Part shown: in pieces, positions 1 through 37,815 of the stretch
Layout of the letters: each line of letters opens with the position of its first letter
Numbering within the stretch: the stretch's first letter is position 1
The notes under the pieces: generated by a model
Databases searched by the model: none
What the model saw: the letters and a program-made list of their open reading frames with translations, nothing else
What the model was told of the DNA's origin: nothing
Program-made: the position numbers and the translations under genes
Assembly (NCBI GenBank): GCA_016936735.1
Contig: JAFGXH010000102.1
Coordinates: 1 to 37,815 of the forward strand
Origin: a bacterium
Lineage (GTDB): Bacteria > UBP6 > JAFGXH01
Direction: 5' to 3'
Length of the DNA: 37,815 bases

Positions 1-1291
1 AAACCCATTATTATATAAATCTGTTTCAGAACTTTTCCCTTTTTGGATTGTTTCTGTATCCTATCTTTTTGCAATAGTTTATTTAAAAGAGTGGGGATTA
101 AATATAACCCCAGTTGTTGCTATATTTTGGCTTTTACTATCTCTTTTAGAGGGATTAAAAGTTGGCCAAATTGCCTCTGCATTAACTTTTTCATTAATTT
201 TAGTTGAGATTTACATATCAATTATATTTTCTAACTCTCTTCATTTTTCTCATCAGCCTCTTTTTGGGAAAGTTGCAATTATTGAGCTATTTACAACTCT
301 ATGGTTACTACAGGTTTTTGTTGAGAAACATCATAAAGACTCTCTTTTATATCCAATTTTTTACAAATTTAGAACTATTTTTTATCTAATTATTCCAATA
401 GTTCCATTCTATTTTGCATTTAAACAGGAGTACTCTTTTACACTTTTAATATATTGGTTAATTCCTGTTTTATATTATGCTATATTTAAATTGACTAAAA
501 GAGATGCCCTAAAAATAGCTCTTTATATCTCAATTATACTCCAAATAGTAACTCTTGATATAGTTAAAATTGGTGTAAGAAATCATTTTATGCTATGGAG
601 TTTAGGGCATTTTATAGGAGTTTTAATTTTATCTATTTTACTATATTTTAATAGAAAAAATAGAGTATTTATAGAGATATATCTATATTTTATAACATTA
701 TCATCTCTATTTTTTGTTTTTAATGGTAGATATAGTGATGAAAACATACTATTTTCATATATTGTTCCATTATTAACACTTATTATTTGGATGTTTTTTA
801 AATTTAATAGATTTTGGTTTTGGATTAAAACAGCTCTTCTATTTTTAATAATAACCCAATTCAGTTTAAAATATACCTCTTTTAGTGTAACTATACCTAT
901 TTTTATAATATTTATTGCCTCTTTCTATTTTTTAATAAAAAAAGAGAAAAAAATAGGCTTTTGGTATAAAGTGGAGCATCTATATATAAATATACTATTT
1001 ATATCATTCTATTCATTCTCACTTTTAGAGCTTATGAATGATCAATCATCCATTCTCATCACACTAATGTTGATTCTTCACTCTATTGCATTACTGTTTA
1101 TCTCAATTGGTAAAAACCTTCAGTTTTTATCAAAATTCTCTTTTATTCTATTTTTGATTGTTGTTTATAAAATCTTAGTTTATGATTTAGAAACAAGAAG
1201 TTTTATTGAAAAAATAACTGTTTTTATGATCTCTGGATTGATTCTTCTATTTTCTGCATATATGTTTCATAAATGGAGAAAAAGAATTTAG
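1..1291 (+). CDS. DUF2339-like polytopic membrane protein, C-terminal part
   Basis: One reading frame is open from base 2 to a TAG at 1289-1291, so about 429 C-terminal residues of a larger protein are present; a TTG at 491 is only an internal codon. The chain is almost wholly hydrophobic, with roughly a dozen membrane segments separated by short charged loops. The last 55 residues fit the conserved end of the DUF2339 family: a segment with YKILVYDLE (a KxxxxDL-type motif), then a final helix and a basic tail HKWRKRI. Function is unknown in that family. The N-terminus and promoter lie outside the window. The family call rests on pattern recognition, and other polytopic families (DUF4401/DUF2157-like) remain possible. 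A hairpin terminator follows at 1361-1400. Confidence 0.6.
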   Translation, partial: NPLLYKSVSELFPFWIVSVSYLFAIVYLKEWGLNITPVVAIFWLLLSLLEGLKVGQIASALTFSLILVEIYISIIFSNSLHFSHQPLFGKVAIIELFTTLWLLQVFVEKHHKDSLLYPIFYKFRTIFYLIIPIVPFYFAFKQEYSFTLLIYWLIPVLYYAIFKLTKRDALKIALYISIILQIVTLDIVKIGVRNHFMLWSLGHFIGVLILSILLYFNRKNRVFIEIYLYFITLSSLFFVFNGRYSDENILFSYIVPLLTLIIWMFFKFNRFWFWIKTALLFLIITQFSLKYTSFSVTIPIFIIFIASFYFLIKKEKKIGFWYKVEHLYINILFISFYSFSLLELMNDQSSILITLMLILHSIALLFISIGKNLQFLSKFSFILFLIVVYKILVYDLETRSFIEKITVFMISGLILLFSAYMFHKWRKRI

Positions 1292-1330
1292 CATATAATG
1301 AAAAAAAAATGTAAACAATAATAAACCTAT

Positions 1331-1359
1331 TTGACAAATTTTAAATTCCAATATAGTAT
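1331..1359 (+). promoter_or_regulatory. Candidate sigma70 promoter
   Basis: A perfect -35 TTGACA (1331-1336), a 17-bp spacer and TAGTAT (1354-1359, 4/6) point toward the lipoprotein nuclease gene at 1429. Predicted transcription start is near 1366. The strong hairpin at 1361-1400 lies just downstream, so transcripts from here would have to pass it, or the match is fortuitous. Confidence 0.45.
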
Positions 1360-1360
1360 G

Positions 1361-1400
1361 AAAAACCCAATCATTCTATAAGAGAGGATTGGGTTTTTTT
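1361..1400 (+). terminator. Rho-independent terminator
   Basis: AAAAACCCAATC (1361-1372) pairs perfectly with GATTGGGTTTTT (1387-1398) across a 14-nt loop, followed by more T. It is the most GC-rich stem among these intergenic regions and lies 70 bp after the membrane-protein stop. It probably ends that transcript. Because it also lies downstream of a TTGACA promoter-like site, it may attenuate the next gene. Confidence 0.8.
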
Positions 1401-1428
1401 ATATAGTTTTACTATTTTTGAGGATTTT

Positions 1429-3285
1429 ATGAAAAAAAGCTTTTTAATTATGTTGCTATCACTAATTTTAATATCCTGTGATAGTACAAAAGAGAGTAAA
1501 AATGATTTTGACTGCTCTCAATGTAATTCAGAAACAGAGGTGTGTAATTTAGATGAACAAAAATGTGATTTAAAATCTGTTTTTGATTGCTCTCAGTGTG
1601 ATACAACATATCAATCCTGCAATCAAACTGACTCGAAATGCGATCTTCTATCAGGAAAATGTCTTGATAATAGCTCTTGTAGAGAAGAGGAGGAGTGTAA
1701 TACAACAACTCATCAATGTGAACAAGTTGTTATGGGTGAAACTATATATGAAGTTAGAACAAAAGTATACTCTGAAGGAACAACTGTAACTGTAAATGGG
1801 ATAGTTACTGGAGTGGTTTATAATGGAGAGTTGATTCAAGGGGTTTTTATACAAGAGAGTGGAGATAGTTATAGAGGAATCTATATATACTTTAAAACAG
1901 CAGGTACTAAAAATATTAATATTGGTGATAAAATATCAATGACTGGTGTTTATACAGAGTATTATCTTTTATCAGAGATTGTTTCTGATACAATTGATTC
2001 AATTTCAATAACATCATCAAATAATCAGATATTTGAACCAAAAGATATAACAGCCTCCTCAATATCAACAAATCAGGTTGAACCATATGAATCTATGATT
2101 GTAAGAGTAAGAGGTGATTTTACTGTTGGCTCAGAATCAAGTGGAAATCTTGCAATTACAGATAACTCTGGAGCAAAATTCTCTTTAAGAAAGGATATTT
2201 TTTCATATAATCTATCATCTGGAACAAAACTTACAGAGATAGTAGGAGTTTTAACATATCACTATCAAGAGTATAAAATATTACCAAGAAAAATAGAGGA
2301 TTTAGTTGATCATTCTCAATTATGTAATACAATTGAGTGTGGTAATGGTGAGATTTGTGTTGTTGAGAATGAGACTCCATCATGTATTTGCAATCAATTA
2401 GATGGATACTATCCATCTGAAGATATCTGCCTTAATCCTTGTGAAAACACTCCTTGTGTTGAGGAGAATAGAAATAGATGTAATCCAGAATCTGCAACTC
2501 AATTCACTTGTCTTTGTAATAGTGGATTTCAAGATAATAATGGTATTTGTGAAGCAGTTCCATATTGCAATCCAGAAATATACTCTTCAGCTTTTGGTCT
2601 AAAAGGACAAGCTCTTGCAGATGAGTTAAAAATAATTGTAAATAGAAATTTTAGTTCTTGGGGATATGATGATGGCCGAATTGCAATGTTTAGTTATATT
2701 GATAATGATAATGGTACAATCATGTGTATTTATACTGGAGAATATGGTTCTCATCCTTATGTAGATGATTTTAATTTACTTCATAAAGGATGTGATGGTT
2801 GTGCTGATAAACCAGCTAATGAAATTTGGAACTGGGAACACACATGGCCTGATTCTCAATTAAGTGACCCAAATGCAGAAGCAGATTTACACCATCTTTT
2901 TCCAACAAGAGCTTATGTAAATTCTGCAAGATCAAATTATCCTTTTGATAATGGTGGTTCTGATAAATATTGTGCAGATGGCGTTAATGGTCCAAGTTCA
3001 TGTACTGGATATGATTATATTAGTTATAGAAATGGTTCAACATCTTTTGAGGTTGCAGATCAGCACAAAGGAAATACTGCAAGAGCAATGTATTATATGC
3101 TTATTAAATATAAAACATTTGCAACTTATATAAATAGTTCTCAATTTACTGTTTTAAGAGCTTGGCATTCTCAAGATGAGGTTGATTTAAAAGAAAGAAG
3201 CAGAAATGATAAAGTTGAAATGTTTCAACACAACAGAAATCCATTTGTTGATTGCCCTCAGTTTGTTGATGCCCTTTATCAATAA
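1429..3285 (+). CDS. Modular secreted lipoprotein nuclease (OB-fold, EGF-like, endonuclease I)
   Basis: A 618-residue lipoprotein: the signal peptide ends in the lipobox LISC with lipidated Cys17. Residues 17-95 are Cys-rich modules. Residues about 98-290 resemble the OB-fold found at the N-terminus of ExeM/YhcR-type extracellular nucleases. Residues about 298-382 hold two EGF-like Cys clusters. Residues about 383-618 are an endonuclease I (EndA/NucM family) domain. Its active-site region is visible as W469-E-H-T-W-P with His471, then DLHHLFPT (486-493) and N498-SARSN503, which are the metal and phosphate ligands of the family. It should cut DNA or RNA non-specifically at the cell surface, for nutrient or phosphate supply, biofilm DNA turnover or predation. 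The start is supported by GAGG five bases upstream. The catalytic domain looks intact. Confidence 0.88.
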   Translation: MKKSFLIMLLSLILISCDSTKESKNDFDCSQCNSETEVCNLDEQKCDLKSVFDCSQCDTTYQSCNQTDSKCDLLSGKCLDNSSCREEEECNTTTHQCEQVVMGETIYEVRTKVYSEGTTVTVNGIVTGVVYNGELIQGVFIQESGDSYRGIYIYFKTAGTKNINIGDKISMTGVYTEYYLLSEIVSDTIDSISITSSNNQIFEPKDITASSISTNQVEPYESMIVRVRGDFTVGSESSGNLAITDNSGAKFSLRKDIFSYNLSSGTKLTEIVGVLTYHYQEYKILPRKIEDLVDHSQLCNTIECGNGEICVVENETPSCICNQLDGYYPSEDICLNPCENTPCVEENRNRCNPESATQFTCLCNSGFQDNNGICEAVPYCNPEIYSSAFGLKGQALADELKIIVNRNFSSWGYDDGRIAMFSYIDNDNGTIMCIYTGEYGSHPYVDDFNLLHKGCDGCADKPANEIWNWEHTWPDSQLSDPNAEADLHHLFPTRAYVNSARSNYPFDNGGSDKYCADGVNGPSSCTGYDYISYRNGSTSFEVADQHKGNTARAMYYMLIKYKTFATYINSSQFTVLRAWHSQDEVDLKERSRNDKVEMFQHNRNPFVDCPQFVDALYQ

Positions 3286-3507
3286 ATAAAAATCAAAATT
3301 AATCTTAAAAAATAATAAAAATAGATTTTGAGCATCTCAATTTAAAGGTATGAATTTAAGTTTTTATTTTTACTCGAAAAATCTACACCCAAAATAAAAA
3401 TATTAATAGTTTTCTAAATATTCACAAAATAACACACAAAGTATAGATTTTTAATGTGATTTTAATTGAAATATGATAACATTCTATTTTAAATTTAAGA
3501 GGATTTT

Positions 3508-5481
3508 ATGAGTGACTATAACATAATAAAAATTTTAAGAAAAAGAGAGGCAACTACAACATTTTTAGCAGAGAAAATAACTGGCGAAAAAGTTATTATT
3601 AAAAAATTTCATATCTCTGAATCTAAAGATTGGAAATCTGTTGAACTTTTTAAACGAGAGGCAGAGACACTAAAATCATTAAGACACTCAGAAATTCCAC
3701 AATATTTGGAATTTTTTAAAGATGATGAGGATGGAACTTTCTCGATTGTTCAAGAGTTTATTGATGGAGTCTCTTTACAAGAAAAATTAGATGAGGGTGC
3801 TATTTTTAAAACAGATGAGATTGAAATCTTTTTAAAAAAAATAGTTCAAATACTATCATATTTACAATCATTTACCCCTCAAATTATTCATAGAGATATA
3901 AAACCATCAAATATTATTTTAAAAAATGGTGATTTAAAAAATCCTTCATTAATTGATTTTGGCTCAATTCAGAGAGCTGTATCAAATGATTTTACTATTG
4001 TAGGAACAACAGGATTTTCAGCACCAGAACAGGCAACAGGAAGAGCATTTCCTCAAAGCGATTTTTATGCACTTGGAACAACATTACTATATATTCTTAC
4101 AAAAAAGGAACCAATTGATATTCCATTTGAAAATATGTGTTTTAAATACAAAAACATTGTTAATCCTCCTCAAAATCTGTCAAATTTTATTGATAAAACC
4201 ACCTCTTTTAATCCATCTGAACGACCACAAACAACAGATGAACTTTTAGAGATATTAAACTCAATAAATAAAATAGATAGTATTAATACTATTTTTAGTG
4301 TAAAATTAGATAATACTAAACAAAAAAACAATACATCACAAAATAATCAACTAAAAGTTGTAATTATTTCTGCTCTATTTTTTATGTTTTTAAGTGGATT
4401 TATTCTTTTTTTTGTTACAGCAAAAGCTCCTTTAGAATCAAAAATATCTCCTATTGCTAGACCTCAATTAATATCTTCAGAAAAACCTAGTATACAAAAA
4501 AGTAACTCAATAGGAATAGAGAGTTGTATTCAAAAAGAGTGTAGAACATACAATTTAAGTTGTGATGAGAACAGTCTTTTAAATATGACAACATTCTCTT
4601 GTAATGATCAGAGTATTACAACATTAAATGGAGTTGAGAAATTAAAAAATCTGAAAAATCTATATATTTATAATAATAATATATTAGATTTAAGCCCTGT
4701 TTCAAAACTTGAAAACCTTGAAAAAATCTCAATGGGTAAAAATAAAGTGGCATCATTAGAACCACTTAAAAATCTTAAAAAATTAACCCATATAACAGCT
4801 TATGATAATAGTATTACAGATTTAAACCCTTTAAAAAACTTAACTCAACTGGAGGAGCTTGTTATTTGGAAAAATCCATTTAAAGATTTAGCACCACTAT
4901 CATCTCTTAAAAATTTAAAAATTTTGGAGATATCTCATAATAAGTCAATTGAATCTATATCAGTACTTAAATCTCTTGAAAAACTTAGAATATTCAAAGC
5001 CTCTTATTGCTCTTTGGGATCATTAAATGGATTAGAAAACTCGAAAAATTTAGAGACTCTTGATGTAGCCTCTAATAATATAATGGAGCTATTACCACTT
5101 TCAGGATTTAGATTTTTGAAATCAGTATCAATAAATGATAATAAAATATCTGATTTATCCCCTATATCTGAATCTGAAAACATAAGCTATATTCAAATAA
5201 GCAATAATCAGATTTCAGATTTATCTCCACTAAAAAAAATGACCAAAATGGATACTATTTGGGCATATAACAATCAAATAGAGGATATTTCTATTTTAAA
5301 AAATATGATATATCTAAAATCTGTTAGTTTATGGAAAAACAGAATTAAAAATATATCCCCATTAAAAGAGATTGGGAACCTAAATAAATTAGATCTTTCA
5401 GGAAACTGTGTTAATGATTTTTCAGAACTAAAACATTTAGAATCTATATTAAAAAAAGATAAACAGAATAGTTGTAATTAA
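3508..5481 (+). CDS. Transmembrane Ser/Thr protein kinase with C-terminal leucine-rich repeats
   Basis: A 657-residue receptor-like protein. Residues 1-260 form a Hanks-type kinase: Lys32 in VIIK, Glu51 of helix C, catalytic loop HRDIKPSN (128-135, Asp130), DFG (150-152) and APE (172-174). The glycine-rich loop is degenerate (ILRKREATTTFLA, no GxGxxG), so ATP binding may be atypical, although all catalytic residues are present. A single membrane helix spans about 283-304. A Cys-containing cap (about 340-366) follows, then about a dozen 22-residue internalin-type LRRs (about 371-645) predicted in the periplasm. The likely role is sensing an envelope ligand through the LRRs and phosphorylating cytoplasmic targets. 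AAGAGG precedes the start. The co-directional gene 100 bp downstream has a degenerate receiver and could be a partner; this is inference. Confidence 0.88.
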   Translation: MSDYNIIKILRKREATTTFLAEKITGEKVIIKKFHISESKDWKSVELFKREAETLKSLRHSEIPQYLEFFKDDEDGTFSIVQEFIDGVSLQEKLDEGAIFKTDEIEIFLKKIVQILSYLQSFTPQIIHRDIKPSNIILKNGDLKNPSLIDFGSIQRAVSNDFTIVGTTGFSAPEQATGRAFPQSDFYALGTTLLYILTKKEPIDIPFENMCFKYKNIVNPPQNLSNFIDKTTSFNPSERPQTTDELLEILNSINKIDSINTIFSVKLDNTKQKNNTSQNNQLKVVIISALFFMFLSGFILFFVTAKAPLESKISPIARPQLISSEKPSIQKSNSIGIESCIQKECRTYNLSCDENSLLNMTTFSCNDQSITTLNGVEKLKNLKNLYIYNNNILDLSPVSKLENLEKISMGKNKVASLEPLKNLKKLTHITAYDNSITDLNPLKNLTQLEELVIWKNPFKDLAPLSSLKNLKILEISHNKSIESISVLKSLEKLRIFKASYCSLGSLNGLENSKNLETLDVASNNIMELLPLSGFRFLKSVSINDNKISDLSPISESENISYIQISNNQISDLSPLKKMTKMDTIWAYNNQIEDISILKNMIYLKSVSLWKNRIKNISPLKEIGNLNKLDLSGNCVNDFSELKHLESILKKDKQNSCN

Positions 5482-5540
5482 TCTATTACTATAGCAAATA
5501 TCTAAATAAAAGAATATTAATTTTTACAGATATAGACTCT

Positions 5541-5565
5541 TTAACCGATTAGATTAATAGGTTAA
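5541..5565. promoter_or_regulatory. Dyad-symmetric element before the pseudo-receiver gene
   Basis: Arms TTAACCGATTA (5541-5551) and TAATAGGTTAA (5555-5565) match at 10 of 11 positions around the 3-bp centre GAT. No T-tract follows, so it is not a standard terminator. It ends 16 bp before the ATG at 5582 and 7 bp before the upstream TTG at 5573. It could be a repressor operator or a leader hairpin close to the ribosome-binding region. Confidence 0.5.
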
Positions 5566-5581
5566 TGTTTGATTGGAAATA

Positions 5582-7729
5582 ATGGGAATCCTTTTTATTG
5601 ACTCTAATAAAAAATTTTTAGATGAGATGAAAGCCCTTTTTGGAGATGGTCACTACTATGTTGATGGATTAAATGACTCTTTAATGCTATTGGAGAGTGT
5701 TACAGAGTTTGATTTAGCTGTTTCAAACTATAATTTAGCAATGGAGACAGGAAAAGATCTTCATGAAAATTTTAGAATGCTTCCTGAAACAGAAAATCTT
5801 ACTATTCTTTTCTATTTAGACAAAGAGAATGAGATAATCATTAAAAATTTAATGAAAATGAGTGCTGTTGAATGGATGATATCAACAGATTCAAAAGAGA
5901 TTAAATCTAAAATAGACTCAATATTATCAATCAATAATAAAAATGAGTCATCTCAAACTGCTATTGATGATTTATTTAATAAAAATTCAGATGCAGAGAT
6001 TACAAAAGTAACAAATGATGATGATATTTTTGCTCAAATGATGGGAGAAGCGAAAAACACATCAGATAGTTTTGATAGTAATGATTTTAATAATTTGGAT
6101 TTTGATAGTTTAAAAAATAGTAGCTCAAACGAAAATATAACAAATGATGATGATATTTTTGCTCAATTAAAAAAAACAGAATCAAATCAGAGAGTTGCAG
6201 AGTCTATTTTAAAACAAAAAAAAGGTGAAATTTTTAGGTCTAATATATCAAAAAAATCTTTTCAAGAGATTTTAGAAGAGACAACTAGAAGTAGTGAAAA
6301 TATATTTAAAATAGAGGTTATAAATAATATCTCTGATGAAAAATGTGTTATTATTATAAAAGATGATACTATTGTATCTGTTGATATGGCTGAGTTTGAA
6401 CCAGAAGATGCTCTTTTTTGGGTTTTATCATGGGATTCTGGAGATATTGAAATCACTATTGGTGATGATAATATAAAGGAGAATACAACAATCCCATTAG
6501 AAGAGATTATTCAGGATGTTGTTTTAAAACAGAAAGAGTTTGAGGAGCTTTCTGAAACTCTTCCATCATTTGAGACTATTTTAAAACTGAATCCAACATT
6601 TGATTCATCCTCTGAGGCTGAGTATAGAGATATTATTCAGGCTTTTGATGATGGAAAAACAATCAATGATGTTTTACATAATTTTAAAGATAACTCTCTT
6701 TATGCATTAGCAATAATCTCAAGACTTTATGTTAATGAGATTCTTATTGAATCAGAAAAAAACTCTTTAGATTCAACAACTAATTCAACAGAAGACTACT
6801 CATCTCATTTTTATTCAAATGATGATGATAGTGAGGATCTATTATCTCAATATGGTATTGATGAATCTTTATTGAGTGATATAAAGTCAGAAAATCCAGA
6901 GTTTAAAACTACAAACTCTCAATTAGATATAGGAAATAAAGAGTCTAATGAATTAAAAATAGCAACAGATGTCCTTGAATCTCAAGAGATTGACTACTCT
7001 ATTGATAAAGAGTCTTATATTAAAAGTGTTGTTGATTCATTCAAATATGATAAACAGATAGAGTTTACAAAAAAACCTCAAATGTTTTTACTTATTGCAA
7101 TGGGAATAACATTTGCAACTATAGCAATCTTAATATATTCTACATTTATAAAAGAGGAGCCTAAACAGACTATAATCCAAAGAATAAATAAAGAGGAGCA
7201 TTTAGTTAAAAAAATAGAGGTATTAAACTTAGGATTAGAGAATCGGGTTCAATTTTATAAAGAGAGTTATAAAGGGATTGAAGAGAGGATTAAATCAAAA
7301 CTATTTAAAAATTATCAAATCATTGCTTATGATAAAGAGATGAGTGAAAGAAAATATGGAAAACAGTTAAGAGAAGCAGATTTTTTTATAAAAAAGGGTA
7401 ATTACAAAAAAGCAATATCAATATATAATACCCTTTTAAAAACAATGCCAGAGCATCCAGAGCTCCTTTTTTATTTAGCAACAGCTTTTTATCTTGATGA
7501 AAATAATAAAGAGGCACTTAATGTAGTAGAGAAATTAGATATTATTGGATATAAAAATAGTAACTACACTCTTCTAAAAGGACAAATATATCAGGCTTTA
7601 AATGATTTAACAAATGCAGAAATTGAGTATTCAAAATATATTCAGGAAAATCCAAATTCAGCATTAACAAAAGAGCTATCAATTATTATAAAATCACTTC
7701 AAAAAAATAATAAACAGGCAAATAGATAA
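5582..7729 (+). CDS. Pseudo-receiver / PATAN / transmembrane / TPR protein
   Basis: A 715-residue protein if started at ATG 5582; an in-frame TTG at 5573 is also possible, and neither has a strong Shine-Dalgarno. Residues 1-115 look like a response-regulator receiver (MGILFIDSN, then FDLAVSNYN). The phospho-acceptor Asp is replaced by Asn49 and the usual acidic pair is reduced to Asp7, so ordinary phosphorylation is unlikely. Residues about 115-205 are acidic linker with two copies of NDDDIFAQ. Residues about 208-330 resemble a PATAN (DUF4388) domain. A membrane helix lies at about 501-523, followed by a charged helical stretch and TPR-like repeats (about 590-705), predicted on the other side of the membrane. 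It looks like a scaffold linking cytoplasmic signalling to an envelope complex. Its neighbour is the LRR kinase. Confidence 0.72.
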   Translation: MGILFIDSNKKFLDEMKALFGDGHYYVDGLNDSLMLLESVTEFDLAVSNYNLAMETGKDLHENFRMLPETENLTILFYLDKENEIIIKNLMKMSAVEWMISTDSKEIKSKIDSILSINNKNESSQTAIDDLFNKNSDAEITKVTNDDDIFAQMMGEAKNTSDSFDSNDFNNLDFDSLKNSSSNENITNDDDIFAQLKKTESNQRVAESILKQKKGEIFRSNISKKSFQEILEETTRSSENIFKIEVINNISDEKCVIIIKDDTIVSVDMAEFEPEDALFWVLSWDSGDIEITIGDDNIKENTTIPLEEIIQDVVLKQKEFEELSETLPSFETILKLNPTFDSSSEAEYRDIIQAFDDGKTINDVLHNFKDNSLYALAIISRLYVNEILIESEKNSLDSTTNSTEDYSSHFYSNDDDSEDLLSQYGIDESLLSDIKSENPEFKTTNSQLDIGNKESNELKIATDVLESQEIDYSIDKESYIKSVVDSFKYDKQIEFTKKPQMFLLIAMGITFATIAILIYSTFIKEEPKQTIIQRINKEEHLVKKIEVLNLGLENRVQFYKESYKGIEERIKSKLFKNYQIIAYDKEMSERKYGKQLREADFFIKKGNYKKAISIYNTLLKTMPEHPELLFYLATAFYLDENNKEALNVVEKLDIIGYKNSNYTLLKGQIYQALNDLTNAEIEYSKYIQENPNSALTKELSIIIKSLQKNNKQANR
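6009..6166 (+). repeat. In-frame 29-bp direct repeat encoding NDDDIFAQ
   Basis: Positions 6009-6037 and 6138-6166 are identical and lie 129 bp (43 codons) apart, in the acidic linker after the pseudo-receiver. Each encodes TNDDDIFAQ. The DNA identity suggests a recent duplication or strong constraint on a short linear motif. Confidence 0.85.
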
Positions 7730-7746
7730 TATTTTATGAAATTCAA

Positions 7747-7775
7747 TTGACAATTTTGTGAAAAAAGATTACATT
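7747..7775 (+). promoter_or_regulatory. Sigma70 promoter of glnN
   Basis: TTGACA (7747-7752), a 17-bp spacer and TACATT (7770-7775). The predicted start near 7782 gives a leader of about 13 nt carrying the ACGAGG ribosome-binding site. No operator dyad is visible in this short gap, so nitrogen control, if any, is not evident here. Confidence 0.7.
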
Positions 7776-7794
7776 TTTTATTTTACGAGGCAAC

Positions 7795-9885
7795 ATGGGA
7801 ACAAAACCATCCGATATTTTTGGTGTTTATGTTTTTAATGATAGTGCAATGAGAGAGAGACTCCCTAAAGAGACCTACAAGAAACTAAAAAAAACAATAG
7901 AAAATGGAGAACCTTTAGAGATTGAAACCGCAGAAGTTGTTGCAAATGCAATGAAAGATTGGGCTATTGAAAAGGGTGCAACACACTATACTCACTGGTT
8001 TCAACCACTAACTGGAAAAACTGCTGAAAAACATGACTCTTTTATCTCTCTTGCAAAAGATGGAAAAACAATAATGGAGTTCTCTGGAAAAAATCTGATT
8101 CAAGGAGAACCTGATGCATCCTCCTTTCCTAATGGTGGCTTAAGAGCAACTTTTGAGGCTCGAGGTTATACTGCCTGGGACTGTACATCACCTGCCTTTG
8201 TTAAAGAGGAGGCCAATGGAATGGTTTTATATATTCCAACAGCATTTTGTTCCTATAATGGTGAGGCATTGGATGAAAAAACCCCCCTTCTTCGCTCAAT
8301 GGAGACTCTTTCAAAATCTGCTCAAAGAGTTTTAAAACTTATTGGTAGAGATGATGTTAAAAAAGTCTATTCAACTGTTGGTGCAGAACAGGAGTATTTT
8401 ATTATTGATAAAGAGTTTTTTAATAAACGATTAGATCTTCTTTTGACAGGAAGAACACTTTTAGGTGCTCTTCCACCAAAAGGACAAGAGTTAGAGGATC
8501 ACTATTTTGGAGCAATAAAAGAGAGGGTTGCATCATTTATGAATGAGCTTGATATTGAGTTATGGAAACTTGGTGTCGCATCAAAAACAAAACATAATGA
8601 GGTTGCACCTGCACAACATGAGATTGCACCAATATTTGAAAATGTTAATGTTGCAACAGATCATAACCAATTGGTAATGGAGACTCTTCATAAAGTTGCA
8701 GAGAGACATAATTTAGCAGCTCTTCTTCATGAAAAACCATTTGCAGGTGTAAATGGATCTGGAAAACATAATAACTGGTCTTTATCAACAGATTTAGGTG
8801 AAAATCTTTTAGAACCAGGAAAAAATCCTGAAAAAAATTTAGTTTTTCAGCTTTTTACAGCCACTATTATATCTGCAATAGATGAATATGCTCCACTTTT
8901 AAGACTATCTGCATCAAATCCAGGAAATGAACATCGTCTTGGTGCAAATGAGGCTCCTCCAGCAATAATATCTGTGTATCTTGGAGAGGAGTTAGAGAAA
9001 ATTTTATGTGCAGGTATTTTTGAAGCAGAACAAAAAACATCACAAAAAAACAGTATTGTTGAGATATCTGTTTCAACTTTACCAAAATTTGAAAAAGATT
9101 CAACTGATAGAAATAGAACATCTCCATTTGCTTTTACTGGTAACAAATTTGAGTTTAGAATGGTTCCCTCTTCTGCATCAATTGCAATGCCAAATATAAC
9201 ACTTAATACTGTTGTTGCGGAGATGTTATCAAGAGTTGCAGATATGTTAGAGTCTGATAAGTCTAAAAAATCAATAGAAAACAAGGTGTTATTAGTAATT
9301 AATACTCTTATGAAAAAACATCACAAAATACTTTTTAGTGGAAATGGATACTCTAATGAGTGGGTTATTGAGGCAGAAAAAAGAGGCTTACCTAATTTAA
9401 AAAGTATGGTTGATGCTCTTCCATATTTAACATCAGAAGAGTCTATTAATCTATTCACAAAACACTCTGTTTTTACATCTCCAGAGCTTCACTCTCGTCA
9501 AGAGATCCTTTATGATGAGTATGCAAAAGTTATAAGAATAGAGTCTTTAACAATGATTGAGATGGTAAGAAGAGAGATTTTTCCAGTTTTAATATCTGTT
9601 TTAAAAGAGTACTCTGTAAATGATAAATCATATGCCTTTTTACAAAAAATGGGTGATCAGTTATCAACTAAAACAGAGATGTTATATGAATCATTGGTTC
9701 AACTTGAACTATTAACAGAAGAGGGAGAATCAATAACCAATCCCTTAAATAAGGCTCTTTTTTACCAAAAAAATATAAAAGATGCAATGAATAAAGTTAG
9801 AGAAATCTCAGATAAAATAGAGAAACTTGTTCCTAAAAACAGATGGCCTTTTCCAGACTACACAGATCTATTGTTTAGAGTTTAA
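7795..9885 (+). CDS. glnN: Glutamine synthetase type III
   Basis: This 696-residue cytoplasmic enzyme condenses ammonium with glutamate using ATP. Its length of about 700 residues, against about 450-470 for type I, identifies the GSIII class. Recognisable GSIII blocks are the N-terminal [34 protein letters not shown], the glutamate/metal region ending in [30 protein letters not shown], and [19 protein letters not shown]. The start has GAGG at the right distance and a TTGACA promoter directly upstream. It stands alone, with no GlnB/GlnK or ammonium transporter beside it. A long opposite-strand frame inside it (8847-9284) is judged a shadow. Confidence 0.97.
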
Positions 9886-9986
9886 TACTATCATCTCTTT
9901 TTTATAATTATACCAATAATTGATATAAAGTTGGCTTAAAAATTTAATAAATAATAAATCTACCTTCAACAAAAAAGAACAGTAGA

Positions 9987-10026
9987 TAATAATATCAGCT
10001 ACATATAAAATTTTTTGATATTATTA
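9987..10026. repeat. 11-bp inverted repeat just upstream of a strong promoter
   Basis: TAATAATATCA (9987-9997) and TGATATTATTA (10016-10026) are perfectly complementary across 18 bp, and end 3 bp before the -35 box at 10030. No U-tract follows on the plus strand. It could be an activator or operator site, or a weak end signal for glnN. The rest of the 9886-10123 gap shows only the promoter and leader hairpin. Confidence 0.4.
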
Positions 10027-10029
10027 CAA

Positions 10030-10058
10030 TTGACAATAGTAATCTCTAATGTTATAAT
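10030..10058 (+). promoter_or_regulatory. Perfect consensus sigma70 promoter
   Basis: TTGACA (10030-10035), exactly 17 bp, then TATAAT (10053-10058). All 12 consensus bases match. Transcription should start near 10065, about 59 nt before the TTG start at 10124. This predicts a highly expressed small lipoprotein unless a repressor intervenes. Confidence 0.88.
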
Positions 10059-10064
10059 TCCAGT

Positions 10065-10084
10065 CTGTTTTTGATTAAAAACAG
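10065..10084 (+). promoter_or_regulatory. Hairpin at the predicted 5' end of the transcript
   Basis: CTGTTTTT and AAAAACAG pair perfectly around GATT, starting at the predicted first transcribed base. The likely roles are a 5' mRNA-stabilising stem (as in E. coli ompA) or an operator at the start site. No U-run follows, so it is not a terminator. Confidence 0.55.
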
Positions 10085-10123
10085 AAGTTAAATATTTAAT
10101 ATCTCTTTTTTTTGAGGTGGGTT

Positions 10124-10450
10124 TTGAAATCATTATTAATTATATTAATGCTATTAACTCTTTCATTTATGATATCTTGTTCTGGAGAAACTGGTGATTC
10201 TTGTAGTTCTGATGGAGATTGTGATACAACCTTAGTTTGTGAAGAGAGTTATCCTGGTGGTTATTGTATTGCATATGATTGTGATTATACAGACTCTAGT
10301 GCCTGTTCAGAAGAGGCTCAATGTACATATTTTAATGAGATAAATCGCTCTTTTTGTTTAAAAAAATGTAACTCAAATTCAGATTGTCGCTCAGATTATA
10401 GTTGCCAAGGGATAAGTAATCATAAATACAAGGTATGTTTACCAGAGTAG
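10124..10450 (+). CDS. Small Cys-rich lipoprotein
   Basis: The start is taken as TTG 10124 because GAGGTGG lies directly before it; the in-frame TTG at 10112 has no such site. This gives 108 residues with a clean lipoprotein signal, MKSLLIILMLLTLSFMIS, followed by the lipidated Cys19. The mature part is rich in acidic residues and Cys pairs in the patterns SCSSDGDCD, SNSDCRSDYSC and KKCNS, the EB/DSDC-type modules common in myxobacterial and bradymonad secreted proteins. It should sit on the outer membrane or periplasmic face as a disulfide-bonded protein. Function is unknown. It has its own perfect promoter and a leader hairpin, so it is probably monocistronic and abundant. Confidence 0.8.
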   Translation: MKSLLIILMLLTLSFMISCSGETGDSCSSDGDCDTTLVCEESYPGGYCIAYDCDYTDSSACSEEAQCTYFNEINRSFCLKKCNSNSDCRSDYSCQGISNHKYKVCLPE

Positions 10451-10459
10451 TTGTTACTT

Positions 10460-10496
10460 AAATCTCTATTTTATTTTTATTATAGATTTATTTTTA
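10460..10496 (+). terminator. Weak AT-rich hairpin after the small lipoprotein
   Basis: AAATCTCTAT pairs, with one bulge, with ATAGATTT (10482-10489), followed by ATTTTTA. The low GC makes it a marginal terminator, but its position 10 bp after the stop fits. Confidence 0.35.
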
Positions 10497-10522
10497 TACC
10501 ATTTTAAAGCTTATCATAATTT

Positions 10523-11629
10523 ATGAAAACAGTTATAATAACATCATCATTTCCACTAAATAGAGATGATTATAGTGGTATTTTTGTTTTAAATCATGCA
10601 AAACAATTAAAAGGTGAAATTTGGGTAGTTGCTCCTCATCATCTTAATACCCCTTTTTATGAGTTAATAGATAATATAAAAGTTATTCGATTACCATACC
10701 ATTTGCCCAAATATGAGAATTTTTTTTATGGACAAGGGGTTTTTGAAAATCTAAAAAAGAGTAAATTTAATTTTTATAAGGGAGTAATATATCTATCTGA
10801 AATATTGATGTTTTTAATCTTTTTTTTAAAAGATGATGACATATTATATTCACATTGGATTTTTCCAACAGGTTTTATTGGTTCTATATTAAAAAAATTA
10901 AAAAAAATAGAGCATAAAATAGTTGTACATTCAGCAGGAATCTCTTTATTAAAAAAGTTTGGTTTAAAAACTATAGCAAAATTTATAACTAAAAATACAG
11001 ATTCCATACAGTTTGTTAATAGCATTCATAAAGAGTGGTTAGAGTTATTAATAGATAATAGTATTGAGTATAATTACACTTTTTCCCCAATGCCTGCAGA
11101 TAAAAATCTATTTTTAGATTATAAAAAAAATTTAAAATTTAGAAAAATTCTGTTTATAGGAAGATTAATCCCTATAAAAGGTGTTAGAGAGATGTTATCA
11201 TCCATTCCAAATATAATAGGTAGTAATGATTGGAGTATTACAATTGCAGGTGATGGGCCACTTTTAGAAGAGTTGAAAGTAGAGTTTCCAACAATCTCTT
11301 TTGTTGGAAAAGTGAATTTTAATCAAAAAAAACAGCTTTTAGAGGAGAGTGATATTGTTATTATCCCCTCCATTGCAACAAATGCACAAATAGAGGGATT
11401 TCCAACTGTTATACTTGAGGCTCTTTATACTCAAAATTTGGTTATTATATCTGATTCAATTATTGGTAATAGTTATTTTTTTGAAAAAGATGAGATTGTT
11501 ATTTATTCAAAAAAAGATGGTGAACTTGAAAATTTATTGCAAAATATAAAAAAAAATGCTATCCTTTACAATAAAATTGCAGATAAAGGTGCAAAAAAAG
11601 TAAATAAAATTTTTAAAAATTCCGAATAA
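10523..11629 (+). CDS. Glycosyltransferase, GT-B fold, family 4-like
   Basis: A 368-residue cytoplasmic or membrane-associated enzyme. The N-terminal Rossmann half (residues 1 to about 190) begins TVIITSSFPLNRDDYSGIFV and has a hydrophobic patch at about 94-106 (EILMFLIFFL) that may touch the membrane. The C-terminal donor-binding half begins at ILFIGRLIPIKGVREML. It holds the GT4 EX7E motif as Glu291-GFPTVIL-Glu299, the site for a nucleotide-sugar diphosphate. It probably adds a sugar to a surface polysaccharide or glycoprotein precursor; donor and acceptor cannot be read. No clear Shine-Dalgarno precedes the ATG. It is not inside an obvious polysaccharide cluster. Confidence 0.88.
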   Translation: MKTVIITSSFPLNRDDYSGIFVLNHAKQLKGEIWVVAPHHLNTPFYELIDNIKVIRLPYHLPKYENFFYGQGVFENLKKSKFNFYKGVIYLSEILMFLIFFLKDDDILYSHWIFPTGFIGSILKKLKKIEHKIVVHSAGISLLKKFGLKTIAKFITKNTDSIQFVNSIHKEWLELLIDNSIEYNYTFSPMPADKNLFLDYKKNLKFRKILFIGRLIPIKGVREMLSSIPNIIGSNDWSITIAGDGPLLEELKVEFPTISFVGKVNFNQKKQLLEESDIVIIPSIATNAQIEGFPTVILEALYTQNLVIISDSIIGNSYFFEKDEIVIYSKKDGELENLLQNIKKNAILYNKIADKGAKKVNKIFKNSE

Positions 11630-11728
11630 ATATAGTAAGAATTTGTTTCTTATTAGAGTGATATTCTGTTTTGTGTTGACTTAATATTTAAAATAAAGTA
11701 TCTAATTGTATACTGCTGGGGGATGTAG

Positions 11729-12139
11729 ATGTCCGAAGAATTGATAGAACGGGAACTATTTTATAAGATTATCAATCTTGCAACTAATGTTCATAGAGAG
11801 TTAGGGCAAGGGTTACCTGAATATATTTATAAAAAGGCTCTTATTTTTGAATTGGAAGAGAATAATATCAGCTATGAAGCTAATAAATTAGTAGATATTA
11901 CCTATAAAAAACAGAAACTAGATACTTTTCCAATTGATTTGATTGTAAAAAATAAAATATTAGTCTCTTTTGCATCTGATGATGAGCGTAAAAAACAGGC
12001 AAAAACATTGATGCTTTCTCTACTAAGAGTTTTAAAGAAACAGACAGGTCTTCTTCTTGATTACTCTCATGAGACTCTTTATTATAAACGAATTGTATTT
12101 AAAAGCAAAAAAGAGCAAAATATAGAGAGTGCATATTAA
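11729..12139 (+). CDS. GxxExxY-family protein with altered nuclease motif
   Basis: A 136-residue protein with the signature G28-L-P-E31-Y-I-Y34 that names the GxxExxY family (PD-(D/E)XK nuclease-related, PF13366). In most members the core reads D...E-x-K. Here Asp70 of FPIDLIVKNK is kept, but the expected E-x-K is replaced by Ser80-Phe-Ala82 in ILVSFAS. The acidic and lysine ligands are therefore missing and cleavage activity is doubtful. The conserved C-terminal LLDYS, usually LINFG, is also modified. GGGGGA precedes the ATG. The next gene starts one base after this stop, so the two are translationally linked. Molecular role in the family is unsettled. Confidence 0.85.
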   Translation: MSEELIERELFYKIINLATNVHRELGQGLPEYIYKKALIFELEENNISYEANKLVDITYKKQKLDTFPIDLIVKNKILVSFASDDERKKQAKTLMLSLLRVLKKQTGLLLDYSHETLYYKRIVFKSKKEQNIESAY

Positions 12140-12140
12140 A

Positions 12141-12785
12141 ATGAGATTGATGGATCTTCATTCTCACTCTTTTATGAGCGATGGAGTTGCAACTCCAATT
12201 GAACAGGTTCGTTATGCACAAAAAAATGGTTTAATTGCTCTTGCAATAACTGACCATGCCGATTTTACGAATTTTGAAACTCTTTCAAATCAAATACTCA
12301 AGTTAAAAAGAGATTTTTTTTCAGACTTTATATTTTTAGCAGGATTAGAAATAACACATGTTCATCCTGAAAAAATAGGAATAATTGTTTCTGAAGCTAG
12401 AGCTTTGGGTATAAACTGGATTGGTGTTCATGGTGAAACCCCTGTTGAGCCTGTGATTAAAGGGACAAATAGAGCTGCTATTGAGGCTGGTGTGGATTTT
12501 TTAGCTCATCCAGGATTTATAACAGATGAGGATACAGAGTTAGCTGCAAAAAAAGGGATTTTTTTAGAGTTAACATTAAGGTCTGGTCACTCTTTAACAA
12601 ATGGATTTGTTTATCAGCAGGCAAAAAAATTTAATGCATCAATTATTATAAATTCAGATGGACATAAAGTTTCTGAACTTCTAAATGAGAATCTATATAA
12701 AGCAGTGGCTTTCGGAGCAGGAATGAGTGAATCTGAGTTAGAGTTACATAATCAAAAACTATTTCAATATATTCAAAAAAAATAA
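12141..12785 (+). CDS. PHP-domain metal-dependent phosphoesterase (histidinol-phosphatase-like)
   Basis: A 214-residue PHP hydrolase. The metal ligands are all visible: His7 and His9 in DLHSHS, Asp14, His39 in ITDHAD, Glu70 in GLEITH, His97 in GVHGET, His123 in LAHPGF, and Asp173/His175 in NSDGH. The block VHGETPVEP plus LRSGHSLTNG matches the small PHP subfamily annotated as histidinol-phosphate-phosphatase-domain proteins in archaea and deltaproteobacteria. It probably hydrolyses a phosphomonoester in the cytoplasm; the substrate is not known and no his genes are nearby. ATG 12141 is preferred because it opens the conserved MDLHSH stretch and lies 1 bp after the upstream stop; GTG 12129 would overlap it. 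No terminator is evident before the convergent ABC-F gene 8 bp away. Confidence 0.85.
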   Translation: MRLMDLHSHSFMSDGVATPIEQVRYAQKNGLIALAITDHADFTNFETLSNQILKLKRDFFSDFIFLAGLEITHVHPEKIGIIVSEARALGINWIGVHGETPVEPVIKGTNRAAIEAGVDFLAHPGFITDEDTELAAKKGIFLELTLRSGHSLTNGFVYQQAKKFNASIIINSDGHKVSELLNENLYKAVAFGAGMSESELELHNQKLFQYIQKK

Positions 12786-12793
12786 TAAAATAT

Positions 12794-14704
12794 CTAATTT
12801 TGTTGTTTAATCTCATCTATTTGGATATATAACTCCTCCCACTCCTCATTTAATTTTTCTAATGAATTTTCAATACTCTTTAATTCTAAATTTGTTTGAG
12901 TTATTTTCTCTGAGCTATTTTTTTGATAAAAATCTGGATCTGAAATTATATTTACTATATTTTTTTTCAATCCCTCTAATCTATCTATCTCTAACTCTAT
13001 TTTTGAAAATCTATCTTTTAGTGGACGAAGTATTTTTGATAACTCATTCCTTTTTTCAGCCTCTTCACGTTTTTGAGATTTATTTGTAGTTGTTGATTGA
13101 ATACTATTTTTTTTCTCATCTACTGGAGTTATTTTTGATAGATAGTAGTCATAGCCACCAATATATTTCTCTGTTTTTCTATTCTCAATTGCAATAATTG
13201 ATGTTGCCAACTCTTTTATAAAATATCTATCATGTGATACAAAAAGAACTGTTCCACCATAATTTTTTAGAGCCTCTAACAAAATCTCTTTAGATTCAAG
13301 ATCTAAATGGTTTGTTGGCTCATCTAATAAAAGAAAATTTGCTTTTTGAAGTAACATTTTAACAAGAGCCACTCTACTTTTTTCACCACCACTTAATGTT
13401 GATATTTTTTGATAAACATCATCTTTTTTAAATAGAAATGAACCTAAAATCGTTCTAATTTTTGGAATATCCTCCATAGAGGCATTAGATTCAATCTCCT
13501 GAATTATCTCATTATTAATATTTAATTCATCAATTTGATGCTGTCCAAAATAGGATATATCAACTTGATGTCCAATTTTAATATCTCCAATAAAATCGGT
13601 TGCACCAATAATCATTTTTAGCATAGTTGTTTTTCCAATCCCATTTGCACCAACTATAGCAATTCGTTCTCCTCTTTCAATAATAAATGATGCATCAGAA
13701 AATATAGATAACTCTCCATAATTTTTTGAGACAGAGTTAACATTAACAACCTCTCTTCCACTTTTAATTCCCTCTGGAAGTCTAAATTTGAAAACCTCTT
13801 TTTTTTGTGGAAGAGTTATAAGTTCAGATTTTATTTTATCTAACTGTTTTTGCCTACTTTGAGCCTGAGCAGCTTTTGTTGCTTTTGCTTTAAACCTATC
13901 AATAAAAGATGAAAGATGCTCTATTTGCTCCTGTTGTTTCTCTGCTGTTTTTTCAAGAAGCTCCTCTTGAGCAGCCTTTTGAGTTTTATATGAATCATAA
14001 TTTCCTGGATATATTTGAACATTTTTATTATCAAGCTCTGCTACATGAGTTGATATTCTATTAATAAACTCTTTATCATGGCTTATAAAGAGAAGAGTGT
14101 TTGGAAAACTTTGTAAATAGTACTCAAGCCACATTAATGCAGGTAAATCAAGATGATTTGTTGGCTCATCTAATAATAGTATCTCTGGTTGGTCTAAAAG
14201 AAGTTTTGCAAGATATATTCTCATTCTCCAACCACCAGAAAACTCATTAATTGGTTTATTAAAATCTGACTCTAATATGCCAAATCCTGATAATATTTTT
14301 TTCGCCTCAATTTCACGTTTAAAACCACCTAGATGTTCAAATTTATCAACAAGTTGTGAGTATTGCTCTATTTTCTTCTCATCATTAAGATTTTTTTCAA
14401 GTTTTTTTATATTCTCATAACAATCAACCCACTCTTTATTGCTATATAGAAGAATATCTAGTGCCTTTTTATCTTCAAAAGCAACCTGTTCTTGAGGAAG
14501 ATAACCAATTTTAGAGGAACCTGTTTTTTTTATCTCCCCTTTATCAATATCCTGTTCACTATTAAGTACTCTAAAAAGAGTTGTTTTTCCTGCTCCATTT
14601 CTACCAACAATCGCAATTCGTTCCCCTTTTTTTATGTGCCAACTCATATCTTGAAAAATCTCTTTATGTCCAAATTGAAGATAAATATTTTGCAAATGTA
14701 TCAT
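12794..14704 (-). CDS. ABC-F family ATPase (ribosome-associated, Uup/YheS-like)
   Basis: A 636-residue soluble twin-ATPase with no membrane segments. The first cassette has Walker A GRNGAGKT (34-41), signature FSGGWRMRI and Walker B with LLLDEPTNHLD. A charged linker (about 225-310, the P-site tRNA interaction region in this family) follows. The second cassette has GANGIGKTT, LSGGEKSR and LLLDEPTNHLD. A C-terminal coiled coil occupies about 540-636, as in Uup. ABC-F proteins act on the ribosomal E site to relieve stalling or antibiotic block. The start is ATG 14704, with GGAG seven bases upstream; an in-frame TTG at 14716 is less likely. The promoter TTGACA-17-TAAAAT lies immediately upstream. 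Which ABC-F paralogue it is cannot be settled from sequence alone. Confidence 0.95.
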   Translation of the reverse strand: MIHLQNIYLQFGHKEIFQDMSWHIKKGERIAIVGRNGAGKTTLFRVLNSEQDIDKGEIKKTGSSKIGYLPQEQVAFEDKKALDILLYSNKEWVDCYENIKKLEKNLNDEKKIEQYSQLVDKFEHLGGFKREIEAKKILSGFGILESDFNKPINEFSGGWRMRIYLAKLLLDQPEILLLDEPTNHLDLPALMWLEYYLQSFPNTLLFISHDKEFINRISTHVAELDNKNVQIYPGNYDSYKTQKAAQEELLEKTAEKQQEQIEHLSSFIDRFKAKATKAAQAQSRQKQLDKIKSELITLPQKKEVFKFRLPEGIKSGREVVNVNSVSKNYGELSIFSDASFIIERGERIAIVGANGIGKTTMLKMIIGATDFIGDIKIGHQVDISYFGQHQIDELNINNEIIQEIESNASMEDIPKIRTILGSFLFKKDDVYQKISTLSGGEKSRVALVKMLLQKANFLLLDEPTNHLDLESKEILLEALKNYGGTVLFVSHDRYFIKELATSIIAIENRKTEKYIGGYDYYLSKITPVDEKKNSIQSTTTNKSQKREEAEKRNELSKILRPLKDRFSKIELEIDRLEGLKKNIVNIISDPDFYQKNSSEKITQTNLELKSIENSLEKLNEEWEELYIQIDEIKQQN

Positions 14705-14736
14705 TAAAAACTCCAATAATAAGAGTAAAAGAGGCT

Positions 14737-14765
14737 ATTTTATATTCCACTTTATTGAATGTCAA
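14737..14765 (-). promoter_or_regulatory. Sigma70 promoter of the ABC-F gene
   Basis: On the minus strand: TTGACA (14765-14760), a 17-bp spacer, TAAAAT (14742-14737). Predicted start near 14730 leaves a 26-nt leader. No attenuator-like uORF or hairpin is visible, which argues against antibiotic-induced control of the kind seen for resistance ABC-Fs. Confidence 0.8.
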
Positions 14766-14879
14766 TTGAAAATTGATTGTTTTTATATTCTCACTATTTT
14801 TCTTTTATTAAAAATTACAAATAGCAGACATTTTTGTCTCATTTTATTTAATCACATTTTGTTAAATTTTTCTAATCTT

Positions 14880-14908
14880 TTGATTTTATAGGGAAATAAA
14901 GTTATAAC
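14880..14908 (+). promoter_or_regulatory. Sigma70 promoter of the 101-Cys lipoprotein gene
   Basis: TTGATT (14880-14885), a 17-bp spacer and TATAAC (14903-14908, 5/6). The predicted start near 14915 lies after the TTG at 14913, so translation must begin further down, at ATG 14967. Confidence 0.65.
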
Positions 14909-14966
14909 TAAATTGGAATTAAAATTGCTAGTATTTTTTTTAATCATTTGTTTTTTGGGGGTTTTT

Positions 14967-16919
14967 ATGAGAGGATATCTATTTATTTTAATTATTTCTA
15001 GTTTTTTTCTAACATTAATAGGTTGTAATGATTCAAATGAATCATTTGTTTGTACTCTTTCTGGTGAAGTTTGTGGTGTTGATGGGGTAACATACACAAA
15101 CAAATGTGATGCTGATAATGCAGGAGTTTCTGTTGCCTATTCAGGAAAATGTGAAACACCAACATTTTGTGCATCAACCTCAGATTGTCCACCTAATTTT
15201 GTTTGTGAAGATATTGCTGGAGTTAAAAAATGTGTTGTTGATAGTGAATGTGATGTAGATTCTGATTGCTCTGGTGAAATCTCTATAGATTGTATTGGAG
15301 CTCATTGGGAGTGTCAAAGTGGAAGCTGTATTGAGAGTTGTGGTTCTGAATGTCCAGATATTATGTGTGCCATTGATTGTGAATTTGGTTTTAAAATAGA
15401 TGAAAATGGCTGTAGTATTTGTGAATGTGTTGAAGCAACAGTTTGTGAACAGGATTCAGATTGTCCAGAGGGATTCTTTTGTGCTCTTATGGATTGTGCA
15501 GATGAGGTAGATTGTATTGGTGGTGGAGTATGTTATCCAAAAGAACAACCAGAGTGTGATGAGAATACTCCTTGTGCTTTAGGAGAGGTTTGTGTTAATG
15601 GTGTTTGTGAAACTCAAAATTGTGATTGTCCAACACTTTTTGCTCCTGTTTGTGGAGAAAATGGTATAACTTATGGAAATGCATGTTTTGCAGCTTGTGA
15701 TAATGCTATTATTGCTCATGAGGGAGAGTGTGAAGAGATTTTATGTGAAAGTGATTCAGATTGTCCAAATGGTTTTTTCTGTGCATTAGTTGACTGTTCT
15801 GATGATGATGTTGATTGTTTAGGTGGTAGTATTTGTATGCCAATTCAAAATAATTGTCCTCATGAGTGTGATTCAGATATTGATTGTGATGAAGGATTTT
15901 TTTGTTCAACTATTCGTTGCATTACAGATAGTGGCTTAACAGGCTCTGTTTGTGAAAAAAAAGTTGAATGTGAACCTATTTTATGTGATTTATATTGTGA
16001 ATTTGGCTTTATTTTAGATGAAAATGGATGTGAAATTTGTCAATGTAATGAACCACATAATATTTGTTATAGTGATGATGAATGTCCTGATGGGCAATTT
16101 TGCCATTTAATGGAAGATGTTGATTATGGCTATTGTCAACCAAATGAAATTGAGTGTAGAGTTGATAGTGATTGTGAGTCAGGAGCTCAATGTTTGAATG
16201 GATTATGTATAATTAACTTTTGTCCATCAGAATGTGAAATTGATTCTGATTGTGGAGATGGTTTCTATTGTTCTCAAATATACTGTTTAACACCTGATGG
16301 AGTTCCTGGAACTGAGTGTGTTATGGAGTTTGAATATTGCGAATCTGATTTGGATTGTTCTGAAGGTGAATATTGTCTTGATGGATTATGTTTTGTTCAA
16401 TCAGCCTGCTTTCATGATTGTGACTCAGATAGAGATTGTGAAGAGGGATTTAGTTGTATTCAACTTGATTGTTTAACTGTTGATGGTGAAACAGGTTCTG
16501 TTTGTGAGTGGAATAATCAATGTGAAGATTTAACTTGTGATCTATATTGTGAATTTGGTTTTCAAGTAGATGATAATGGATGTGAAATCTGTGTTTGTAA
16601 TCAACCAGATAATATTTGTTATAGTAATGATGAATGCCCTGATGGATACTATTGTGAATTTTTAGATGGTTGTTATTTAGATGAGAATGGAGAGATAGTT
16701 TGTGTTGATTATGGTTATTGTCAACCAAATGAAATAGAGTGCAGAGTTGATAGTGACTGTTTTGATAATGAGGTTTGTATAGATAATATCTGTATGGATA
16801 ATAGTTATCAATGTACTCATGAATGTGACTCCAATAGTGATTGTGTTGAAGGAGAGATTTGTGAAGCAATTCGTTGTATAACATCTGATGGTCAACAGGG
16901 TTCTGTTTGTAGTTTCTAG
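14967..16919 (+). CDS. 101-cysteine lipoprotein with Kazal- and antistasin-like modules
   Basis: The start is ATG 14967, which has a GGGGG ribosome site and lies after the predicted transcription start. The product is 650 residues with lipobox LIGC (Cys20). I count 101 Cys in the protein, about one in six mature residues, the lipidated one plus 100 that could pair. Modules in order: a Kazal-like unit (CGVDGVTYTNKC), DSDC/EB-type units, an antistasin-like unit (CAIDCEFGFKIDENGCSIC), a second Kazal unit (CGENGITYGNAC), then alternating DSDC units and two more antistasin-like units. Kazal and antistasin domains are serine-protease inhibitors in animals, so surface protease defence is one possibility; adhesion or an architectural disulfide rod are others. 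Function is unproven. It should be surface or periplasm anchored. Its stop overlaps the stop of the convergent peptidase gene. Confidence 0.85.
   Translation: MRGYLFILIISSFFLTLIGCNDSNESFVCTLSGEVCGVDGVTYTNKCDADNAGVSVAYSGKCETPTFCASTSDCPPNFVCEDIAGVKKCVVDSECDVDSDCSGEISIDCIGAHWECQSGSCIESCGSECPDIMCAIDCEFGFKIDENGCSICECVEATVCEQDSDCPEGFFCALMDCADEVDCIGGGVCYPKEQPECDENTPCALGEVCVNGVCETQNCDCPTLFAPVCGENGITYGNACFAACDNAIIAHEGECEEILCESDSDCPNGFFCALVDCSDDDVDCLGGSICMPIQNNCPHECDSDIDCDEGFFCSTIRCITDSGLTGSVCEKKVECEPILCDLYCEFGFILDENGCEICQCNEPHNICYSDDECPDGQFCHLMEDVDYGYCQPNEIECRVDSDCESGAQCLNGLCIINFCPSECEIDSDCGDGFYCSQIYCLTPDGVPGTECVMEFEYCESDLDCSEGEYCLDGLCFVQSACFHDCDSDRDCEEGFSCIQLDCLTVDGETGSVCEWNNQCEDLTCDLYCEFGFQVDDNGCEICVCNQPDNICYSNDECPDGYYCEFLDGCYLDENGEIVCVDYGYCQPNEIECRVDSDCFDNEVCIDNICMDNSYQCTHECDSNSDCVEGEICEAIRCITSDGQQGSVCSF
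15969..16793 (+). repeat. Duplicated antistasin-DSDC supermodule
   Basis: Copy A (15969-16208, 80 codons) and copy B (16521-16793, 91 codons) share the order CDLYCEFGF..DENGCEIC, NICYS.DECPDG, YGYCQPNEIECRVDSDC. Their starts are 552 bp apart. DNA stays close around the YGYCQPNEIECRV block (16120-16176 and 16704-16760). Copy B has an 11-codon insertion in its middle. This is internal gene growth by segmental duplication. Confidence 0.8.
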
Positions 16920-17350
16920 TGTTTTCTCTTTTTGTTTAGCTTAAAAAGAGTTGGAATAATATATCTTCCCAATAATCTATAAAAAGTATAATAAATATTA
17001 CTCAAAGGTAATTTGACTTTGCCAATGTAATTATTTTCAGTAACAATAAAATTATCTGGGTATTTATGAATATCTCCTTTAATAAATATATATTTTTCAT
17101 ATTTATATAATACTCGATGAATAATATTCTCCCCTTTATCAGTACATACCAATATTATATCTCCAGACTCTATTTTTTTAAATGAGGTAAAAGAGACTCT
17201 AATATCACTATTTGAGCGAATAAATGGCCACATAGAGTCTCCTTCACCCTTAACAGTAAAAGAGAATCCCTTTTGTAAACTCATTTTAAAAAGTTGTGAT
17301 ATCTCTATTTTTCTCCTAATTCTATTTTGAATTTTAGAATCTCTTTCCAT
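16916..17350 (-). CDS. S24/S26-family peptidase (signal-peptidase-like, Ser-His type)
   Basis: A 144-residue protein. GEGDSMWPFI gives the nucleophile Ser39 in the G-x-S-M-x-P context of S24/S26 peptidases. GDIILV (63-68) and NIIHRVL with His78 follow, then KGD. A histidine where bacterial LepB has its lysine is typical of the archaeal/SipW-type Ser-His enzymes. The C-terminus (YYTFYRLLGRYIIPTLF) is hydrophobic and may hold it at the membrane. AGGGG sits before the ATG. Its first 46 bp overlap the end of the nucleotidyltransferase gene, so translation is coupled. The likely job is a dedicated cleavage of an exported or precursor peptide; the substrate is unknown. It is too short and soluble to be the housekeeping signal peptidase. 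Confidence 0.8.
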   Translation of the reverse strand: MERDSKIQNRIRRKIEISQLFKMSLQKGFSFTVKGEGDSMWPFIRSNSDIRVSFTSFKKIESGDIILVCTDKGENIIHRVLYKYEKYIFIKGDIHKYPDNFIVTENNYIGKVKLPLSNIYYTFYRLLGRYIIPTLFKLNKKRKH

Positions 17351-18351
17351 AATTCCCCTTTTTTTAAAATATAAAATGTTTTTTTAAAAAAATATAAAGA
17401 GTAATCTATTATTGAGTCTGATTGTAAAAATGGTAAAAGTAGTTGATTTACCCTTTTTTTATTAAATATTGGGCTATTTTTAATAAAAAAATATTGAATT
17501 TTTGATTGTTTTACAATTTTATCAACATCTTTTTTATAAAAATCAAAATTCTCATAAAATCTTTTATTGAATAGAGAGTTTGATTTACTTTCAGATTTTC
17601 TAATTTTAATTGCATCAATAATAAAAAATAGATAAACAAACTGTTTTTTTATTTTTAATTTTACTATTAATTCAATAATAAAACTCCAATTAAGAGTATA
17701 TTGATTAAGTATCTCAAGAGTATCTATAAATCTTTTTTCATTTTTAAAGAAATCTCCAGCTAGCTCTATCAATAGTAAAACAAACTGTTTTTCAGGAGTA
17801 TTACTACTATCAAAACTAAATAAATCATGAAAATTTCTGATTTTTTCAAAAGGAACAATATCTCTATGAATATCAATAAAGAGTGGTATTCTCCATTTTT
17901 TTATATCAACTCTTGTTTCATGATAAGAGTTATTGTTAAAAAAATTCCTATCAAAATCAACACTCCAAAACTCTAATAAATTTTTCATTTTATTTAATGA
18001 GTTAGGTTTAATTAAAATATCAATATCATCAATAGAGCGAACCCCTAATTTATATATATTCTCTATTAACCATATACCTTTATATAAAAAATAATCTATC
18101 TCATAGTTTTCTAACAAAGATTTAAACTCTTTTAATAAATCTAAAAAAACCATGTTTCTTACTATCTGATTTTTGTAAAGTTTTTTAATTTCATCAGGAA
18201 TTGATGTTTTATCAACTATTTTATCATAGTAATAGAATGGAATCTCTAATTTCCAAAAAAATCTCCAAAGTTTAATATCAAAAATCTCTAAGTTTTCTGA
18301 TTTAATTAAATGTTTAAAATTAGAATGATAAAGGGATTTATAATTTCTCAA
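17305..18351 (-). CDS. Uncharacterised nucleotidyltransferase, NTP_transf_5 (PF14907)-like
   Basis: About 348 residues from TTG 18351. No good Shine-Dalgarno is visible there, so the exact start is uncertain. The family core is clear: YFLYKGIWLIENIY (Lys91-Gly92), then Arg105 and DDIDILI with Asp109/Asp111, the metal-binding pair of the Pol-beta-like nucleotidyltransferases, and later FIDIHRDIV (Asp160/His162), which matches the family's D-x-H motif. The rest is helical and basic. Reaction and substrate are unknown. It sits between a TetR regulator (23-bp gap) and an overlapping S24/S26 peptidase. Members of this family recur beside such peptidases and in peptide-modification or surface-polysaccharide loci (family knowledge), so a precursor-modifying role is a reasonable guess. 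Confidence 0.78.
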   Translation of the reverse strand: MRNYKSLYHSNFKHLIKSENLEIFDIKLWRFFWKLEIPFYYYDKIVDKTSIPDEIKKLYKNQIVRNMVFLDLLKEFKSLLENYEIDYFLYKGIWLIENIYKLGVRSIDDIDILIKPNSLNKMKNLLEFWSVDFDRNFFNNNSYHETRVDIKKWRIPLFIDIHRDIVPFEKIRNFHDLFSFDSSNTPEKQFVLLLIELAGDFFKNEKRFIDTLEILNQYTLNWSFIIELIVKLKIKKQFVYLFFIIDAIKIRKSESKSNSLFNKRFYENFDFYKKDVDKIVKQSKIQYFFIKNSPIFNKKRVNQLLLPFLQSDSIIDYSLYFFKKTFYILKKGELWKEILKFKIELGEK

Positions 18352-18374
18352 GCAATTAAATATAAATAGTTGTT

Positions 18375-19007
18375 TTATTTTTTAAAGTGTGGGGTTACTA
18401 AATCAATTAAAGTTAAAACTTTCCTTCTAAAATCATCAAAAAATTCTGTTGTATATCGAGCTTTATTAAGTGAAAATGTATGGATTACACCCTCTTTAAA
18501 AAACATAAGAATTAAGCCTATTGTCTCTTCTAAATATTCATAATTATCAATTTCAGGAATTCCAGAGTGTATTGTTGTCTTTAAAAGTTTATGTCGTAAA
18601 TCATAAAAATAGTTAGAAAATTTATCCATTCTAAGTGTAAAATCATCCAATCGCCCTGCATAATAGGCCTCTATAAAAAACTCAAAAAATATTCTCTCAT
18701 TTGAGTTTTCAAGTATATTTTTAATCACCTCAAAAATAAGATTAATCAATGATTTTAAATTATCTATTTTATCATTTTCAATTATTTGGTTTATACAAGA
18801 GATTGTTTTCTCTATTTCAAAATCAAAATAGTCCCAAAAAATCTCCTCTTTAGTTTTATAGATTGCATAAAGGGATGATGTTGATATATTTGCCTCTTTT
18901 GCAATATCTTTTAGTGTTCCTTTTGCGTAACCCATTTCAGAAAAAACTTTTTCAAAAGAGTTTAAAATTAATAATCTTCTCTCTTTTTTATCAATCACTT
19001 TTGGCAT
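18375..19007 (-). CDS. TetR/AcrR-family transcriptional regulator
   Basis: A 210-residue regulator. Residues about 8-55 form the TetR DNA-binding domain: RLLILNSFEKVFSEMGYAKGTLKDIAKEAN, recognition helix STSSLYAIYKTKEE, then FWDYF. The C-terminal 150 residues are an all-helical ligand and dimer domain with no recognisable ligand signature. AGGGTG precedes the ATG. It lies first in a probable three-gene unit with the nucleotidyltransferase and peptidase. An imperfect 25-bp palindrome 27-51 bp upstream is a candidate operator, so it may repress its own operon and release it in response to a small molecule, possibly a lipid as in FadR-like members. The ligand is inference. Confidence 0.9.
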   Translation of the reverse strand: MPKVIDKKERRLLILNSFEKVFSEMGYAKGTLKDIAKEANISTSSLYAIYKTKEEIFWDYFDFEIEKTISCINQIIENDKIDNLKSLINLIFEVIKNILENSNERIFFEFFIEAYYAGRLDDFTLRMDKFSNYFYDLRHKLLKTTIHSGIPEIDNYEYLEETIGLILMFFKEGVIHTFSLNKARYTTEFFDDFRRKVLTLIDLVTPHFKK

Positions 19008-19033
19008 AAAAAAACACCCTTTTACTAAAAAAT

Positions 19034-19058
19034 ATCTAATAATATTTTACTAATAGAT
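19034..19058. promoter_or_regulatory. Candidate TetR operator
   Basis: ATCTAATA (19034-19041) and TAATAGAT (19051-19058) are complementary at 7 of 8 positions over 25 bp, 27-51 bp upstream of the TetR start in a 55-bp gap. The direct repeat TTTTACTAA (19020-19028, 19046-19054) overlaps it. Size and position fit TetR autoregulation. Not proven. Confidence 0.4.
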
Positions 19059-19062
19059 AAAA

Positions 19063-20004
19063 TTACTCATCATCATTTTTTGTTGTTTTTGATACATCAG
19101 ATATCAGTTTGTCAATATCTGCATATGTAATTGATTTGGCACTTGAAACTCTATTTTTTTGCTGAACAGAGCCCTCCATCTCTTTTAAATAGTACTCAAG
19201 TCCAAGAGCTTCACAAACCTGTAGTATTACTTTACTTTTAACAACATTATCATGGTTTAAAAAAGTTTCAAAAAGTGCATTATCACAAATTGTATTAATT
19301 AATCTTGGAACACCCCTTGAATATTTATGAATAATTTTCACAGCCTCTTCTGTAAAAAGCATTCTTTTAGCACCAGATAGTTTTAAACGATGTTTAATAT
19401 AGTTTTCAGCAGATGGTAAATCCAAAGCTTCCAAAGAGAATTTAAGAGCAACTCGTTGTGCTAATGGTTCATCTAAATGGATATTTTGTTCAAGCTCTTT
19501 AAGGCCAAATAGAACAAATGTTACCAACTTTTGCCCTGGAACCTCCATATTGAGTATTCCTCTTATCTCCTCCATTATCTCTCTTGTTTGAAGCATTTGT
19601 GCCTCATCAATCAGAATAATAGCTTTTTTACCCTCTTTATAGATTTTTATTAGTTGATTATACAACTGATTTAAAAGAGTAAGTTTTTCATCTGCTGGTT
19701 GTTGAACTCCTAATTGCATTGATATTCTTTTTAATAGCCAAAGTGGAGTTATTTTAGAGTGAACAATAACTAACATTTTTGCAACATAAAGATCATCACC
19801 CAAAGACTCTAATAATCTCCTTGCAAGAGTTGTTTTTCCTGTTCCTATCTCACCAGTAAGAATTGCAAGCCCCTTCATTGCTTGAACACTATATACTAAC
19901 CTTAAAATAGCTTGTGAGTGCTGTTTTGAGTTGTAGTAGAACTCTCTCATTGGGGCATTTGAAAATGGCTCTTTTTTAAAGCCAAAATAGCTTAAATAGT
20001 TCAT
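19063..20004 (-). CDS. ExeA/MshM-like AAA ATPase
   Basis: A 313-residue P-loop ATPase beginning MNYLSYFGFKKEPFSNAP, the signature start of the ExeA family. Walker A is GEIGTGKTT (51-59), Walker B AIILIDEAQ (128-136), and sensor and arginine regions follow (FVLFGLKELEQN, LAQRVALKFSLE, YSRGVPRLINTICDNAL). ExeA-type ATPases help assemble secretin complexes, type IV pilus-like systems or exosortase-linked polysaccharide export. This copy lacks the C-terminal peptidoglycan-binding domain of Aeromonas ExeA, as in MshM and the PEP-CTERM-locus ATPases. It begins 3 bp after the TPR gene stops, so the two are co-transcribed. No secretin or pilin gene is in the window. The start ATG has no strong Shine-Dalgarno, consistent with coupling. 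Confidence 0.88.
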   Translation of the reverse strand: MNYLSYFGFKKEPFSNAPMREFYYNSKQHSQAILRLVYSVQAMKGLAILTGEIGTGKTTLARRLLESLGDDLYVAKMLVIVHSKITPLWLLKRISMQLGVQQPADEKLTLLNQLYNQLIKIYKEGKKAIILIDEAQMLQTREIMEEIRGILNMEVPGQKLVTFVLFGLKELEQNIHLDEPLAQRVALKFSLEALDLPSAENYIKHRLKLSGAKRMLFTEEAVKIIHKYSRGVPRLINTICDNALFETFLNHDNVVKSKVILQVCEALGLEYYLKEMEGSVQQKNRVSSAKSITYADIDKLISDVSKTTKNDDE

Positions 20005-20007
20005 GTT

Positions 20008-22194
20008 TTATACATAAGAAATTTGATCATTTTTTGTTGTACTATTTTTTAGTTTTTCATATATTTTTTGAAGTCGTGAATATGAATCCCTATATGTTTT
20101 ATCTTTTTGCACTATTTTCTTAAAAATCTCAAAGGCATGTTTTAAATTTCCTTGAAGATCATATGCATTCGCAATCTCATAATATATTGCAAGCTTTTGG
20201 ATTGCATCAATAGATTGAAACTCAAGAGATTTTTTAAAATATTTTATAGCAATATCAAAATCTCCCTTATCAATATAACATAAACCAATCATTACTAAGC
20301 AATCAATTTTATCTTCAGTTAAACGAAAAACCAATTTAAACTCATTGATAGCATCATCTAAAAGCCCCATCTCTTTATATGCAATTGCTAAATCATATCT
20401 TGTTTTTATATCATCTTTTGAAACACTTTGATCTACACCCTCTTTGAATTTCTCAAAAATTTCATTAACATCCTCTTGAAACTCACCAGATTTTGGAAGT
20501 TTTTTATCTGCTCTATCATCCATCATTATTGGTTTTACGGCTGATTCTAATTGAGATAATAGTTTTAATAGTTCAGGATTATTTGGATCTGATTTTAATA
20601 AAGGATCTAACTCTTTTTTAGCATTATCAAACATTGCCTGATTGATATAAAATCTAATCTGTTCAATTTGATCTTTTATTGATGATTTTGATTTTTGATC
20701 AAAATCATCATCATCAAAATTTATTAACTCTATCTCATCTTTTTGGATAGTAGGTTTTACAGAGAGCTGAGTTGACTCTTCAATAACTATTTGCTTCTGT
20801 TCAACAACTTTTTCCTGTTTTAAAACAGATTTATCATAATATTTTGCAATTAATTTTATAGCTTTTTCATGATCTGGATCAAAATAGAGAATCTCCTCTA
20901 AAAAGGTTTTAGCTTCAGTTTGATTATTTTGAAAAGAGGTCTCAAACATTTTTAAAAGAATATCAATAGCTGCAGCTAAATTTCCTGTTTTGACATATAT
21001 CTCTTTTAGTTTTTTAGAGATAACTGGATCTGTAGGATCTTTAGAATACAACTCTTTTGCAATCCCTTCAGCTTTATCAAAAAGTTTAAATTTTATATAT
21101 GTATCAATCTCTCTTAAAGAGTTTTTTATTGCATCATTTGTAGAGCTTTTTTGTTCAACCTTTGGTGTTATGGGCTGAGGAATAGGGATTGATTGTTGTT
21201 GATTATTTGGTACAATCCACTCATCCTCTTTTGCCTCTCTCTCTGCAATCTCTTGTGCCTCTACTTTATCTTGAAGCTCTTGTGCTTTTTTTCTAACCTC
21301 CATGCTTCCTGGAGCTATTTGAAGAATTTTATTATATGTTTCAAGAGCTTTTTTAGAGTTATCTATAGATTCATAAAGTTTTGCTAACTCATACATAATA
21401 GAAAGCATCTGCTTTCTTTGATTAGTCTCCTTAAAAAAAGATATCAATAAAACAGTTGTCTCTATTAAAGCATCTGTATCGTTTTTCTCTTTACTTATTC
21501 TGTAACTTTTTAATAGAATCTCAAGAAGATTTGGTCCAAAAGATTTTTGAGTTATATATAGCATTGCTAACTCATTTAAAATTTTAGGATCACTATGATT
21601 TGTTACATGATCTATTCTTCCTAAAATTTTAATGTACATATTAAGGTTGTTTTGCTTTTTATATATATCAGCACCTTTTTTAAAATAATCTATTGCTAAC
21701 TCTTTATCATTTGTTGCTAAACATGCCTCAGCATAGTTAATAATCGCAATTGTATCTTCAGGATTAAGTGTTAATATTTTTTCTGATACAGATAGAGCAC
21801 TTTTGAAAAAACCCTTTATCATATAGTTTTCTAAAAGTTTTCGATATACTCTTGCAGCATCCACACTCATATTGAGAGCTTTATAACAGGAGGCCATATC
21901 ATCATAAACAGACTCCCTCTCCTCTCCTAACTCAACCATAACATTATATATTGCAACAGACTGTTTAAAAAGCCCCCCTTTTTGATAAACTTTTGCTAAT
22001 TTTTCATAATAGGCAAGAGCATTTGGTATATCATTTGAGAATTTGTAACACTCTGCTATCTGCTTTAGATATCTTGGTTCTTCTGGAGCAACATTCAAAA
22101 GTGTTTGATACTCTTTTACAGCTTTTTGATATGCTTTTTTGCTTATTAATTTTAAAGCGGCCTCTTCTATTTTTCGTCTGCTATTAATATCCAA
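20008..22194 (-). CDS. Large TPR-repeat protein
   Basis: The start is set at TTG 22194, preceded by TTAGGATTT. The longer frame back to 22251 would run through the promoter itself, and its predicted transcription start is about 22216. That gives about 728 residues. Residues 1-310 are continuous TPR units (RRKIEEAALKLISKKAYQKA, then repeats every 34-40 residues). A linker at about 315-350 and an acidic linker near 470-510 (FDDDDFDQKS) separate two further TPR arrays, ending with DAINEFKLVFRLTEDK and HAFEIFKKIVQKD. No signal peptide or membrane helix is present, so it is cytoplasmic. It is probably the scaffold partner of the ExeA-like ATPase encoded directly after it. Architecture resembles deltaproteobacterial motility and secretion TPR proteins; its precise function is unknown. 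Confidence 0.85.
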   Translation of the reverse strand: MDINSRRKIEEAALKLISKKAYQKAVKEYQTLLNVAPEEPRYLKQIAECYKFSNDIPNALAYYEKLAKVYQKGGLFKQSVAIYNVMVELGEERESVYDDMASCYKALNMSVDAARVYRKLLENYMIKGFFKSALSVSEKILTLNPEDTIAIINYAEACLATNDKELAIDYFKKGADIYKKQNNLNMYIKILGRIDHVTNHSDPKILNELAMLYITQKSFGPNLLEILLKSYRISKEKNDTDALIETTVLLISFFKETNQRKQMLSIMYELAKLYESIDNSKKALETYNKILQIAPGSMEVRKKAQELQDKVEAQEIAEREAKEDEWIVPNNQQQSIPIPQPITPKVEQKSSTNDAIKNSLREIDTYIKFKLFDKAEGIAKELYSKDPTDPVISKKLKEIYVKTGNLAAAIDILLKMFETSFQNNQTEAKTFLEEILYFDPDHEKAIKLIAKYYDKSVLKQEKVVEQKQIVIEESTQLSVKPTIQKDEIELINFDDDDFDQKSKSSIKDQIEQIRFYINQAMFDNAKKELDPLLKSDPNNPELLKLLSQLESAVKPIMMDDRADKKLPKSGEFQEDVNEIFEKFKEGVDQSVSKDDIKTRYDLAIAYKEMGLLDDAINEFKLVFRLTEDKIDCLVMIGLCYIDKGDFDIAIKYFKKSLEFQSIDAIQKLAIYYEIANAYDLQGNLKHAFEIFKKIVQKDKTYRDSYSRLQKIYEKLKNSTTKNDQISYV

Positions 22195-22222
22195 TTGAAA
22201 TCCTAAAAACGAAATCAGAATC

Positions 22223-22251
22223 ATTTTAAAAAAAAGAGTTGATAAAGTCAA
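22223..22251 (-). promoter_or_regulatory. Sigma70 promoter of the TPR-ExeA operon
   Basis: Minus strand: TTGACT (22251-22246), a 17-bp spacer, TAAAAT (22228-22223). The start near 22216 gives a 22-nt leader to TTG 22194. It decides the translational start and could also serve the genes as far as 16916. Confidence 0.8.
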
Positions 22252-22267
22252 GTATTGATATTTTTTA

Positions 22268-22294
22268 TTAGTAAAAAGATTTTTATATTACTAA
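22268..22294. repeat. Inverted repeat upstream of the TPR promoter
   Basis: TTAGTAA (22268-22274) and TTACTAA (22288-22294) are perfect arms with a 13-bp AT-rich centre, beginning 17 bp upstream of the -35 box. It may be an activator site or only an AT-rich UP element. Confidence 0.35.
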
Positions 22295-22350
22295 AATATT
22301 ATAAATTCCTTTATATATCTTTGTTATTTTTGAATTTTTAATGAAGAAAT

Positions 22351-22384
22351 AGTTAATTTATTTTTTAATTGAATAAAATTAACT
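22351..22384 (-). terminator. AT-rich hairpin at the phosphoesterase stop
   Basis: AGTTAATTTATT (22351-22362) pairs, with one bulge, with AATAAAATTAACT (22372-22384), overlapping the TAG stop at 22383-22385. There is no clear U-tract on the minus strand, so termination is uncertain; 3'-end protection is an alternative. Confidence 0.4.
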
Positions 22385-24104
22385 ATTTATCAAGTTTGTA
22401 TGTTCTTAATCCAGTGATGTTTCTATCAACAGATATTATATTACTATAGATTTGCTGAGGAACTTTAATAACTAAATCAACATTTCTATCCTCTAAAACA
22501 CCTATTGAGGAATCAATATTTGATTGACCTCCAACTTGAAGTTGAGAAAGGCTTAATTTTCGACCTAAATCAGATAAAGAATTCTCTGTAGAGGCATGAT
22601 CTATCATTGTTGAAATAAGAGATAAAGTTCCATCTCCATTAGATACAAGCTCAAACATTCTTGCCTGTTCAGGAAAATCTAATAGACCAGATGTTTGAAT
22701 TTCAAAAAATCCATGCTCCTCCTCTGTTATTGGTTCATAATAGTCCACTCTATTTTTATGTCCATGTCCAACAATAAGTGCTAAAACATTATGATGTTTT
22801 TTTAGTAACTCTCTATACTCTGCTTTAGAAATCTCTGAGTTATCATCTAAATCATAGGATGGATGATGTTGAACAATAAAAACAGCAACATTATTATTCT
22901 CTAACTCCTGAAGTCTATTTGCCAACCAATCAAACTGAACTCTATCAATAAAACCAGCCTCATTCTGTTTTCCTTTATTTAAATTTCCATCTACTAAAAA
23001 GTTAACTCTTGATGCAGATGTATCAAGAGTTATTATTTCTATTGGTAGTTGTGGTAGTGGTCTGATAGAGTAGTATGCCTTTTCTGAGTTTTCATTAACA
23101 ATTTGATAGCCTTTTGTGTCTGCAACATAGTTTAAAAACTCTGCATGAGTTTGAAAAGGTTTTCTTCTTGAATCTGCAGGAGTTTTAGGTTCTGGACAAA
23201 ACTCTGTATCTCCAACCTCAACAAACATAGCAGCTGCTTTATCATTTTTTATAATTTTTTTAAAAGCACAGTATGGTTCTGCATACTCTGTTGTTCCATC
23301 TTGTGTTCCTGTATAAACAGGGGTTCCAATAGATATTGTTGGAATATCTTCACCTTGAAACGCTTTTGATGTTTCATCATCAATATAAAAAATTCCACTA
23401 AACATAATATCATGGTTTCCAATAGAGCCAAACCAAGGTAGATCATATGGAACACCCTTTGAGATAAAAGGGTCTGTAAAATCATTTCCAGACCCCTTTA
23501 CAGGATCTGAAATCTCTCCTGAATCAATTCTTACCTCTCCCCCATTTAAAACAGAGTTAAACCAATCCTGTTCAATCTGTTCGCCATTATCAATAGTATC
23601 TCCTGTTACTAAAAGAAAATCCTGCTTTGCTTTTGTATGGAAATAGCTTAATGTTTGAATCATTGCATCTGTAATATGTGCTGCATAGATACTATGTGGT
23701 CTATATGCACTTGGTGATATTGCTAATCCATAAACAGAACGAATTGGTGATTCAACATCTGTAAAGTGAATATCTGTTATTTGAGAAAACATTAATACAG
23801 ATTTTCTTGATGAATCTGCTGGTTTCTCATAACTCTCCCCAACCATATTTTTCATTAAAATATGAGATTCACCAGTCTGTTTATCTAAAACTCCATAACC
23901 ATTCTCCTCAAAAAGAGGAATATCACTTGCAATAAGAAGTTTATTTCTTGTGTATTCTCTTGCTTTTAAAATCTCAGAAAGTGTTGTTTTAGGAGTTTCA
24001 GAAATATTATAATAGACTGCCTCTCTATTAGAGTCATCCTCTCCTGAATCACATGCTGAGAATAGGGATAGTGATAATCCCAGAAAAATCGAAATTTTTT
24101 TCAT
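22383..24104 (-). CDS. Calcineurin-like metallophosphoesterase lipoprotein
   Basis: A 573-residue protein with lipobox FSAC (Cys18), so lipid-anchored outside the cytoplasm. The dinuclear metal site is complete: Asp111/His113 (ITDIHFTD), Asp169 and Asn173 in VTGDTIDNGE, GNHD (229-232), His413/His414 (VQHHPSYD), and GHGH (446-449). About 55 residues between the GD and GNHD motifs, plus a further insertion after GNHD, carry substrate-specific loops. It probably hydrolyses phosphomonoesters, diesters or nucleotides in the periplasm. With the nuclease at 1429 it could take part in phosphate scavenging, though no Pho-box was recognised. GAGGGG precedes the ATG. It is a single gene with its own promoter. 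Confidence 0.9.
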   Translation of the reverse strand: MKKISIFLGLSLSLFSACDSGEDDSNREAVYYNISETPKTTLSEILKAREYTRNKLLIASDIPLFEENGYGVLDKQTGESHILMKNMVGESYEKPADSSRKSVLMFSQITDIHFTDVESPIRSVYGLAISPSAYRPHSIYAAHITDAMIQTLSYFHTKAKQDFLLVTGDTIDNGEQIEQDWFNSVLNGGEVRIDSGEISDPVKGSGNDFTDPFISKGVPYDLPWFGSIGNHDIMFSGIFYIDDETSKAFQGEDIPTISIGTPVYTGTQDGTTEYAEPYCAFKKIIKNDKAAAMFVEVGDTEFCPEPKTPADSRRKPFQTHAEFLNYVADTKGYQIVNENSEKAYYSIRPLPQLPIEIITLDTSASRVNFLVDGNLNKGKQNEAGFIDRVQFDWLANRLQELENNNVAVFIVQHHPSYDLDDNSEISKAEYRELLKKHHNVLALIVGHGHKNRVDYYEPITEEEHGFFEIQTSGLLDFPEQARMFELVSNGDGTLSLISTMIDHASTENSLSDLGRKLSLSQLQVGGQSNIDSSIGVLEDRNVDLVIKVPQQIYSNIISVDRNITGLRTYKLDK

Positions 24105-24131
24105 AATAGCCCCTCAAAATTATGTAATTTT

Positions 24132-24160
24132 ATTATTACTAAATTGTATTTTTTTTGCAA
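24132..24160 (-). promoter_or_regulatory. Promoter of the phosphoesterase gene
   Basis: Minus strand: TTGCAA (24160-24155), a 17-bp spacer, AATAAT (24137-24132). A perfect 16-bp palindrome, AAAATTATGTAATTTT (24116-24131), lies immediately downstream and spans the predicted start near 24125, where a repressor could bind. Confidence 0.5.
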
Positions 24161-24213
24161 CAATAAATTTTTCCTATTACACTCTCTTTTTATAATATCA
24201 ATTAAAAATTATC

Positions 24214-24242
24214 TTGATTTTTTTATAAAAAAAGGTAATAAT
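24214..24242 (+). promoter_or_regulatory. Candidate promoter of the RRM gene
   Basis: TTGATT (24214-24219), a 17-bp spacer, AATAAT (24237-24242, 5/6). This would give a leader of about 52 nt. The leader contains TCGGGGTGTTCTGGC before the AAGGAG ribosome site, unusually GC-rich for this genome. Confidence 0.45.
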
Positions 24243-24300
24243 CATTTGAACTTCCTAAATCAATTTATCGGGGTGTTCTGGCTTTTTTTTAAGGAGTATT

Positions 24301-24558
24301 ATGTCTATACAAATTTATGCTGGCAATCTTGCCTACAAAATGACTGAAGATGGTCTTCGCAAATTATTTGAAGAGTATGGTAATGTTACTTTTGTTAAAA
24401 TCGTGAAAGATCGCGATACAAATCAATCAAAAGGTTATGGATTTATTGAGATGAGTGATCAAAATGATGCTGACTCTGCTATTGAGGCTCTTAATGGAAC
24501 TGAAGTATTAGGACGTACCATCAAAGTTAATATTGCTCGTCCAAAAACAACCCGATAA
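24301..24558 (+). CDS. Single-RRM RNA-binding protein
   Basis: An 85-residue protein consisting of one RNA-recognition motif. RNP2 is IYAGNL (5-10) and RNP1 is KGYGFIEM, with the usual beta-alpha-beta spacing and a short basic tail ARPKTTR. Such small RRM proteins (Rbp-like) occur in cyanobacteria, Bacteroidetes and deltaproteobacteria and bind single-stranded RNA; several respond to cold or affect mRNA location. AAGGAG lies at ideal spacing. Codon choice (GGT, CGT, CGC, CTT) is less biased to AGA and TTA than in the neighbours, which suggests high expression. A strong terminator follows, so it is monocistronic. Confidence 0.95.
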   Translation: MSIQIYAGNLAYKMTEDGLRKLFEEYGNVTFVKIVKDRDTNQSKGYGFIEMSDQNDADSAIEALNGTEVLGRTIKVNIARPKTTR

Positions 24559-24589
24559 AAACTCGATATCAAATAATAAAATGATAGAT

Positions 24590-24621
24590 GGCAGAAAAAG
24601 TCTATTTTTTCTGCCTTTTTT
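24590..24621 (+). terminator. Rho-independent terminator of the RRM gene
   Basis: GGCAGAAAAA (24590-24599) pairs perfectly with TTTTTCTGCC (24606-24615), then T6. It is a textbook terminator 31 bp after the stop. Confidence 0.92.
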
Positions 24622-24681
24622 ATATATGGATTTGAATAAAAATATTTTTTTCAAGTCTACTATTTATTTCTTGGAGGATTT

Positions 24682-25215
24682 ATGAAAAATTTAGTAATAC
24701 TAACAGCTCTTTTTTTTACAGTAACTGTTTTTGGAAAAAGTTTAATGGTTGATACATCTAGTACTGGAACCCATGTTAAAACAGAGGGACTTGATGTAAA
24801 GGCTAATGAGCAGGGAGCTAGTGTTAAAATAGATGGATTAAAAGTTAAAACAACTAATGGAACAAAAGTAAAAAAAGATGAACCAAAACATCATGTTGAA
24901 GAGGTAACAGAGGATGAATCTGAGGATAATGGTGTTGATTTAATTATTAATGATGATAATCAAACAAAAACATTAGAATGTAATCATGGGGAACCTGTTG
25001 TTAATGGAAACAATAATAATGTTACTTTTAAAGGTGCTTGCAAAGAGATTATTGTTAATGGTGAAAACAATAAAGTATCTTTAGAGAAAATTAAATCAAT
25101 TGTTGTAAATGGTGATAAAAATAGTGTTACTTGGGTTGAATCTTGTAAAGGTGGAAAACCAGCAATTTTAAACAATGGAAATAAGAATAGTGTTAAACAG
25201 ATTAAGAAAAAATAG
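24682..25215 (+). CDS. DUF3060-like exported protein
   Basis: A 177-residue protein with a cleavable signal peptide (MKNLVILTALFFTVTVFGKS). A lysine- and acid-rich linker (about 20-85) repeats HVKTEGLDVK / SVKIDGLKVK. The C-terminal 85 residues have the evenly spaced N-G-x-N-N-x-V turns of DUF3060: VVNGNNNNVTFKGAC, IVNGENNKVSLEK, VVNGDKNSVTW, NNGNKNSVKQ. This predicts a small right-handed beta-helix or stacked hairpins with an Asn ladder, probably periplasmic. Function is unknown for the family. TTGGAGG precedes the ATG. No partner gene is evident, and the convergent MscS gene ends 18 bp away. Confidence 0.82.
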   Translation: MKNLVILTALFFTVTVFGKSLMVDTSSTGTHVKTEGLDVKANEQGASVKIDGLKVKTTNGTKVKKDEPKHHVEEVTEDESEDNGVDLIINDDNQTKTLECNHGEPVVNGNNNNVTFKGACKEIIVNGENNKVSLEKIKSIVVNGDKNSVTWVESCKGGKPAILNNGNKNSVKQIKKK

Positions 25216-25232
25216 TAATATCTAAATAATTC

Positions 25233-26720
25233 CTATTTTATCTCAAAAAAGTTTTTAATTTTATCTTTTAGTCTATTTTTTTCAGCATTAATTTTTGTTT
25301 CAATACTTTTCTCTTTTTGTTTCTCTTTATTTATCTCTGAAGTTAAGTTTTGTAGTTTTCTTCGTGTGATAACATCACTTATTTGAGATATCAATTTTTT
25401 ATTATTTTTAAATATTTTTTGAAAAGTCTCACTAGTGAGTTTATAAACTTTTGTATCAACCTCTGCTCTAATTGCAGCAGTTGTTTTATCTCCAGTCATA
25501 AGAGATATCTCTCCAAAAAAGTGTGGAGCATCAAGTGTTGCAACTTTTTTATCATCAATAACAACAGATACTTTACCTGTTTTTATTGAGTAAAATGAGT
25601 TATTATACTCATTCTGTTTTAAAATATACTCATTTGCACCAAATTCAGCAATCTCCATATCATTAATTACAATATTTTTCTCCTGTTCAGTTAATGGTTC
25701 AAAAAAATCAACATTATTAATGAATGTAGTTATCTCTTTCTGTTTATCCTCATCACTTTGAACATTATACTCTCTTAAAAAAATATCATATCTAGGAATA
25801 GGAATCTCTATTCCTTCACGTTTGAATGCATAGAATACAATTGATAATATATCACTTTTGATTTTATATATTTTTTCAACATTAAGAATATAGAATCTTA
25901 CCTCAAAAAGTATTGCAAAATCTCCATACTCTGTAAAATATATTTGTGGATCCTCAATATTATCAACACTTTTTAAAGCCTCTAATGCAACTTTTATAAC
26001 TTTGTTAGGATTATTATCATAAGTAACACCAAATGGAATACTAAACAGATGTTTAAAATCTTTTGCAGAAAAGACTCTCATTGTTTTTGATGTAAACTCT
26101 TTATTAGGAATAATATATCTCTCATTTTGAAGAGTTATTACTTTTGTAAATCTCCAGCTATGACTTACAATTCTACCAATTTTACCATTATAATCAATCC
26201 AATCACCAGCCTCAATAGTATCCTCTGTACTAATTATTATACCAGCAACAATATCACTAAGAGTATTTTGAAGTGCAAGACCAATAACAGCAGTTAAGAT
26301 AGCAGATGTTGTAAAAATTGAGTTAACAGAGACACCAAGCTCTTTAAGAAGAAGCATAATGGCAATAAAATATAGAACCCCCTTTAATATATCATAAAAA
26401 ATTTGAGGAAATTTTAGATTTTTTCTAAGAATTAACTCAATAACAGCATAAATTATAACTCTAGCAATTAAAAACATGAATGCTAAAGAGAAAGCAAATT
26501 TATAGTATATATATATTTGATAACTTGTTGTGATCCATCCAAAATTTTCTGGAGTTTTTAGAATAATAAATATAATAGCAAGAGATATATTATATTTTGA
26601 CTGTTTTTGTACTTTATCTTGTTCAATAAATCTAAAAATAAGATAATTAATTCCCCCAATAATAATGGATATAACAACTGTTATTGAGAAAAATTTATAT
26701 AAATACTCCATTATCTCCAT
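25233..26720 (-). CDS. MscS-type mechanosensitive channel with C-terminal CNB-like domain
   Basis: About 495 residues. The start is ATG 26720 or ATG 26711; the GGAG before the latter is close, and a TTG at 26723 is less likely. Membrane helices fill about residues 10-160. The pore-lining helix and MscS beta-domain read AILTAVIGLALQNTLSDIVAG, then EAGDWIDYNGKIGRIVSHSWRFTKV. Residues about 350-455 form a cyclic-nucleotide-binding-like fold (NEYILKQNEYNNSFYSIKTGKVSVV, FGEISLMTG). The phosphate-cassette Glu is present, but the Arg usually seen in GEPRxA is Thr (GDKTTAA), so cAMP or cGMP binding is doubtful. A charged coiled coil ends the protein. It should act as an osmotic safety valve in the inner membrane, perhaps with ligand control as in the MscS-CNB subfamily. 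Confidence 0.93.
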   Translation of the reverse strand: MEIMEYLYKFFSITVVISIIIGGINYLIFRFIEQDKVQKQSKYNISLAIIFIILKTPENFGWITTSYQIYIYYKFAFSLAFMFLIARVIIYAVIELILRKNLKFPQIFYDILKGVLYFIAIMLLLKELGVSVNSIFTTSAILTAVIGLALQNTLSDIVAGIIISTEDTIEAGDWIDYNGKIGRIVSHSWRFTKVITLQNERYIIPNKEFTSKTMRVFSAKDFKHLFSIPFGVTYDNNPNKVIKVALEALKSVDNIEDPQIYFTEYGDFAILFEVRFYILNVEKIYKIKSDILSIVFYAFKREGIEIPIPRYDIFLREYNVQSDEDKQKEITTFINNVDFFEPLTEQEKNIVINDMEIAEFGANEYILKQNEYNNSFYSIKTGKVSVVIDDKKVATLDAPHFFGEISLMTGDKTTAAIRAEVDTKVYKLTSETFQKIFKNNKKLISQISDVITRRKLQNLTSEINKEKQKEKSIETKINAEKNRLKDKIKNFFEIK

Positions 26721-26782
26721 CAAAAAATTAATAATATTGATTTTATAATAATAAAGAGTTTTATTTCAAATTTTTCTATTTA

Positions 26783-26813
26783 TTTACTTTACTTAAATGT
26801 AAAATAAAGTAAA
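26783..26813 (-). terminator. Hairpin directly after the stop of the 223-aa protein
   Basis: TTTACTTTA (26783-26791) and TAAAGTAAA (26805-26813) are perfect 9-bp arms abutting the TAG stop at 26814. There is no U-tract on the minus strand. It is either a weak terminator or 3'-end protection within the operon toward the MscS gene. Confidence 0.45.
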
Positions 26814-27485
26814 CTACTCAATAATCTCAACTAATATCTCATTAGACTCTATTTTTCCACTCCATACATTATATATTTCAGATTTTTCATCTTTTTTTAC
26901 CTCATAAATTGCTTTTATTGTTGCTTTTTTTGAGGGTTTATTTGGAAATCCATCCCAATTTTCAGAATCAATTAAAATATTTTTTTCAAAAATAGCTTTT
27001 GAAGATAAAACTCTATATGTTGGAGCATTTTTATCCCATCCTCTATCTTTAAGTTTTATTGTAAATATCTCTCCATCAATATTAATTTGGAAATATATTT
27101 TATCATAACCCCAAGAGTTATTCTCATTCCAAATTTTTAATTTTTTAGAGAAGTTATTGCTTAAAATTACTTTAAAATTTAGTTCTGTTTTTTTTAAAGA
27201 TAGTTTTAATAGATCATTTTTTTCTGTTGATATTTTAATATCTAAATGATTCTCTTTAAAATCTTTTTGAAAATCATTTTCTGTTGTTGGTCTCATCATA
27301 ATCCCCTTTGTTCTAAGAGGTTTTGAAATATTACTATTTTCATTCTCTCCTGCAAAAAGATATAGTGGATTTAAAAAAGCTCCAATTGATACTGCTGAAA
27401 ATAGAATTTTTTTACTTGTATCAAAATATTTTTTTAAAGAGGGATAACCTCGTTTATGATTTTTACTCTCAGGGACTAATCTCAT
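26814..27485 (-). CDS. Exported protein of unknown function
   Basis: A 223-residue protein not assigned to a family. The N-terminus MRLVPESKNHKRGYPSLKKYFDTSKKIL is basic and precedes a hydrophobic segment (ILFSAVSIGAFLNPLYLFAG, about 27-46), giving a long signal-peptide-like or signal-anchor start. RGYPSLKKYFDTSKK resembles the N-termini of a set of exported deltaproteobacterial proteins (recognition only). The remainder alternates beta-strands, with W/G motifs NSWGYDKIYFQI and RGWDKNAPTYRV, suggesting a beta-sandwich. No catalytic motif is seen. AGGAG precedes the ATG. It is the last of four co-directional envelope genes (LPP20, FlgT-like, FecR, this one), 68 bp after the FecR gene, and probably works with them. 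Confidence 0.7.
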   Translation of the reverse strand: MRLVPESKNHKRGYPSLKKYFDTSKKILFSAVSIGAFLNPLYLFAGENENSNISKPLRTKGIMMRPTTENDFQKDFKENHLDIKISTEKNDLLKLSLKKTELNFKVILSNNFSKKLKIWNENNSWGYDKIYFQINIDGEIFTIKLKDRGWDKNAPTYRVLSSKAIFEKNILIDSENWDGFPNKPSKKATIKAIYEVKKDEKSEIYNVWSGKIESNEILVEIIE

Positions 27486-27553
27486 TTTATATCTCCTAAT
27501 AATAATTTTTTTGAAGGTAGAAAACTCTTAATTGGTGTGATTAACTATATTGA

Positions 27554-28297
27554 TTATTTTTCTTCTGAAGCAGCATCAAGTTTTTGATTCCACAAAACCC
27601 ATTCATCCTTCTCTTCTGGAAGAATATCCTCCATTTGAGTCTCTCCATTTGCCGCAACAGTTACTCTCTGCATCTGTTTCAAAACAACTCGGTTCCACTC
27701 TGCAAGGGAAACCTCTTTAGGTCCAGAGACCTCTTTTCTGTTTCGTTTATCATAATTTCTTTTATCAATTTTTTCTTGATTCTCTTTTTTGGTTTTAGGA
27801 GTATCAACCTCAACAGAACCATTATAAAGACTAACAATAGATTTTTCAGATTCATCAAAAGAGATATCAAAAGTTGTTCCTCTTACCCCAGCAGTTGCTG
27901 TTTTTGTTGATAATTCAAAATTTCTATCCCCAGATTTTGATTTTGCAACTTTTGCCCAAACTCTACCAAGAACAAGACGAGCTGCAAATTTTCTATTTTC
28001 AGCACTTTTCATCATTGAGTCATTAATTTTTATTTGTGATTTCTCAGAGACTCTTAATTCAGATGAGTCATTAAATAGAAGAATAACTTTTGACTCATTA
28101 CCTGTTTTAATCTCCACACCAGAGAAAACTTTATCACCCTCTTTTAGCTTTTTCCATTTACCATCAGATTTAACAAAAGCAGATTTTCCCTCTATTTTAA
28201 GAATTTTACCAGAGGCCTCTCCCTTTGTTGTTGCAAATAGAGTAACCCCACCAATAAGCAGGGTTATAAAAATTGATATTATAACTATATTTTTCAT
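27554..28297 (-). CDS. FecR-domain exported protein
   Basis: A 247-residue protein with an N-terminal signal or anchor (VIISIFITLLIGGVTLFAT). Residues about 30-170 form a FecR domain: GKILKIEGKSAFVKSDGKWKKLKEGDKV, ELRVSEKSQIKI, and the motif ATAGVRGTTFDISF typical of the family. The C-terminus is charged, with repeated KR and acidic residues. In siderophore systems FecR is an anti-sigma regulator, but stand-alone FecR-domain proteins in deltaproteobacteria are usually periplasmic and lack the N-terminal anti-sigma helix pair, as here. No sigma factor or TonB receptor is nearby. GGAG lies before the ATG, and the gene follows the FlgT-like gene by 41 bp. Confidence 0.88.
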   Translation of the reverse strand: MKNIVIISIFITLLIGGVTLFATTKGEASGKILKIEGKSAFVKSDGKWKKLKEGDKVFSGVEIKTGNESKVILLFNDSSELRVSEKSQIKINDSMMKSAENRKFAARLVLGRVWAKVAKSKSGDRNFELSTKTATAGVRGTTFDISFDESEKSIVSLYNGSVEVDTPKTKKENQEKIDKRNYDKRNRKEVSGPKEVSLAEWNRVVLKQMQRVTVAANGETQMEDILPEEKDEWVLWNQKLDAASEEK

Positions 28298-28338
28298 TGT
28301 TACACTCCAAAATAAAATTTATCTGTAAATATTTAGAG

Positions 28339-29520
28339 CTATTTTTCAATAGAAAACACAACTTTATTTCTAGTTATGCTATCAACAGCAAGAGGAAGCT
28401 CTTTAAAAGGTTTATTTAACACTTCATCAACAAAATGTTTTGTAAATCCCTTATAAGTAAGAGTAAATTCACCATTTTTATTTGTAATTTTAATATCAGA
28501 AGCATCAACAACACCACGAACTTCATCTTTTAAAAATGCAATAAATTTTTTTGCTATTTGGTATTTTAAATTACCTTTTATAACAACCTCAATATCATTT
28601 GGTGCAGTTAATAGCTGTTGCCATTTTTTAAGAATTGCATTTTCAATTTTTTTAGAGGCAGATGCTCCAAGTTTTTGGAAAGATTTTTTACCAGCCATTA
28701 TCTCATCATTTGCATTACTTGTACCTTTTTCTGTAAGATCATTCTCAATAAAAATAATCTCTCCAGTATCTGCACGAACCACACGAACAGTCATTGTTGA
28801 GGATACTGTTGTAACATTAAAACCTGTTGTATTAGTTAAGGTACTTGCAATAGCTTGACCATAAATAATAAAATCTGCATCATGCATATTGCTTATTTTT
28901 TTAATATCTTTTTCTGAAAGATTATTTACATTTTGAAATGCAGGTAAAACTTTTAACTCTTTACTTAGAACTTGATGGTCTATAAATTTAAACCCTTTCT
29001 CTGTAAAATATTTCAAAATTGAGCTTTCTACTGTTCCAAGATCTATTGCATTTCCTGTCCACCAGCCACTTGCTGTTTTTTGCCCAACATTTTGTTCAGA
29101 TATTAAAATCATTATTTTGGGTTTTCCAATATTTTTATAAATCTCTTTAATTGCATCAATATCCTCTTTAAGCTGTTTTGTTGAAACTGTTGCAGATATT
29201 TTAACAAAATAGATATTAGGATCTTTTGAATCCACACCCTCTTCAACAACAGAGTATTTTTTTACATAACCTTTCGATTTTGTGTAGATTCTATCAGAAA
29301 CAAGCTCAAAATTTTCTGTTAAAGAGTCAGATGAAACAACTGTTCCAGAAACCTGCTCAACAGATTTTCTGAGAGCATCATCAATGGCTTTATCTTTTGC
29401 TGCAACCTTATCTCCACTAAGAATAGCAGCCTCTCCTTTGATTTCAATAGTTACATCTTCTGAATTTCCCCATAAAACAAATGTGAATAGAAGTGGTATA
29501 ATATACTTAATAAGTCTCAT
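28339..29520 (-). CDS. FlgT-like exported protein
   Basis: The start is ATG 29520, which has AGGGGG four bases upstream; the longer frame from TTG 29544 lacks this and overlaps the previous stop. The product has 393 residues with a signal peptide (MRLIKYIIPLLFTFVLWG). Residues about 20-105 match the FlgT N-terminal fold: IEIKGEAAILSGDKVAAKDKAIDDALRKSVEQVSG. Residues about 115-280 contain a domain with IMILISEQNVGQ and MHDADFIIYGQAIA, like the nucleotide-binding-like middle domain of FlgT and CsgG-type proteins. The C-terminal part repeats the fold. FlgT stabilises the flagellar H-ring in Vibrio, but no flagellar gene is present here, so a wider envelope role with the adjacent LPP20-like protein is more likely. 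Confidence 0.8.
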   Translation of the reverse strand: MRLIKYIIPLLFTFVLWGNSEDVTIEIKGEAAILSGDKVAAKDKAIDDALRKSVEQVSGTVVSSDSLTENFELVSDRIYTKSKGYVKKYSVVEEGVDSKDPNIYFVKISATVSTKQLKEDIDAIKEIYKNIGKPKIMILISEQNVGQKTASGWWTGNAIDLGTVESSILKYFTEKGFKFIDHQVLSKELKVLPAFQNVNNLSEKDIKKISNMHDADFIIYGQAIASTLTNTTGFNVTTVSSTMTVRVVRADTGEIIFIENDLTEKGTSNANDEIMAGKKSFQKLGASASKKIENAILKKWQQLLTAPNDIEVVIKGNLKYQIAKKFIAFLKDEVRGVVDASDIKITNKNGEFTLTYKGFTKHFVDEVLNKPFKELPLAVDSITRNKVVFSIEK

Positions 29521-29533
29521 TTTGCCCCCTAAA

Positions 29534-30322
29534 TTATTTAACAATAAAATAGACTTTTCCCTCTGTTAAAAAGGATATATCTGTGTCAGTTGTAAGTTTT
29601 GAAGCATCTGTATCAGAAATAATAACAACACTCCCTTCTGTTTTATCAAGAGCTTTAGCTTGAATAATAAGAAGGGATGTATCTCCAGCTATCTCTTTTG
29701 CATCATCTAAAGATTTAACATAATTAACAATACCATTTTTTTCTGCAATCTCTTTTTTTACACTATCAAGAGAGTAGAGAAGCTGTCCAGATTCATTTCT
29801 AATCTCTGGAAGTAAAGATTTTGTATATTTTAGGCTACTAAGATCAATAATTAGTGCATTATATTTTGTGTTTCCACTATTTTTTAATGACTCACTATTT
29901 TTTTTCAACATTTTCTCAATAGGTAAAATACCTGCTAATGGTACCTCTAAAATAATATCAACACCACCATCATCATAATATTTTGTCCCTTTTACAACAC
30001 CACCCTGAATAACTCCTTGTACATGAGTCGCAATAATTTTATCTGCTGCCATCTGTTGTTCAATTGTTAGAGTAGATTTTATTTTTAATCCTTTAACAAC
30101 CTCTAACACATTTCGATAAGCATCCATTTTTGCAGCTCTTTCTGCATTTAATCGAGCTTTTGCTGGATTCTGAGAGTGAAGAGTTGGAGCTCCACTACCA
30201 GTAACTGTGATAACTTTTTTTGTCCAATTCACTTTCCCATAGGAAAAATCTTGAATATTATCCTCTCCATAAATAGTTAAGGATAGGAGAATAGTAAAAA
30301 TAAAGAAAAGAGATGTTTTCAT
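29534..30322 (-). CDS. LPP20-family periplasmic protein
   Basis: A 262-residue protein with a cleavable signal peptide (MKTSLFFIFTILLSLTIYG) and no lipobox Cys, so soluble in the periplasm, unlike Helicobacter Lpp20. The LPP20 core is clear: AKARLNAERAAKMDAYRNVLEVVKGLKI, then VQGVIQGGVVKGTKYYDDGGVDIILEVPLAG. The C-terminal 120 residues form an additional alpha/beta domain (NALIIDLSSLKYTKSLLPEIRN). The LPP20 and FlgT-N folds are related, so this gene and the next encode two paralogous-fold partners, 13 bp apart. AGGAGG precedes the ATG. It heads the operon toward 26814. Upstream lie weak promoter matches and two 41-bp repeats. Confidence 0.85.
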   Translation of the reverse strand: MKTSLFFIFTILLSLTIYGEDNIQDFSYGKVNWTKKVITVTGSGAPTLHSQNPAKARLNAERAAKMDAYRNVLEVVKGLKIKSTLTIEQQMAADKIIATHVQGVIQGGVVKGTKYYDDGGVDIILEVPLAGILPIEKMLKKNSESLKNSGNTKYNALIIDLSSLKYTKSLLPEIRNESGQLLYSLDSVKKEIAEKNGIVNYVKSLDDAKEIAGDTSLLIIQAKALDKTEGSVVIISDTDASKLTTDTDISFLTEGKVYFIVK

Positions 30323-30375
30323 AGAACCTCCTAAAATTTATAAAAATCAAAATATTTTACTAAAAAATAAAACAG

Positions 30376-30495
30376 TATTTTTTAGACAACTATATTTCAA
30401 TAAAATTCAAAAAAATTATAAAAAAAATGAAAAAATATTTAATTCAATAAAATATATTTTTTAGACAACTATATTTCAATAAAATTCAAAAAAAT
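30376..30495. repeat. Twin 41-bp perfect direct repeats
   Basis: Copies at 30376-30416 and 30455-30495 are identical over 41 bp, 79 bp apart (about 7.5 helical turns). They share the core TTTTTTAGACAACTATATTT followed by CAATAAAATTC. They start 54 and 133 bp upstream of the LPP20 ATG. Identity between non-coding copies suggests a duplicated regulator-binding site or recent slippage duplication. Confidence 0.85.
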
Positions 30496-30611
30496 ATAAA
30501 ATTCATTAATGCTTTTAATTGATACCCTCTAAATTTTTAAATGAATTAACAAATAAACTCATCAGAAACCCTTTTGTTAATTAATATAATGTTAGAATAA
30601 TAATAAACCTC

Positions 30612-30673
30612 AATAAAAACTTTATTATAGGAGCATTTTTAATTACCTCCTCTATATTATAAAGTTTTTTATT
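30612..30673. repeat. Long imperfect inverted repeat containing AGGAG/CTCCT
   Basis: The left arm (30612-30633, AATAAAAACTTTAT then TATAGGAG) and right arm (30647-30673, CTCCTCTATATTATAAAG then TTTTTTATT) pair with a few bulges around a 13-nt loop. If transcribed on the plus strand it lies well upstream of the predicted trkA start. On the minus strand it shows GAGGAGG eight bases before an ATG that opens only a 3-codon frame. Possible roles are a bidirectional terminator, an operator or a small RNA. Confidence 0.45.
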
Positions 30674-30730
30674 AATTTTTCAATTTTTTTTTGCAAATAA
30701 TAAAACTTTTATAAATTCCTTTATTTTCAA

Positions 30731-30759
30731 TTTACTAATGAAAAAGAAAAATGTATATT
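30731..30759 (+). promoter_or_regulatory. Promoter of trkA
   Basis: TTTACT (30731-30736), a 17-bp spacer, TATATT (30754-30759). Transcription near 30766 would put the ATG at 30768 at the extreme 5' end, favouring ATG 30789 as start. Confidence 0.5.
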
Positions 30760-30788
30760 AATGGACTATGTTTTTTTGGAGTTTAATT

Positions 30789-32150
30789 ATGTCTGTTGTT
30801 GTTGTAGGTGCAGGACAGATTGGCTTTCATTTAGTTAAAAATTTACAAATGGAGGGGGTTCCTGTTTCTGTGATAGAGCGTGATACTACTATTTTAAGAA
30901 TGTTATCCAGAATAGATGGTATAAAAATTATTGAAGGAAATGGACAATCAATAGATGAACTAAAAAAGGCTGGAATAGAGAACAGTTCACTATTTTTTGC
31001 ATCTCTTCCAGAGGATTCTCAAAATATTTTAATCTCTTTTCTTGCAAAAAAAATAAATCCAAATATAACAACAGTAGCAAGAATTAGAGACAAGAAACTT
31101 TTGGATGCAGATGAGTTATATAACATTAATACATTACCAATTGACTATAGGATTAACCCAGAACACTCAACAGCAAAACAGACATTAAAATTTTCCGAAT
31201 ATAAATATACAAGAGAGTTTCTAAATTTTAAAAACAATTCTATAATATTAAGGGGAATAAAAGCATATAAAAACTCTCCAATAACATCATTATCATTAAT
31301 TCAGATAAGAAAAAAATTTCCAAATCTTCAATTTGTTATTGCTGCTATTACAAAAGAGAATGAAACTATTATACCCAAAGGAGCTACTATTGTAGATGAG
31401 AATGATACACTATACATCTTTTTGAAAAAAGAGGATGAGGAGAAAATTTTATCATCTCTTGGCTATCAAAAGAAAAAAGTTAAAACAGCAATTGTTATTG
31501 GTGGTGGAAATTATGGTAGAGAGATTGCGAGTTATTTATCAAGCAATAAAATCAAAACTAGATTAATTGAGATAGATAGAAATAAATGTAGAAAACTAGA
31601 TCAAGAGTTTTCAAAAATAATCATAATAAATGGAGATGGGAGTAATAGAGATGTATTAAAAGAGAATGATATTAGAAATTGTGATCTTATTGTTGCAGCA
31701 ACAAATGATGGATTTGTTAATAGTGTTATATGCTCAATATCAAAAGAGATGGGGGCTAAAGAGTCATTTTGTTTAACATTTAATACAGCCCATTATTATT
31801 TAAACTACTCTTTAGGAGCAGATGCTTGTTTAAATCCAAGAACAGCAGCAATAAATAAGGTTATTGAAAAAGTATACTCTAAAAATATAAAATCAGTAAG
31901 AACTATTGCAAATGAAAAAGCTGAAATAATAGAGATACAAATAGATAAAACTCTTCCTATTACAGATATTTTACTCAAAGATATTCCACTAAATTCTGGA
32001 CTTCTTATTGGATTAATTATGAGGGATAACAAAGAGATTATTCCATCGGGAAATGATAAACTCTTAATAGGAGATAAAGTCTTTATATTTGCCTTAAAAT
32101 CAGAGGCACATCAAATTCTTGAAAATTTTTTTAAAGAGAAACATGAATAA
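30789..32150 (+). CDS. trkA: Trk potassium uptake regulatory subunit TrkA
   Basis: A 453-residue protein from ATG 30789, with GGAG seven bases upstream; the ATG at 30768 is rejected. It has the four-part TrkA layout. RCK-N1 begins MSVVVVGAGQIGFHLVKNL (GxGxxG, then acidic ERD), followed by RCK-C1 (about 135-220). RCK-N2 has VIGGGNYGREIAS and a matching acidic residue in LIEIDR, followed by RCK-C2 (about 365-450). It is a cytoplasmic NAD(H)/nucleotide-gated ring that binds the TrkH channel dimer and controls potassium uptake. The next gene is TrkH, 54 bp downstream, so the pair forms one operon with a short hairpin between them. Confidence 0.95.
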   Translation: MSVVVVGAGQIGFHLVKNLQMEGVPVSVIERDTTILRMLSRIDGIKIIEGNGQSIDELKKAGIENSSLFFASLPEDSQNILISFLAKKINPNITTVARIRDKKLLDADELYNINTLPIDYRINPEHSTAKQTLKFSEYKYTREFLNFKNNSIILRGIKAYKNSPITSLSLIQIRKKFPNLQFVIAAITKENETIIPKGATIVDENDTLYIFLKKEDEEKILSSLGYQKKKVKTAIVIGGGNYGREIASYLSSNKIKTRLIEIDRNKCRKLDQEFSKIIIINGDGSNRDVLKENDIRNCDLIVAATNDGFVNSVICSISKEMGAKESFCLTFNTAHYYLNYSLGADACLNPRTAAINKVIEKVYSKNIKSVRTIANEKAEIIEIQIDKTLPITDILLKDIPLNSGLLIGLIMRDNKEIIPSGNDKLLIGDKVFIFALKSEAHQILENFFKEKHE

Positions 32151-32152
32151 TT

Positions 32153-32174
32153 AAAAAATAGGGTTCTATTTTTT
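32153..32174 (+). other. Intercistronic hairpin between trkA and trkH
   Basis: AAAAAATAG and CTATTTTTT form a perfect 9-bp stem around GGTT, starting 3 bp after the trkA stop. It is AT-rich and ends in T6, so it could partly terminate or protect the trkA message and set the TrkA:TrkH ratio. Confidence 0.5.
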
Positions 32175-32204
32175 ATATTGTAATTTTATTAAAAAGAGGG
32201 TTTT

Positions 32205-33677
32205 GTGAATATAAATCTTATTGTAAAAGTTATTGGAATATTTTTAGTTGCTTTAGCTTTGATAATGGCAACACATATTCCAATAGGATTAATCTATTCA
32301 GATGGTGGTATTAAATCTTTTATAATTGCAACTACAATTACTCTAGTTATTGGAGTTTTATCATATTTTATTGGTAAATGGAGAAATGATTCAGAGATAA
32401 CCCATAAAGAGGGATTTTTAATTGTTGCATTATCTTGGATTATTGTTGGTATTTTTGGTGGATTACCATTTTTTTTTCAAGACTGTTTTGGAACAATGGG
32501 GTTTGAGAGTTTTTCAAGCTCTGTTTTTGAATCTGTTTCAGGATTTACAACAACAGGGGCAACAGTTTTAAAATCAATAGAGAATCAACCAAAATCTATT
32601 CTTATGTGGAGAAGTACAACTCATTGGTTGGGGGGAATGGGATTTATTGTTTTATCATTAACAATGTTACCATTTTTAGGTGTTAGTGGATTTCAACTTT
32701 ATAAAGCTGAGGTTACTGGACCAACACAAGAGAAGTTAGCTCCAAGAATAAGAGAGACTGCTCTAATATTATGGAAACTATATTTAATTCTTACAGTAAT
32801 TCAAATAGTTATTCTCATGATTTTAGGTATGAACTTTTATGACTCAATTAATCACTCTTTTGCAACATTAGCAACAGGCGGTTTTTCAACTAAAAATATT
32901 AGTGTTGAGAGTTATAATAGTGCTGCCATTGAGACTGTTATAACTATATTTATGATTATTGCTGGAACAAACTTTAGTTTGCATTACTATGCAATGTTTA
33001 AAGGAAATATTAAAAAATATTGGAGAGATAGTGAATTTAGATTATATATATTTATATATCTATCAATTTCATTATGGGTAGGAATTTCATTATATCAGAA
33101 TGGTTTTTCTTTAGAATATTCTTTAAGACACTCAACATTCAATGTTGCTTCTATTATGACTGCAACAGGATTTAGCTCTGTTAATTTTGGTGCTCCTGAG
33201 TGGGGAAAATTTGCTCAATTTGGTCTAATGTTAGCAATGTTTATTGGTGGTTCTGCTGGTTCAACAAGTGGTGGAATTAAAGTTATTAGAGTTGGATTAA
33301 TTTTTAAACAAGCAACACATGAGATTTATAGATTTATATTTCCCAAAACAGCAAATAGTGTTAAATTTAATGGAGTTAGAATAAGAAGTACTTTAGCTTT
33401 AACTGTTTGGGGGTTTATATTTTTCTATTTTTTAACAGTTATTGTTATTTCAATTATAATTTATCTTACAGATAATCAAACATTTCAAACTTCATTCTTT
33501 GCATCTCTTTCTTGTATTGGAGGTATTGGACCTGGCTTTGGAGGTGTTGGACCAGCTGAAAACTATTCAATATTTTCTCCAACTATTCAACTGTTGTTAT
33601 CATTAGAAATGATAATGGGACGATTAGAGCTTTATACTATTCTTGTACTTTTTTCAAGACACTTTTGGAAAGAGTAG
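32205..33677 (+). CDS. trkH: Trk potassium uptake channel subunit TrkH
   Basis: A 490-residue integral membrane protein starting at GTG 32205 with AAGAGGG upstream. The four pore-loop motifs of the KtrB/TrkH superfamily can be read in order: VSGFTTTGATV, FATLATGGFST, SIMTATGFSSVNFG, and LSCIGGIGPGFGGVG, each with the central filter Gly. About ten to twelve membrane helices surround them. SAGSTSGGIKV, the intramembrane-loop region, is intact. The partner TrkA is encoded just upstream. It imports potassium for osmotic adaptation and is functionally linked to the MscS channel at 25233. It ends 2 bp before the convergent beta-propeller gene, with no terminator between. Confidence 0.95.
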   Translation: MNINLIVKVIGIFLVALALIMATHIPIGLIYSDGGIKSFIIATTITLVIGVLSYFIGKWRNDSEITHKEGFLIVALSWIIVGIFGGLPFFFQDCFGTMGFESFSSSVFESVSGFTTTGATVLKSIENQPKSILMWRSTTHWLGGMGFIVLSLTMLPFLGVSGFQLYKAEVTGPTQEKLAPRIRETALILWKLYLILTVIQIVILMILGMNFYDSINHSFATLATGGFSTKNISVESYNSAAIETVITIFMIIAGTNFSLHYYAMFKGNIKKYWRDSEFRLYIFIYLSISLWVGISLYQNGFSLEYSLRHSTFNVASIMTATGFSSVNFGAPEWGKFAQFGLMLAMFIGGSAGSTSGGIKVIRVGLIFKQATHEIYRFIFPKTANSVKFNGVRIRSTLALTVWGFIFFYFLTVIVISIIIYLTDNQTFQTSFFASLSCIGGIGPGFGGVGPAENYSIFSPTIQLLLSLEMIMGRLELYTILVLFSRHFWKE

Positions 33678-33679
33678 TT

Positions 33680-34630
33680 TTACCACTCCTTTGTTATACC
33701 CTCAATATAATAAACATTTCTTAATGTTCCATCATCATAAGTTCCAATAGATTTAAGGTAAACACCATTTGCATCAAAAAGCTCAACATTATCATCAAAT
33801 GATAACTCTGTAGGTAAATCTCTACCTTTATCAATAACAATAAAACCAACACCAGAACCATTTTCAACAGAGTTTCCAGCTTTCATAATCCCACTCTCTA
33901 TTAAGGGTTTTTGATAGAAAAAATCTTTATCAAACATAAAAATCTTTTTAGGATTATAGGATATATCAACAATCATATAGTTTCCATCAGCCATTCTTGA
34001 AACATAGGCTGGATTTTTAAGAGTATTTCCTGTTGGAGTTAAATCATTTAATAGGTTTCCTGTTGTTAAATCATATTCAAGTATTTTTTTTGCTTGATCA
34101 GAACTAAAAACAACTAAACTTTCTATAGAGTCATTTTTATAAATCATAATATCATTTCTTTTTGATTTTGTTATTGTGGTATCAGTTGAAAGAAGTTCGC
34201 CAATTAACTCTCCATTCTCAGTAAATTTAAAAATTTTATAGTTTGAACTATCAAAAACAACAATTGATTTATCATCTAATTCAACCATTTTAACAGGTTT
34301 ATTTAATGGTTCAGTAGGTATTGTTTGAGAGAAAAATATTTTATCTAGAGTTCCATCCATATTTAATGAAACAATTCTAGTGTGTTGTCCATTAACTGGT
34401 TGTCCAAAACCAGCAACTAAAATTTTATTATTTGATGTTTTTAGTATTGATTGAGGAGTGAATAGTTCATTCCCATCATCACTTTTAAGACTAAAAAATT
34501 TTCCTAAATATGTTCCATCTGTGGAGTTATAGGCATCAACTTTCTGTCTTGCAGCAACAAGAATAACTCCTTCACCTAAAAGAGTTGTTGAAAGTATTAA
34601 AAATAGAATAGAAAATAGAGTTTTTTTCAT
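33680..34630 (-). CDS. Exported beta-propeller (NHL/YVTN-like) protein
   Basis: A 316-residue protein with a cleavable signal peptide (MKKTLFSILFLILSTTLLG). The mature part consists of repeated four-stranded blades: ILKTSNNKILVAGFG, KMVELDDKSIVVFDSSNYKIFKFTENGEL, SRMADGNYMIVDISYNPKKIFMFD, and NVELFDANGVYLKSIG. This suggests about six NHL- or YVTN-like blades, with no catalytic residues identified. It is likely a periplasmic ligand or protein-binding scaffold. GAGGTG precedes the ATG. Its promoter is a perfect TTGACA-17-TATAAT, so it should be abundant, and a perfect 21-bp palindrome lies at the predicted transcription start. It is probably monocistronic. Confidence 0.8.
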   Translation of the reverse strand: MKKTLFSILFLILSTTLLGEGVILVAARQKVDAYNSTDGTYLGKFFSLKSDDGNELFTPQSILKTSNNKILVAGFGQPVNGQHTRIVSLNMDGTLDKIFFSQTIPTEPLNKPVKMVELDDKSIVVFDSSNYKIFKFTENGELIGELLSTDTTITKSKRNDIMIYKNDSIESLVVFSSDQAKKILEYDLTTGNLLNDLTPTGNTLKNPAYVSRMADGNYMIVDISYNPKKIFMFDKDFFYQKPLIESGIMKAGNSVENGSGVGFIVIDKGRDLPTELSFDDNVELFDANGVYLKSIGTYDDGTLRNVYYIEGITKEW

Positions 34631-34652
34631 TAATCACCTCATAACAAATTTA

Positions 34653-34673
34653 AATCTAATTCATAATTAGATT
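34653..34673 (-). promoter_or_regulatory. Perfect palindrome at the transcription start of the propeller gene
   Basis: AATCTAATT (34653-34661) and AATTAGATT (34665-34673) are fully complementary with the 3-bp centre CAT. It begins 5 bp after the -10 box, at the expected start. It could be a repressor operator or a 5' mRNA hairpin. Confidence 0.6.
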
Positions 34674-34677
34674 AGTA

Positions 34678-34706
34678 ATTATATAAGAAAATTTAAAAAC
34701 TGTCAA
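34678..34706 (-). promoter_or_regulatory. Perfect consensus sigma70 promoter
   Basis: Minus strand: TTGACA (34706-34701), exactly 17 bp, TATAAT (34683-34678). All 12 bases match. It drives the beta-propeller gene, with a predicted start near 34671. Confidence 0.88.
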
Positions 34707-34715
34707 TAATTCAGG

Positions 34716-35534
34716 CTAATTTAATTCTCCTTTGAAAACAAATTCAGCCTCTCCTGTCATTATTATAGTTTTAAAATTATCACTAACATTAATAAATAGA
34801 GAACCTCCAGGAAGTTTTACCTCTACAGTTTCATTGGATTTTAAATAACCATTTTTTATCCCAGCAGCAACAGTTGCACATGCACCTGTTCCACAGGCCA
34901 TTGTGAGACCACATCCTCGTTCAAATACAATTAATTCCAAAGATTTTTCATCAATAATTTTTGCTGTTTCAACATTAGTTCCCTCTAAATATACTCTATT
35001 TTTACCATATTTTTCACCAAAATTGATTGCAATATTTGTTGAAATCTCATTTAAGAAAAATATCATATGTGGATTTCCAACAGATACTGATGTAAATGTT
35101 AAATCATCAATAGAGTCATTTATATGGTTTCCAACAAATAGTTCTGGAGCTTCAAAAAAAGCCTCTCCCATTTTTACGGAAACAAGGATTTTATTGCTAT
35201 TTTCAGTTACTATTTTGGTTGAACAAAGAAGCTCTCCTATATTTGTTTCAATAAAAATATCTGAATTCTCAAAATTCATAAATTTTTTAATATGGAATGC
35301 AACACATCTTATTCCATTTCCACACATTTGAGCCTCTGAACCATCAGAATTAAATATCCTCATTTTATAATCTGCTTTTTCAGATGGTAAAATAACTAAA
35401 ACCCCATCAGCACCAACACCAAAATGCGGTTTACACCAATTTATGATATTGTCTGTTGATGGTATCTCATTTTGATTTTTTAGCTCAATAACAATAAAAT
35501 CATTTCCTGTTCCATGATATTTATAAAATCTCAT
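34716..35534 (-). CDS. dapF: Diaminopimelate epimerase
   Basis: A 272-residue cytoplasmic enzyme converting LL- to meso-diaminopimelate for lysine and peptidoglycan. The two catalytic cysteines are Cys71 in MCGNGIRC and Cys214 in MACGTGACA. The N-terminal YKYHGTGNDF and VGADGV and the late NRVYLEGTNVE blocks are standard. The start is ATG 35534, the one that opens the conserved YHGTGNDF region, with GGAGAG just upstream; ATG 35546 and TTG 35555 are alternatives. It follows ruvC by 17 bp (or overlaps it with the longer starts), an unusual pairing suggesting co-transcription. Its presence implies meso-DAP peptidoglycan. Confidence 0.97.
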   Translation of the reverse strand: MRFYKYHGTGNDFIVIELKNQNEIPSTDNIINWCKPHFGVGADGVLVILPSEKADYKMRIFNSDGSEAQMCGNGIRCVAFHIKKFMNFENSDIFIETNIGELLCSTKIVTENSNKILVSVKMGEAFFEAPELFVGNHINDSIDDLTFTSVSVGNPHMIFFLNEISTNIAINFGEKYGKNRVYLEGTNVETAKIIDEKSLELIVFERGCGLTMACGTGACATVAAGIKNGYLKSNETVEVKLPGGSLFINVSDNFKTIIMTGEAEFVFKGELN

Positions 35535-35551
35535 CTCTCTCTCCATTATTC

Positions 35552-36040
35552 TCAAGTTCTATGTTTCTCTTTATCAAAAGAGGCTGTTGTTGAACAGGTT
35601 ATTGCAAGAGCAAGAGCATCAGAGGCATCTGCTTGAACTTTCTTTTCAAGTTTGAGGAGAATTTTTACCATCTCCTGAATTTGATATTTTTCAGCTCTTC
35701 CATAACCAACAACACTCTGTTTTACCTCAAGAGGTGTAAATTGATAAACAGGTATTTTATTAATCTGTGCAAGAAGTATAGGGATTGCTCTTGCATGTGC
35801 CAGTTTTATTGTAGATTGAACATTTTTTGCATAAAAGATACTCTCAATTGAGAGCAAATCTGGTTTATACTCCTCAATAACTTTTGATATTGTGGAGTAT
35901 ATCTCTTCAAGTTTTTCACTCATTACTCTATCATTCACATCAATTGTTCCACTATGAAGATATGTTAATTTTGTTCCCTCTTTTTCTATAACACCATATC
36001 CCATTAAACGTGAACCAGGATCTATTCCTAAAATAATCAT
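35552..36040 (-). CDS. ruvC: Holliday junction resolvase RuvC
   Basis: A 162-residue dimeric endonuclease that cuts Holliday junctions during recombination and repair. With ATG 36040 as start, the acidic residues fall at Asp7 (GIDPGS), Glu66 (SIESIF), Asp138 and Asp141 (ADASDALA), the same numbering as the E. coli enzyme. The longer frame to 36088 is therefore rejected. KNVQSTIKLAHARA and the basic YGRAEKYQIQEMV region are conserved. It is the only gene in the window ending in TGA, and that stop lies in the short junction leading to dapF. RuvA and RuvB are not adjacent. Confidence 0.96.
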   Translation of the reverse strand: MIILGIDPGSRLMGYGVIEKEGTKLTYLHSGTIDVNDRVMSEKLEEIYSTISKVIEEYKPDLLSIESIFYAKNVQSTIKLAHARAIPILLAQINKIPVYQFTPLEVKQSVVGYGRAEKYQIQEMVKILLKLEKKVQADASDALALAITCSTTASFDKEKHRT

Positions 36041-36318
36041 AAAATTCCATAAAAATATTTTTATTGAGATTACACAAACAATTTCCATCCTCTTCTATTT
36101 TAAAACCCTGATTATTACATAAATAGTTTTAAAAAGAGAGATGAAGTCTAACATAATATAGAGTTGTTTTCAAATTTAATCTATTGCTAAAAATAAATAA
36201 TTATAAATTTATCAAAATAATAAAAAATAAATTATTAGTTAGATATCTTATATAACCTAAAAGAGGTTAAAAAAATAATAAAAAAGAATGAAATAGAGTG
36301 ATTCGAAATAGGAATGTA

Positions 36319-36384
36319 ATGAAAGATAAAAGATATAAAGAACTGATGGAAATTAAAAATGAGTTATTCAAAAGAGGATTTTGA
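36319..36384 (+). CDS. Possible 21-residue small protein
   Basis: The frame encodes MKDKRYKELMEIKNELFKRG plus Phe and ends in TGA. AGGA lies five bases before the ATG. The peptide is very basic and helical-looking, unlike random AT-rich translation. It could be a real small protein, the remnant of a decayed gene, or chance. It has no homologue I recognise. Confidence 0.22.
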   Translation: MKDKRYKELMEIKNELFKRGF

Positions 36385-36481
36385 GTACCAAAAATTGGCT
36401 ATTTAATTATCTATGATTGGTATAATAGTCAATTTTTTTATAAATAGTTGTTTGGTAAATATCTATAATTTTATTTTTTAA

Positions 36482-36510
36482 TTGTAAAATAATTTATTAA
36501 TAATTATAAT
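36482..36510 (+). promoter_or_regulatory. Promoter of the DUF1207-like gene
   Basis: TTGTAA (36482-36487), a 17-bp spacer and a perfect TATAAT (36505-36510). Start near 36517 gives a 38-nt leader ending in GAGG five bases before the ATG. Confidence 0.75.
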
Positions 36511-36554
36511 AAACATACCGAATAGTTATCATTAGGATCTATTTTGAGGTTTTT

Positions 36555-37613
36555 ATGAATAGAAAGTTATTTAAACTAATTTTACTGTTTTTTTTAGTTA
36601 CATTTCTGATTCAGGCAGAGGGATTTGGGGATTCAGTTTTTAAAAAGGCTAAATATGGAAAGCCTTTAATTTCAGAGATACATGGGCAATTTAATAAAGC
36701 TGAAATTGGATATGATAGAAACTATGATGAGTATAATATGGATGATGAATCAACAGCAATGGATCGACCTGTTGTTATTGTTGATGTTGGTTTTGACATT
36801 CCAATTTTTGCAATGGATTTTGGAGTTGATAATAGTTGGGGATTTACTATATCTTTACCAATGAGTATGCATATTTTAGAGGATATGTTTGAGTCAAAAA
36901 CAGCCCCTTTATTAGATACTGATTACCGTTTTGGAACTCCAAAGGTAAGTTTTATTAAAAGATTTTCTAAAACAGGTTTTATAAAAAATATGACACTTAC
37001 TTGGTTTCCTATGTTTCATGAATGTACACATCTTGGAGATGAGATTATAATTCATAGAACAGATGTAAATCTTCCTGTTATTCGTGCAAATATATCTTAT
37101 GAGTATACAGAGCTTTCATTGGCAATTAATGATCCAGAGGATAGAAAGGGAAATCTTCATAGTTTTAAAATTGGTGGAATCTATAGAATAAGTGATAATG
37201 GTTATGGCTGGTTTTCAATAAATGAAGAGAGTGAAATGCAGGGAGATGTTGATATAGAGCATAGTGATAATCGATTTGAGTACTATTTTGATTATCAATT
37301 TCAGAGAGGAGAGGGATTTTTAGCAGGGAAAAGAGCTGTAAATGTTTTTGCAATAGAGGCAAGAAGGCGTGTAAGACTTGGATATCCAATGTTTAGAAGT
37401 GATGGTGAGGGTGGATGGATTGTAAAAGATGTTAAAGAGAGTATGAAATGGTCTTTTAATGTTTATCTTGGATACTATTTTTTTCCAAAAGAGGGAGAAC
37501 AGGAGAAAATAGGAATGTTTATAAGATTTTATCAAGGAGTAAACCCTTTCGGTCAAATGAGAAACTATCCAAACTACAGATTTTTAGGATTCTCCTTAAC
37601 ATATAATCCATAA
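36555..37613 (+). CDS. DUF1207-like outer-membrane beta-barrel protein
   Basis: A 352-residue exported protein with a signal peptide (LILLFFLVTFLIQA). The mature chain alternates polar and aromatic residues in beta-hairpin patterns (YEYTELSLAIND, FEYYFDYQFQRG, SFNVYLGYYFF) and ends in aromatic FLGFSLTYNP, as outer-membrane barrels do. WFPMFHECTHLGDE recalls the H..S.HLGDE motif of DUF1207, and FYQGVNPFGQMRNYPNY recalls its G.NP.GQF ending. Function in that family is unknown. GAGG precedes the ATG. It has its own promoter and faces the convergent CDF gene, with no strong terminator in the 70-bp gap. Confidence 0.7.
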   Translation: MNRKLFKLILLFFLVTFLIQAEGFGDSVFKKAKYGKPLISEIHGQFNKAEIGYDRNYDEYNMDDESTAMDRPVVIVDVGFDIPIFAMDFGVDNSWGFTISLPMSMHILEDMFESKTAPLLDTDYRFGTPKVSFIKRFSKTGFIKNMTLTWFPMFHECTHLGDEIIIHRTDVNLPVIRANISYEYTELSLAINDPEDRKGNLHSFKIGGIYRISDNGYGWFSINEESEMQGDVDIEHSDNRFEYYFDYQFQRGEGFLAGKRAVNVFAIEARRRVRLGYPMFRSDGEGGWIVKDVKESMKWSFNVYLGYYFFPKEGEQEKIGMFIRFYQGVNPFGQMRNYPNYRFLGFSLTYNP

Positions 37614-37683
37614 TTTTTTATATATGTGAAAAAACTGTATTTTGATTTAGAATTTAGCTTTAAATTATAATATTTTTTATATT

Positions 37684-37815
37684 TTAATCTAATTTATGAT
37701 TAAAATCTGTTGGTTCAATATGAATTGTTGCAGTTATTCCAAATTTTTCAAACACTCTATTCTCTATATCTGTTGCAATTTTGTGTGCATCAGAAAGAGA
37801 GTTAGAACCATCCAT
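37684..37815 (-). CDS. CDF-family metal cation efflux transporter, C-terminal fragment
   Basis: The frame is open from the window edge to a TAA at 37686-37684 on the minus strand, giving the last 43 residues of a protein that continues past 37815. NSLSDAHKIATDIENRVFEK and TATIHIEPTD match the cytoplasmic CTD of cation diffusion facilitators (FieF/CzcD type), where S-x-x-E/D-A-H and the terminal H-x-E-P are hallmarks. The protein exports divalent metals such as Zn, Fe or Mn; the metal cannot be told from this fragment. A 9-bp inverted repeat, ATTTTAATC/GATTAAAAT (37681-37706), spans the stop. Confidence 0.82.
   Translation of the reverse strand: MDGSNSLSDAHKIATDIENRVFEKFGITATIHIEPTDFNHKLD

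Follow-up and report, generated by a model that had tools for sequence, protein, structure and literature searches.

A bacterial lipoprotein composed of antistasin, Kazal and DSDC modules with one predicted inhibitor loop

The 37,815-nucleotide stretch of bacterial DNA analysed here (the window) encodes a 650-residue lipoprotein built from small cysteine-rich modules, of which three are antistasin-like, two Kazal-like and fourteen of the DSDC type. We propose that the protein is a lipid-anchored, acidic stalk held together by disulfides, which carries one plausible inhibitor head, the second Kazal module, directed at a protease other than trypsin. We put the probability of this reading at about one half. 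It is supported by the identities of the modules, their even cysteine counts, the retention of aligned cysteines in an ortholog, the acidic P1 residues of the antistasin modules, the loop frame of the second Kazal module, the recurrence of DSDC modules, and a VKOR-DsbA fusion encoded in the genome.

The open reading frame at positions 14967-16919 of the forward strand starts with ATG, and its translation contains 101 cysteines (15.5%), compared with about 0.9% in the 12 other large open reading frames of the window taken together. At its N-terminus, the protein has a lipoprotein signal, MRGYLFILIISSFFLTLIGC, containing the lipobox FLTLIGC, in which LIGC (residues 17-20) fits the bacterial pattern [LVI]-x-[GA]-C and residue 20 is the lipidated cysteine. 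The paralog (MKGYLFILIIFSFLLSLTGC) and the ortholog have signals of the same form. The lipid anchor and the cysteine content of about 16% claimed in the earlier note are both borne out. Asparagine at position +2 after the lipidated cysteine specifies the outer membrane in E. coli. By this E. coli rule, on which the assignment depends, the protein would reside in the outer membrane, from where it may be displayed on the cell surface. A search of the genome did not find LptD, and the same search also missed most control genomes. The protein has a net charge of -128, a pI of about 4 and an Asp plus Glu content of 22%.

An ortholog from the same genus (L011; the same contig is also L030) shares 70% identity with the window protein over an alignment of 534 residues. 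All 84 of the 84 aligned cysteine columns are kept, and dN/dS is about 0.32 (NG86). These values show that the modular reading frame is not a product of chance; it is real and coding, and the gene is under purifying selection. The L030 record (DYRY01000013.1) is labelled Anaeromyxobacter dehalogenans, yet it has 28.8% G+C in the stretch examined and comes from a same-genus relative; the species assignment can hardly be correct. The paralog is located on contig C112 of this genome. The number and order of DSDC and antistasin modules differ between ortholog and paralog in the C-terminal half, whereas the first approximately 270 residues align throughout, as expected of a stalk of variable length.

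The window gene is preceded by an ABC-F ATPase gene and followed by a convergent S24/signal-peptidase-like gene, whereas the paralog adjoins a YifB/ComM-like gene and the ortholog a PgeF-like gene, both named from sequence. Since the neighbours differ among the three copies read, gene context gives no function. A promoter scan gave nothing beyond chance, and plasmid records gave no match. Elsewhere in the window, positions 1429-3285 (forward strand) encode a 618-residue lipoprotein with 32 cysteines, in which cysteine-rich/EGF-like modules are combined with an ExeM-like region and an Endonuclease_1 domain. This lipoprotein is probably a membrane-anchored extracellular DNase. Positions 3508-5481 (forward strand) encode a 657-residue protein in which a protein kinase domain is fused to leucine-rich repeats.

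One of the 101 cysteines belongs to the lipid anchor, and the remaining 100 are distributed over 19 modules with four or six cysteines each. This arithmetic had escaped the earlier note. The module boundaries were set by eye, and the even counts hold for the modules so delimited. A single odd cysteine plus even modules is what self-contained disulfide modules predict, and we infer that the cysteines pair into about 50 disulfides. The features of the gene, all on the forward strand, are:

14967-15026, forward: lipoprotein signal peptide, lipobox L-I-G-C20, Asn at +2 (translation; same form in paralog and ortholog)
15027-15152, forward: Kazal module 1, residues 21-62, four cysteines, lacking CysI and CysV, loop of six residues instead of seven (Kazal_2, 24.7 bits, cut-off 22.8)
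15153-15350, forward: DSDC modules a and b, residues 63-128 (cysteine parity map)
15351-15428, forward: antistasin module 1, residues 129-154, Ala at the P1 position (PF02822; P1 by alignment to antistasin and hirustasin)
15429-15620, forward: DSDC modules c and d, residues 155-218 (profile scan, cysteine parity map)
15621-15734, forward: Kazal module 2, residues 219-256, canonical six cysteines, loop C-P-T223-L-F-A-P-V-C, P1 Thr (Kazal_2, 34.0 bits; PDB 1an1, E 1.5e-7; Foldseek 1an1, TM by target 0.87, 1.0 Å)
15735-15968, forward: DSDC modules e and f, residues 257-334 (cysteine parity map)
15969-16046, forward: antistasin module 2, residues 335-360, Asp at the P1 position (PF02822; alignment)
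16047-16520, forward: DSDC modules g to k, residues 361-518 (Dickkopf_N, 30.1 bits; DUF7107, 27.7 bits; cysteine parity map)
16521-16598, forward: antistasin module 3, residues 519-544, Asp at the P1 position (PF02822; alignment)
16599-16919, forward: DSDC modules l to n and stop codon, residues 545-650 (DUF7107, 28.5 bits; cysteine parity map)

The three antistasin modules belong to Pfam family PF02822, which they match with an E-value of 1.4e-22 and 80.3 bits (gathering cut-off 21.2). A profile of nine antistasin modules, taken from the window protein, its ortholog and its paralog, matched only leech antistasins in the PDB at E-values up to 1, namely antistasin, bdellastasin, guamerin, hirustasin and gigastasin. 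The similarity to the leech family (PF02822/IPR004094) is to the C-terminal antistasin subdomain. In a longer profile, the DSDC module aligned with guamerin and hirustasin in their N-terminal subdomain (E-values 3.3e-5 and 9.8e-5), with a different spacing. A DSDC module and an antistasin module together may thus be equivalent to one full two-subdomain antistasin domain.

The window protein differs from leech antistasins in being bacterial, lipid-anchored and arranged as a 650-residue array, and also in its putative reactive sites. The alignment column that corresponds to P1, as is established for the leech inhibitors, contains Arg, Lys or Met in the reference motifs (antistasin CRVHC, bdellastasin CKVKC, guamerin CMIFC, hirustasin CRIRC), whereas modules 1, 2 and 3 of the window protein contain Ala, Asp and Asp. 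None of the three has the Arg, Lys or Met characteristic of inhibitors of trypsin-, factor Xa- or elastase-like proteases, which makes inhibition of trypsin, factor Xa or elastase less likely and does not affect the membership in the fold. Among 49 distinct bacterial antistasin modules, the P1 residue was Asp in 19, Glu in 7, Thr in 6, Ala in 5, Lys in 4, Gly in 3, Asn in 2, Leu in 2 and Arg in 1, so that 26 (53%) are acidic and 5 (10%) basic. Position P1' is Leu in 42 of the 49.

Neither Kazal module was listed in a Pfam scan of the whole protein; scanned in isolation, both exceeded the Kazal_2 cut-off. By sequence, Kazal module 2 matches the leech-derived tryptase inhibitor (LDTI, PDB 1an1). 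Judged by cysteine number and spacing, it is the only one of the two with the canonical six cysteines and CysIII six residues after P1. In Kazal module 1, the CysI-CysV bridge is absent and the loop is shortened. Only one of the five animal-type modules keeps an intact inhibitor loop. The P1 residue of this loop is Thr in the window protein and Glu in both ortholog and paralog, while its frame is kept (P2 Pro, P2' aromatic, P4' Pro, P5' Val). In 20 bacterial Kazal loops, P1 varied more than any other of the 19 positions (2.91 bits). This variability is in itself no proof of selection on specificity, because further exposed positions come close to it (2.87, 2.68 and 2.67 bits).

With 3 and 6 input sequences, the AlphaFold models reached mean pLDDT values of 52.8 (residues 20-275) and 68.8; we consider them low-confidence and used only the local match of Kazal module 2. 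This part of the model superposes on LDTI with the fit listed above and on silk protease inhibitor 2 (SPI2) with a TM-score of 0.83 and 0.9 Å (Foldseek). Foldseek matches to follistatin (whole model, rmsd 17 Å) and to colipase-like proteins were disregarded. Kazal module 2 thus resembles Kazal-type inhibitors (PF07648/PF00050; LDTI, SPI2, ovomucoid) in its six cysteines, canonical spacing, loop frame and model fit. It differs from known inhibitors in its P1 Thr, and module 1 in the missing disulfide and shorter loop; an inhibitory role would be a prediction from sequence. The combination of two Kazal-like and three antistasin-like modules with DSDC modules, which the earlier note had recognised, holds by per-module profile searches and comparison to PDB sequences, and for Kazal module 2 also by fold. 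Of the structure prediction it called for, the match of this module to LDTI stands, whereas the whole models are of low confidence, so that the rod shape of the protein is a conjecture.

The DSDC modules score above the cut-off as Dickkopf_N and also match DUF7107. Their spacing, C-x5/6-C-x5-C-x4/5-C, resembles that of Myxo_Cys_RPT (TIGR04201), Dickkopf_N (PF04706) and DUF7107 (PF23416), but the window protein, though close to it, remains below the curated cut-off of TIGR04201 (16.1 versus 25 bits; single repeats reach 21.7). Counted by profile searches, this genome contains five TIGR04201 repeats above the cut-off, and most of the 89 listed at E-values up to 1 are below it. DSDC/Myxo_Cys_RPT-like repeats occur in many open reading frames of the genome, on contigs C196, C118, C301, C364, C299, C279 and others.

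The genome encodes a VKOR-DsbA fusion (L046:1023-2300, contig C201) with a CPYC site and an EGF-like linker, whose EGF_2 score is just below the cut-off. In addition, it encodes a protein with tandem DsbA-like domains in one reading frame with CPFC and CPYC sites (L044:190-1944, contig C181), and further DsbA-family proteins. These genes support a capacity for the strong periplasmic oxidation that production of the protein had been claimed to require. The 650-residue lipoprotein is a demanding test substrate for oxidative folding by VKOR-DsbA.

Based on these features, a mode of action can be proposed. The protein would be made via the lipoprotein pathway and oxidised by the VKOR-DsbA system. 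Its DSDC and antistasin modules would mainly form a stiff, protease-resistant, acidic rod, from which Kazal module 2, perhaps alone, may present a substrate-like canonical loop to a serine protease. The target would accept Thr or Glu at P1, and would be a subtilisin-like or Glu-preferring protease rather than trypsin or factor Xa. The earlier suggestion of a surface protease inhibitor survives in the canonical loop of Kazal module 2. It is weakened by the inspection of the P1 residues, which are Ala, Asp and Asp in the antistasin modules and Thr, or Glu in ortholog and paralog, in Kazal module 2, and by the shortened loop of Kazal module 1.

The same residues can be accommodated by a purely structural or adhesive cysteine-rich coat, in which the Kazal and antistasin folds serve only as stable modules with no protease target, while cations, surfaces or other cells are bound through the acidic face. 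We regard this as a substantial but tentative alternative. It agrees with the high negative charge and acidic content of the protein, the non-canonical loop of Kazal module 1, the acidic antistasin P1 positions, the variable number of modules, the unconserved P1 of Kazal module 2 and the many DSDC-bearing reading frames of the genome. The main evidence against it is that two inhibitor families occur in the same proteins beyond background and that Kazal module 2 has an intact loop frame and a model that fits onto true inhibitors to about 1 Å. Kazal motifs were found in 13 of 36 antistasin reading frames, a few of which represent the same protein in duplicate or truncated form, versus 3 of 556 other reading frames of the same loci. 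This co-occurrence is more readily explained by a common inhibitor function than by the random use of spacers, and also speaks against the reading that we prefer.

A multi-headed inhibitor would use its Kazal and antistasin modules alike to block subtilisin-like or Glu/Asp-specific proteases, which would come from predators, competitors or hosts, and its role would be analogous to that of ecotin and the EPI proteins of oomycetes. The family identity of the modules and the co-occurrence of the two families agree with it, and the frequent Leu at P1' could reflect a binding constraint, but may equally be a core residue. Given the P1 residues and the shortened loop of Kazal module 1, we consider it unlikely. 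It is very improbable that the protein is a follistatin- or Dickkopf-like receptor or decoy whose cysteine-rich modules bind a signalling peptide or protein. The Dickkopf_N profile match and the best whole-model Foldseek match, follistatin with an E-value of 1.7e-4, point that way, but with a TM-score of 0.17 the latter is no real superposition and the model is of low confidence. Furthermore, no partner gene was found, and the neighbours read beside the three gene copies differ. A stalk with a single inhibitor head is the reading that we prefer.

Antistasin-like domains have been described as largely restricted to animal genomes, with 97.8% of InterPro entries being eukaryotic (2025 paper, PMC12482156). 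A small non-eukaryotic share is already in InterPro. A tree of the 26-residue modules would not be expected to resolve, a limitation also described in a paper on Naegleria. Prokaryotic Kazal domains are known, for example from a sponge-associated thaumarchaeon (PMC6697440). Our literature search, which omitted most subscription journals, found no paper that names antistasin together with Nannocystis and none on bacterial antistasin arrays. A "Kazal" match in a Baksan metagenome was the author name Kazalov.

PF02822 exceeded the cut-off in 54 of 193 genomes around Nannocystis exedens (G291) and in 40 of 143 around an uncultured bacterial carrier (G294); the two samples overlap, are centred on carriers and do not represent a bacterial average. 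Around the genome studied here, antistasin was found in 2 of 290 genomes, both from the same genus, and in no other member of the phylum that was searched, whereas Kazal_2 was found in 10 of 31. The 13 loci obtained in a strict-pattern scan of 84,980 species belong to Nannocystis, further Myxococcota, two Flavobacteriales and an uncultured bacterium whose protein has the arrangement [Kazal-antistasin-DSDC]x6. The "animal-type" label of the earlier note should be used with reservation, given how frequent antistasin is around the two carriers.

The proteins of Nannocystis and its relatives, and the [Kazal-antistasin-DSDC]x6 protein of a metagenome-assembled genome (O_MB67, L039), resemble the window protein in that several have antistasin beside Kazal and DSDC modules and many have a lipoprotein signal. 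Those of Nannocystis have one antistasin module each, some with P1 Lys. Across these bacterial proteins, the order and number of modules differ from those of the window protein. At Nannocystis loci L031, L032, L034, L035, L037 and L038, antistasin genes form a tandem pair, of which one member has P1 Asp or Asn (DLF/NLF). The second has P1 Lys (KLL) in most loci, and would be the better candidate for a trypsin-type inhibitor. A 1043-residue secreted protein of Flavobacteriales (L036:3014-6142) contains one antistasin and one Kazal-like motif among repeated cysteine-rich modules.

The lipid-anchored array that combines these modules, with acidic residues at antistasin P1 positions, is a new variation on known protein types, and the frequency of antistasin around Nannocystis is the more surprising result. 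PF02822 is far commoner in the sampled bacteria than the nearly animal-restricted view suggests, and the origin and spread of the antistasin fold become testable. We speculate, with considerable doubt, that these proteins represent a broad and largely unstudied bacterial antistasin class with a Myxococcota-like centre and spread to other phyla, whose modules typically have an acidic P1 and Leu at P1' and share lipid-anchored arrays with Kazal modules. Such arrays would act on acidic-P1 or subtilisin-like proteases, unlike the enzymes that leech inhibitors target, as envelope armour in predator-prey conflict. If so, the antistasin fold would not be an animal invention. If the proteins inhibit proteases, they would constitute a new bacterial envelope defence; if they do not, inhibitor folds would have been reused as disulfide building blocks.
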